Shown: positions 1 to 64,000 of the stretch, piece after piece
Layout: every line of letters starts with the position of its first letter
Position numbering within the stretch: the first letter of the stretch is position 1
From: Owenia fusiformis
Taxonomy: Eukaryota; Annelida; Polychaeta; Sabellida; Oweniidae
DNA: 64,000 nt
Direction of reading: 5' to 3'
NCBI GenBank assembly: GCA_903813345.2
Contig: CAIIXF020000011.1
Location: forward strand, 17,653,754 to 17,717,753
Position numbers and translations under genes: made by a program
The notes under the pieces: generated by a model
Databases searched by the model: none
The model's input: the letters and a program-made list of their open reading frames with translations, nothing else
Told to the model about the DNA's origin: nothing

Positions 1-1172
1 ACAGGGAACCCCAGTGGCCGCAAGAAGCTATACGATGGCCCCCAGAAGCTATACAGCAGCCCCCAGAAGCTACACGATGGCCCCAAGAATCTATATAATG
101 GCCCCCAATGGCTCCCAGAAGCATATACATGGCCCCCAGTAGCCCCTAGAAGCTATACGGTGGCCCCCAAAGCTATATGGTGGCCCATTGGGGGACACTG
201 TATAGCTTCTGGAGGCCATTGTATAGCTTATGGGGGCTACCGTATAGTTTCTGCGGGCCCTTGCATAGCTTCTGGGGGCCATAGTATAGCTTCTGGGAGC
301 CACTGGGGGCCCTGTATAGCTTCTGGGGGCTACAGTACAGTTTCTGCAGGCCCTTGCATAGCTTCTGGGGGCTATCGTATAGCTTCTGGGAGCCACTGTG
401 GGCCCCTGTATAGCTTCTGGGGGCCACTATATAGCTTTCGGGGCCACTGGGGGCCACCGTATAGCTTCTAGGGGCTACTGGGGGCCCTTTATAGTTTCTG
501 GGAGACATTGGGGGCCACCATATAGATTCTGGGGGCCATTTTGTAGCTTCTGGGAACCACCATATAGCTCCTGAGGGTCACTATTTAGCTTCTGGGGGCC
601 ATCATATAGCCCATGGGGGCCACTGGGGGCCACCGTATAGCTTCTAGGGGCTACTGGGGGCCCTTCACATCTTCTGGGAGCCATTGGGAGCCACCATATA
701 GATTCTGGGGGCCATCATGTAGCTTTTTGGGGCTCCTGTATAGCTTCTGGGGGCCATCGTTTAGCTTCTTGGGGCCACTGTATAGCTTCTGGGAGCCACC
801 GTATAGCTCCTGGGGGCAACTAATTAGCTTCTGGAGGCCATCATATAGCTTCCGAGGGCCACTGGGGGCAACCATATAGCTTCTGGAGACCATAGTATAG
901 TTTCTGGGGGCCATAGTATAGCTTCTGGGGGCCCCCGTATAGCTTCTGGGGGCCCCCGTATAGCTTCTGGGCGCCACCGTATAGCTCCTGGGGGCCACAG
1001 GGTTTCCTGTATAGCTTTTGGGAGCCACAGTATAGCTCCTGGGGGCCACTAATTAGCTTCTGGGGGCCAACATATAGCTTCTGGGGAGCACAGTATAGCT
1101 TCTGGGGGCCACTTGGTGCCCCTGTATAAATTCTTGGGGCCACTGGGGGCCATCATATAGCTTCTGGGGGCT
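1..1172. repeat. 21-bp GC-rich minisatellite with an orientation switch
   Basis: Degenerate tandem copies of a ~21-bp unit whose core is TATAGCTTCTGGGGGCCAC. From 1 to about 180 the unit is read on the minus strand (CCCCCAGAAGCTATA). From about 190 to the end it is read on the plus strand, so the array is a head-to-head inverted array with its junction near 180-190. The left end is cut by the window edge. Because the unit is a multiple of three, long spurious ORFs run through it on both strands; I do not call them genes. Confidence 0.93.
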
Positions 1173-1735
1173 TCTGAAACCTAATAATTAATGTATTTTG
1201 CCAGGTTTCACCAAAATCTTCAAATATGGGGGCTGTCAGGGGGGGGGGTTAAATTAATTAAGTTATAATTTTTCTAAACAAATTCATGCGACTATTTATC
1301 TCTAAAGCAAAGGGAGAATAACTTCCTTTAAACTCATTATGAATGTGAAATGTAAAAACCTCATTATCAAGTGATGTTACCATAGCATCTGAAATGTTAG
1401 AAATATTACATAAACCATATGATGAATCATCTTCACTTCTAATCATGCTATATACTTCAGATGCTTTAAGAATCAAGAATATGAAGAATATGATGAAAAT
1501 CAGACTATATGTATACTATTTATATGAATCATTGAAAGTGCATGGTAAATTATAAGATTGGATCTTTAATATACAGGGTCGAGATAACCGTTTTGACCCC
1601 TGTGAATGATAGTCAAAATGCATGTAACCTTTCCACATACTTATTAGTTCAGTTCTAGACATGTACATTTTTACTCAATAAGATTGAAACAACTATGGTT
1701 GTTACTTTTTTTGTTAATTTAATATTCTTTTTATA
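1173..1735. other. AT-rich spacer, no gene seen
   Basis: Follows the minisatellite. It holds a run of about ten G near 1240 and AT-rich sequence with short stop-ridden frames. No splice-bounded coding stretch or repeat of known type was recognised. Confidence 0.6.
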
Positions 1736-2475
1736 ATTGTCAAACAATGACGTTCACAGTAGCTGCCTCCAAAGCTGGATAATTTTGTTAATTCTGATCC
1801 AATTTTGAAGATTTGTTGTCTCTTTAATGTTGCTTATATCTTCCACTCATCAAATAAGGGACAAAACTATGCACACATTCTGTCATACGGCCTCAGTTCT
1901 AATAGATATGTTGCTATACTAGGATATTCTGAACTAAAAATGGATTGATGACGTCACAATTAATGCAAATTAGCTAATTTGCATAACTTAATATTGTAAC
2001 CATATAGTAAATTTAGTAAGGTTTAATCAGATACCAATATCATCTCTATAGACCAAATAATGGCGAAGCTACATTGATTCAAGACTCCAAGGTAAGACGT
2101 AATGTATATTATTGTCAAATAATGACATTCACGATAGCTGCCTCGAAAGTTACATAACTTTCGTAATACTGATTCAATTTTGAATCTGTTTTCACTTTTA
2201 TGTTGCTTATACCTTCTACTAATAGAATAAAGGACAAAACCTTTCAGAAATTTTGCCATACGGCCTCAGTTCTAATAGATTCGTTGCTATAGTTGGAAAT
2301 TCTGAACCAAAAATAGATTGATGACGTCATAATTTATGCAAATTAGATAATTTGCATAATTGAATATCAGAACTTTATTGGAAATTTAACGAGGTTTAAT
2401 TTGGTACCAATATCATTTCTATAGACCAAATAATGACAGAGCTACAAATGATTTAAGATACCAAGGTAAGATGTC
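1736..2475. repeat. Tandem duplication of a ~370-bp segment with CRE and octamer motifs
   Basis: Copy 1 spans about 1736-2100 and copy 2 about 2111-2475, offset 375 bp and roughly 75-80% alike. Shared landmarks are CATACGGCCTCAGTTCTAAT, TTGATGACGTCA and CTATAGACCAAATAATG. Each copy carries a full CRE (TGACGTCA at 1949-1956 and 2322-2329). About 7 bp further on is a palindrome of two inverted octamers (ATGCAAAT then ATTTGCAT; 1963-1984 perfect, 2336-2357 one mismatch). It may be a dispersed repeat that happens to sit in tandem. Confidence 0.85.
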
Positions 2476-3482
2476 TAAAGATGCGTAACCATGGTAACTG
2501 AATGCCGCCATAAAAGTACTATGGGACATTAGTTGGCAATGTTAACAAATGAATTCATTAAATAGACACCCTAGGAATTACAAAAATGTATGTAACTTAT
2601 TCACACCTTATGGGTGCATGGGAACCCCTTGTTCCTACTATACTACTAGTATACATCATAAGGCAAGCCATACTACATGTATAAACAAAAACATAAAGCA
2701 AATTAAAAAGTCGTTTATACGTCTAAACTCTCCTCATTTGGACAAAGTTTATGGTATCTATAAATACACAGACAAACGGAGACTTTCGACATATGATAAC
2801 CGAAATAATTTTTTGCAGAATGTTTATGAGGGGAACATTGCATATTTCGACCTTTGAACGTTAAGAAACAGTTTCCTTTTTTCTGTAAAGATCACAAATT
2901 GCCAATTATTCCTCGAGTGGTTTTTTCTCAACCACGATTGGGTTTTGACGTGATTAATGATATCTTTATTATTCACTATGTAATTAAAGTGGAAATCAAA
3001 AGGCATATTAATGAATGTGGATACGTTCTCTAGGAGGAGAACATCTACTTTGGCATAACCATGGCAATTAGTCATAAGTGCAGACTTCAAACCTTCAGTG
3101 ACCACAGCCACTGTCCATCCCATCGTTAACTGCAAGTATTGTTACACGAAAGTCATCATTACGGAAATAACAAACGTCAGTTAGTTAATTTGATTAATTA
3201 AGAAGCATGGCTTTATTGACCAAGTATCTTCATTGGACTACCAAATTATGAAATCAGTTCATAAAAAGGCAACTCTTTGATCTACTTATGAGACAATAAA
3301 TATATTTTCTCAAAATAAGTTGGCATGGCGAAAATATTTGCAATGGAGAGCCAATAAAAATATGCATCACATTTGTACAAAGAACAAAGAACCGCATATG
3401 GAACATGATTGCCACGGAATCGAGAAGTAGAAAACTGTTGGTCCCCTAGCTAGGTAGAGCTAGCAACCACGTGTCATCTATC
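2476..3482. other. Intergenic, nothing firm
   Basis: AT-rich. An open frame on the minus strand at about 2824-3135 has mildly protein-like composition but no recognised motif and no clear splice sites, so it is not called. Confidence 0.5.
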
Positions 3483-4037
3483 CAGTCCTTATCCCGTTCC
3501 CGGACTATGGTCCTGTGAACATCTCAATCTTTTGCCTGTGCGATTACAACATGGGAGAATTTTTTACTGATCTTACACTTCAGATACCTACTTCAATAGA
3601 TTCCTTGGTAATTTAGCATTCTTTTCGTGTAGTTGAATCCACAATTGTCTGGGTTTATCGGCAGAACGGAGACATTTTCGTTTTTGATCGCAATATTTGC
3701 GTGTAACATTTAACTTATTTCAACCGTCAAATTCCTCCATATTGGTACTTCCGGGCTACATCCGGGACAGCCAAACGGGGGATTCCCCTTTTAAATCCAA
3801 CCGCCATTTTGAAAAGTGATGGAATCTCTCTCGATGAAAAAGAGAAAATGTTCCCGTTCTGCCGATATACCCAGACAATCGGCGGTTCCAATATATTAGA
3901 AGTTACATCTTGAGTTCTATAATGTATTGAGGTAGGTATCTTAAGTGTAAGGGGCGTAGATAATTCTCCCAAGTTGTAATCGTACAGGCAAATGAATGCG
4001 CTCAGTGCAGGACTATAGTCCGGGAACGGGATAATCC
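3483..4037. repeat. Imperfect long inverted repeat with coding-like arms
   Basis: The left arm (about 3483-3700) and right arm (about 3845-4037) are inverted copies around a ~145-bp centre. Both contain, in opposite orientations, CCCGTTCCCGGACTAT, TGCCTGT(A/G)CGATTACAAC, GGGAGAATT and TCGGCAGAACGG. The right arm read on the minus strand is open for about 105 codons and yields TPLTLKIPTSI and IVWVYRQNGNIFSF. The left arm read on the plus strand gives the related TDLTLQIPTSI and IVWVYRQNGDIFVF. The pair may be diverged copies of an exon or of a repeat with a coding past. No family was recognised. Confidence 0.65.
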
Positions 4038-4148
4038 AGTCCCATTACGTATCCACTTGGCACTCAATGTGTAGCCTTCTAAATGAGTAAGAGAAACCTT
4101 ATGCGTTTACTTGCCAGACGAGAAACTAGATTCCATTTGTGTTCAGGG

Positions 4149-4321
4149 AGAACGAGAAACCACCATTGCCCTTGGTTTACTCTGCAAATGAAAAGGGCAA
4201 TCCTTGTGACAAATTCAATATGGTATCCATATATGGCAATCGCTGCAATAAACGGATTGCGATTTATAAAATATTTGAGGGAGTGGACGTCGCTCATGTG
4301 CTGAAAAGCAATCATATATAG
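4149..4321 (+). pseudogene. Possible isolated terminal exon, unknown protein
   Basis: A pyrimidine-rich run ending in GTGTTCAG at 4148 resembles a splice acceptor. The frame beyond it stays open for about 57 codons to a TAG and has protein-like composition (NEKPPLPLVYSANEKGNPC near the start, IAIYKIFEGVDVAHVL near the end). No upstream exon could be paired with it. It might be the last exon of a small gene, an exon relic, or chance. No function is proposed. Confidence 0.2.
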
Positions 4322-5009
4322 ATTAAAGCATGGTTACTAGTATTGATTATTAAGCACCAATGTTTAATCCATTATAAAAAAGTGTTGTAACATCTTTGAG
4401 TGGGTGTAACACTAAAAGGGACATTGACGTTGAAAATAAGTCACAAATATTCAAGACATACAATCTGTACCTTTATGAAAGGGAATATAATTTCCAGCAT
4501 AGTCTCGACTATACGAGGGATGTCCCATTACTAATGAACAGCATGCTAAACCTTTTAATTACTTACTATTTTTATGACAAAGGGCATATACATTGCGTCA
4601 TGTCATAGAAAAAGACAATTGCATTTGAAAATGTCGTCTTATTTCTTCTGCTAATTAACAATGCATACTGTTCAAAATAAATCAAAATAAATGATTTTCA
4701 ATTATTGAACAACCAATCCACGCCATGCGTGTGGAAGTAAGAATGCAACAGTTGCACGGGAAGGACGTTCGATGCGATACAAAGGCAAACGACCACATCA
4801 TAATTAACATGAAACCTATAAATATGAATCCAACTCTAATGATAGAAGCCAAATTACATCGGGCTGAGGACATCATTATGAGCTTCATATATTGAATTCC
4901 ATCGTGGTTGAAATTAGATCTCAGATTTAATCAGCAGCATTGGATGGTGGGTGCTCATGCTGTCAACAAAGGTTTGTCACTACCACAACGTCTAAAAATC
5001 TCAATGAGG

Positions 5010-5178
5010 AATAACGTTCTTGCCCGTAGCCAGGTTTTACAGGAGAGGGGCTTTTGCCAAGGGGGGAGCTTTCTTTACACTTTTGGCTTAACATTCATAC
5101 GAAATGTCCACAGAATGGTGAAAACTGGGGAGCTTCCGCCCCCCCCCCAGCTCTCCCATGGCTACGTGCCTGACGTTT
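5010..5178. repeat. Short inverted-repeat element with poly-C, GTAGCCAGG/GGCTACG ends
   Basis: The ends AACGTTCTTGCCCGTAGCC and GGCTACGTGCCTGACGTT are imperfect inverted repeats about 165 bp apart. The interior holds a G6 run near 5061 and a C10 run near 5142-5151. A second sequence with a poly-C run followed by CGGCTACAGGCCTCG occurs at 61230-61258, so this is probably a dispersed family. Confidence 0.4.
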
Positions 5179-5851
5179 GATGCACAGCGTAACACGTGAC
5201 AAAGCAGAAAGCTATGATTGGTTGATGCATATGTTTACCAGATTAAAGATACGATTTTATACTTAAATATCAAGGGATCAAATCAACCAGTCATTAAAAT
5301 TAGATAACATACAGTATGGGATGTAGAAAATATTATTTCCTCCCTATTAGATATAGTGTACGAATATTTAATGTATTGTTGATTATTTAACTACATTACA
5401 AAATCCTATAGACGTGACAAGAAATACCGGATATAACAAAAGATACATGATTTAAAAAAATTAAATAACCGGGCCTCAGGTTTGAATATTAGCACCTGCT
5501 TCGTTTCCTATTCTTTTTTTCATTTCCTGTTTCAACACAAAACATTAGATTACGGCACAATAGATATAGGTTTGCGCTAACCGATTTTTTTCACTACAAT
5601 GAAAATGATGAATGCATCGTCCCGTGAGAAATAACTACTGTAACATTGGCTCAGTAAGTAGAAACCAACGTGTAATTCAATTTATTCTAAGAAAGTATCT
5701 ATGACAAGTATCTAACAAGTAGCAGCGTTCGAAATTCACGGCCTGCCAATGGCAGTCACTCTTCTTGGCAGTGAACCCAAATGCCAATTTGGGAAATGGA
5801 CTTTTTTACACGTCGTGATCGTAACTGACAATGGATGGAGACTTAGGTCCA
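5179..5851. other. Intergenic, nothing recognised
   Basis: AT-rich sequence between two repeats. Short frames only. No splice-bounded exon, RNA gene or inverted repeat was noticed. Confidence 0.5.
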
Positions 5852-5854
5852 TTA

Positions 5855-6789
5855 CCCCACTATCACACCAAACTAGTTTTCACTACGTTCTCGAAAACGG
5901 GCTTCAACTAGTGTACGGACGGACGGACGGACGGACGGACGGACGGACGGACGGACGGACGGACGGACTGGACGTACTGTGAACAGTTTGGGGTCTATTT
6001 ACAAACTTCATCGAACGTACTCGAACGGGTAGGTCCTCTAGAACTTAGAACATGCTTAAAATGTTCTCGTGGTCATCACGTTCAACAATTTGAACGGGTG
6101 ACAAAGTACTAACGACGAGCTGGACGTACTACGAACGAAACCGTTGTACTTCAATCCTACTAGGGACTTGAACTGTCTGAGTTGAACTGTCTGAGGAAGT
6201 ATTGAGACCGAGGTAAAACTAATTTCAAACGGGTTTAAACTGATTAAGAACGTATTAAAGACTGCTCATGAAACGAGTTAGCAAAAATATAGCTATCACA
6301 CCAAACAAGTTGCAACTGCGTTCTTCAAAACTGGTTTTAACTGTGTGCGAACGGAATGAACGTAGCTGCAACTTTCTAAGGTCTATTTACAAACTTCATG
6401 AACGTTCCCAGACGGGAAGGTGATTTTAGAATTTTGTAATGATTCAAAATTCGAAGGTATACCGTTCTGTAATAAGATCGTGTGACAACGTATTTCAAAC
6501 GAGATGACCTACTAGACCAGGAACGTAATTGCCGTAGTTCAACCTCGCTAGGGAAGCGTTATACAACGCTGTGCAATCGAATATCAATTGCAATAAGTGT
6601 GCACACCGACATGGTGCTATCTGAACGAACTGCGAATGAGATACACGTATTCAAGACTGTTTATGAACGAAGTAGCAAATTATTTTAGACATATTTCCCG
6701 ACCACAGCCAGATTTAGCCCGGGCCGTTTTACGACTTTTTCGTAGGACTGGAAAGAACGGTTGAGAACTAGTTTGGTGTGATAGGTGGG
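5855..6789. mobile_element. 935-bp non-autonomous DNA transposon (PIF/Harbinger-like MITE), copy 1
   Basis: The ends are inverted: CCCCACTATCACACCAAAC on the left and the complement of CTAGTTTGGTGTGATAGG on the right. Both are flanked by TTA (5852-5854 and 6790-6792), a 3-bp target duplication typical of PIF/Harbinger. There is no transposase ORF. The interior is rich in GAACG/CGTTC words and can be matched segment by segment, in reverse orientation, to 31362-32226, so these are two copies of one family. It contains the ACGG microsatellite at 5915-5968. Confidence 0.82.
5915..5968. repeat. (ACGG)n microsatellite
   Basis: About 13 uninterrupted ACGG units lie near the left end of the 935-bp MITE. 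Copy 2 of that MITE lacks the run (it has only GTCCAGTCCGTTCGTACAC), so the run grew after the copies separated. Confidence 0.95.
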
Positions 6790-7093
6790 TTAAATCAAAC
6801 GTTAATACTTATTTTTCGGATTTTTAAAACGATCTTGTTCTAATTGTTTCAATAATTGATCTGTATATAAATTTAGGTCAAGACTGCAATGAAACAAGAT
6901 AATTATTACAATTTATGTGTGAAGGAACAGCCTCGCTTTGAGCAGTCTCGATTTTGATTGGCTAAGAGACCACACTTCCCGGGGATGATTGAAAAATGTG
7001 GAGCTAGTAAATGCTATTTCGATGTTTTGAAATATCGTAAACATTTCGACCCATTTTCACTTTTTAAAGACAAATAAGACTGCTGTAATCAAA

Positions 7094-7384
7094 ATGTCCA
7101 GTGGGGAGGGGCTGGTAACAAATTCCATGGATGATCGAAAAGGCCAAGTTTTCTGTCAAAGTAAAAGCTCAACAAGGGAGTCATCAATCAGTGAGGATGG
7201 TGTGCGTGGTGACCCAACAGTGCAGTGTCCCAGTGCAACTAGTGAAGAAACTGTAATTATTGAAAAGAGAATGATGAACACAGTTAACAATAGAGACATG
7301 GAGTGGTCAGTACCTTTTACAAGCAGTGATGATAGTGCTAATGGCGATGATGATTTATTTATTGCAGCTGCTGATGATATTTAA
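7094..7384 (+). CDS. Small acidic Ser-rich protein, 96 aa, unknown
   Basis: An ATG in an acceptable context (AAAATGT) opens a 96-codon frame. The product is hydrophilic and low in hydrophobics, with Ser/Thr-rich stretches (SKSSTRESSISEDGVRG) and an acidic C-terminus (SSDDSANGDDDLFIAAADDI). It has no signal peptide, membrane segment or recognised domain. The composition looks like a disordered nuclear or regulatory tail rather than random AT-rich DNA. An inverted CCAAT-type motif (GATTGGCTAAG) lies about 140 bp upstream. It may be a complete small gene, a first exon, or a fragment attached to the neighbouring MITE. No introns or homologs were evident by eye. Confidence 0.35.
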   Translation: MSSGEGLVTNSMDDRKGQVFCQSKSSTRESSISEDGVRGDPTVQCPSATSEETVIIEKRMMNTVNNRDMEWSVPFTSSDDSANGDDDLFIAAADDI

Positions 7385-9633
7385 TTTTAAATAGGCATCT
7401 ACATGGTTCTTCCTGCAAACTAATCCCAAATTTTTGGCAATCACATTTTGAAAATTTGAAAAAAACCGATTGCCAGCCTGGCAGTCGCTTTTGACCTGAG
7501 TCGTGAACCGTCAAATTGAAGCGTTGGCACATCTTTGCTAAAAGTGTCAGGTGGCATCAAATAAGCGATCACTAGAGCGGAAGGTTGGGTCGGGTAGGAT
7601 TTGGGTAAAACTTACATTACTTCAGTTTGAAGGATAAGCACTGACATTCATATTATCGTCTTCTCCTATTTACAGTGTGAAATCTGAGTTGAAGATGTCC
7701 AATTTACTTAAGTATACATCTTTAAATGTCACTGAATTTCCACGATTTTCACATGAGTAGGTTACTGTAACACGGCAAAGGTTAATGTCAATAGTTTGAT
7801 TTATTAGAAACACCGCATTGCATAAAAATGGAATCCGTCGAGGCGGTGAGTTCACTGGGATGTCTTTCCAAGCTGTAAATTCACTAAGATGGCCCTTAGA
7901 GGTCCATGTTCCAAGCCATATATGATAAACATGGGATTCGGCCTTCCGCCATGAGTTGACTTGAAGCCGTGAAGTTGGTCCTTCTGGGCCATCTAGTTGC
8001 TTTTGGTTTCCTGCCAGGTCGTAATGTGCTATGGGGTGATGGGATATCTTGTGGGTCTTCTCGTGTCATGAGAATTGAAATTGCACTTAGGAAATTGAAC
8101 AAAATGGTTTCATTTCACTCATAGTATAAGATAACCTAATAAGTTTGATAAAAATCTAGTGTGCCTATAAAAGCTCAATGTTATCTCAGTGGGCCACTAA
8201 GCCACAAAGTGAATTAATCTGGAAAGGAATTAAATTCATATACATTTCTGCCTGACAAATGGTAATATCCCTGAGGTAAACGTAACAAATATGAAAGACC
8301 TTTGCACTGTTATAATATCTTTGTAGATTCAGGTCAATTTCTGCATTAAGATTTTTTTCTTAAAGAAATTCAACTCATGTGGCTCGCTGTGCCGACCAGG
8401 GAAAATGTAATGGTTGGATCGAGATTTGTTCCTTCTAAATCATCCAAATAATAGGCATTTTTTAAAATTCGGCATTATTGGGCATTATATTTCAACATTT
8501 GGGCCCCAATTTTCTTCGGAAATTTTTGTGACTCCTCCTTTATTTTCTGGCTCACCCTGATGTCTTGTTAATAACACTCTTGTAATTACAATGCGAAGTT
8601 GATTAAGCATGATAAAAGTTTTATGTGTGGATGGGGCGGAGTTCGAGCCCCCCTTACCAAAAGTAGGCTATACTATACTACATGAGGCAGGCCAAGCGGC
8701 TCGCAACGACGTTTTCGACGTAAACCTTATTATGTCTAATAGAACATCTTCTTTGGCTTATTTTTGCCTCAACTACTTTTTTGCCTCGACTGTTTTTGTA
8801 TCCCAGCTACGATCTGATATCCTCATCATGATCACCAAACATTCCGTGCTCCTTTAAGAATCTGTCGGCAATAAAGTTTAGTAACTGTGCTGTTGACAAC
8901 CAACATGCACGCAATCACTTTTCTCTCAGTTTTCAGATCCCATGTGATTAGATTTAACGATCTGATGGTTACTACAATTTAGCAAAAAACGAGATCTTTC
9001 ATTTCAGCTCATATTAAAAAGTTATTATGTGGTTATGATATCACCTATGTCTGACTAGTATCAGACCGTTTCTGTCAAAAGCCACCTTGGCTCTTCAAAG
9101 CACGCACAGTAACTTAAAAAACAAATTGATCGAGAATTCAAATAATTGCAAATCCATAAATAATGAAGAGATTAATTGTAATCATCCTTTACAGTAGGTT
9201 CCTGTGTAGGTTCTGTAAACATTAATTGTCAATCATTGTGCTGCACATAATGAAGAATTGCTAGTATGTATTCTTTACTCGGAGGGGCAAATTTAGTCGT
9301 AGAAATCACAATGCTGTATCTAATTAGAACAAGCTGAATATTAGTTCTCCCTCAGATGATGGATCAAACCACTAACGCTAAGTGGGAGTAGCACTCGACT
9401 GTTGTTTACAAAGTGAATTGTTGTGCGAAGCAAACGAAAGTGCGAATACATCAGCGGATGATAAATACAAGTCACCTGCGTTGCGCAGAGGTTAACGTAA
9501 TTACGGGTTAATGTAGCATTGAGCTGGGCAAGACGTATGGATACCGATTCGATAATTCATTCTAGAAATTGTAAGAAATATGTTGGCAGTACTGTAAAGA
9601 GTGATAAATTAGCGGATATTCGTGGAACTTAGA
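7385..9633. other. Intergenic, nothing firm
   Basis: Mixed AT-rich sequence. A minus-strand frame near 7896-8102 is basic and proline-rich, with no motif. A GTTCGAGCCCC motif near 8641 resembles a pol III B box but has no matching A box. No genes are called. Confidence 0.5.
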
Positions 9634-9768
9634 ATGAAAGCTCTACTTAGATGTGTAGTGCTTGCGTTTAGTACAGTTGCGGGGATCTACGTTCTGGGCA
9701 CCAAGACGTGCTTTGAATATCTCGCTTCCAGTGAAAATCCCGGGTGGAAATACTTAAGAAGGCAACAA
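9634..9768 (+). CDS. Possible first exon of a membrane-anchored or secreted protein
   Basis: An ATG with A at -3 opens 45 codons (start MKALLRCVVLAFSTVAG) with a hydrophobic segment at residues about 3-20. That segment could be a signal peptide or a type II anchor. The soluble stretch beyond it (TKTCFEYLASSENPGWKYL) ends RRQQ at CAACAA|GTATGC, a plausible splice donor in phase 0; the frame stops soon after if unspliced. No downstream exon in a compatible phase was identified. The GPCR 300 bp further on has its own start after an in-frame stop, so it is not obviously the same gene. It may instead be a 50-residue ORF by chance. Confidence 0.25.
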
Positions 9769-10072
9769 GTATGCTCTTCATTATGAATGTAATCAAATTA
9801 ACGCAATCAGTCTGTTGTTTTGGAGGATAAGGTACTTTCTTTCAGTTTCTTTATCGATCAAACTCGGAATTTTTCGTCTCAAGATAGCATGCGCAAAGTA
9901 ACGTAGAACAATCTAAGACAAAATGTTGGATAACAAATAAAACGATAGCACTCGGAAGGATACATTTGAGCACACAAGGTAAAATAAGAGAACCTAAGTG
10001 TAAGAGACGAGTAGGGTAAAATAAGCACACAAGACTATTTTAAAACATAACGGCATATTGGATTACACAAAT

Positions 10073-11107
10073 ATGGATACACCAACACTGGCGCAAAATG
10101 TCACGACGACGACGACGTTATTAGAAGATGCAGTCATGGATAACATTACATATGGCAATCAAACATCGATTACTAATACATTCAATGTTCCAATCGAACG
10201 CTTGGTGCCAATTACATCTGTTCTTTTCGTAATCTCAACAATATTAAACTTTGTTTCGATTGCGGCAATCATCTCTGCGCCAGAAAAACATACTGGAAAG
10301 CACATTCTGTTCTTAAATCTAGCAATTGCAGATACTCTAGGGGCGTTCTCTTGCTATTTAGATACAATTTACTACATGAATTTTTATTGGAACCATAATT
10401 CAAACGTAACTATTAACTTTGTGTTGGCTATAGTTCAAAGACAGCTGTTTGTACTCTTCTACCTTGCCTCAGCCCTAACATTACTCGTCTTCGTAAGCCT
10501 TAGGCATATCGCTATTTGTCGACCCACCAAGTTCAACATTGTTGGCACATCTTATCGCATAAGGATCTATGTCGTGTGTATATGGATAACATCGGTGATA
10601 CTCAGTCTACCGCCGTATTGTCACATACTGGAAATGTATCACCCAGTTTCTGTTCATACACGGGTTCTCTGTGATTCTTGGAATTTCATCTGGCCGGGCG
10701 TTCTGCTCTTTACATTTGTAATCATCATGGGACTTTACATTAGCATTAGCCTGCGTCTACGCCAAAGATCTCAACGACTTCGGAACGAACATCAATTGGA
10801 AGAGAACTGCGTTGCTTTGGTGACGACAGTTATCCTCATGACAACGCTCATATTATCTCTACTCCCATACATTCTTATTCGCTTATTAAACTATTCAAAT
10901 GTGCATTTTAAATTTGTTAACCTAAATTTTGCGATTTACATTCCTTACCTGAACTTTATCACGGATCCTCTTATTTACGGAAGGAGAACAAAAAGCATCA
11001 GGGAAGGTTACTCGTTGATAGCAAAACGTTTACGTTGTTACGTCAGAGAAACGTATCAACACGTCAATGGTAAGCACGTTAGCGTTACAGAAGAGACGGT
11101 ATTGTAG
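10073..11107 (+). CDS. Class A (rhodopsin-type) G protein-coupled receptor, intronless
   Basis: Single-exon 344-residue seven-helix receptor. I chose the ATG at 10073 because the frame upstream has only a TTG at 10058 before a stop. The extracellular N-tail has NxS/T sites at N9, N24 and N29. TM1 is ~44-68, TM2 ~77-102 with NLAIAD (D87, position 2.50), TM3 ~117-142, TM4 ~164-182, TM5 ~205-226, TM6 ~245-271 and TM7 ~282-302 ending in DPLIY (298-302). Oddities: DRY is replaced by L143-R144-H145 before IAICRP; TM6 has SLLP instead of CWxP; TM3 lacks the usual extracellular Cys (3.25), while C183 and C200 sit in loop 2. The DPLIY ending and absent Cys 3.25 resemble the melanocortin/S1P/cannabinoid (MECA) branch, but that is inference and the ligand is unknown. 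The C-tail is short and basic. Confidence 0.9.
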   Translation: MDTPTLAQNVTTTTTLLEDAVMDNITYGNQTSITNTFNVPIERLVPITSVLFVISTILNFVSIAAIISAPEKHTGKHILFLNLAIADTLGAFSCYLDTIYYMNFYWNHNSNVTINFVLAIVQRQLFVLFYLASALTLLVFVSLRHIAICRPTKFNIVGTSYRIRIYVVCIWITSVILSLPPYCHILEMYHPVSVHTRVLCDSWNFIWPGVLLFTFVIIMGLYISISLRLRQRSQRLRNEHQLEENCVALVTTVILMTTLILSLLPYILIRLLNYSNVHFKFVNLNFAIYIPYLNFITDPLIYGRRTKSIREGYSLIAKRLRCYVRETYQHVNGKHVSVTEETVL

Positions 11108-12478
11108 CTGTTCAAGACATGTATATTTGGTGTAAATAGTAGAGAGGTTAAGTGACACGTTTTAAAGATAACCTGTTCGTGAGCGTGTAATATTATGTCC
11201 CCCGGGTATTACTGTGTCACGCTCTCAATTCACTTTTCCAGGGACCCAATTACAATTATTTGCCGTATGCCTTTATATTCAGTCGACCATACTAAACACT
11301 ATACATGGGAGAAATAATCCACAGAAGACCCTAATTCTTCACGTTCACGTACAAGTTCTAAAAATACGTGTGTCTTAACATGTAGTATGATATCGCACGT
11401 CAATCACAATTTATGGAGCCGAAAGCGTTGGGTTGACAATGCGACTGTATTTCAGGAGTTAAATATTAATTAATGAGTACGGATAAATGTCATTCATTGA
11501 CGGTGACATTGGTAATCTGATTGGTCCATTTGACATAGACATACACGGTATTTTAAGTCATGAAACAGATTTGAGACTTTAAGCAATGCATATAAAATCG
11601 AAACGTAACCAGCACGCAAGGGTTGCCCTGTACAAATGCATGTAATTTTCTCACATAAGCAATCGTTCAGTTACAGTGTTTAATTAGTCCTTTGCATAGA
11701 CTACACATCATCGTGTAATGAGTCATTGATAGTTATATAGTTAGTTTTCTATTTTAAACAAGTTCGTCTAGTGCGATATTTGGAGCTAAAACATGTGTGA
11801 CACACATCATTTTCTTCAGAAAGCATTATAGTGCGCATCGAAATCAAAATTGCCAGCATAGTGCTCAATAGACATAAGGCATATGATTCCCGTTGACACC
11901 AACGCGAAAATGCAAATCTCCCGTTCTAAACACAGCTCTGAAGCTGATCGGGTATTTGAACTAGACTAAGTAGCGCTTGTTTTGTATGCGCGCTTTATAC
12001 ATTACTGTATATTGATTCATTGTCTTTGCGTTCACGGTTACGAATTCGTTGTAAAAAATATCGCTAGCTTATACTCTCTAATATCAGTTATCACACGTTT
12101 CAGCCAATCAGATTACTAGAATTTTACATATTATATGAAAATACGTTTTCTAAACTGACATCATGTTATCACAAGCACCAACGTCAAAATCACAATTTGC
12201 TTTAAAAAACAATTTTAATGAATTGAAATGTATTGGATACAAACGTTGAAATACTGACAGAAAAGTATCGTTCCCTCGAAAGCATGTATTTCATTACATA
12301 GCCTAATTGTTTGTATATATATACTAGAGTATACATAAGGGTTATGTATTGGGAGGTTTTGGATATGGGGTTTATCCAGAGGGAAATATGCATATCTACC
12401 TGAGGGACCGTAGGGACCGAAAGTAGATGTGCATATCTCACGAGGGATGAACCCAATATCCAAACCGACCGTACATAA
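11108..12478. other. Intergenic downstream of the GPCR
   Basis: Likely begins with the receptor's 3' UTR. A short imperfect inverted pair (TATGCATATCTACCTGAGGG and GATGTGCATATCTCACGAGGG) lies at about 12388-12448. No other gene was recognised. Confidence 0.5.
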
Positions 12479-12755
12479 CTGCTTTATCCTATACCAAGTA
12501 GAGTTTTCAGTGGCATATGGCCATTTCAATAGTACAAGGACATGTAAAAATAAACAAATCATTCATATGCAAAGTCATTTTATTGCATTACCGGAAGCGG
12601 GAAGATATGCACCGGAAGCAGGAAGGATATGCACCGAAGAGGGAGATATGGCGAGAGATATGGAGGTTCTGGATATGGAAACCTCAAAATCAGAATACGG
12701 GATATATCTTACCAACTTATCTCCCTAAAACTCTACTTGGCATAGGATAAAGTAG
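12479..12755. mobile_element. 277-bp MITE
   Basis: Terminal inverted repeats of 29 bp match at all but two positions (left end CTGCTTTATCCTATACCAAG, right end CTTGGCATAGGATAAAGTAG). The interior has a local repeat of GGAAGCAGGAAGGATATGCACC type. No coding capacity. The superfamily cannot be assigned from the flanks. Confidence 0.75.
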
Positions 12756-12855
12756 TATATACTACTATATAGTAGTACGTTATTCTGACCCAAATGGACT
12801 TTAATCTTAACATGTTGCAGATTATTGACATCGACAATATCTGGTGTCACAGAAA

Positions 12856-13080
12856 TAAGGTATCAACGTTTGGGTATAAGGTATCAACGTTTGGGTATAA
12901 GGTATCAACATTTATGTATAAGGTATCAACGTTTGGGTATAGGGTATCAACGTTTGGGTATAAGGTATCAACATTTATGTATAAGGTATCAACGTTTGGG
13001 TATAACGTATCAACGTTTGGGTATAACGTATCAACGTTTGGGTATAACGTATCAACGTTTGGGTATAACGTATCAATGTT
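12856..13080. repeat. 21-bp minisatellite, ~10.7 copies
   Basis: Near-perfect units of AAGGTATCAACGTTTGGGTA plus T. Units 3 and 6 share a CATTTATG variant, and units 8-11 share AACG in place of AAGG, showing local spread of variants. The 21-bp period keeps three frames open, which explains periodic ORFs such as (VSTFGYK)n and (NVDTLYP)n. These are not genes. Confidence 0.97.
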
Positions 13081-14939
13081 ACCATGTGTGTTTGTTTTTG
13101 CATGCTTAGAAGTATGGCAAACTGATAAAAATTTGATCAAATCATATAAATATTCCTATAACTTATCATACGTAAAGCTTAATCGTATTTCTTAAATTGT
13201 TTTTTGTTTTGTTAAAATGATCAAACTTAAGGTCGACATTGCATGTTATTTAAGATGCTGCTTGACAATGGAGTATTGTTTACGTATAGTGTTTTCTTCT
13301 ATAATGGTAATAAAAACAGCTTGGGCTTTAGAATCAATTTGTCAACGTTGGCACTAGCATTGTGTTCGTGAATACAATAAGTCAGAAACCCCTAGACAGT
13401 AGCTTACTCTTTATATCAGTTCAACTTGCGTCTAACTGATACAAATGAGTATCAATGACATAATATAGTTCAATCCCTTTGATGGCATTCATCTTTGAGT
13501 AATTAATCCCACAACAAAAGGATATTAATTGACCGCTTTCTTATACATTTTTGATACGTGAGTGCAGTATTAATCATAAGCACTTTTGATATTAAAACCC
13601 TTTTCCGGAGCAACAACAATATGTAATTCCAATAACAATTCAACGACAAATAATAGATAGATTCAGCTTTATTGAACATTCATACCCAAAAATGGGTTAA
13701 GTATGTACAAAGAAAATTTGATAACAGTATAACAACAAATACAATTTGTTGTATTGATATACAGGGTGTCCGGAAAATTAATGTGAATGCTTTCCGAATA
13801 ATGATCGTATTGGGTCTGTATCCGCATGTAAACCCTGTAAATATATCCTGAAAATGCACTGAAAATGTTGTGAAATTCTGTGCCAGTTGCTACTATAATT
13901 ATTTTGATAGTTATAGGAGATATTATATCCCTAAAGAAATATTCCATGCATTTATATATTGTTCATTCCGATGGATCTCCCTTAGCTTGCCGTATATTTT
14001 GTTTGCCCTCGAGCAAGGGTTGATTAGTAGGAAATCATGGAATCGGAAATGAGCTATGATTGAGCCTTAATTAAATTAATGTCCATGTGTAACATATTTT
14101 TCTTGCATTTTGACAGCTCATGACAGATCTTTAATCCCTTCATTTTGAAGTATTATGGAAGAAAATAGCATTTTTATGAAACATGTGCACTGTGCTAGAA
14201 AAAGATTGGCGTTTTAAATAAAATTGTGCCACCTAAATGGCATCATTGTCACATCACATATTTTTAAAAAATGAGCTTTAAAAGTTTATATACAGTGTTG
14301 TGTGTTGTACGTTATGATCTAAAAATCTAAACTTTTGTTTCTAAAACGGGAAATTCAAATATTTGAAAATTACAAGATGAACAACTTTTTTCCAGAATTC
14401 ATATTTTTCAAAAAATGTCAAGTCAAGAAAAGTAATATTTGAATGATTAAACTATATTTTCAAACTACCCGGTGCTTTCAATCTCTTTATGAATTGCATA
14501 TAGTGTAAAATCACATCTATTACTTCTACTGGGGGTTTAAATTTATAGATAAATGATTGCATGTCCCTTTAAACACGATATTAAATCCTCCGATGCTCAA
14601 TAACATCCTTCCTGTCTTTGGATGGATTCTTTGCTAACTTAAGATATGAAAGTACTATGCTATAGTCTATGATATCCTTTTGACATAATCTTTAAAATAG
14701 TTATGATGGTTTCTGGTATACACCCACACCTCTACTGTATCGCTTCAAGCATCAGCGGATTATAAATTCTAGACCCGGTGTGATGCCATAGTGTGATAAT
14801 GTCACCTTGTATTTCAGTTATCTCCTGGATTATAATAAGCTTTATCACTTAGGTGCCATTCTGCTACCTAACTTCAAATAGCATTTCATAGTTTCCACTA
14901 TGGAGCATCATGTTATTTGTTAAAAAAAGTGTGAGGTTA
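13081..14939. other. Intergenic, AT-rich
   Basis: No convincing gene. ATACAGGGTGTCCGGAAAAT at 13759-13778 resembles the terminal inverted repeat of mariner-type elements of the CAGGGTGTCC kind, but the partner end was not found. Confidence 0.5.
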
Positions 14940-14948
14940 TATCTCGAG

Positions 14949-15056
14949 TAGCCTTGCCCCAAGTCGGTATTTTTTACTTTATCTGATCTTGAATTATTAC
15001 CGGCGGTCATAATAGAAATCAAGATAAGTAAAAGAGACCGACTTGGGGCAAGGCTA
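14949..15056. mobile_element. 108-bp hairpin MITE with a 9-bp target duplication
   Basis: Almost wholly palindromic: the left end TAGCCTTGCCCCAAGTCGGT pairs with the right end ACCGACTTGGGGCAAGGCTA, and the complementarity runs on through TTTACTT..ATCT..TCTTGA. It is flanked on both sides by TATCTCGAG (14940-14948 and 15057-15065). A 9-bp duplication is typical of Mutator-like elements. Confidence 0.85.
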
Positions 15057-15550
15057 TATCTCGAGGAAAATGCAAGAAATTGTTTGAACCAAGTTTAAGA
15101 AGCGGTGAGTTCATATTTTCAGTGTAATACAACTGGTTCACGCATGCGCATTGGCTAAATAATACGGTTGGTGCATCAACTGTAGTCTATACGCCTGTAT
15201 TGGATCTTGCATTTTCCAAACTTCTGTGGAAATGAATTTAGGAAACAATTTTAGTAGTGTTATGTTTGGTATCATTGTTGGGTACTTTTGTCAGTTGGCG
15301 ATCAGTTATCATCCTAATATTAACCAGAGCTCGTGAAACCTTATCAATTATGCTACTCTTGACAACGTAATCGTGATATCAGAGAATTACCTATGTCAAG
15401 ACTACTATAAATTACATGAGACGACATCCTAGGTGGAAACATTGATCAAGATTAGTGGTACATGGGTTGATTGCATGTACAATGGCATTAGTGTACTTTG
15501 GAATATCTTTGAAAACGTTCTCTGTATGAGGATCTTTTATTTATTTTATC

Positions 15551-15762
15551 TATTTTGATCAGATTGCTTTAAGAATAGATCGGCGGTCTATGTTGATTTT
15601 AAAATAACTTAATGGAGGATATTTATTTTGATCAGATTGCTTTGAGAATAGATCGGCGGTCTATGTTGATTTTAAAATAACTTAATGGAAGATATTTATT
15701 TTGATGAGATTGCTTTAAGAATAGATCGGCGATCTATGTTGATTATAAAATAACTTAATGCA
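15551..15762. repeat. Three tandem copies of a 73-bp unit
   Basis: TATTTTGATCAGATTGCTTT recurs at 15551, 15624 and (one change) 15697. Each copy continues through AGAATAGATCGGCGGTCTAT to AAAATAACTTAATG. Within each copy GATCGGCGGTC is a near-palindrome. Confidence 0.95.
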
Positions 15763-16440
15763 TTCTAAGACACTTCTGTTTTCAAATAGTGCTATACATC
15801 AGGAAAAACCGTTGAAATATGTTTGGAATTGTTTGATGTACAACAGTAACACGGTATTTAAGCACGTATATGTTGGATACGCAAATCAGTAAAAGGTTTG
15901 GCCTAATTGTTTTTCCGGGGTTGTTTTGAACAAATTGAGCACATTGACTTCACTGTCTAATGAACGTATAAAAGATCTTTTTAAACATATTTTTACATAT
16001 CTAACTTGTCTGAAAAAACACTGGAAATAATTTTCAATAAAACCATGTTTTAGCATTCAAGCTGAGGAAAATATATGTGACCAAAAATCTTTATTATTTT
16101 CACTATGATGAAGGATATTATCAACCGTGATGCATTTTCTCTGGAGATGCAATCCTGAGTGAATTATATGCAATTGTTTCCAAAATGGCATTGATATATT
16201 GAGTATGATAGGATCGGATAAATTAACAGAAACCAGTGATAAAATGAAAAGGCAGAACAACTTTATCTCATTACAGTAATTGAATGCCCCAAATATCAGA
16301 ACTAGGTTCACCTGAAACAGGTCATAAGAGATCTGTGTATTGTTCTCGCAGTATTATGATAAACATTTTAGATTGGAATGTTTGTCTTGATTTGTTGAAC
16401 AACAAATTAAGAAAACTGAGAGAACTAGTTCACATAAAAA
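15763..16440. other. Intergenic, nothing recognised
   Basis: AT-rich, with short frames on both strands. No exon, RNA gene or repeat was noticed. Confidence 0.5.
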
Positions 16441-16444
16441 AGTG

Positions 16445-16790
16445 ACTGATGAGTAAAAACTGAATTAACTATGAAACAATCAACAAAAATTGAATGATAG
16501 GCAAAAATCTGTACCAACTATGAAACAATCAATGAATGATAAGCAAAAATCTGTACCAACTATGAAACAATCAACAAAAATTGAAGGATAGGCATAAACT
16601 GTACGTACTATGAAACATTCAACAAAAAGTGACTGGTAAGCAAAAATCTGTACCAATTGTAAAACAATCAACAAAAATTGAATGAGAGGCAAAAAGCTGT
16701 ACCAACTATGAAAAATCAATAAATGATAGGCAATTCTGTACCAATCATGACACAATCAACAATAATTGAATAGCAGGCATAAAGTACCAA
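16445..16790. repeat. ~49-bp tandem array, left part
   Basis: About seven degenerate units containing AATCTGTACCAACTATGAAAC, AATCAACAAAAATTGAATG and TAGGCA. The same array, in the same orientation, resumes at about 20385-20590. The 3.6-kb element between the two parts therefore inserted into this array. Confidence 0.85.
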
Positions 16791-19700
16791 TAGGCCATCA
16801 GCCTGGGGGGTTGGTCGGTATCAAATTAGGGGAATAATCGCCATAGTGATTTTTGGGAAGATTAAGACCTCAAAAGTAAGAAAATATGTGATAGCATTGT
16901 AACAGTTGTAGCTAAATGGGTGTTATCACCCATTTTTCAAAATGGCTGCTGGTGCACATGTCACATTATAAGAGTGGGATTTTCTAAGCACACTGAGATG
17001 CAAAAACTGTGATTTTAGGACCTATGTCTTTGGTTTTAGGGGTCAAGGATTTAATTTATGTTTAAATCTAAGTCATCAAACAATTGTTTCTTGTAGAAAT
17101 CCAAGATGGCCGCCAAAATGGGTGCAAAAACGAATATGTAACTACTGTTAATGCTCAAGAAACACTTAAGAACAGTGATTTTGGACCCCATGTCTACATT
17201 TAGGGGTCAAGGATTTGATTTATGTCTAAATCTGAGTAATCAAATAATTACTTTTCATAGAAATTCAAGATGGCCACCAAAATGGATGCAAAATCAAATA
17301 TGTAACTATTGATTTAAGCTCAAAGAATAGTGATTTTGGAGACCATATCTGGGTTTTAAGGGTCAAGGATTTGACTTATGTCTAAATCTAAGTCATCAAA
17401 CTATTACTTTAAATAAAAATTCCAAGATGGCCACCAAAATGGGTGCCAAAATGAATATTCAACTATTAATTTAAGCTCAGAGAACAGTTGAGAACAGTGA
17501 TTTTTGAGACATGTCTAGGTTTAAAGGGTCAAGGATTTGACTTATGTCTAAATCTAAGTCATCAAACAATTACTTTATATAGAAATCCAAGATGGCCATC
17601 AAAATAGGTGCCAAAATGAATATTTAATTGATTGATTAAAGCTCAAAGAACAGTTAAGAACAGTGATTTTGGAGCACATGTCTGCGTTTTAGGGGTCAAT
17701 GATTTCATTTATGTCTAAATCTGAGTCATCAAACAATCACTTTATATAGAAATCCAAGATGGCCACCAAAATGGGTGCCAAAATGAATATTTAACTGATT
17801 GATTTAATCTCAAAGAACAGTTGAGAACAGTGATTTTTGAGACAATGTCTGGTTTAAAGGGTCAAGGATTTGACTTATGTCTAAATCTAAGTCATCAAAC
17901 AATTACTTTATATAGAAATCCAAGATGGCCATCAAAATAGGTGCCAAAATGAATATTTAATTGATTGATTAAAGCTCAAAGAACAATTGAGAACAGTGAT
18001 GTTTGAGACAATGTCTAGGTTTTAAGGGTCAAGGATTAGACTTATGTCTAAATCTGAGTCATCAAACAATTACTTTATGCAGAAATCCAAGATGGCCATC
18101 AAAATGGGAGCCAAAATGAATATTTAACTATTGATTTTAGCTCAAAGAACATAACAGTAAAGAACAGTGATTTTGGAGACAATGACTAGGTTTTAGGGGT
18201 CAAGGGTTTCATTTATGTCTAAATCTGAGTCATCAAACAATTGCTTTTCATAGAAATCCAAGATGGTCACCAAAATGGGTGCCAATAACAAGTAAATGTT
18301 GATATAAGCTCAAAGAACAGTTTACAACAGTAATTTGAGACCATGTCAAGATTTTTGGTGTCAAGAATTTCAGTTATGTCTACAACTATAATTAATTCCT
18401 TTATTTGGATCCAAGATGGCTTCCAACATTGCTGCCGAAGTGAAAATAAGATTAATTATCTAAACATATAGAGGAGTTAGAACATTAATTTTTGATTAAT
18501 TTTGTCTTTAATAAAATCAACAAACATTTTATTTATATGGGTATCCAAGATGGCCTCCAAAATGGCTGCCAAAATGAATTCATATAACTATCCATTTAAC
18601 CACATAGATCACCAAGAACAATAATTTTGGAAGCAATGTTTACTTTAAGGAGGTCATGAATTTCAGTTATCTAGAGCTTTGCCATGAAACAATCTGTGAT
18701 TAATATCAGAATTCAAGATGGATGCCAAAGTGATAATATTATGCAGCCATTTTGGTGGCCATCTTGGATATCAAAATAAAGGAATTATTTTATGACTTAA
18801 TTATAGACAAAATTGAAATTCTTGGCCTCTTAAACCTGGACACAGTCTCCAAAATCACTGTCCTTAACTATTCTTTGAGCTTAGATCAATAGTTACATAT
18901 TCATTTCAGCACCCATTTTGGTAGCCATCTTGGATTTCTATAAAAAGTAGTTATTTATACTTAGATTTAGACATTAATGAAGTCTTTGGCCCCTACAAAA
19001 TAGACAGAGTCTCTAAAATTACTGTACTTAACTGTTATTTCAGCTTAAATCAATAGTTACATATTCATTTTGGCATCCATTTTGGTGGCCATCTTGAATT
19101 TCTATAAAAAGTAATAGTTTGATGACTTAGATTTAGACATAAGTCTAATCCTTGACCCTTTAAACCTAGACATGTCTCAAAAATCACTGTTCTCAACTGT
19201 TCTTTGAGCTTAAGGATGCAGTACCGGGTCGGTTTTCACGTCTGTTTGCGCAGGTTTGACTTCCGGTTTGAGAAAGCTAGCTCCCAAGAACGTCATTTTC
19301 GCATTTAGTCTTATTCAAAAATTATAGTTTATTTCGATAATAATGTTTCCAGAAAAGAATTAAATTGCAAACATTTTATCAAGCATATGTTATCCCTTTC
19401 ACTTTTATGGGAAAACTTGTTCTTGAGTCGCAATTAGTGGATACGAAAACCAGGGTTCGAAAGGTGCCAGCTCTATTGAAAACTCAAAAAAGTAAAAAGA
19501 TTCATTTTGGGTGGGTAAAATAATATTTTTATTTTGTAATTACCAGATGGTCAATCCTCTTCATATTGCACTTGGATGATGATAACATCATAGTGATACA
19601 TTGTAAAAAATATGAGCAAAATCTAATGTCTGGAACTTTTTCTACGCTGACCTGGTACTGCATCCTTAAATCAATCAGTTGAATATTCATTTTGGCACCC

Positions 19701-20378
19701 ATTTTGGTGGCCATCTTGGATTTCTATATAAAGTAATTGTTTGATGACTCAGATTAAGACATAAGTCAAATCCTTGACCCTTAAAACCAAGACATGATCT
19801 CTGAAATCACTGTACATATGTTCTTTGAGCTTAAATCAATAGTTACAGTGCATATTCGTTTTGGCACCCATTCTGGCGGCCATCTTGTATTTCTATGAAA
19901 AGGTAATTATTTGATGACTCCCATTTAGACATAAATGAAATCCGTAACTCTAAAACTGTGACATTATCTCCAAAATCACTGTTCTTAACTGTTCTTCGAG
20001 CTTAAATCAATGGTTACATACCGGTATTCGTTTTGGGACCCATTTTGGTGGCCATCTTGGATTTCTATAAGAAGTAATTGCTTGATGACTTAGATTTCGG
20101 CATAAATGAAATCATTGACCCCTAAAACCTTAACTTAGGCCCTAAAATCACAGTTTCTGCATCTCAGTATACTTAGATATACCCACTCTTATATTGTAAC
20201 ACGTGCACCAGCGGCCATTTTGAAAAATGGGTGAAAACACCCATTTAGCTACAACTGTTGCAATGCTATCACATATTTTCTTACTCTAGAGGTCTTAACC
20301 TTCCCAAAAATCACTGTGGCGATTATTCCCCTGATTTGATACCGATAACCTAAATTTTGGGGTGAAGCTGATGGCCTA
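16791..20378. mobile_element. 3.6-kb palindromic foldback element built of ~165-bp monomers
   Basis: The ends are inverted (TAGGCCATCAGC at 16791; GCTGATGGCCTA ending at 20378), and about 220 bp of further inverted sequence follows at each end (for example GGGGAATAATCGCCATAGTG and its complement). CAA flanks both ends and may be a 3-bp target duplication. Inside, about eleven plus-strand monomers of 135-175 bp run to about 18740, then six or seven minus-strand monomers run back, giving a large palindrome centred near 18740. Each monomer carries CCAAGATGGCCACC, usually followed by AAAATGGGTGCC. No ORF of note. The right arm is shorter and is interrupted by a 452-bp MITE. Confidence 0.85.
19214..19665. 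mobile_element. 452-bp MITE nested in the palindromic element, TTAA target
   Basis: Begins GGATGCAGTACCGGGTC and ends with the complement of GGATGCAGTACCAGGTC, flanked by TTAA at 19210-19213 and 19666-19669. Joining the flanks restores GAGCTTAAATCAAT, found in neighbouring monomers, so the insertion is younger than the monomer array. A TTAA target duplication is typical of piggyBac and Kolobok. Confidence 0.9.
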
Positions 20379-20384
20379 CAACGT

Positions 20385-20590
20385 GAAACAATCAATAAAA
20401 ATTAAACAGTAGGCAAAATGTGTACCAACTCAATAAATAATCAGTACAAAGTGACGTGAAGGCAAAAATCTGTACCAACTATGAAACAATCAACAAAAAT
20501 TGAAGGATAGGCATAAACTGTACCTACTATGAAACATTTAACAAAAAGTTACTGGTATGCAAAAATCTGTATCAACTATGAAACAACCAC
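20385..20590. repeat. ~49-bp tandem array, right part
   Basis: Same orientation and sequence type as 16445-16790. For example AAAATCTGTACCAACTATGA followed by AACAATCAACAAAAATTGAAG occurs on both sides of the 3.6-kb element. Confidence 0.85.
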
Positions 20591-22520
20591 TAGTCTTATT
20601 TGTAATCAACAAGATCGCATACGTAATCGAGTCCACATGGGATTTGTATGAGTTATTTAATAACGGGCTCAATTTTAGCATCTGCCGTATCTTCTTTCTA
20701 TGTTCCTACTATATCTGTTTTTTTTGGAAGACGTCCCAAAAGATGGGTCAGTAATCTTCATTGGCTCTTCGACAGCTGGTAGTGTTCCTTTTAGATAAGG
20801 ATAAGAGATCCAAGTATGAGGTTAAGCGGGTTAATCTTGGCCAAGTGCATAACACATAACGTAAATACCTGGTAACCTATACAAGTTGTATCTCCTTTTT
20901 CATAAAGGGCGGTAGAGATATACAGAGTGCCCTGATAGTATGGACCCCCCCCCCTAGACAGATATTTACCAATGTCTCCATAGTATATGCTTTTGATATT
21001 GTACAATTGCAAACCAGATGGGGGAGAGATTTCCAAAAGTTCACCAGAACACCCATACGCCATTTGAAAAATACATATCAGTTTGACCATTTTTCGTATA
21101 TGTGATGGATTTTAGGATGTAAAGATATAAATGTGATATAATATGTGTTATTTTATTTGAAAAACTTTAAAAATATACAAAAAGAATAGTTTTACACTCT
21201 TTAATTTCTTATACTTAGGTTTGGGCATGGGCTTCCATTTGGCCATGATAAAATTCACGTTTCCTCTTAATAACATGGATTAAATATTTGAACACAGAAA
21301 TTAACGAATCAGTCTATAATGTGAGTTTCAGCAGACCAGACACCCAGACGTATTTTATATTGATCATCGGAAGGGGGTTTCTTGCAGAATTTATGTCCGA
21401 AACCAAATAGAATAATTATTAGGGGAAAATAAACATCACCGTTCACTGATTCTTAAAATAAAATGGTCACTTTGTGTGCGTAAATTTTGTTTCGTTTTTT
21501 TGTCTTTAGGTTTGAATACAATTGCCCTTCAATGATCTGTACAGTAAAACCTGCTAAGTGGAACACCTCACCTCAAAGTGTAACAGTCCCATGGCCCATT
21601 TACTTCATGCTAATGAACCAGGGGTCAGGTAGATCGTATGTAGTACGTACAGAAGTAGAGCTCAATAGAAAATACAGTTATAATATTCAGTTTACCCTAC
21701 TACTAGAAACGATCTGGCCGAAATATGTGAAGTGATCGGAAGAACAGCTCCTAAGTGGAACAAATTTTAAAACCACCAGCGTTTCACTTACAAAGGCTTT
21801 ATTGTATGTGGAATGTGGTATTATCGCTTTCCAATTTGATTTCATATGCACAATTTCATTGGTCTATTCAATCACACCCCTAACTTATGAGGTTGACCAA
21901 TAAGATGATATCTCATCCATTAAAATCCTCAATATCATTCTATGACACAATAATAAGACTTGGACAGAAATTTCACCCTCTGATTCCAAGGATGTTCTAC
22001 AATGTGGTTTATAACGTTAATATCACCTTTCCACAAAGTCAGCTCATGAATATTATAATGAGCCGCTTAAAAATCTATGACGTCAATGATGGAAACTTTT
22101 CCCGCGAAAGCACAATCCGGTTGAGTTACATGTAAATCTCTGGGTACTTTCAGTCAATTTATCTGCTTCAAAATGGTAAGTTATCATAAAATAATCATCG
22201 ATTTGATATTATACATCACATTCACATATGTTTATGCCCTTTTAGTAATAGTATTATTGAATCAAGGTTAGTAATTGACAAGAGATTCATTGCCGGTCAT
22301 TGATCTGTTGACAACATTGAATGGAAATGTACAGCAGACATTAACATTAGTTATCCGTCTCGGTAAGTGTACCTGTGTTATATATGTTCCGGAGGGGGCA
22401 CTCTCATGTACTTTGATTATTGATTTGTATAGTTACCCTAATTACAATACAAGTTCATAATAACGATTGCTAATATCCATTACAAATATCATATTCACCT
22501 GGTCATCTCTGTCAAATCAG
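20591..22520. other. Intergenic with an old pogo/Tigger-like end and isolated splice-like sites
   Basis: ACAGTAAAACCTGCTAAGTGG at 21540-21560 is like the end of the pogo-type MITE at 56108, here degraded. Between 22140 and 22520 several strong donor sequences occur (AAAATG|GTAAGT at 22175, CTCG|GTAAGT at 22366) next to short open stretches. They could be small exons of the THAP gene that follows, but phases could not be made consistent. Confidence 0.4.
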
Positions 22521-23211
22521 ATTGAGAGCTAATTCTTTACTGAGAGAAGTTATTGTATTGGATATATTCCAAGGCTCAACGGTAAGCTATTTTTCCGAGG
22601 AAATAAAATTAATATTAAATCCCCATATATAAAAAGATTTGTGAAGGAATTTCCAAGGTAAATATGTCATTCACACCATTATACTGGACGGTGTTTTTCA
22701 AATACCATATTGCATACTAGTTTCACAGATGTGTTGACCGGGAAATATGAGCATCGTGCGATATAAAACTTATATACCATGCTTTGTGTGAAGATCGTAT
22801 ATCATATGGTACGAGATAAATAGTTCGCATTAATAATCCAAGACTCACAAAAATGGTATTTAAAATCAGAATTACAAATACTGTACATACAGCAAAGATA
22901 AATGTATGCAATTGCATAACATGAACTTTTCTTTTATTTAGGATCCAGCAGGATACCATCGATATCATTTGAATAAAGATGAGAACAACTATCCCAAACA
23001 AAATAAATCGGGAATAAATTGCATTGTACCGATGTGCACGTCTTATGGGAAAGCGAAGGTTGATGAGAAATTTGTCACATATATTAAAGTGCCAGGAAGT
23101 ATGAAAAACAAATGGCTTATTGCGATGCATAGGGTTGAAGATAAAAAGTTTCAATTAACTTCATTGAGTAGAGTTTGTTCTTTACATTTTGAAAATAATG
23201 AGAACGCTTAG
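22521..23211 (+). CDS. THAP zinc-finger exon(s), partial or decayed gene
   Basis: The exon at 22942-23211 (acceptor CTTTTATTTAG) encodes a THAP-type C2CH DNA-binding module: CIVPMC gives the first Cys pair, then KVPGSMKNKWLIAM, and RVCSLHF gives the last Cys and His. THAP domains occur in host chromatin regulators and in P-element-type transposases. The frame ends at a stop only six codons after HF, with no basic tail and no AVPTIF-like box, so the domain looks clipped. A possible preceding exon at 22521-22581 (acceptor CTGTCAAATCAG, donor AACG|GTAAGC) ends in phase 0 and would read LLREVIVLDIFQGST into DPAGYHRYHL. There is no clear start codon. A truncated P-like transposon piece is equally possible. 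Confidence 0.5.
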
Positions 23212-24195
23212 AAAACAAACCTGAATATGCAGGGTGTCCTGAAAACTTCACTTGTGAAACCTCACTTGTCATGGGATAAATTAGTTATGTGGTGATCGGT
23301 TTTGAATAATGATCACTGGAAAGATTTCAAAGAAATATCGTAGCGTATATCATATAATATTTATTTATGATATGTTGACATTGCTGATCGTTATTGACAT
23401 CGCTGATGGCGAATAAATACCAAAAGGTAACGATATCGTATACGTACTATGAACTTTCATTTGGTAATTAATAAAGTAATGGTTTAAGTCTAGCTTTTTG
23501 GATAGAAAATTTCGAAGTTATCTTTTTAATAGCCAATGGGCGTTATCCAAGTTTGGGGGATGAAGTGAAGGTTATTTAATTAGGCCCAGTTGCGTTTAGC
23601 GAGAAACCCGTTGTACGTTTTACTGAAATGGCAACTGGAAAAAGTTCCAAATAAAAGAAAGTTAGTTTAGTCATGGGCTTTCATGATCTTGAAAGCCCAT
23701 GGTTTTAGTTACCATAACATATTCATGCTTTTGAAAATATTTTGTTAATGTGTATTATGGAGATGGGATCGATCCTCAATAACAAAATGTCAAAAAAATC
23801 GTCCGATTGGTTTCGTTTGCGCGAATGTTACTTATGGTGAATTTCTGATGGAACTTCTTACCACGACATATAACCATTTAACAGGATATTGTACGACCAC
23901 TATCAGATAATTAACCGAGTTGTTTGTAACTTCACCATTTACATTTTTTGTTTACAATCGCACGAGATATGTGAGCCCGGGTATTTGAAGCTGATCTCAG
24001 AAGTTTTAATAAACAATAGTGCGGTCAAAAAATGATTAATTTAAATGACATAAGGTTTAGAATGAAAGTGCCCCGTCCATATTTCATATTTGATTAAAAA
24101 CAATTAGTGCCTTGGGCAAATAGAATCCCTTTTATTGTAGTTTATTCAAAATATTCCTATGCTGGCTGTACTAATTCTTCAAAACTTTCAGTCAT
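23212..24195. other. Intergenic
   Basis: AATATGCAGGGTGTCCTGAA near 23224 resembles a mariner-type end without a visible partner. A 12-bp hairpin (GGGCTTTC..GAAAGCCC) lies at about 23674-23698. No gene was recognised. Confidence 0.5.
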
Positions 24196-24237
24196 TGACG
24201 TCATTGATTTGACTCATTTGCATACAACCAATCAGCG
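24196..24237. promoter_or_regulatory. Dense cluster of CRE, AP-1, octamer and CCAAT motifs
   Basis: Within 42 bp there are exact consensus matches to a CRE (TGACGTCA, 24196-24203), AP-1 (TGACTCA, 24210-24216), octamer (ATTTGCAT, 24216-24223) and CCAAT (24228-24232), followed by CAGCGCGC. These are established metazoan factor sites, and their packing suggests a promoter or enhancer core. No gene start was found beside it, so its target is unknown. Confidence 0.45.
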
Positions 24238-26150
24238 CGCCGGAAATTATCGATTTTCTTTACTTTGTGGAAAGGTGAATAGAAGGACAGTAATAACATG
24301 TGAAACACTCTGAAATGCAAAGAACATAATATTATTAGAATCCACATGGTAAACTCTCACACTGATCATAATCATTTTTCATAACATCCTTTTTACTCGG
24401 TATTGAAGGGGAGTTGGAACGTCTGATATGCATGGAATGTTAAGTATTGTGTGTATAAACCATGTATGTTTTGTGGATTTGGTGATCTAAAAACAAACAA
24501 CTCTGGTGAAATATACATTTTCGTTCGGCGGATTATTGATTTTGCTTCATTTAGCAACTCAGTTCGGGAATTTCGGTTGAGCCAATCACTGAATCATTTT
24601 GCTAAATGAATCTTGAATCTCTAATACAGCATATGGAAAACCATTTGTAGGTAAAATAATATTACAGTGGTAAAGAAAATAGAAACAAACATACCTTCGA
24701 CATTTTGCGGAGCTTGTCGAGTCTTTACTCGCGCACATGTAATAATAGGCGATCACTGTATATACAGTGATATGGGAATCCAACTGACCATTACATCCGC
24801 CATTTTGAATATCATGTGATAGATCCATATGGATTGTATGATCATACGGGAAAGCTAAGGGGAATCCCCTAATATAAAAGAACATGATGGTATTCTTCTT
24901 CTGATTGCAAACGACAATGATGCAAACGATACGCACAACGACATTATATTAAAACTCGTCCAGGAGGAGTAAGTAGCTCCCATAATTCTTTCATATTCTA
25001 TCGTATTCGGGGATTCCCCATTACATCATCTCTTGCATCATCTCCAATCAAATTGCAGGATTCGATCACGTGAACAATCATGAGCACGTGCTCCCTCAGT
25101 GCTGCGCATGCGCAGAGTTAAATTTGAAATCCTGGGAATGGCGTTAACATCAGTTCAACATCATCATTTCAAACCTACGGTAATACTATTGAAGTTACTC
25201 GATCCATACTTGTAGAGAATACTCATAAAACTACAGTGAACATTTGGAGATCCATTTCAATGGCAATTTGAGGCCTGTTTATAAATTTTGTTTTCGAACG
25301 TGCTAATATGATAGGGCATCTTTGGGAAATCTCCCCCCCCCCCTGAAACTCGTCATAGATTTTAACCTTTATGTCTGCATGTCATATTTTGATTTTGGTT
25401 GGGATCCCCTTCATATGTGGGATATTTTGTTCGTAAAATGCAAGTAAAAAACAGAAGTCACTATTTGGATAATGTGATTCATGATACAAAGTGATAACTT
25501 AGCCTCATATATAAACATCTTTTTTACACAACAAGTAGATTGCATTGCGGCAAATCGTTCTTATTTGACGCTCCTTGTAGCGTTTATGGATTCATTTATA
25601 ATAGCTGCTTGTTAGTTGCTTCTATTCACAAACTGTTTCAATTACGAAAACTAACGGGAAAGCGATTTATTGCAGTTTCATTCTGAAATACAATTGCCAC
25701 TTAGCAAAACTGGTTATTCATTCTTTCATCTTTTATCCATTTGTTCTAGCTCATCACATGTAGATAATTTAAGAAAAAAGTCGAGTCGATTAAGTAATTT
25801 GCTTATCATACATCAAATTATTTAAGGTAGGCCGGATGAAATGAGTCATGCCTAATCACGCTTCGTCAATTAACGTTACGCTGAGTAGAATAAGCAACCG
25901 GCTCCTGATACATCTGACAATTTAAGGTTGGTTGAGTACGGAATGAGTAACTGATTTATACATTGGACAACTTAAGGAGGGCAGAGTAGAATGAAATTTA
26001 ACTTGGCTAAAGAATGTGGTCTGTCAAGACATCCGTTACAAATGGGCTACATATGCCAAAAGGGTAACCTTATAAGCAGCAATCAAAATATTGATAGTAC
26101 TGGTCATCTTCTTCACAATATTACACTTTTGAAAAATCTCCTCATTCCTA
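24238..26150. other. Intergenic
   Basis: A minus-strand frame of 116 codons at 24586-24936 has no motif and is not called. Between about 25820 and 25990 a degenerate ~70-bp unit (TTTAAGGTAGGCCGGATGAA, TTTAAGGTTGGTTGAGTACG, CTTAAGGAGGGCAGAGTAGA) repeats three times. A C10 run lies near 25331. Confidence 0.5.
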
Positions 26151-26151
26151 T

Positions 26152-26236
26152 TATTACACTACACTACACTACACCACAATACAATACACTACTCTACTCT
26201 ACACTGCTCTGCACTACACTGCACTAGACGACACTA
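26152..26236. repeat. Imperfect (ACACT)n microsatellite
   Basis: About 85 bp of ACACT and variants (ACAAT, ACTCT, GCACT). Confidence 0.9.
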
Positions 26237-26989
26237 CAATGATTGGGAAAAAATGTCGGGTACGTGAACACGATCTCTGTACCTGATGGAACAATTTTAG
26301 AATAAATGGGTTCGGGTCATTGCACCGTTGAAGACTCATTCCCTTAGAGGATATCACGATCAACACATTGGTTAGACGTCTATTGATATTGATTGTGTCT
26401 CTTTCATGGCTGGACTTATTGAGTACGTTCATTGGGAAAACAGTATTATAAACTCCTTTCTTCTCCGACACTCTAATGATCTATCGTTATGATAACAAGA
26501 CTTAGTCTGGGATTACTATGATTGAAAATATACTTTATCACCGCAATAAACGGAAAAAAATGATTGGGCTTATTTTTGTTCAAAATGATTATTCCTTTTC
26601 ACGCAAATATAGCTAAAAAGGAATAAATTGGAGACAATATACAGATATATATATATTTCTTATTATTTATTTAGTTAGTTATACCAAACATATTGTAAGT
26701 CTATATTAAGACTTTGTTTGGTGTTAAAATGGTATCAAAATTGTATGTTTGCAAAGTGATTCAAGTTAGTGTTACTCTTTTGTGTGACACATGTTAGAGC
26801 AAGTCCGTATGTGAATGAAAGTACATACATGTAGGTTATGTGAGAAAATTAACTATTTGTATTAGATAGAAAATCAGATGATGTGAGTTTCGCATATGAT
26901 GATGCGAATTACGCATATTAATCATGGTGCTAGTTTCGTATCATATAGTTCGAGTGTCGCATCATAAGGTTCGAGTTTTCACGATTATG

Positions 26990-27390
26990 ATCGTCCAATT
27001 TTGATACAAAATAAATTCCATGATAGACTGGGACAATATTAAAGTCCATGACAATGAGGATAATAATTACAAAAGGGAGATTAAAGAGGCAAGTACGATC
27101 CACCAACTAGCTCCAAATATGATTTATAAACAAAAGGGGGGGGGGTGTACCAAAATCCTATATACCACCCCCCAGTTACTAAGACAACCTGCCAGGGCGG
27201 TCAATACCGACTGTCAAGTAAATCATAAAGCTATCAAGACTCGAATCTTCGCAAACTATAACCAGGTAATTGACGAAGTTGATAGTATTGATAATATTTC
27301 CACATTCCAAAATGAAGCAAATATGTCTGCCACCGAACTTGGGTTTTTTAAATTAACGACAGAAAACTTTAATCCCTCGTGCTAGGGATA
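26990..27390 (+). mobile_element. Penelope-like retroelement fossil, GIY-YIG end piece 1
   Basis: A translated stretch with IDWDNIKVHDNEDNNYKREI and EASTIHQLAPNM resembles the C-terminal part of the GIY-YIG endonuclease region of Penelope-like elements (pattern DW..IKV.D.E....R.IKEA..I). It is an isolated, broken piece; no reverse transcriptase region was found beside it. It contains a G9 run. Likely old. Confidence 0.5.
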
Positions 27391-29320
27391 TTAGGGAGAT
27401 TAAGAGGATGTATCATATTGTCTCCAAAAATTAACTTCAGACTGATTTTTGCACATTGAATAGTATAACTATGATTACTTTTTTATCAAGTCACCAATTT
27501 TTATCATCACTATTCTAAATGTTTTTGTCTAAAATATGTGCAACTGAAATTCATTTAAATGGCTACGAGGAATGCTTCATTGAATTAAAGTTGTAGAGTA
27601 CAAGTCGCCTTAAACGTACTTATAACAGCTGGTGCCATCTATTTGTAAAATAGGAGAATATATGTCAAGAAGTTTGATAGGTGCCATCTATTTGTAAAAT
27701 AGGAAAATATATGTCAAGAAGTTTGATAAATAGCTAGAGAGATTTATGAGAACGTATAAAATATGATTATGCATTTGGACACATTTTTCAAAATTATCGA
27801 TAAGCTTAGAAGTGATTATATAGTCTTGTATAAAGTATAAAACATGCTCATGTCACAGCAACCAGATCCACAACGCATATTTTCAAAATGTACAAGTCAA
27901 AACCTTTCATATAGTACCAAATATGACAAGCTGTACGGAGGGGGGGGGTGCAGAATCTGTTTTTGTCCCCTAAATTGTCATTCACACATAACTAGGCAAG
28001 GTGTATCCGATTCCAGAACACAGCATTGCATACATTTACACTGCATTTTTATGCATTTTTATTTTATTAAGCAAAAGGTTACGATTAAAGATAGAACATG
28101 GAATTGCATTGCTTCACAAAAAACGCTGTAGAAACGTTTTATAATACAATACAATATTTCAGGATGTCAAAATCCACCTCATTCTAAAAAAATGTGTCTA
28201 AATTCCATGATGATCACTTACAGAATAAAAAAGTTAGAAACTTCTAAAAATGCTCTCCGTATTAATCCTTCTCTTTTACATTTCTTTGTAGGAGGAGAAG
28301 AAGTAATATTAGGGAGTTTAAGCTTGCGTGTAAAATCGAAACGCCAACCTATGTGTTGTACCTTACCGTGACCGAGCATTATACCATATACTACATTCAG
28401 ATAGTTCGTGAAGTTTGAACTAAAAAATTCACGGTCAAGTTCACTGTCTAGGATGTTGTTACAGACATTTACATATAAAAATATCTAGAAACTAGATCAG
28501 ATCTTTCTGAAACGATGAAAACATCAGTTTGCTCAAATGTCATCACCCTCTTATTGTACCTACAGTGCGCGTTCACCTGCCACGCTTAATTTGGTACACA
28601 CCCTGTAATAATATGACCCGGTTCATTCACTTTCAAAATTAAACTAATTGAAAGACTTAACAAATATAGTTAAACAAGGCGAAAGGAACAGATTCCATAT
28701 TTTGTATATAAAAGAGTGAAAATGAATAAATATTTTGCTTTTAAACATTATTTATAATGTATGATGTTATAAAGTAGGCCATGCCATAGTAAAAGGGGCA
28801 CTCTTGGAATGATTAATGGAGTTTAATATAAATGTATCATCCAAAACAGATGTGTATTGGAGGATTCATGATTATCAAACACCCTTTTCTGGAAAAACCA
28901 TAATAAATGAAGTCACGAACTTTGTCCTATAGCGAGGGCATCGGAGAAGAACTGTACATGTAAAATTGTATGAACGTATCTTGCCCATTTCTAAAGTTAT
29001 CGCTTTTTGACATAAGGGTCTTTCAAAATAATTTGCGGCTAATAATTCCAAACGATAACGTTGACTCTATTTACATTTTTTTTATAATTCAAAACTAATA
29101 TCCAAGGAATCATGTGTATTGTTTGTTTGACACACACAAATGTGATAAATATATCTTGTTTGAAATTAAACCCGACTTATTGAACGATTAACGAAAATAT
29201 GTTAATTTTTTATTCCTTTGAAAATTGCTCAGGTTACGAAATGCCAATATAGTTCCAATGATGCCGCTTACGAATTTATAAAATATAATGTGTTTCCTCT
29301 ACAATGAAATATCAATTATC
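27391..29320. other. Intergenic with a 49-bp tandem duplication
   Basis: GGTGCCATCTATTTGTAAAA and the next 29 bp occur twice in a row at 27631-27679 and 27680-27728, two base changes apart. Poly-G runs lie near 27943. GGTACACACCCTGTAATAAT at 28594-28613 looks like one end of a mariner-type element. No gene was recognised. Confidence 0.5.
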
Positions 29321-29324
29321 GTAA

Positions 29325-29660
29325 ATTGGCCCATATGACATATGAAGGTGAGACCAAACGTCCCCTACAGGAGAGAGTCATACAATACCGCAGAGACACC
29401 ACAGGCCAATTAGCAGTGACTGAACATGGATGGGAATGTAACAAACCCATAGTCTGAAACAATATTAAAATTTTGGGTAATGAGGACAATTTTCATACTT
29501 AAGAAAAATTAAAGAGGCTATAAAACTCCAACAAATATACGTCATCTATGAACAGAGACAGAGGAGTGCACTTGGACCCCATATACCACCAATTTTTGAG
29601 ACGTCCCTCTAAATTTTCAAATTTCCCGCCACAGACACTGAAGAAGTCCTAAAATATAAA
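29325..29660 (+). mobile_element. Penelope-like retroelement fossil, GIY-YIG piece 2
   Basis: Starts with YEGETKRPLQERVIQYRR, which matches the YxGxTxRPLxxR...H/YRR signature of GIY-YIG endonucleases of Penelope-like and related retroelements, and continues through TGQLAVTEHGWE. It overlaps in content with the fossil at 26990-27390 (both have NIK followed by NED) but reaches further toward the N-terminus. It is broken at several places and clearly inactive. Confidence 0.6.
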
Positions 29661-29782
29661 ATATGCCATGTTAGATGAACCTTACTTCAACAGAACATTT
29701 CCGGACAGATGAACATTCATTCTCAATTGCACTACGTGTACACACCAACTTGGTGCGACCTGAACGAATTGCGAGTGAGATG

Positions 29783-31358
29783 GACAGTTTATGAACGAAG
29801 TAGTTATTTTAGACAGTCACATTCCCCGGACACAGCAAGACTTAAACCAACTGTAGGACTGAAAAGAACGGGGTTATGAACGAAGTAGCTAATCATTTTT
29901 GACATAACTCCAGACAATAACAAGGTTTAGGCCGACATTTTTTTTGGACGACAGAACGGTTAAGAACTAGTTTAGTGCGATAGGGTTTATGAACGAAGTA
30001 GCTAATCATTTTTGACATAACTCCAGACAATAACAAGGTTTAGCCCTACTTTTTGTAGGACGAAAGAACGGTTAAGAACTAATTTGATGTGATAGGGTTT
30101 ATGAACGAAGTAGCTAATCATTTTGACATAATTCCAGACAACAGCAAGATTTAGCCTTACTTTTTGTAGGACTGGAGGGAACGGTTAAGAACTAGTTTGG
30201 TGTGATAGGGTTTACGAACGAAGTAGCTAATCATTTTTGACATAACTCCAGACAACAATAAGGTTTAGCCCTACTTTATGTAGGACTGGAGGGAACGGTT
30301 AAGAACTAGTTTGGTGTGACAGGGGTTATGAACAAAGTAGCTAATCATTTTTGACATAATTTCAGACAACAGCAAGGTTTAGCCCTACTTTTTGTAGGAC
30401 TGGAGGGAACGGTTAAGAACTAGTTTGGTGTGATAGGGGTTATGAACGAAGTAGCTAATCATTTTTGACATAATTCCAGACAACAGCAAGGTTTAGTCCT
30501 ACTTTTTGTAGGACTGGAGGGAACGGTTAAGAACTAGTTTGGTGTGACAGGGGTTATGAACAAAGTAGCTAATCATTTTTGACATAATTTCAGACAACAG
30601 CAAGGTTTAGCCCTACTTTTTGTAGGACTGGAGGGAACGGTTAAGAACTAGTTTGGTGTGATAGGGGTTATGAACGAAGTAGCTAATCATTTTTGACGTA
30701 ATTCCAGACAACAGCAAGGTTTAGTCCTACTTTTTGTAGGACTGGAGGGAACGGTTAAGAACTAGTTTGGTGTGATAGGGTTTACGAACGAAGTAGCTAA
30801 TCATTTTTGACATAACTCCAGACAACAATAAGGTTTAGCCCTACTTTTTGTAGGACGAAAGAACGGTTAAGAACTAATTTGGTGTGATAGGGTTTATGAA
30901 CGAAGTAGCTAATCATTTTGACATAATTCGAGACAACAGCAAGGTTTAACCCTACTTTTTGTAGGACGAAAGAACGGTTAAGAACTAGTTTGGTGTGATA
31001 GGGGTTATGGACGAAGTAGCTAATCATTTTGACATAATTCCAGACAACAACAAGGTTTAGCCCTACTTTTTGTATGACGAAAGAACGGTTAAGAACTAGT
31101 TTGGTGTGATATGGTTTATGAACGAAGTAGCTAATCATTTTGACATAATTCCAGACAACAGCAAGGTTTAGCCCTCCTTTTTGTAGGACTGGAGGGAACG
31201 GTTAAGAACTAGTTTGGTGTGATAGGGGTTACGAACGAAGTAGCTAATTATTTTAAACATATTACACGACAACAGCAAAATCTACACGCAGCTCGTTTTA
31301 CCACTTTTTGTACGACTGGAAAGAACGATTGAGAACTAGTTTGATGTGAAAGGGGAGG
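29783..31358. repeat. ~114-bp satellite, ~14 copies, derived from a MITE terminus
   Basis: Units run from GAACGAAGTAGCTAATCATT through GACATAATTCCAGACAACAG and TTTTTGTAGGACTGGAGGGA to AACTAGTTTGGTGTGATAGG. GAAC(G/A)AAGTAG recurs about every 111-117 bp from 29793 to 31232. The unit corresponds to the right ~140 bp of the MITE at 5855-6789, including its terminal inverted repeat. The array runs straight into the second copy of that MITE at 31362. Two-unit variants (GAACAAAGTAG near 30329 and 30559) suggest a higher-order repeat of about 230 bp. Periodic ORFs here (YFVHKPYHTKLVLNRSF) are artefacts. Confidence 0.93.
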
Positions 31359-31361
31359 TTA

Positions 31362-32226
31362 CCCCACTATCACACCAAACTAGTTCTTACCCATTCTCGC
31401 CAGTCGTACGAAAAAGTCGTAAAACGGGCTCAATCTGGCTGTGGTCGGGAAATGTGTCTAAAATGATTAGCTACTTCGTTCATAAACAGTCTTCAATACG
31501 TCCATCTCATTCGCAGTTCGTTCAGGTCGCACCAGGTCGGTGTGCAACGTCGTATAACGCGTCCCTTAGTCTAGAAGGTAATCATGACCTGATTACAGAA
31601 CGGTATGGTCGCCATCGAATTTTGAATCGATTCAAAATTCTAAAATCACGTCCCCGTCTGGGAACGTTCATGAAGTTCGTAAATAGACCTTAGAAAGTTG
31701 CAGCTACGTTCATTCCGTTCGCACAGAGTTTAAAACCAGTTTTGAAGAACGCAGTGACAACTTGCTTGGTGTGATAGCTATATTTTTGCGAACTCGTTCA
31801 TAAGCAGTCTTAAATACGTTCTTAATCAGTTTAAACCCGTACATTTGCGAACTCGTTCATAAGCAGTCTTAAATACGTTCTTAATCAGTTTAAACCCGTT
31901 TGCAATTAGTTCTTCCTCGTTCTCAATACGTCCTCAGACAGTTCAACTCGTTGTTAAAACGTCCCTAGTAGGATTGAAGTACGACGGTTCCGTTCGTAGT
32001 ACGTCCAGCTCGTCGTTAGTACGTTGTCAATCGTTCTAATTGTAGAACGTATCGACCACGAGAACATTCTGAGCATGTTCTAAGTTCAAGGGGACCTACC
32101 CGTTCGAGTACGTTCGATGAAGTTTGTAGATAGACCCCAAACGGTTCTAAGTACGTCCAGTCCGTTCGTACACAGTTGAAGCCCGTTTTCGAGAACGTAG
32201 TGAAAACTAGTTTCGTGTTAGTAGGG
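31362..32226. mobile_element. 865-bp PIF/Harbinger-like MITE, copy 2
   Basis: Flanked by TTA (31359-31361 and 32227-32229) with ends CCCCACTATCACACCAAAC and CTAGTTTCGTGTTAGTAGGG. The interior matches 5855-6789 in reverse orientation (for example GACCTACCCGTTCGAGTACG here, CGTACTCGAACGGGTAGGTC there). A ~46-bp internal segment (GCGAACTCGTTCATAAGCAG) is duplicated at 31787 and 31843. No coding capacity. Confidence 0.82.
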
Positions 32227-32229
32227 TTA

Positions 32230-32743
32230 GTAAATATAGGATTTGGGCACAAAATGATTTTGAAAGAATATCAACAATTTATTACAAAATTTCAACATTA
32301 CACCCCCTGAGTCATGTTTACCTTGATTTGACCTTTGTTGACCTGCTTTTTTAAAACCAATACTTTTCTGAAGAGGTAATTGAATAATACCAACATTGAG
32401 ACAGACAAGCAATTAAAATCGCCGAGGGGGTGTCCAAACGACCCCCTTGCGACTTGTTATAAAAAAGGTTGCAGACATTAGGCTTAAACTTATATTTTAA
32501 GGAAGGGAGCGAGGAAATCGTAACAGAATACACATTATAAATCCCCCTTGAGTTCGTTTCATCAATTCCAAAAAGCAGTTTTCTGAGATTTGAGGAATTC
32601 GTTCACAATCAGAATTTTGTCAGTTTGCATGGACTATTTGGAATTACGATTTTTAATACTTAGTTAGCTAAAATCAAAGGTTTATATATCGTCGAACAAA
32701 GTTTATCCACCATCTTAGATGGTACCAAGTTGCTCCAGTTAAT
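32230..32743. other. Intergenic
   Basis: AT-rich; contains TGACCTTTGTTGACCT near 32329, two nuclear-receptor-type half-sites. No gene was recognised. Confidence 0.5.
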
Positions 32744-33150
32744 CATGCGGTATTAACTTCGACCGTTAATTTGAATTTTTGACCAACCAGATGTTTGAAA
32801 ATCAAGGATTACGAGTCTCATACTGCACCGTTTTTCTTCAAACTTGTTCCATTCAAAGCATAACAAAAATGCCTTTCTGTTGGTACATTATTCTGCTATA
32901 CAGAGTTACTTTCAGCGGCATTTGGGTCCCCAGCTGTGAGAAAGGCTTCTCACAACTGGGGACCAAAACGCTGCTAAAACGAGTGACTCTTTACAATAAA
33001 ACAATGTAACAACAGAAAGACAATTTTGTTTTGCTTTGAATGGAACAAGATTGAAGAAAAACGGTGCAGTATGAGACTCGCAGTCATTGATTTTCAAACA
33101 CCTGGTAGGACAAAAATTCAAATTAACGGTCGAAGTTAGTACCGCGTGTT
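32744..33150. mobile_element. ~405-bp palindromic (foldback) element
   Basis: The left half (from GCGGTATTAACTTCGACCGT) and right half (to ACGGTCGAAGTTAGTACCGC) are inverted copies with almost no loop, meeting near 32940 at CCCAGCTGTGAGAAAGGCTT. Paired landmarks include CGGTGCAGTATGAGACTCG and its complement, and CAGCGGCATTTGGGTCCCCAG against CTGGGGACCAAAACGCTG. The arms are about 85% alike. No coding capacity. Confidence 0.88.
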
Positions 33151-33348
33151 AATATCATCCCGTTTCTGCGTGCTTAGACGTTGTGCACAGGTTTTGGCAC
33201 TTTCAATTACAGCGAGTACCGACACGTATAAGGCGTGTCAAGAGTTAATTCATTGTGTGGCAAGAGCTGAAGAAGTGTCAAAACTAAATGAGTCGAAATT
33301 CGTGTCAAGAGTTGTCTAGTCGTGCTTAATCTTGAAACGTCATTTTCC

Positions 33349-33480
33349 AGGCAATGACAATGCACACATATGCATAATGTCACCACCTGCCATTTTTACA
33401 GACGCCGACCGCCGAACGCCCAGCATCAACCACCAACCACCGTCCATCAACAAGTGTCTCAAACAATGTGTCACCACATC
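33349..33480 (+). repeat. Dispersed repeat family R1, copy A
   Basis: Core ATGTCACCACCTGCCATTT, then TTACAGACGCCGA, a run of GCCGAACGCC words, then CCACCGTCCA and ATGTGTCACCACAT. The same family occurs at 41212-41332 (reverse), 51444-51615, 55645-55770 and 60008-60122. The outer GTCACCAC motifs are partly inverted, so it may be a MITE. Confidence 0.8.
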
Positions 33481-33482
33481 AG

Positions 33483-33773
33483 GTACAAGTTTCATCAAAA
33501 TGCAATTATACATTTGTTAATTATGTTCGGGATTTTCCGGAACCCCAGTTCGCATTGATCGCAAAAAACTCCACTCAACATTCGTCAATATGTTTAAAGA
33601 CTAATTATTCTAGTACGATGCAAATGAGATGTACGAGAATATGCCTCGGAGAGACAAAGGCTAATTATAGCCTAATTTGCACTTTGAGAAGTCATGAAAT
33701 ATCGGCGGTCGACGTTTTATGTAGAGGTTCAAAGACTGATAAAACAAAAGAATTTACATTTAACATATACAGT
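33483..33773 (+). CDS. Possible extracellular-domain exon, Cys-rich and N-glycosylated
   Basis: Between CACATCAG (acceptor-like, at the end of repeat copy A) and AGT|GTATGG (donor-like) lies a 97-codon open stretch in phase 0/0. It has six Cys and NxS/T sites (NYT, NST, NYS twice), a composition typical of a secreted or surface module. The end, NYSLICTLRS and later TKEFTFNIYS, recalls the last strands of an Ig-like fold, but no diagnostic Trp is seen. No start, signal peptide or partner exon was found, and part of the upstream sequence is repeat. It may be a relic. Confidence 0.3.
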
Positions 33774-34030
33774 GTATGGTTTCAGTGAGCGCCTACAGGC
33801 ACGAAGTTATACATGTTTAGTTAGCCTGTCTTGGACATTAATTACTTTTTATTTTATTATTTATTCAGTGCAGCTCCTACATTATATGTGATTGACGTTG
33901 ATACGTCTAAATCTTTTGTATACCCAATTGTTTTAATTCCGGATTTCCAACACATGTTTCACATTTCAAGTTATTGTAAAAATAGTATTACTGGTAAACA
34001 TATACAATGGCAACGTACGCAAATATTTAG

Positions 34031-34147
34031 CAGTTATGTCCCTATCATTGAATATATGCCTAAGGTCTGTCACCAATATAGCCCGAGCTTGCGAGGGTTA
34101 TATTACGACAGACCGAAGGCATATATTCAATGATACGGACATAACTG
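34031..34147. mobile_element. 117-bp hairpin element
   Basis: CAGTTATGTCCCTATCATTG at the left pairs with CAATGATACGGACATAACTG at the right. Pairing continues through AATATATGCCT and GGTCTGTC to a ~25-bp loop. Confidence 0.85.
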
Positions 34148-34582
34148 TTGTATTACATACTTTTATATCATGTACGTTATATCAATGACGCCACGTGTCT
34201 GTGTGCGAGTGAAATTAGGAAGAAATGAAACATGACGTCCCGATGACGTCATAAGATTGTCATGGTAAAAGGTTTGGCGACTATACAGGAATATATAGCC
34301 GACCTTCAGCTCCATTGACTTCAATACAAATGCTTCGCTGGGTATGTAATACATACAATTATTTACCAACTTGCGGGGCCTGTTCTAGGGGTTTTAGTAC
34401 TAGTTGAGAAGGCATTTAAATTGCTATATTGACGTGAGCAATATTGTGTCGGGCGTTAATGACTTTAGTCGGGCAATAATGACATTATCCGCCCGGCTAT
34501 GTTTCCCGGGAAAAGTGATATCGTTCAGTGCGTAAGATTTTCTATTTCAAATTTGCTATTTCAGCCCTGGGCATTAACGGTG

Positions 34583-34695
34583 GTAATAATAGTACACTGC
34601 GGGCAAAATAGTGAAATATTGGACCTTGGACCTGCGGCCCTTGGTCCAATATTTCACTATATTGCCCTTTGAAATGACGTTATTGTACTATTATT
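34583..34695. mobile_element. 113-bp hairpin element
   Basis: GTAATAATAGTACA pairs with TGTACTATTATTA, and GGGCAAAATAGTGAAATATT with AATATTTCACTATATTGCCC. The loop is centred on GACCTGCGGCCC near 34634. Confidence 0.85.
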
Positions 34696-36011
34696 AATTT
34701 ATACAGCAGAAGACGAATGGTACTCTTTGCATTCATTAAATTTCGCTTCTTAAAAGAGAGCTTCGATGGTTGTTTATCATCGTGAGATATCACAGCCTTC
34801 TTTCAGTTTCCTTCTAGAACATTCATGTGTATAGCAGAGATGGTCTGAGTATCAGAATGGTTGTTTATAACAATTGGTTGAACTTGACAAATAGGGCCTA
34901 AGGGAAAAGACTATGCCTAGTTTGAGAAAAATGCGATGAGTACTAGAATTAACTTTTTCTGAAACTTATGACTTTATGACGAAGCGCAGGCGCTGTCAAT
35001 GCTTATAGATAATATTTGACTTAAATGTAAAATCGTTGACTCGAATATTGTAATGATCCGGCCTTCGGGTGTATCTGAATAATAAAAAAAGATTAACAGA
35101 TCGACATCAATAACTGTCATTCAATGGATGGGATCGGATGATTTGTCCGCTATGGGGTATCAGACTATTTTTCAAGAAACTCCTACTCACTTATTTTTAA
35201 ATCAGAATTTTCGTTATAACAAAGAAAATTCCTTTCTATTTTTTATTTAACACGTATTTAAACATATTTAAATTGAAAGAGATACAAAAATCACGTCATT
35301 AAATATTCAAAATTCAGTATATTATGATATCATGTTTAAATCTACACGTAGAATCATATCTAGAAAAAGTGTTTATCAAAATCTTATTGGTGACTTCAAG
35401 GTCGTTTTGATTCCCCAAAGACTGACATGTTATAAAATCACAAAAAGTGAAATATCTTAAATTTTCTCATATTGGACAGATAATATTTTCTTTTACTGAA
35501 CAAATTCTTATTTGTATAACAATTAGATACATGAGAGTAATATGAACATTGATCCACTAAAACTGATTAATATTCAAGGGAACTTTCTACTATATCTGCC
35601 ATGTTATCTGACCCGAATTGGCCATCTAGTGGCGAAACTGTAAACTGGCACCTGGGTTATTAACAATTGCGGATTAACGAAGCTAGTTTCATTAGCGGGG
35701 AGGTAAATAATGGTTTCGTAAGGGTATAGTGCTGCTATTTTATAATTATTTTAAAATTTCGTCAGATGAGGGGAGGGGGGTCAAAAATAACGAAATTAAC
35801 CTCTTTTTCACGACTCTTAATAACTAGACACCATCCCTAAGGATTTAAGGATTTAAATAGTAGTGCATCTTTGATTAGACTACGGACTGTCGTAATCGTA
35901 TTTTCATATGTGGACTAATGTTATTTACTGATAAGTCTTTATTTTGATGCGACTTAGGGGCTATAATGTGTGCTGTACTGTTTTTTACGAATGATATAGC
36001 GTTTGTGATTT
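34696..36011. other. Intergenic
   Basis: AT-rich, with no convincing coding stretch. A G6 run near 35774. Confidence 0.5.
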
Positions 36012-36013
36012 TA

Positions 36014-36620
36014 CAGGGTGGTCCAAAAAAGTGAACCGCTGCAATTGGATATATTTCCCTTACTACCAGCAGGAATCCTTTCATATTTTCACATGTTGTA
36101 GAGGAAGGTCTACAGTTTTTTTGTACCATACATTTTTCTTGCTCTTGAAATTTGCATAGATTATAACTTAATAAATATTATTGAAAATGGATAAAATGTG
36201 ATTTTCAACATCCACGATTCTTAAACCTGTCAACAACCTTCCGCAGTCTGAAAGACCTAACATTTTTGACTTTGTTTGGTTTTGAAACCCGCGCATTATG
36301 GTGTAAATCTAGCACCCTACGTTAGTGGCAAAGTTGTTGTGACCCAAAGAAATGTTCTAGGTTCCCATTGACAAAAATATTTTCCAGTGAAAACTTAAAA
36401 CAGCTTTCAATGTGTTTCAACAGTTTCCGTGAATCACATTATTTGGTAAAAGTGTGTACAATATCCAATTTTCAGGCATGCTTGTTTAAATCTGTTCTTC
36501 AAAGTTCAAGACTGAGAATAAATAATGGCATCAACAAAAATGTTAGATTTTTGAGCCAATCCATGTATGCATTAAGGAAAATATAGCCTGTTGCAGTGGC
36601 TCATTTTTTGGACCACCCTA
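36014..36620. mobile_element. 607-bp MITE, mariner-type ends, TA target
   Basis: Left end CAGGGTGGTCCAAAAAAGTG and right end CATTTTTTGGACCACCCT are inverted and flanked by TA. The same end type bounds 42834-43936. There is no transposase. An ORF on the minus strand at 35875-36129 merely reads through the left end. Confidence 0.8.
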
Positions 36621-36622
36621 TA

Positions 36623-37300
36623 TTGATGCAATTTGTTGCCATCTACAAGTGTCTCATACATCGGCGTAGGCTAGAGATTCCTAAATGGAATTTAGTATTG
36701 TATTTTATATTTGTATATGTATATCGACCTCGGACTCTATAAAAACTGTATAAACTATATGAAAATAGTGTTGCTTCATTGATTAGACATTAGAGTGAGG
36801 TTGCAATTTATTACGGAGTGGGTTGGTTAAACCCCACGATCTGCCGCTATCATATTATTTTCATATATAACACTTACACGGTATAGTACCTCAGGACTTA
36901 TTTCGTGAACTAATAATCTTTTGATTTTGATGATGCCCCGGTGATGATGCTTGATATGGTACGCTGCAATTGCTTTTTACAAATGATATGTTCTTGCATT
37001 GGTAATTAATAAGTCACTCCCTTATATACATATCAGTAATGTGAACAAATTATCAATATTAAAAGTCCAATGTTCAAGCGATTTCTTATCTCTTAACATG
37101 TCGGTTCTAGTGAAGTTCTGGCATTACCAGTCGAAGTATATAAAAGAGAAGTCATACATGACACACGGGAAGCCACGAAAAGCTACTTTAAATAAATGAT
37201 TATGGTTTCAACAAGATGCTATTTCCTTCTATAAATTGGTACATATATGATATATGTTTGAGCAAGGGATATGCTAATGAAGTACCAATGCGACTAGATA
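36623..37300. other. Upstream region of the 966-residue protein gene
   Basis: No other gene was seen. The stretch should include the promoter of the next gene, but no clear TATA or initiator could be assigned. Confidence 0.4.
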
Positions 37301-40201
37301 ATGTTTACTACATTCCGTAGAGCAATCATGAAGCCGCGTAGAGTAGCCGTTGTTATTCTCCTCCTAGGGATAGCGACAATTTTGATATTAAACTTTTTTA
37401 GAATCACGAGAGTTCCAAATGAGTACCAAATAAGAGAAGATAGACAAAAAGAATACCCTATAACCAACAAAAGGCCAGGTGATATTCAATTAGAAAGGAG
37501 TGAGAAGACGACAGATGTTAGAAAGACTACTGCAAGGATGGAAAGAGTTGTAGAGAAAAAAGTGGAAATAGCGCTGGTGTGTTTAACGTGTACCTTAAAC
37601 ATACGTAAAGACATAAAGGATATTCCTTTCTTTCAAAACTTCATGTCATCGTTGTGTAAAACTGCTTCGACGGGATACGCCTACACAATATATCTACCCA
37701 AACAGGAGGGGACAGTAGACAAAGTAATTAAAGATATATTAGACTCAGACTTTAAAAGTTGTTCGAAAAAGTTTGATATACAAATTCGAATTATCCCAGA
37801 TATTGATTTCAAAACCAACCCAGGCAAGGGACTAAATGACATCATGTACATAGCATACTTATCAGGAGCATCGTATATTTACAAAATGACTGATAATGCA
37901 AATTCCTCGTTTAGTACAAATAAATGGACGGAAATGTACACAAGCGAATTAGGAAACCGCAAATACAATAATATAGGGATTATTTTCGACTGCAAACAAG
38001 AGACATTCCGGAAATGTCAATGTTCTTACTTTATTCACAAAACTCATATGGACATATTTGGATCTGTTTTTCCACCTGATATAATGGGATCAGATGTGGA
38101 TCATTGGATTAATTATCTTTATTCAGAAAACTTTACGTCGTACATTCCTGTTACGTCGGTTGCTTCTTGCCCTGAACGTGACATTAAAGGTCAAGATTTA
38201 ATCACGTCTTTAGTAATAAAGTACAAACCACTCTTGGAACACTTTATCAGTAGCTTGCGAACCACTCAAACCAAAAGAAAAGATTGGGTAATTTCAATGA
38301 GTCTTTGGGGAAACTCCCATAGATATACGTATGGAGCGATAAGAAACGCTCAACTTGCAAGGGTTAACTTTCCCGAATGGACACTTAGGATGTATATCGA
38401 AAAACGTGATATTCTTCAAAATAAGCACTCAAAAGTCCCTGGTGATATTTTGACAAAGTTAGTTGAACTCGGAGTAGAACTATATAACGTAGATACGAAT
38501 CGAGTAACCCTAGGTCCAATGATCTGGCGTTTCATGGTCGCAGACGATATGACAGTTGACAGGTTTATAGTCAGAGATTCGGACAGCCGATTAACAGAGC
38601 GGGATGCGGCAACCATTCACGAGTGGCTACAAACTGACAAACCTTTCCATTGTATACGTGATCATCCCAGTCATGGTAACTATCCACTCAATGGCGGACT
38701 GTTTGGAGGTCAGCCTAGAGATATCCTAAAAATATTCAACGAACCATGGAGCAAATTGTCTTCACGATATGGTTCGAATTATCTGGAGGATATGAACTTT
38801 TTAAATAGGGTCGTTTGGCCAAAGGCAAAGAATTACTTTTACTGCCATGACAGTGTTTCGTGTAAGAAATGGCCCAGTTCCTATCCATTCCCAGTTGCCC
38901 GCAATGGCAAAGAGCATGTGGGTGGAGTGTACGATCAGTATAACATTCCCCGACAGGGAGACCTTGATATATTAAACCTGGACGCCTTACCAGCAGAGTG
39001 TACAAAAGTAACATCTACACAAGCTCCAGAAACAACTATCGCTCCAAGTACGCTAAAAACAAGTCGACCAGTTGTTATATGGAGCAATGATTTCCACATC
39101 AGTCCTATACACGATCTTAAAAATTTCTTGCAACCCATGGGTGTTACGTTCATTGATAAGAGCCTGTCGGGACATTGTCATCTGACAAATACATGTGCAA
39201 ATGGTTTGAAAGTTTTGGATAAGGGAAATGGTATTAACTTAGACAGACCCTCCATCTATACAGAGTTTTTTAAAGCATACAAAGATGACCCTGAAATGGA
39301 AAAAGTGGATGCATTCGTGTGTTACCATCCGTCATCCATGTGTGAAATTTTCATGCCGTTCAACAAGTCTATAATTGTTGTACCCTCAACGCGGTATGAG
39401 ATGGGTCGTCATTCTAAGGAACGCTGGGAGGCCTGGAATGTGAACTTAAAACGCATTTCAGATCAGCCGCAAAATACCATTGGTGCCAACAACCAGTATG
39501 ACTTAGAATACGTGCGCTACTTTACAGGAATTACACCCACGCTTTTACCGAGTTTCTGTGGTTATGTGGAAGATAAGTATAACCCTACCCGGCCTGGATT
39601 TCTTTTAAGTCCGATCCACAAAGCTGGATTCCAAAACATTTTTCTTGGAGGATTTAACAAGGCGAAAGAGGAGCTTCACTCTAATGTAAGTCTGACTCCA
39701 CTTCGTGAGCTGTATGGTCATTACAAATACAGCGATCTGGCCAGCCATCAGGGGATTGTACACGTACCTTACCAGGTATCAGTGATGAGCCTATTTGAAC
39801 AATATAGGATGAACATCCCTTTATTTTACCCCTCACTCGATCTTCTGGCTAGTTGGCAACTTACTGACAATGTTCTCAATGAGCGAACGTGGAGTTCCGT
39901 ATTTGGCTCGATTCCCGACAAATCCGTAATACCTGGTGTACTAGACAACGTTCCAGACCCAAATAATGACAAAAATCTCGAAGCTATAAAATATTGGCTG
40001 AAATTCTCAGACTTTTACCAATGGCCTCATATAGTTTACTTTGATTCATACAAAAATCTGATCGAGAAACTAAAATCCACTGATCTGAGGAAAGTGTCTG
40101 ATGGAATGCGTAAATATAATGAAAAGGTAAAAACTGATTTGACTGATAGATGGCAGTCAATCTTACAGAAAACACGGAAATTCTCTAAGCATTATAATTA
40201 A
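37301..40201 (+). CDS. Type II membrane protein with three glycosyltransferase-like regions, 966 aa, intronless
   Basis: One uninterrupted exon. A short basic cytosolic end (KPRR) precedes a membrane anchor at ~14-33 (VAVVILLLGIATILILNFF), the layout of Golgi glycosyltransferases. M10 (37328) is an alternative start giving a shorter tail. Region 1 (~85-315) contains GASYIYKMTDN (D198), similar in style to a nucleotide-sugar-binding turn. Region 2 (~325-565) has WVISMSLWGNSHRYTYGAIR, then RDSDSR with D426 and D428 as a candidate DxD metal site, then NGGLFGG. A Thr/Pro-rich linker (TSTQAPETTIAPSTLKTS) leads to region 3 (~590-950), with IGANNQYDLEYVRYFTGI and SFCGYVEDKYNPTRPGF, possibly a GT-B half. 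Family names and acceptor are unknown. Regions 1 and 2 could be tandem GT-A folds. AATAAA signals lie near 40280 and 40327. Confidence 0.8.
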   Translation: MFTTFRRAIMKPRRVAVVILLLGIATILILNFFRITRVPNEYQIREDRQKEYPITNKRPGDIQLERSEKTTDVRKTTARMERVVEKKVEIALVCLTCTLNIRKDIKDIPFFQNFMSSLCKTASTGYAYTIYLPKQEGTVDKVIKDILDSDFKSCSKKFDIQIRIIPDIDFKTNPGKGLNDIMYIAYLSGASYIYKMTDNANSSFSTNKWTEMYTSELGNRKYNNIGIIFDCKQETFRKCQCSYFIHKTHMDIFGSVFPPDIMGSDVDHWINYLYSENFTSYIPVTSVASCPERDIKGQDLITSLVIKYKPLLEHFISSLRTTQTKRKDWVISMSLWGNSHRYTYGAIRNAQLARVNFPEWTLRMYIEKRDILQNKHSKVPGDILTKLVELGVELYNVDTNRVTLGPMIWRFMVADDMTVDRFIVRDSDSRLTERDAATIHEWLQTDKPFHCIRDHPSHGNYPLNGGLFGGQPRDILKIFNEPWSKLSSRYGSNYLEDMNFLNRVVWPKAKNYFYCHDSVSCKKWPSSYPFPVARNGKEHVGGVYDQYNIPRQGDLDILNLDALPAECTKVTSTQAPETTIAPSTLKTSRPVVIWSNDFHISPIHDLKNFLQPMGVTFIDKSLSGHCHLTNTCANGLKVLDKGNGINLDRPSIYTEFFKAYKDDPEMEKVDAFVCYHPSSMCEIFMPFNKSIIVVPSTRYEMGRHSKERWEAWNVNLKRISDQPQNTIGANNQYDLEYVRYFTGITPTLLPSFCGYVEDKYNPTRPGFLLSPIHKAGFQNIFLGGFNKAKEELHSNVSLTPLRELYGHYKYSDLASHQGIVHVPYQVSVMSLFEQYRMNIPLFYPSLDLLASWQLTDNVLNERTWSSVFGSIPDKSVIPGVLDNVPDPNNDKNLEAIKYWLKFSDFYQWPHIVYFDSYKNLIEKLKSTDLRKVSDGMRKYNEKVKTDLTDRWQSILQKTRKFSKHYN

Positions 40202-40742
40202 AGGTTCCTCAAAGGCATATGATTGATTTAACGTTGTGATTAACGGGGCTTCACTTTTAATTTTAATTAGAAGATATCGAAATAAATATGATCTCATTAA
40301 ATGCACATGTGACATCACTTAGTCATAAATAAATACAACAACAACGAAACCTGACCTACATGTAGTTCAAACTTCAGTATACTAACAGTCTAAGTCACCC
40401 TTTTTATATGTATCATTTTATTTTTTAACCTAGAGAGTCACAGCTAACTACTTTGTCCCCCTAGCGATCATAATACAAATATGTTAAGGTTAGTACATAT
40501 AATAGTAAAAGGTCACACAAAACGATGAGTACAATCAATGAATATCTGCACCTTGTCAAAAGGTCACCCTTTCTGTGCGTCAATCAAACCTAAAAAAGGA
40601 CCATACTGCAGTATTGTATGAAAAATTACATTTATACCGAAGTAAAACATTTTCGTATCGGATTGCTTGTAAAAAATGTTTGGCCTCTTATATTTTGATG
40701 TTTCGTTCTAACACCTTCAAAAAATACCATGGTCGAGACTTC

Positions 40743-43700
40743 TTAATATAACTTACGAGACTTCTTTAAGAAATATTGTACTAATAGTAATACAAACACC
40801 AAATTAGTGAACATATGCGAAGAAGCACCACTTGCACTATCCGAAAATCCGAGTTCCCTAGCCCTGGTCTGTGCTACAACCGTATTTTGGTCATCACTTG
40901 AAGTGGCGCCATATGTGGTCCTCATACATTGCTCACCATCGGCCACGACATTGTTTGCATAGTTCCATACTTGCTCACAAAAGTTCTTAGCTGTTGGAAA
41001 ATGCTTGTGATAGTTGTCACACTTTGATTCTTCAAGACATTCCATTCTTCCTGAAATCATTGTTTTTAGTTAGAACAGGGATGATTAAATCAGTTTAAAT
41101 GATTTGTAGCCCATTAGTAGTGTAACGACGCATTGGATAGCACGTTGCTCCTACGCCTGGGTCGACTCCCTCACGGTGCGTTTAACAGACTTCATTTTAA
41201 TTTTAATGTAACCACCAGAGGTGGTGAAATATTGTTATAGTTTGTTCGGCGTTCGGCGTTCTCCTTTGGTAACAAATTCTTACAACGTCCAATAATTGCT
41301 GGTGACATTTGATAAATGCTTTGTGTTTAACTGTCTTGTTACACTATGCTTGCCCACTCCCCTGACTACTCAAACGCTTTAAAATTGTATAAGTACATGT
41401 TGCTTGCAATTTGGTAACTACCTAACTAGTGTGTGCCAAAACTCCAGAAAATCACAAAAACCTATGTTGTGGTAGCTTACTATGAAGTGACCCATTAGCA
41501 TTATAGATTGGTCCATCAACTATTCATTTTTACTTGTCTGCACTCAAAAAGGTGACACGAATGGGCTAAACGGCTCGCCACAAGGTGCAACCATCAAAAA
41601 GATGAGTTTGATAAAAAATTATTTTTTTCAAATAATAGCAATGGGTATACAATATAGGAGGCGAATTTGATATTGATAAGTATGATAGTCCATTTGCGTG
41701 TGGCCATTTTTATAAAAAACTATAATTGTGAAGAATTATATATATCTGACCTGAAAATACCATCTTAATTCAAAAGTCATGGTTATTAATGATAATATTC
41801 CTATTTCACCTATTCAATGTTTTCAAAATATTTTAATTACCGTTATATTCATTTTTGGCAAAGTAAATAAATATAGGGCTCACACAAGGATCAACTTTAT
41901 TTGCAATATTTTCATATTTAGTGATGTTTTGAAAAAATATAAGGTTAAACACAATTTTATTTGTTAAATGTTTAACAAAATAAACATAGTGTGTTTATTT
42001 CATTGTTTCGACTGAAAAATCGGAATTCATTGCTCTTCCTCTTAGAACGGCAGAGGATATACAAGTACATCAACAGTTTTAAAAAACGTTGATCCTTGTG
42101 TAAGCCCTACACTTATTTACTTTGCCAGAAACTGATATAATGGTTATTCGTCGGTATGAAAATCATTTCAAAGGTAAAAAAGGAAGAATGTCATTGAACT
42201 TGGAATAAAAAGCATTATATGGTTAGAAATACCCAATTTTTACAATAAATGTTTTTAATAATATAACCATACCCTAATGGACTATCTTTACATTTCAATA
42301 ACCAATGTGCATTATATTTTGCATGTTTTACTGCAATTATTTGTAAAAATTTTTTAAATCTTACATTTTTGACTGGAAAGTGAAGAGACAATGCTCAAAT
42401 ATAATATTATAATATTATTGGTCACATTTGGTTATTTCATCCAAACAGATTCGGGATTTTTTAGTCCAGGCATATGAAGAAACTAGTGTGAATTAAATAT
42501 TATTTGTTGTTTGATTTAGCTAAACATAATATGTTGAACTTGCTTTGGCCATTAAACTTTAAATTTGCTTTGAATTTAGATTTTGGGAAACACATCCGGT
42601 TACTGATCCAATTCAGAACTACTAGAGAAAGTAATTCTCGTGAAAAACTTCGTCAACGTGACTGTTGATTACTGATTGCAGTCATGCAGTCATTAAACTA
42701 ATGACCTCATATTTGGATATCCTCTCTTCTGATATGATTTTACAATTCACTTCAAATTGTCAAAGGACCAGGTATAGTATGACAAGTGATATCTGACGGT
42801 CATATATTTTACCATGACGACTTTCTCAATATACAGGGTGGTCCAAAAAAAATTGGAACATTTGTTAATTGAACACAAAACCTTTATTTTTCCTCTAAAA
42901 TGCACCAAAATTTCACTGAGCATAGTTCAGTCACTTATCTCTCTGATGTAAAGTTTATAGGTGCAAACCACAAAGTTAATGCATTAAACTAGTCAATGTT
43001 TGATATGACCCCCTTTTCTTAAATATACACTTGTCAATTTGGCAGCTACTTTTTCAAGTATTCTTTATTCCAAAGCTTTAATGAACATGTTGATTGCTAT
43101 ACACATTTTATAAAATCATATTTAGTTGACATGAGGTATTAACATCTATGGTTTACTGGAAAACTATTGTGTTATTGTCAACTTAAGAATACCCCAAATC
43201 ATTATTTTTATTTAAAAGTAGTAAAGAAAGAACATATCAGAGGTGAGTGACTGCATAACCCATACAGCTACTAAACTGACAAAATCATAGTTTCCACTTT
43301 TCAGTAGAGGGGAAACTGACTCGTTATTTTTAAGGCTTTATTAAAGACCACCTCTAAGCACACATAACATAATATATCATTTGTGTTCTAGTGGGAAACT
43401 CCTTTATGATATTGATATACATATATTGATATATTCAATGAATAGTATTCATATTAGAACAAGAAAGAGGAGGGGGTTCATTTACCAGTCAAAACAGACT
43501 GCCCTTGCCTCTTTCTGGAGAATATTCAATCAGTAATATATCCAACAATGGCCATCAAAATATGCTTGATACCCATCAATTTGGGTAAAAGAATGTTGAA
43601 TATGTTCATATATTTGATCTTTCAAGGCAAACATATAAGCAGTTTGTTCAAGCTGAATTTTTAATCAAGATGTATTGGATAAAATCAAACGAACAGCAAA

Positions 43701-46700
43701 GTGAATGAATCATTTCAAAACTTAGTCCCAGGCTTCAACTTGTAATTCAGGAGAAAAGGGGTCATATCAAACATTCTCTAGTTTAATGCATTAACTTTGT
43801 TGTTTGCACCTATAAATTTTACATCAGATAAATAAGTGATTGAACAATACTCAGTAAAATTTTGGTGCATTTTAGAGAAAAAATAACGATTTTGAGTTCA
43901 ATTATCAAATGTTCCAATTTTTTTTGGACCACCCTGTAAATATGACATTTCTCAAAAACACAATATGTTATCTTTCTAGAAAATTCAATTCTCAATGATT
44001 ATAAAAATATCATTCGAACAATCTAAAAACCCAAATTATGCTGAAAACAATGGATAGTTTGAGTTTTTCCAATGGAAAATAACATGGAATTTGTGGTTTT
44101 TAACTTTATCGCTTTTCAATACCCGTCCCCTTTTCAGAATTTGTTAATTCATGAGCGTAGAGGAACTTTTGATATATTCAAATTAAGAAAAAATACTTCA
44201 GAAAATAAGCCTAATATTTTTCAAAAAGTGACAAGGTGAGGATCTTATCAATAATATATGTCAGATATATTTTCATATATTTATAATTTCAATTTCAATT
44301 TATTCATACATTCAAGCATTATGTTTACGAATATTATTAATAACAGGTGGCACCACAGGTGATGCTTATACCTGTACATATAGTAGTAAAATCATGTAGT
44401 GTATCATTAAGTTGTCAAGGAATCAAACCAGAATGAAATCATAAAAAATAAGTTGAAAATAAAGGTTGTGGGGGATTCATGATGTTTTTTCTTTTCAAGT
44501 GAAGAAGTTGGATGATATCATTTTTATCACGGGGACTTTACATAAGAAAAATCATATTGTTTTCACAAAACACGTTCAGCCCCAAAACGCCAAATACTAA
44601 TTAGATATTGAGCTGTGACCTTGAAATGATCTTGATCCATAAACACTGACATATGGATCTCTGGTCACTTTATCATTGGTCATTAAATAGGACTGTAGCC
44701 CCACAGTTGCCAACTACCTAGATATTGACCTTTGACCTTGAAATGACCTTGACACCAGGTCACCTAATCATTGGTCATCAAAGTTCACAATTGTTCTCAA
44801 TTGCCCTTAAACTCCAAATTGCTAGATATTGACCTTGGAAGTCACTCTATCATGAGTCGCTAGCTACAGCAGATCCCAGGGCCTTAATACACCAAATACT
44901 TAGATACTGATATTTGACCTTGGAATAACCTTGACCTCAGGTCACACATTCATGATTCACAAAGGGTAACCTCAACCCAAAAACGCCAAATACTTAGATA
45001 TTGATGACCTTGAAATGATCTTGACCTATAGACCTTGACCCTGACAACAGACCACCTAATAATCGGTTGTCAAGGGTCAGAATTGTTCTCAAATGCCTTA
45101 AAGCCCCACATTTTATGAACAAAACATACGAAGTTAAAAACTGATCTTTTTGAAATGAAATTGCTGCTAATGTTTCAAAACTAAGGTATCTGTATTGCAA
45201 AAGTAATATTTAAATTGAATAAACCAAAAGAGATGTAATTTCCCATCAGATTTAGTAAAATTATAACTCTTAAGTAAATGTTGCAATGAATGCTCACACA
45301 TATCTTGTTGCATATCAATCAATCTATTGCAACTGCTACGGGTGTCACTCTGACACGTATCTGTGAACAAATCAAACTTCTTTGATGGTGATGTAATACA
45401 AATTGGTATCTTTTAATATGACGTCCGTAAGATAACCCATCAATACCAGGATTGTCAAAACTTGGCATTAATAAAATCAATTCCCGTCTTATCACTGTCA
45501 CACCCATTACTACAAGATGATGTCTCGTAGATCACTGTCTGCAAGCTATAAACTAAAAAGAATCAACTTCACTATCTGCTGCATCACTATAAATATAGAG
45601 TGTTGTCCTGGAAGTGATGCACTATATGCTCGTAATCCCTTTTTTTATTCAAAATCAAAAGTCAATGATACTATTCCTATTTTACCTATTAAATGATTTT
45701 TATATATCCAAATAACCATGATATACGTTTTTGGCAAAGTAAATAATTGTAGGGCTCACACAAGGATCAACTTTTTGAAGACTTTTTCGAACTGGTGTAG
45801 ACTCTCCTGCTTGCAAAGCAAGGGCGATTAATTGAAATTTTTCAGTCGAAAACAAGAAAACAAACATATAATTAATTTTTCTTCAACAAATAAAAGATAC
45901 AATTGAGCTTACCTTCGTATTTTTTCAAAACATCACTTAATATGAAAATGCTGTGAAGAAAGTTGATCCTTGTGTGAGCCCTATGATTATTTACTTTGTC
46001 AAAAACTAATGAAATGGTTATTGGTATATTTAAAAAACATTGACGATATAAAATAGGAATACTATCCTTGACAACAGTAACTTTTTAATTGAAAACGCAT
46101 TTTAAGGTCATAAATATCCAATTTTTTACCATAATTGTTTTTCATAAAATTACCACACCTGAATGGACTATCATTACACATCAATATCAAATTTGCATCT
46201 CATTTTGTATACTTACAAGTATTATTTAAAAAAATGTATATTTTTCAAACTCATCTTTTTGACGGTCGCACCTTGGTGCAAGCCGTTTAGCCCTTTCCTG
46301 TCACTATTTTGACTGCAGACAAGTAAAAATGAATAGATAATAGATCAATCTTAAATGACTATGGGTCAATTCATAGTAAGCTACCACAACATAGGTTTAG
46401 CCTAACTAAGCCACTTTTTAGCAATTTGGCACACACTAAACCTATAACTATGATTCTGCCTTTAAAGTTCCCTTTACCAAAAGTTGTTTAGGCCTACTAC
46501 TCTCTTTTAACCATTTATATTTTAAATAAATTACTAAAACTAAAACTAAAGCATTCATTTATCCGATGTCCTCTATGCCTGATTCCCATCTGTCGAAAAA
46601 TTGAATCCGGAATGCCAGTTATCTGAGCATGCGAATTCAGCTTTGCAAGCATTGTACCATCATCTATTACAAGTACTTTCACACGGAGGTACGTTTTTGA

Positions 46701-47070
46701 ATCCATCATTTGACGGTAGTAATTTTGATGTGGACAATGACATAGAAAAAAGCTAAAAAAAAGCTAAAAAATATGCGCGTCGCTAGGATTGGCCGATTTC
46801 AATTCTTCAGGATTTATTTTACATATTCTCAATATATGCACGGAGTTTTATTAAATGACCTATGACAATACTATTCAACTTTAAAAAATATAGACCGATG
46901 AGCAGGTATTATATCGACTGGGCTCGGTGACACCTTGGCATACATAGAATACCCCATTGGCAACTTCGTCATACATGTATTAAGTAATCCGAATCTGAAT
47001 ATGAGCAATTACCAATCATGAAGCCTATTCCTAATAAGAACACAAACCCAACTGCAAACTTGATAATCAT
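40743..47070 (-). CDS. Small Cys-rich secreted or membrane-anchored protein, three-exon model, 152 aa
   Basis: Exon 1 (47070-47013) encodes a signal peptide, MIIKFAVGFVFLLGIGFMI, and ends ATTG|GTAATT in phase 1. Exon 2 (45360-45268; acceptor TTTGTTCACAG) supplies DTCQSDTRSSCNRLIDMQQD and further residues in phase 1. Exon 3 (41050-40743; acceptor ATGATTTCAG) starts in phase 1 and carries CLEESKCDNYHKHFPTAKNF, two more Cys, a Ser/Gly-rich spacer and a C-terminal hydrophobic segment (FTNLVFVLLLVQYFL) with a short basic end. All three phases agree, which is the main support. The exon 2 donor (AAGA|GTTATA) is weak and the model has seven Cys, so an exon may be missing between 41.05 and 45.27 kb. 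The C-terminus could be a GPI signal or a short membrane segment. The family was not recognised. Confidence 0.5.
41113..41180 (+). repeat. tRNA-like sequence (SINE head or tRNA pseudogene)
   Basis: GTAACGACGCATTGGATAGC resembles a pol III A-box arm, and 21 bp later GGGTCGACTCCC resembles a B box. Spacing is close to tRNA geometry, but the stems are poor. Copy B of dispersed family R1 begins 30 bp downstream. Confidence 0.35.
41212..41332 (-). repeat. Dispersed repeat family R1, copy B (reverse)
   Basis: Contains GTTCGGCGTTCGGCGTTCTC, GGTAACAAAT and GCTGGTGACATTTGATAAAT, which are complements of the family core. It is diverged. Confidence 0.65.
41430..42380. repeat. Palindromic repeat P1, copy A, in intron 2 of the small secreted gene
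   Basis: The unit is itself a foldback. GGGCTCACACAAGGATCAAC at ~41876 pairs with GTTGATCCTTGTGTAAGCCC at ~42090, and outer arms around AATGGACTATC pair across a centre near 41985. The outermost left part holds ACCTATGTTGTGGTAGCTTAC and GGGCTAAACGGCT. Copy B at 45630-46450 has the same parts in opposite orientation. Confidence 0.8.
42834..43936. mobile_element. 1.1-kb element with ~190-bp inverted ends, TA target
   Basis: Ends CAGGGTGGTCCAAAAAAAAT and the complement at 43917-43936, flanked by TA. The inverted ends stay similar for about 190 bp (for example AAATGCACCAAAATTTCACTG, TATAGGTGCAAACCACAAAG and GTTTGATATGACCCCTTTTC with their complements). There is no transposase ORF. It is a mariner-type foldback MITE related at its tips to 36014-36620. 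Confidence 0.88.
44585..45068. repeat. Tandem ~105-120-bp repeat rich in nuclear-receptor half-sites
   Basis: Four to five degenerate units, each with CCAAATACTTAGATATTGA, TGACCTTGAAATGATCTTGA, a GGTCAC word and a GGTCATCAAAG-like tail. TGACCT occurs nine times. At 44726-44738 TGACCTTTGACCT is an exact DR1 element (two AGGTCA half-sites, 1-bp spacer), and TGACCTTGA, the complement of the ERR/SF-1 monomer site TCAAGGTCA, occurs at least four times. The array lies in intron 2 of the small secreted gene model. Confidence 0.85.
45630..46450. repeat. Palindromic repeat P1, copy B, in intron 1 of the small secreted gene
   Basis: Inverted relative to copy A. GGGCTCACACAAGGATCAAC at 45754 and GTTGATCCTTGTGTGAGCCC at 45962 form the inner hairpin. 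The outer right part carries GGTGCAAGCCGTTTAGCCC and GTAAGCTACCACAACATAGG. It is about 75-80% alike to copy A. Confidence 0.8.
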
Positions 47071-48548
47071 CCTCGCTTACCGAAGACTTTTCCATCGTTT
47101 CGAATATTTCAAGACGTTATTGGCTTGTGCCGTTATAAAATGACATCTATTTTACACTAAATGATGAACATGAACGTTCTGTGTCATCAACGATGACTAA
47201 AAAGTTCAAATAATTTTATATTGCATTGAATATTAGCTGTAAGCGGTACAGATATAATGTTGCCATTGCACTCTAGGTCGTAAAATTGTCGTGTAAACAC
47301 CTTTGCTTGTATTGTTTGCGCACACATCTTAGAGAGTGAATATAATTTTAAAAAACTTACATTCTGGGCATCTATACAATTATTCAAACATTAACAATGA
47401 AGATATTATATTCACTAGTGGTGCCAACGTAGCCAGGGCTGTCGCGGTTGTTATTGTACATATGATTTAAAATCAGATCTTGTGTAGTCAACTTTTCAAT
47501 CATGTATAGATGTCACAGCTGGTATGCCTCTTGGTCTTAAAATACTCAACTCCCTTATTTGGGAAACACTGTCGCATTGATAAAAAATTGTTGACCTTTA
47601 ACACATGCATCATATTTATAAATTAATCCATTTGATTTTTTACATTATAGCTAGCAAACTCAATTTTTCATATTATATGAGTTATGCCAACTCATGGTTT
47701 ACAAGAGCCTGCACTTTGGCACACTCCCCTCTAAAAGTATGGCAACCTTAGCTCCCTCATTGAACTACGTGTTAAAGCCTCTTCATGTTTGAATTTTTAT
47801 TTACATAACCTGCAAGGAAAAGGCTTAAAATATTGATGGGGATGTAATTTGTTTTCATTTCTCAATTATTTTTCCTCAATCACAATTCGAAAATTGATGA
47901 TAAATGTGATGAATGTTTGAAAATAGTCATTCCCATGTAAACCAATGGCAATTGATGGGTTCGGGGCGAAAGTTGCCAAACTTTTGGAGGGGAGTGTATA
48001 TCCCAGTATGGTAACAATTACTTTAAAAATGAAAAATCTGACGCAATTTATTAGAGATAACTTTATCGGAATGTATTAAAAATAGCTATTAACATTTTAA
48101 ATGTATTTTAGTGTCGAAATACCATGTCATTTCCTCAGTCAAATATTGTATGTGATTTGTAAGGTGAGCAATATATAGTCTCATGGCTCAATCGAAACAT
48201 GTGTACGTGACACACACAAAAACTTCAAAACTTTGACACTATCATTCCATAACTCATCACATTTTTCTGTGTTTTTTTACTAGAAAAGAAATGATAGAAG
48301 GTCATGGTTTCTCATGATAATTTATTATCGGATAGTTGGTTAAAGCCTGTTCACTGTTCAGTGTTGTTTTTAGATTCCATCAGGTCGAAAATGTATGACA
48401 AATGTGCATGATATTACTCCAATGCAAACATTAACAAGCGTTGTCTAATACGGGTATTGGTGTTGCGAAACCTTTTGTGGGGACTGTGTTAAAGGTTTGC
48501 GTGTTTAGTTTTACACGAAATCATTGCATAAACTATAATTAGACACAA
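47071..48548. other. Intergenic with a MITE
   Basis: Upstream of the small secreted gene and downstream of the minus-strand glycosyltransferase-like gene. Apart from the MITE at 47721-47997 nothing was recognised. Confidence 0.5.
47721..47997. mobile_element. 277-bp MITE with ACACTCCCCTC ends
   Basis: Left end ACACTCCCCTCTAAAAGTAT then GGCAAC; right end GTTGCC then AAACTTTTGGAGGGGAGTGT. Inverted repeats of about 26 bp. Weaker related ends appear at 48450-48495 and 58328-58365 (CCCCCTCCACCTCCAAAAAT then TTGCCAACCTTG). No target duplication is clear. Confidence 0.7.
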
Positions 48549-49826
48549 TTATAGAATTGGAATATACAGAGGTTTCGTTGGCACACATTTCTTTTTCATT
48601 GCCTCATCGCGTTTACTTTTAACAAGTTTGACTTCACTATGTTTCCAAACTGTCTTAAAGTGAGCACATTTTCTCATCCAACCTACTTGTTTTTCTTTCA
48701 CAGACTCACTGTATAACCGTTTGTTTCTATCATTCATGATTTTGTAGTTTTTGTCCCGTTTTTTCGGGACCCCATCTTGATGAACAATTAAAAGACTTTC
48801 TGTAACGTCGATTATAGGAATATCTGCTTTTTGACCAAATATCATTAACCAGCTATCGAAGCCCGGTAATGATATGACGTAATCGGGAATTGTGGACCAT
48901 GGAAAACTATCTTTAGTTGATATAAATATGTCATAAGATCCAACATCAGGGTGCCGTTTTCCTATTGCTTCTAACTGTTCCATCGCGTTGTCGTTGAACT
49001 CTGTGAGATTACGTATTGTACCATTGTTATAAAAATCTACGTTTACTCTCATACCAAGAATCAAGAATTTTGATATCCGTTCTGATTCAACAAATTTTGT
49101 AATTGTATTTAGTGATGAAATGATATCTTTGCCATGATAAAGTATATCACCATTCATAAAGCCGTAATATTTAGAATTGTATCGGGTAAACGCGTCAAGG
49201 AAAAGCTCCTTCAATATAGGTCTGCCTTCCTCCGTTAGTTTATCCGTAAGCTTAACAGTTTTCATGCCTTTAGCTTGGCACTGTTCGATCTGTATATCTG
49301 ACGATAAATACACTACAGGTACAACTCCCGTTTGCCCAAATTGATACATCCAATTTTGCATAGTGTAGTTTTGTATTGCATATCTTGTCTCTTCTCGGTC
49401 TGAAAACGTTGTAAATAATGTAAGGAGTGTTTCTTCTCCCTTGTCGAAACCAAGCTTTAATTTACGTGCACCTTTCCATTTTTGCATGTATTCCAAATCA
49501 TTATTCACATCTGTATTCGTACCAACTGTATAAGTTGTATAATGCAGAACGACAAATAATGTAAACACGCATAAGATAGACGGAACGATAATTCCAAGTC
49601 TAGTCAACAACCGTATCTGTCTACGGCTGAACTGTTTCCCGACTCCTTGTATTTTCCGATGCAAATAATAATCCATCATGTTTACTTTCATTAATAATAT
49701 ATTTGATATACGTTGTAACCTTCGATATACAATAGGTATAATACAACAACTATAGGTATTCCTCCAAATACTCTTAAATCCTAGGGGTAATATTGGTCTT
49801 TGGTCAGCTTCCAATTCGTGGTTCAT
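48549..49826 (-). CDS. Type II membrane protein, glycosyltransferase-like, 425 aa, intronless
   Basis: Single exon. A hydrophobic anchor at ~77-96 (RLGIIVPSILCVFTLFVVLHY) follows a basic stretch. The first ATG gives a long 75-residue tail; M46, M50 or M51 (49691, 49679, 49676) would give the short tail usual for Golgi enzymes. The lumenal part begins near 130 with ETLLTLFTTFSDREETR and NYTMQNWMYQF, followed by YYGFMNGDILYHGKDI (NGD at 225-227, possible acidic sugar-nucleotide site), then GSYDIFISTKDSFPW and PDYVISLPGFDSWLM. That order (display of an object, a small acidic motif, then a D-W motif) is that of GT-A enzymes. NxS/T sites lie at N153, N268 and N273. Donor, acceptor and CAZy family are unknown. 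It is not obviously a paralog of the 966-residue protein. Confidence 0.75.
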   Translation of the reverse strand: MNHELEADQRPILPLGFKSIWRNTYSCCIIPIVYRRLQRISNILLMKVNMMDYYLHRKIQGVGKQFSRRQIRLLTRLGIIVPSILCVFTLFVVLHYTTYTVGTNTDVNNDLEYMQKWKGARKLKLGFDKGEETLLTLFTTFSDREETRYAIQNYTMQNWMYQFGQTGVVPVVYLSSDIQIEQCQAKGMKTVKLTDKLTEEGRPILKELFLDAFTRYNSKYYGFMNGDILYHGKDIISSLNTITKFVESERISKFLILGMRVNVDFYNNGTIRNLTEFNDNAMEQLEAIGKRHPDVGSYDIFISTKDSFPWSTIPDYVISLPGFDSWLMIFGQKADIPIIDVTESLLIVHQDGVPKKRDKNYKIMNDRNKRLYSESVKEKQVGWMRKCAHFKTVWKHSEVKLVKSKRDEAMKKKCVPTKPLYIPIL

Positions 49827-52483
49827 TAGGCCTAAACCATTAGCAGTCCTCGCCTGTTACGTAATAGCCGGTGGGCTAGTAATTAGAAGATAAATTAATA
49901 ATGGATCTCGAGAATCAATGATCGTCCTAGAGCACGTGGACGACGAGTCGTTTAATAATGTTCACTTCAAAAATAACGCATGTTCAACCCAAATATCCAT
50001 TGATGTATTTCAGTTTTGTAAATCGAACTCGGAAAACGGGAATGTCTATATACATAGCACCTTCATAATCTTTTTAGAACTTACGTCCTACTGTTTAAAT
50101 ACGTTTTTGAATATATTGATTTGCGTTTCGTCTCCATTAAAATACATTTCCCTTTTCTTCAACCTAAATTTTCCTCATTTGTAATTTGTAAATTTCCTCT
50201 ATGGATACATGTATACTGACAGTGAAATCGGAAAGCGCATCGTTCAGTCTCCATAGCTACGTACATTATCAGTTCAATAGAGGTTTAGTATTATACTGGA
50301 CTAACCGCCGCTGACCTGAAACGGTCGTAAAGGATAAAAAGCCTCGCCCTCGTATCATATCATAAATATTGCTTTATGTGTTTACTTATTTTAAACAAAC
50401 GGTAATGAAATGAATATACAGTATAGTATAGTACTTTTAAAGGGTATAAACATACAAGTCAGTGGTTTACATTGGCATTTCTCCTACTAAGACCAACTGT
50501 GTAGTTTCAACATTTTTTATTGGTTACTGAAAACACTAATGAAATATATAAGGGCTGGTGTTATTCAGTCCACTCCAGTGGGGATTGAATCTACGACCCC
50601 TTATAACACTGTATGTACAGTGATCACCTACTATTAAAAGTGCGTGATCAGAGACTCGACAAGATGCGCAAAATTCAAAATGTCAGAGGAAAGGTAATGT
50701 ATGTTACGTACTTGATACCCGACGCTCTGATATTTTCATTGACAGTAGTGTTTAATTTTACAAATGTATCTGTGTATGGTATGTAAACTGACTCCAGAAA
50801 CTTAACAGCATTTAATTTTTTAAATTGAATGCCCAGGTCATGATGATGAACGTATAGAAATACTGAACATCTTCAAAATTTATTTCCAAATCATTGAATT
50901 ATTATATTTTGCCGCTTTTAATGGCTAAAAATCGCTCATAAAAACACTTCAGAAAAAATTATCAAAAACTGATTTTGTCTTTTTAATCCTTTATTTATTC
51001 TATCTGGCAATCTGTTTTAAATCAATGTATTCGGTCGTGTCTTTAAAAGACGCGTTGATAAAAATAAGTCTCATCGATCAATTCAACTTTATGGGGAAGG
51101 TGCATACAGACCCCCCCCCCCTCCCCCCCCCTCTTAACCGTCGTTTGTGAGAGCCACTTTGGAAAGATCAAGACAAAGGGACGCGATTGTCGAGATGGGG
51201 GGTGAAACGCCCCCACCCCTTGTGTTTTAATGACGTTACTTTCGTTGCAGCGACAAATGTTCTCGAATTTTCAACCACCTTTAGCCATAGATACTAGGTC
51301 ACACTTTTTGTAAGGCGGTTTTGTGTCGAGGATACAATGGTGCAAACTTCAAACTCGAGGACTTCAGGTAAATCGAAATGTGAACAAAGAGTGTCGACGC
51401 ACTTTTAAAGATAATATGTTTTATAAGAAACAAGTACAAGTTAACAAGGCATTAACATGCAAAGTGTCACTACCTGCCATTTGTTACAGTCGCCGACGGT
51501 CGAACTCCGTTACAGACTCCAAATGCTGTTACAGACGCCGAACAGCAACAGCCGAACACTATACACAAAGAGGTTGGACACTTTAACGATATGTCACCAC
51601 TTCTGGTGGTAACATAATAAAAGAACACATATTCAGATTGTTCATGCGGATCATCTTGTAAAGAAAGGAACATTTGGTTCATATTCATATAGCGAACAAG
51701 ATCAGTCACTCTTTCGAAATTAGAAACTATCCATGGAATATTCAAAACAATGGTAACAGTGTAAAGCTTGCTGTTCTTGGCTAGGTGTTTCAATTTATCA
51801 TTTCGCAGTGTATAGTTACAATTATTAATAGAGATTTTTGATGGGATGGAACGAATGTTTTCATATTATCCGAAGGGAATTAATCCGAGTATTATTAACC
51901 ATTATTCACTATGTCAGTTTTGAGCCACAATAAGTTCTTGTAGCTAATTGTAAAGTGAAAAAAAAAGATATTGTACTATAAAAATACGCACATGTACCAA
52001 TATAGCGTCACAAACTCTGACGACATCTATTAATAATCGTAACTTTCTTTCTATGAGAACTCGGCATTAGGCTTGTAAACGGCAAAATGAGTTTGAATAC
52101 GGGATTGAATACGGGATATGGGATTTTGCCTCATACGGGGTTGAATGCAGGATTAATTAAGGGCTTTTCAATTATGGATTTTCTTTTAATGGTATATCTC
52201 ATGGAAACGTGGTATTCATGATATAACATAACATAAGAAATATATAAATGTTTTTTACAGAAAAATAGTGCAATAATTTAAATTTGGCATTGTTATACAT
52301 GTACATGTACATTATACAAGTCCCATAATTCTACGATTCAAATTGTGATGTAGCAGTAGTAGATATATAAATACTACGCAGGTAAAAAGTGCAAATCTCT
52401 TAAAATCTCATGAAAAACGAGAATAAGCGAGATTTCAAAGCTATTTAGAAACTACTCTTTTTGTGTATTGTTATAGCAGCTAT
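49827..52483. other. Intergenic with small repeats
   Basis: A tRNA-like stretch on the minus strand at 50575-50640 (B box-like GTAGATTCAATCCCC) is probably a SINE relic. A C10 and C9 tract lies at 51111-51131. R1 copy C is at 51444-51615. GGGATTGAATACGGGATATG words near 52100 form a short local repeat. No gene was recognised. Confidence 0.5.
51444..51615 (+). repeat. Dispersed repeat family R1, copy C
   Basis: CAAGGCATTAACATGCAAAG, GTCACTACCTGCCATTTGTT and ACAGTCGCCGACGGTCGAAC, then a duplicated ACAGACGCCGAAC-like part and GATATGTCACCACTTCTGGT. It is longer than the other copies because the CGCCG(A) part is partly duplicated. Confidence 0.8.
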
Positions 52484-54977
52484 CTATGACTTCTTTGTTA
52501 TTGTGCTAGTATCTCCAGTATCACTATCTGTTCCAAGTGAGAATTCCCCTTTATAGCTCGATTCTTCATCAGAGTCTGCGTCTCCGAACGCTACAGCGTT
52601 GATCTTGTCGATAAATCTCTGCGTTATTACTTTACTGTCTCTAGTAAGGTTGAACTCAGCAGCTTGTTCCTTGTTTAGGTTATACTTATCTCCAGGGTTG
52701 TTTTTCCTGTATCTACTGTACATTAACGAACCCATACTCTTCGGTTTCAATAATGATTTGTCCTCTTTCAATTCTTTAAGGCGTTTCTCTTTTCGAATTT
52801 TTCGTTTTTTCTCTCGAAGTTCTCGTTTATTTTCTTCTTCCATGCCATCAAGTTTGGCTTTCCTAGCTGCGATGTCTATGAAGGTTTTGTCTAGTTTTGC
52901 CATTAGCGCGTCTGTGGTTGTAGCTGCGTTGTTAAGACGCGCTAATGTGTTATCAAGCTGAGATGTTGTCGATTCAGTAGTACTCTCTTTTATACTTTCT
53001 TTCTCAGCTTTCATCTTCTCTAGCTCGTCATTCGATTTCTCTTTGTTAATTTGAGCTAATTTTGACCATCTATCTTTAGCCCCTGATTGTCCTAGCTTCA
53101 ATTTCATGGCGTCCATCTTTTTACGCAGCTCTTCGTCTTCTTTCGCAAGTTCATCATTCCAACCTGTTAAATCTGACCGGGCTTTTTCAAATTGGCTAGG
53201 TTCATTAGGTTTAGTTGTCGCAGGAGGCGGTACAGGAGAGGGAGTTGGAGGTACTTCGGTCATTTGCCTAATCAACTTTCGAGACTCATCATCTAGTTCT
53301 TCATCCTCTTCTTCATAGTCATCATCGGCTTCATCATCATCATAGCGGCTTCTTGTGTACTTTGTGCTCGATGTCCAGACACTTTGACGTCTAGTGGGAC
53401 TTGATTCATAGTAACTTGTGTATTCAGTTGTCCACTCATAACTCGTCTCCACTGGATCCATGGTAGGAACAAACAGATGTAATTCATGGAATATTGACTT
53501 ATCTAAGTAGAACTCAAGGCGTGGTTTGGGCCCCGTCATTGGGATACCCTGCCACGGAGCAAGATTATTGAACGCTTGCATGGTTTCTATGGCAGCAAGG
53601 TCATCGTCACCTGTTTGCTCAAGATATGAGTTGTAAAATTCATCCGCGGTCATCTGTGACGCTTGAAGTTGGTGTCTCTGAAACGTGGCGTTCATTTCGT
53701 GTAAACGTCTTTGGACGGCAAAATTTAAATCATCCTTCGCTGCAGTTAAACGTTTGTAAGTAGGGGAAAAACTACGCTGGTGGAAACCGTGTTTAGATGG
53801 ATATTTAATGTTAGAAGGGTATTGTTTATCCGTAACATCGAGGTTCGGAAGTTTTATTTGGTCTGGTGCTTTTAAGATATCCCCGTATAGATTCTGGAAT
53901 GAATTGTAGGACTGGAGAAAGGGCAAAACCTTTGCCACTCCCTGCAACTCGTTGTCAACACTCTCCACATTAACATGAATTCTTTTAGATTCTTTTGGTC
54001 GTTTCACTCTCTTTTTTCTTTGTTTTCTTACTTCGTTCCTCTCCATTATGATATTGGGCAGCCTTTTTGGTTCACGGAAGCGAAGCTTCTGACTTCCATG
54101 CTGGCCGGATTTCTGTGACGCCTGCTTACTTTTCCTTGAGCTCTGAGAATCATTATCTGGAATCAGCATGAGCTCGTCCAAACTAGCGCCACTTGTATAT
54201 TTCTTTCTGAAAACATGAATTTTAATGTTTAATTCACTCTGTCGCAAAAATAAATTAAATTTTTGCTTTACCCTGTGATTTCATTTTTACATTTGAATAG
54301 GATTTACTTTACCATTTAAGAATAATATGAACTGTGTTAGAATATAAGAAACTTACGAGCTGTTTAATATTACGTTAATTCATGTACTAGTATCTAGAGT
54401 TTATCATAGATGAATGTATTCGGATTAGCCATCTGGGCATACGATTGTACGTAGCAACTTTAGTTAATTTAAAATATAGTAAAGTAGTCATTAGTACATG
54501 TCGTAAGCATCTCTGTGATGCACAAGGTAGGCTGTTCGTAAAGCTGAGACAACTTTAGTCCTATTTTGATTAACTCTGGTCCTACCTTAAAGACCACACT
54601 CTTACCTAGTTAACGCTATCTTACCTTAATTTCAGTTTGAGGCGCGCTTCAAGTTCTGATCTAGTAAGGCAGAGTTGTGGGAAGCGAGAACCATTATCTG
54701 CATGAACTTCTTTGATGTCAACAAAGTCATATATTTGTTCATTCCCCTTTGTCAAAGTAGCCTTTAGTAGCTCAGCTGGTATGGGTCGTGAGGAGTGGAA
54801 CTTGGCCAGTTTCGAAAATCTTAACTCTGTTTTATCATGCAACCCTCGTATCCTCTTACCCTGTCGGCTCTGTCGCTGTCTCATCTCAAGCCCTCCAAGG
54901 TCATAGTTAAAGCAGGTGCTCATGGACATCGGTACCTTCGTTTTGGGCAATTGTTTTGCCGTATTTACAGCTGCCAT
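52484..54977 (-). CDS. Intracellular acidic/coiled-coil protein, 691 aa, two exons, unknown function
   Basis: Exon 1 is 54977-54625 (ATG in a strong context, AACATGG) and exon 2 is 54206-52484. The donor TTAAG|GTAAGA and acceptor TGTTTTCAG join in frame across an AG|A arginine codon (phase 2), reading LKLKLRKKYTSGASLDE. Codons upstream of 54977 have only TTG before the next stop. The protein has no signal peptide or membrane segment. In order: a basic N-terminal part; an NLS-like cluster (RKQRKKRVKRPKESKR, ~178-193); FLQSYNSFQNLYGDIL and PWQGIPMTGPKPRLEFYLDK; a Tyr/Ser-rich stretch (YEWTTEYTSYYESSP); an acidic run at ~407-425 (DDDEADDDYEEEDEELDD); a Pro-rich linker (PPTPSPVPPP); and a long charged helical/coiled-coil region to the C-terminus. 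No domain was recognised. A cytoskeletal, ciliary or nuclear role is possible but unsupported. Confidence 0.8.
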
Positions 54978-56107
54978 GTTGATAATGTCAAGCTTGATTA
55001 CCAATCCATAGTACTTTTTACTACTGATACGCCTGATTTGAATCAGTTAGTCATTTCTGTTCCAAATATGTCAGTTTAACAAACATTTACGTCGGTCTCT
55101 GGGCGCACTTCTGGCGTGAGTCCAGTCGTTGTTTTTTATCTGCTTTTTTAATGAATTTTGATTTTGAGATATCCATGGTCCGTGATTGTTAGAATACTCT
55201 TATACTATCAAACAGCAGGCTATATCAACACGTATAGCAACATTGTATATATTTGCCGTCATTTCTTACACAAGTAAATGGATTATCAGATTACAAGTGT
55301 TGGTTTGTTCGGCTTAAATATATTGAGGATAATCGTGTAAATTTCGCGTTAATAAAATCGTCGAGATCAATGATAGCTCAATTCAACTCGCATTGTTGTC
55401 GTTAAGGAAATATGGATTAACGTTGGATTATCTATGTTCTTAACAATATGATGTGCCACTGACGGGCCTGAGCTAATGAAGCGGTAGCTAAAAATGCATT
55501 TGATTCATTAGAACTTAGAACACTTTGATTTATGCCCATTATATGAAGTAAACATAACGTCTAATGACACACTATTCAATGATTTATATTTATTTTCGCA
55601 TACTTTATATCGGTAGCACATAATGAAATTCAATAAACTACAAACAAGGCATTAACTTGCAAAATGTCACCACCTGCCATTTGTTACAGACGCCGAACGC
55701 CGAACACCAGCCGCCGTCCACAAAAATTGGACACCATGGCAATATGCCACCGCATGTTGTGATGACATAAAAACGACAAAATAGTTGAACTTTTTCAATT
55801 TCAGTTCACATCCCCCTGTGTATTAGAGACTTACATTCAATGTCAGAGAAAACGATCAGATTGCTTTTTTTCTTTGATTTACTAATATTTTGAATATAAT
55901 ATATTTTAAACAAAGAATGGGAATAAATTGAAAATACTATCATGTGTATTCTAGGGTATGTGCTCAGTTCGTTTAAACGCTTAGTGATCCCAATTATGTA
56001 AAGATAAGTATACATGTCTCTTAATATAGAGGGACCATGTGTCGAAGAACATATAATTAGTAACGAGAATGTGACCATTGTCTTATGATACGCAGAGATA
56101 ACAGGTA
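54978..56107. other. Intergenic between divergent genes
   Basis: Separates the minus-strand 691-residue gene from the plus-strand His-brace gene and should include both promoters. It contains R1 copy D. No CpG-like or TATA-like core was assigned with confidence. Confidence 0.45.
55645..55770 (+). repeat. Dispersed repeat family R1, copy D
   Basis: CAAGGCATTAACTTGCAAAA, TGTCACCACCTGCCATTTGT, TACAGACGCCGAACGCCGAA, then CCGCCGTCCACAAAAATTGG and GTTGTGATGACAT. This is the copy I would take as closest to a consensus. Confidence 0.85.
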
Positions 56108-56290
56108 CAGTAAAACCTGTTTAATCCGAACCCCACCCGGGGACCGGACAAAAGTGTTCGATTCGGCAGTTGTTCTCAATTCAAGGTTTTTTGATATTGA
56201 AGGAAATGGGAGATTAAACATTGGACCGAAAAGCGTTCCAATTGAGAGGTGTTTAAATTAATGAGGTGTTCGGATATACAGGTTTTACTG
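56108..56290. mobile_element. 183-bp pogo/Tigger-like MITE, TA target, next to a gene start
   Basis: Ends CAGTAAAACCTGTTTAATCC and the complement of CAGTAAAACCTGTATATCCG, flanked by TA (56106-56107 and 56291-56292). CAGT(A/T)AAACC tips and TA duplication are typical of pogo/Tigger. It lies 104 bp before the ATG of the His-brace gene, so it may form part of that promoter or 5' UTR. Confidence 0.88.
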
Positions 56291-56393
56291 TAGATGAACA
56301 AACACAAACAGTGTGTTGTATTATACACGTACATATATACCGTGTTATGGAGAATAATCTGAACTTTATTTGGTATCAGTGACCACCTACAGG

Positions 56394-59300
56394 ATGAGCA
56401 AGAGGCTTGCAATCATAGTGTGCTTTTTACACGTGATTGGAGCTTGTCTGGGGCATCTGTGTATCATATCCCCCAGACAGAGGGGAGCGTTTGATATTAG
56501 TAAGGTAAGAACTTGATAGAGGAGTGCTATGCCTACATACAATAGTACAGACTGTGGTTCCTGATTCACCAAATTTAAAATGAATGGGTCATTCTTGGCT
56601 TGGATTTTGAAAAACTTCACGATTGCGTTCTTTTCATTTGAAGTTTTGATCAAGCGAAAAGCCATTATTAAAACACGAATAATTCAAATTCTTATCATAC
56701 CTGATATATCAATATATAGGTACTAAATTTTTGAAGTGATAAAAACAATAGTTGGTGTCTTCTATTTTTAATGAAAGGTAATTCATTTTCAGTCTAGCAA
56801 TGGTGTTCAAAAGTTAAATGTTGTGGAAAGTTATTCATTGATTCAGTGTTTTTTCTGCAGGGTGGAAGCAGTACGTGTTTCCGTCACGGGGCGCCATGTG
56901 GGGGTCAGGCTCCAACGAAACCAAGGGTCACATATTTTGGCGGGAAAACGGCATTTATAAAATGGCAGCAGAACTTCAACCACTATACAGTGGGATTTCC
57001 AGGTACAGAATTTGCTTTACATGCTCCTTCGAAATGTTTTTACTAAGTAAAATTGGTTAAAGACGAGCATGAACCTCTATAATCCTACCAATTGAGTAAA
57101 TTATCAACCAAGCGACGTAGGCCAAAGTCCAGTTAAGTTTTGAAATTAAAGCAAAATCCGCTGAAACATTTTATAGGTTTTATGGACGTGGCATTGGGGA
57201 TCGACGAGAAAGATCCAAACAACTTCACGGTTCTTGCTGTCGTACAAGATGACAACTTTCATGCACAAGATCATCAACAAAATTACACAGCAGCCGTAGT
57301 AAGAACACAGATTGATATTTAAGGATTTAATCCCTGGACTCATGCATTGTGGGCTGATCATCATTTCACAATTAAAGGTGTTGTTTCAAACTTTGCACGA
57401 ATGCGTAGCCATAGTACAGTAATGATAACGCGAGTTTATATCTCTAGATCTTTTATTCATAACATCTATTTGTGCAAAGAATTGTAAAATTGTATGTGTC
57501 TCTGCTTTGTCATAAATATTGTACTTTGTTATTTTAGGTGCTCCCAAACATCGATTGCAGTCATTGTGTATTGCGCATGCGCTATCAATCTCACAAACCT
57601 GGGGAAACTATCTTCTATCAGTGCGCTGACATCTCAATCAAGAAAACACCAAATAGTGAACATGCACATTCGAAAGAGAATACAATTCCTGATGATGTAA
57701 TTGCTCCTCCCATCAAAAAAGCGCAACAGTTGATTGATAATCATCCAGCTATGATAACACCGACGTTTTATGGGTATGCATTTAATAAATTCGATCCTGA
57801 TGTATGTCACTATGTGCAATTAAACTGGCCAAATCTCTATGTTAAACCAATCATATCAATCCCTTTTGGGATATCAAGTCAGCTGAACATTCAGCCACCG
57901 AAGATGGAGTTTAATTCAGAGTCTCAAACGTGGCACAATAGAAGACTTAAGAGAACGCCAGAAACAATGCTATCCAAAATGGTTGACAATTATATAAAGA
58001 ACAATGCGCCCGAACCCCATGCTTACTTGGTAGACCAGGTCATGGTTACCGATACAAAATGGGGCCCAGGCGGACGGCTGAACGTCACCGTACTCATAAG
58101 ACATGATGGCAATCTGGATGACCCGACTGTTACAATGTACGTGGTTGGGGCCTGGAATGGATCCCTCGTGAGGGAGGGTCCTATTATTGGACGACCAGAC
58201 AATGTTCCTATAAGTGCGCTACAATTGCAGTATCCCGGAGTCTACCTTCAGTTGATAATAATCGATGCTCCCAACAAACCAGGCAAGTAATGATTTCTGT
58301 AGTGAAGGGAAATAGTGTTAATCACTTTAGCCCCCTCCACCTCCAAAAATTTGCCAACCTTGACTCCCAGGTTTGATAGCTAGAGTATGTTGCATATTGT
58401 ACTATGTGTGACAAGTACAAAAGGTTGATAACAAAAGTGATGATTTCTCTAACACACGTGAGCGCAAAGAAGTGACAACCAATGCAATGATTCCACATCT
58501 GACACCAATTTACACAGATTATAACCCATAGTGCCCTACGGAAAAACTTGAAAACATATTCACTTCAAAGACCTGTACATGTCGTCACATATGTTTAATC
58601 AACAAATATTTAATGTACATTGTTCTGTCTTGTTCTATGTATTTTATTTTTGTGGATGATTTTCAGGTTTTTACATATTCAAAGTTGGACATTTCTTCCT
58701 GGACTCTGAATATTTGGGCGACCTTGCAACATCAGAGTCCGAGGACACGTACGTTAACTTCCAATGGAGTACCTTTGATCCCAACAAGCAATTGTTCTAC
58801 GCCTTGATGGGAAACGAGAACTCGCCAGATGAGCTTGATGCTAGAATTTACACATTTGATCTCAATCATAAGTAAGCAATATATGCTGCTGCTCGATTGC
58901 AAGCTTTGGTTTTAGATTGTTGAAACTACGTACATGTAGTAGATATCCAAAGCCCCGGGTACAAAGCAAATCATAAATTCATGGAAACACGATGCGTAAT
59001 CAGTCTTTGTCCTCTCAGTGTAATTTTGTTTCATTTATGATATTGATAGAATAGTCATGCCCTTAGTCAAGGGGTTCAGTTTTCAAGTGATTTGGGGTCA
59101 AGGTTGTCAAATGTGACCCCCCCTCGAATCAGCGATAAGACTGATGCCTTCCTCTTATTTGCATTCTCCTAGTAAGGTGACATACAAGCAGTTGGATGTC
59201 TCTACATACACAATCCAAGCTGCCCAGCTCTACCAGGAGACCGGCCAATTGCTAGCTCTCTCCCCTGGACTCTTCAAGCAGAACATGAATCCAGCCTGGG

Positions 59301-59931
59301 CGCTTGTAGAAGTGGACCCACTAACTGGCAAGATCACTAAACTATTTGATGTAACACCAGCGGGTATGTGAGGTTATCGACGAATAATTTTCCTCGAAAT
59401 AAACCCCCACTGGCTCGAAAAATTATTGTTCCCTATTACCACCATCATCAAAAATCAATATTCTTTATTGAGGTCCGTGGGCGTTTTCTTGGTAGCTTTC
59501 AAATAGACGCCCGTGTGAAATAAACGACTGCGTGTGTAAGTAAGAAACTCCGGTAATAATATCGTGCCTAATTTTAATTAATAAGATTTATGATTTATTA
59601 TTTTCGTATAACTTTATTAAGAGTCTGGCCTTAAAATCATTTTAATAAACCAACATTATCTTACTTTATGTTCTTAGATTCTCAAATAACGTTTTTAAAA
59701 CACAAGTGCTGGAACAATGTTGTTATGAAATATGTTTCAGGTATATTTTCCAAATACTATGGTGGTACAATAATCAATGGAGTAAACGATGGGATATTCT
59801 ATTATAAGCTGAGTGTGGCAGACACCCATGCATCAGTTATTGTATCAGTAGACATTAAAACAGGGGATGTGGCTTACTCAAACATGGCAAATCTGGAACA
59901 CATTCACAATTTAGCCATTATAGAGCCATAA
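56394..59931 (+). CDS. Secreted His-brace (LPMO/BIM1-like) protein with propeller-like C-terminus, 568 aa, seven exons
   Basis: Exons 56394-56504, 56861-57002, 57177-57298, 57538-58282, 58667-58871, 59173-59363 and 59741-59931; all phases agree. Six acceptors end in AG; intron 4 starts AG|GCAAGT (GC-AG type), the others GT. The signal peptide (~1-20, to GACLG) would leave His21 as mature residue 1, followed by LCIISPRQRGAFDI. C43 and C50 (CFRHGAPCGG), H78 (FNHYTVGFPG), D88, and C132, C135 and C154 (YQCADI) follow. An N-terminal His plus an internal His is the copper His-brace of lytic polysaccharide monooxygenases and BIM1-like copper proteins; the YQCADI end also recalls LPMO folds. A middle region (~165-373) contains R261-L-K-R264, a furin-type site. 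Exons 5-7 each give one ~60-residue repeat (for example PAWALVEVDPLTGKITKLFD), probably beta-propeller blades. Oxidase activity is inference; a copper-binding, non-catalytic role is possible. Confidence 0.85.
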
Positions 59932-60007
59932 TATGATCTAGAAAGTGGCATTTTGCATTCTGAATGAGAGCAAGCATTGCAGATACAATGAGAAGAATAT
60001 TACATAC

Positions 60008-60122
60008 AAGGCATTGACATGCAGCACGTCACTACCTGCCATTTGTTACAGACGCCGAACACCAACTACAAAAACACAGGCCACAAAAAAAGTTTGAGAC
60101 AATTATAATATGTCACCACCAA
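60008..60122 (+). repeat. Dispersed repeat family R1, copy E, in the 3' flank of the His-brace gene
   Basis: CAAGGCATTGACATGCAGCA, CGTCACTACCTGCCATTTGT and TACAGACGCCGAACACCAAC, ending ATATGTCACCACCAATGACA. It starts 77 bp after the stop codon, so it is probably in the transcript. Confidence 0.85.
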
Positions 60123-60488
60123 TGACATTTCAAATCCTCTGTCCACAATTTATGATTAGAAATGAGACAGGATTAGAATATTCTTTAATTATCAACATAA
60201 GAGGTAGACTCCAGCACAGTACATGCATTTTAGCAAAGGTATAACAATATCCTGACTGTGTATATAAATAAGTACATATTGTATTTCATATCATTATAAA
60301 ATAAGAAACAGTAAAATAATGTATGCATCTAAAATATTTATTCTACCAGAGTGAAACAAATACATGTCAAGATGAACAATCATCTATTTTACTTCATCTG
60401 TTTAGCTGCCATATGAAGTTAATTGTACATTTTACAAAAACGTCCTCCAAACCACTGTGATAAACGAGACATTGGCACAAAATCACAG

Positions 60489-60591
60489 GCCCGGGAATAA
60501 GATTTAAATCCCCCCCCCACTCACTGTATAATGTAGGAGAAAAAAGACCTAATACATAGTGAGTGGGAGGGGGATGAACTCTTGTTCCCGT
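60489..60591. mobile_element. ~103-bp hairpin element with a C-rich arm
   Basis: The left arm CCGGGAATAAGATTTAAATC, C9, ACTCACTGTATAATGTAGG pairs imperfectly with the right arm CCTAATACATAGTGAGTGGG, AGGGGGAT, GAACTCTTGTTCCCG. Confidence 0.7.
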
Positions 60592-61189
60592 GTCTGTGCA
60601 CAAAATAATTTTGGCAAAAATAAAGACTAGATAACAATTATACTTAATCAAATAGATTATGTCTTCAGAAAAATTGATTTGTATTTTATCACAATGATTT
60701 AAAAAGAGGTCCTTGTGCCCCTAAGTATACTTGCCAATCAGAATGCAGAACCCAACTTGGTTATAGACGTAGACAGGTTTTAAATACTTGGAACATACTG
60801 TAAATAGACGTTACTAGTCCCAGGTTACTAGTCTAGCTATTAGACTCTGTAACCTCCCCCCCCCATTCTACTTGACTACCCACCTTCTTATACAGTGTTG
60901 GCTTGTAGTTAGACTAAGAATTCACATCTAATTTGTCCATAGTCTAGCTAGCTCCAAGCCTTTGCACCCCCTGCTACACACCTCCCAACAAATATTTGTG
61001 TGAGAAGTTTTCATGTCTGTGTAAGCAAGTAGTGGGAAGGGGTGGGTGTCCACAAAGCCTTATAAAATATCACCAAGAAGCAAGCAAGCACAATATCATT
61101 CATTTTCTTCCAAATTCCATGGGGGTTCAATTTTGATGACATAGGCCCAAAAATGGCCAAAATCAATTGAAAAGTAGGTGAAAAACTGC

Positions 61190-61262
61190 ATGATTTTGGA
61201 AGGATTTTTGGCCAGGGTGGCCTGAACCCTCCCCCCCCCCCGGCTACAGGCCTCGAAACACA
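61190..61262. repeat. Poly-C / GGCTACAGGCC element end
   Basis: TGGAAGGATTTTTGGCCAGG, then CCTGAACC, C11, GGCTACAGGCCTCG. Similar in build to the right end of the element at 5010-5178. Confidence 0.4.
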
Positions 61263-62102
61263 CGCTACATCTTAAATACCACCACCACCTATTCCAGATA
61301 TATATGTGATAGATCATCTAAAAGCTTTGAATACATTTAATTTTGCCTATTCTGCAAAATATATCGTATAGAATATCAGATCATATTAATCGATTAGATT
61401 ATAATGCAATATCACTAGAAATTATCTAATATGGGATTCATCACTTGATTATCATTGGTTTGTTCAAAATAAATTATCTAACCTGTTTTCCATTTTTTTT
61501 AAATGGATACACTGTAAATGGCACTTTTATTGATTTCATGATCGTTTCAATATCAGAAATATTACTGGTTGTCGTTGATATCAAATACAGATAACACAAT
61601 AATCATGAGATAAAAAAATAGTCTTGAATCAAGTTTCTGGACCACCTGTCCACCTCATCTCCTCACAAGGGCTTGAATCAAGACTATAAACAATATACCT
61701 CAAGAAAATATCAATATTGTAAAGTTGTGTTATAATTCACACCTAGCACATTTCCCTGTACTACAAAATGTACATTTTTGTATGACACAGTCTAAAGTTG
61801 ATAAATGTAATACTTATACGAGATAATAACACACAAATGCTACAAAAGGCATTTGCCACTTGTAGCTTTTACATTTACATTCACATCGTGTTTTCCAAAT
61901 ATACACCAACTGTGTATTTCTTCTATAAATAAATAGAAACATAGCTGCCATATGATTTGTAGCATATCATAAGAAATATCTGAATTCTGAACTAAAATTG
62001 TTCATACAATGAACCCTTCACCACCAACATTTTTCACTTGTCACCTATTCTTCATCCAGTTTTTGTTGAGACCTTAACTAGGGTATATACAGCGTACATG
62101 TA

Positions 62103-62149
62103 CTAACTGTCTTCCTTGTCTTTATTGTCCATTTTCAATAGCACCTCCC
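62103..62149 (-). CDS. Possible short C-terminal exon of a gene extending beyond the window
   Basis: On the minus strand a long pyrimidine-rich tract and CAG (TATTTTTATTTTTCAG) end at 62150. Beyond it one frame reads EVLLKMDNKDKEDS and stops at TAG. A charged tail after a strong acceptor is typical of a last exon. The rest of the gene would lie to the right, with the satellite at 62.6-63.75 kb in an intron. The exon is very short, so chance is possible. Confidence 0.28.
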
Positions 62150-62584
62150 CTGAAAAATAAAAATAAATATGAATGCCTCATTCAATGAATGCCTCATTCA
62201 ATATTTCTCGTTTACATGTAGAAACAATTATTAGACAATGACAATGCCTGGGCAGTACAAAAAAGCATATTACCCACAATTCAAAGCACTTCAGTAAAAG
62301 TATGGTAAGTAAATGATGGCAAACATAATGTAATATGAACAGGATCCAACTGACCACAATGAATAAGGTTCAATAAGGTACCATAAGCTAAAGATTCACA
62401 TGTGTAGTGCATGAAAAATGGATGATTCAATGACATTCAATTGAATGAAGTTGCATTTCTTTTCAATTACCATGAGAGTGGCAAATAATCTGGAAAATAA
62501 GCTAGTCAAATTACCTAGGCAGTATGCTTAGCATGCTTGGCAGGTTTTGTTGGTCCATCTATTGCTCCATCCCTGCAACCATGA
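62150..62584. other. AT-rich spacer before a satellite
   Basis: A short duplication (GAATGCCTCATTCAAT twice at 62171-62202). Nothing else was recognised. Confidence 0.5.
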
Positions 62585-63750
62585 TTTAATGCACCCATGT
62601 CATAATGCAACCATATGATACATTCAATCAATGAGTCATATAATAATGCAATCATATGATACATTAGGGCAACCAAATGGTAATGCATCAATCTGAGACA
62701 TTAATGCAACTATTTGATAATGCAACCATATGAAACATTCATTCAAACATTCATATGATAATGAAACCATATGATACATTAATGCAGCTATATGATAAAG
62801 CAACCATATGAAACATTCATTCAAACATTCATATGATAATGAAACCATATGATACATTAATGCAGCTATATGATAATGCAACCATATGAAACATTCATTC
62901 AAACATTCATATGATAATGCAACCATATGATACAATCATTCAAGCATTCATATGATAATGAAACCATATGATACATTAATGCAGCTATATGATAATGCAA
63001 CCATATGAAACTTTCATTCAAGCATTCATATGATAATGCAACCATATGATACAATCATTCAAGCATTCATATGATAATGCAATCATATGATACAATCATT
63101 CAAGCATTCATATGATAATGAAACCATATGATACATTAATGCAGCTATATGATAATGCAACCATATGAAACATTCATTCAAACATTCATATGATAATGAA
63201 ACCATATGATACATTAATGCAGCTATATGATAAAGCAACCATATGAAACATTCATTCAAACATTCATATGATAATGAAACCATATGATACATTAATGCAG
63301 CTATATGATAAAGCAACCATATGAAACTTTCATTCAAGCATTCATATGATAATGCAACCATATGATACAATCATTCAAGCATTCATATGATAATGAAACC
63401 ATATGATACATTAATGCAACTATATGATAAAGCAACCATTATGATATGAAACTTTCATTCAAGCATTCATATGATAATGCAACCATATGATACAATCATT
63501 CAAGCATTCATATGATAATGCAATCATATGATACAATCATTCAAGCATTCATATGATAATGCAACCATATGATACAATCATTCAAGCATTCATATGAAAA
63601 TGCAACCATATGATACATTAATGCAACTATATGATAATATGCAACCATATGATACATTAATGCAACTATGTGATAATGCAACCATATGATACATTAATGC
63701 AGCTTCATGATAATGCAACCATATGAAACTTTCATTAAAGCATTCATATG
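62585..63750. repeat. 39/78-bp CATATG satellite
   Basis: Monomers of 38-41 bp built from ATTCATATGATAATG, (C/A)AACCATATGA and AACATTCATTCAAGC. They pair into a ~78-bp dimer (one monomer with TACATTAATGCAGC, one with AAC(A/T)TTCATTCAAAC). The dimer period is a multiple of three, so long minus-strand frames (YHMVSLSYECLNECFIWL and so on) run through it and are artefacts. The CATATG palindrome recurs about every 20 bp. The array decays at both ends. Confidence 0.95.
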
Positions 63751-64000
63751 ATAATGCAACCATACGATACATAAGAACAGCCATTTTAAAAAGCAACCAA
63801 AAGATAATGTAACCATATGATACAACAAACATATGATATACCATGATTATACAGATATATAAACAAATAGTAATTTTGAAAAACATGAATTAATGCAACC
63901 ATATCTTAGACACATTAACAGTAATTCAAAACGCAAACAAGCAAATAAAAATAATGCAAACATAAAATGAAGTCAACATGAGAAATTAAGTCAACATGAA
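63751..64000. other. AT-rich edge of window
   Basis: Degenerate continuation of TAATGCAACCATATG words, then A-rich sequence. No gene was seen. Confidence 0.5.

Follow-up and report, generated by a model that had tools for sequence, protein, structure and literature searches.

Two groups of copper proteins come closest to the one described here. The first is AA15, the LPMO family named for animals (PMC10952591), whose member TdAA15A has His91 and Tyr184 among its reported active-site residues; the same account gives ten cysteines as conserved in the AA15 proteins of T. domestica and in their best matches (PMC5823890). The second is X325/BIM1, which is listed as fungal. In BIM1 and LaX325, following the description in PMC7529816, the copper is held by a histidine brace plus an aspartate on a glycine-rich loop, the place of this aspartate being free in LPMOs, and BIM1 itself is reported there to have no redox activity and to lose its copper to H2O2. 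Members of X325 are, moreover, all said to carry a GPI anchor (PMC8615602).

The locus analysed here lies in a stretch of 64,000 nucleotides of Owenia fusiformis DNA (hereafter the window, C11:17653754-17717753 of an assembly of 498 Mb in 525 contigs) and holds a seven-exon gene that encodes 568 amino acids. On balance, we think it probable, as judged from its sequence, that the product is a secreted copper His-brace protein of the LPMO superfamily, standing between AA15 and X325/BIM1, with a C-terminal module that is possibly cleavable. The features to which we refer below, in window positions unless a contig is named, are the following.

56394 to 59931, plus strand: whole gene from start codon to stop codon, an open frame of 568 amino acids with an exon plan matched by the second copy
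56394-56504, 56861-57002, 57177-57298, 57538-58282, 58667-58871, 59173-59363 and 59741-59931, plus strand: the seven exons
58283 to 58284, plus strand: GC donor of intron 4 (AG/GCAAGT), where the second copy has GT
56394 to 56453, plus strand: expected signal peptide, residues 1-20, with cleavage before His21, judged by eye
56454 to 56456, plus strand: His21, expected mature N-terminus (His1 of the brace), invariant in the alignment of the two copies
56454 to 57642 (exons 1-4, introns included), plus strand: candidate copper-brace domain, residues 21-160, from PF20238 and PF03067 scores
56981 to 56983, plus strand: His78, expected second brace histidine (His91 of TdAA15A), from the Y-x15-H spacing and the PF03067 offset, the profile alignment disagreeing by 5 residues
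57613 to 57615, plus strand: Phe151, expected axial copper-site residue (Tyr184 of TdAA15A), from alignments
57943 to 57954, plus strand: R261-L-K-R264, furin-type proprotein-convertase motif in the linker, the sole RX[KR]R in each copy and at the same aligned place
57955 to 59931 (exons 4-7, introns included), plus strand: C-terminal module, residues 265-568, with no cysteine and no family above cut-off, conserved in the second copy
C11:17213361-17209382 (L024:1883-5862), minus strand: intact second copy, opposite in orientation to the window gene and about 0.5 Mb away, from the genome search

The introns of the window gene follow the GT-AG rule except for intron 4, in which a GC donor after position 58282 is needed to close the frame. 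The gene model is supported at this very point, since the second copy has a GT donor where intron 4 of the window gene has GC. Residues 21-165 and 374-568, which an earlier note on this DNA had singled out, fall into place in a 568-residue model running exactly from 56394 to 59931.

The second copy encodes 576 residues in seven exons on the same plan, and the two proteins are 62% identical (348 of 561 aligned residues). This identity is unevenly spread: it reaches 108 of 140 residues over residues 21-160 and 137 of 195, summed over segments, over residues 374-568, and it falls to 16 of 50 in the poorly conserved linker (residues 241-290). Between the copies dN is 0.30, and dS was returned as not computable, which we read as saturation of the synonymous sites; with dS read in this way, purifying selection seems to have acted on both genes for a long time. 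One stretch of 16 residues, NFHAQDHQQNYTAAVV (residues 111-126, window 57254-57540), is identical in the two copies and holds H113 and H117, two histidines that are not seen in the AA15 sequences of the same genome. With the whole window protein as query and E up to 1, a genome search yielded 15 matches, namely seven in its own gene, seven in the second copy and a weak one on C163 (E 0.2) that we take as chance; the same search with the second copy gave 14 matches, seven per gene, and thus no third gene was found. Scans of viral and prokaryotic contig collections with two short peptide patterns each confirmed no relative of either half of the protein, and such scans are silent on other animals, because the collections consist of viruses and prokaryotes.

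As regards the rest of the window, a similar short repeat, CCATTTGTTACAGACGCCGAAC, flanks the gene on both sides (55640-55740 and 60010-60070) and is probably a dispersed element, as related stretches are seen by eye near 33378 and 51473. A single open frame at 10025-11104 matches the rhodopsin-type receptors (PF00001, 62.7 bits). Another, of 967 residues at 37298-40198, looks hydrophobic by eye in a stretch at its N-terminus and matches nothing in Pfam at E 0.01; it is perhaps a membrane-anchored Golgi-type protein.

The earlier note had proposed that removal of a signal peptide exposes His21. Residues 7-25 of the window protein are indeed hydrophobic (mean hydropathy 2.48), the segment ends in ACLG directly before H21, and the second copy, whose signal ends in GFA, keeps a histidine at the same +1 position, the cleavage point being placed by eye in each case. 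In both copies, HLCIISPRQRG follows directly after the signal. Only 3 of the 20 signal residues are identical between the copies, as against the 108 of 140 in residues 21-160, and for this reason the N-terminal histidine of the mature protein seems to be the feature that has been retained.

The other sequence elements that the earlier note had pointed out, H78, the CxxC at residues 132-135 and YQCADI, are likewise present, and the second copy has the same histidine, the CxxC and LQCSDI in their place; neither copy has lost H21, H78 or F151. For the comparison with AA15 we used eight sequences, namely those of seven of the nine PF03067 loci of the same genome plus 5MSZ, the solved structure of TdAA15A. 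All eight show Y-x15-H leading to the brace histidine, and the same spacing leads to H78 in both copies. A tighter form, Y-x2-G-x12-H, is found in 7/8 AA15 sequences and in both copies, and arose in 359 and 374 of 20000 shuffles; the tightest, Y-x2-G-x-T-x10-H, is found in 3/8 and in both copies, and arose in 17 and 20 of 20000. It should be noted that these patterns were picked after the sequences had been seen, and that the shuffle control covers the two tighter forms and not the loose Y-x15-H. When a genomic AA15 is aligned with 5MSZ, the column of His91 is that of H78, by the Y-x15-H spacing, and the column of Tyr184 is that of F151; in particular, F151 stands opposite F183 of the AA15 in the profile alignment, and F183 stands opposite Tyr184 of 5MSZ.

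A second line of evidence comes from the column numbering of PF03067. AA15 fragments cut at the brace histidine put that residue at column 102, from both sides, and the four matches of the window protein and the second copy that span H78 share one start offset, which places H78 on the same column if the alignment is ungapped. A gap before H78 is conceivable, as further downstream the matches are displaced by two to four columns.

Profile comparison, for its part, relates the domain to AA15 mainly through its end. The domain profile matches that of three AA15s of the same genome with a probability of 84.8%, a score reached by 0 of 150 column shuffles, and the control comparison of the C-terminal module with AA15 gives 0.1%. 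It is the last 36 of the 141 columns, those with CxxC and CADI, that carry the match (columns 1-105 alone give 0.09%), and this alignment sets the AA15 histidine opposite F83, five residues past H78. When a profile of the two copies was run with HMMER against five AA15s, L031 (6.3 bits) aligned its NH with N77-H78, L029 aligned over just the seven residues preceding NH, and the other three aligned downstream only, as did the reverse search with an AA15 profile.

Taken feature by feature, the window protein is like AA15 LPMOs in its predicted mature N-terminal histidine, in the Y-x15-H spacing to the second brace histidine, in C-x-x-C-V-L and F-[YLF]-x-C-[AS]-D-[IV] (both motifs occur in 4/8 AA15s, the other four ending before that region) and in its aromatic axial residue. 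It is unlike them in that the domain has about 140 amino acids as against about 190 (192 in an AA15 domain of the same genome), that the CGxCGD...EAGG region is absent, that residues 21-160 hold six cysteines as against ten, that the protein stays below the PF03067 (LPMO_10) cut-off and that its C-terminal module belongs to no Pfam family above cut-off. With the CGxCGD region and the ten AA15 cysteines missing, no binding face of LPMO type can be recognized. Bacterial AA10 LPMOs compare similarly: the superfamily profile PF03067 comes near its cut-off and does not reach it, and no relative was found in the prokaryotic contigs (two scans, two short peptide patterns in each).

The AA15 genes of this genome have some features of their own. 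Nine PF03067 matches (L025-L033), eight of them above cut-off, have AA15-type motifs in their reading frames; L030 and L032 carry Thr-rich stretches after the AA15 domain, and L026, L030, L031 and L032 a short Cys-rich tail. At L028:2029-3024, an AA15 exon end resembling VVQWLYHAGNH is repeated several times downstream, as if drawn into a tandem repeat.

The one family profile to be passed is of the X325/BIM1 group. The window domain passes PF20238 (BIM1-like) narrowly, at 27.1-31.6 bits for a cut-off of 27, with 27.8 bits and E 3.9e-6 over residues 20-166 of the window protein and 31.6 bits and E 2.7e-7 for a fragment of 158 amino acids. PF03067 gives 17.8-21.2 bits for the same domain and 21.9 bits for a longer fragment of the second copy, below its cut-off of 23. 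The second copy has no PF20238 match even at E 10, and its domain of 139 amino acids has no Pfam match at all. With respect to the BIM1-like and LPMO profiles to which the earlier note had pointed, then, PF20238 is passed by the window domain only and PF03067 remains at 17.8-21.9 bits, below 23. Used as a six-frame query, PF20238 found no match in this genome or in 14 control genomes, which does not amount to absence, because the domain is split over four exons. Matches of the window protein to PF14412 (AHH) lie below cut-off and were set aside. A PDB sequence search with the whole protein returned nothing, one with the domain profile returned weak matches (best E 0.75), and AlphaFold2, run on residues 21-166 without relatives, produced a model with a mean pLDDT of 37.6, too low for use.

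Could the protein, in that case, be a copper handler of the X325/BIM1 type, which binds copper extracellularly through its His brace and delivers it, perhaps to a Ctr1-type importer or to an extracellular copper enzyme, without oxidizing any substrate? We regard this as possible, if rather doubtful. PF20238 is the only Pfam family above cut-off in the window protein and spans nearly the whole domain, as in the fungal X325/BIM1 proteins (Cbi1); the domain is shorter than the 192-residue AA15 domain and has no AA15 CGxCGD region; and BIM1, whose profile is passed, is the protein reported as not redox-active (PMC7529816), a point that counts against an oxygenase. That said, unlike its fungal counterparts, the window gene comes from an animal genome, its protein has a C-terminal module of 304 residues, and the second copy misses PF20238 altogether. 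Between CVLRMRYQ and FYQCADI the window protein has the loop SHKPGETI (residues 143-150) and the second copy SHKPGEST, and neither holds an aspartate; this loop, which precedes the last strand, is presumed to be the equivalent of the glycine-rich aspartate loop of BIM1/X325. What is more, a hydrophobic C-terminus of the kind expected for the GPI anchor given for X325 (PMC8615602) was not found by hydropathy, the last 45 residues peaking at 1.04 and the protein ending in HNLAIIEP. Without the loop aspartate and the hydrophobic tail, we lean, at modest odds, towards an open, LPMO-like copper site. A paper on a BIM1-like domain in metazoans was not found in the literature searched, which omits most subscription papers.

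The second half of the protein raises a separate question. A tail of unknown function is, per se, not unusual, such regions being common in AA15 LPMOs (51% of AA15 sequences; PMC8615602). No Pfam family reaches its cut-off in the module, the PepSY and TamB matches of its pieces being weak and below theirs, and a PDB search with its profile gave weak matches only (best E 0.45). The earlier note had seen here a propeller-like C-terminus with one similar repeat in each of exons 5-7, and one may still imagine exons 5-7, or 4-7, as a beta-propeller with one blade per exon that binds glycans, an arrangement compatible with any reading of the brace; we hold it unlikely. Exons 5, 6 and 7 encode 68, 64 and 63 residues, and in each of them a hydrophobic-D hairpin can be made out by eye. 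A lag scan for repeats peaks at 53 in the window protein but at 66 in the second copy. The repeats themselves did not rise above shuffles or profile controls. Namely, local alignments among exons 5-7 of the window gene gave p = 0.40, 0.63 and 0.10 (1000 shuffles per pair), and units registered by hand gave p = 0.105-0.2925, with z-scores that are all positive and at most 1.22. In the lag scan, 110 and 111 of 300 shuffles did as well, and the profile comparison among the three exons, from which overlapping segment pairs were left out since they match by construction, had a probability of at most 4.44%. The claim of one repeat per exon thus found no support, and neither did the propeller from shuffles, profiles, Pfam or the PDB sequence search. 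A propeller is nonetheless conceivable, because blades can be weakly alike. No LPMO-propeller protein appeared by title among the papers listed, in a literature that omits most subscription papers. We also observed that residues 196-276 resemble residues 276-374 (score 42, p 0.004, one of 15 comparisons within the window protein).

The two halves are joined by the linker with its R-L-K-R, which is identical in both copies. Furin-type proprotein convertases usually cut at RX[KR]R, and among 5000 shuffled proteins 123 and 284 contained some motif of this form. The presence of this motif makes cleavage at the linker possible, and the window protein may be cut into a copper part (residues 21-264) and a second part (residues 265-568). 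All seven mature cysteines are conserved in both copies and lie in the copper part, so that at least one of them would be free or bonded to another chain.

Finally, that the domain is a former brace, by now a structural or signalling module without copper, with the conserved work done by the C-terminal module, we consider improbable: the first 105 domain residues do not align to AA15 by profile, and H113, H117 and NFHAQDHQQNYTAAVV, identical in both copies and unlike the AA15s of the same genome, could have another role, but His21, H78 and F151 have been kept in both copies despite apparently saturated synonymous sites, and the signal has changed around a fixed histidine at +1.

We return, then, to the reading as a secreted His-brace copper protein. 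This part of the earlier proposal, an animal copper protein related to LPMOs and BIM1-like proteins, stands on the family profiles, on the AA15 motif spacing, including that of TdAA15A, and on the second copy, while the propeller attached to it does not. The mechanism that we infer, in its copper, its fold, its cleavage and its catalysis alike, would run as follows. Signal peptidase would expose His21, whose amino group and ring, together with His78, would hold one copper ion, with Phe151 axial to the copper as in AA15 LPMOs; the alignments suggest as much. The domain would fold as a short beta-sandwich and take, within the LPMO superfamily, a place between AA15 LPMOs and fungal X325/BIM1. In view of the LPMO-type axial residue and the missing aspartate in the loop before the last strand, the copper is taken as open to O2 or H2O2, and the protein as redox-active on an extracellular substrate. 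This substrate would most likely be a glycan, either from the matrix of the animal itself or from what it eats, activity on polysaccharides and catalysis as such being predictions from sequence. The module of residues 265-568 would bind or position the substrate or a partner, and a furin-type protease might cut between R264 and T265, whereby the two parts would be separated or activated.

Since the defining features of both AA15 and X325 were tested and some are missing, we leave the family label open. More tentatively, the protein could belong to a distinct animal branch of His-brace copper proteins, with an X325-sized scaffold, an LPMO-type open site and a furin-split precursor that yields a copper enzyme and a cysteine-free partner module; if true, the branch would count as a new family, either of copper oxygenases or of copper carriers, in animals. 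As far as we have seen, a brace protein of mixed AA15 and X325 character is unusual for an animal, and it may widen the known range of LPMO-related copper proteins in animals. The C-terminal module, like the conserved cleavage motif, could point to a role beyond simple digestion. An animal domain with features of AA15 and X325 could, moreover, show the kinship of copper carriers and copper oxygenases, and it is a small system in which to ask what residues make the difference between them.
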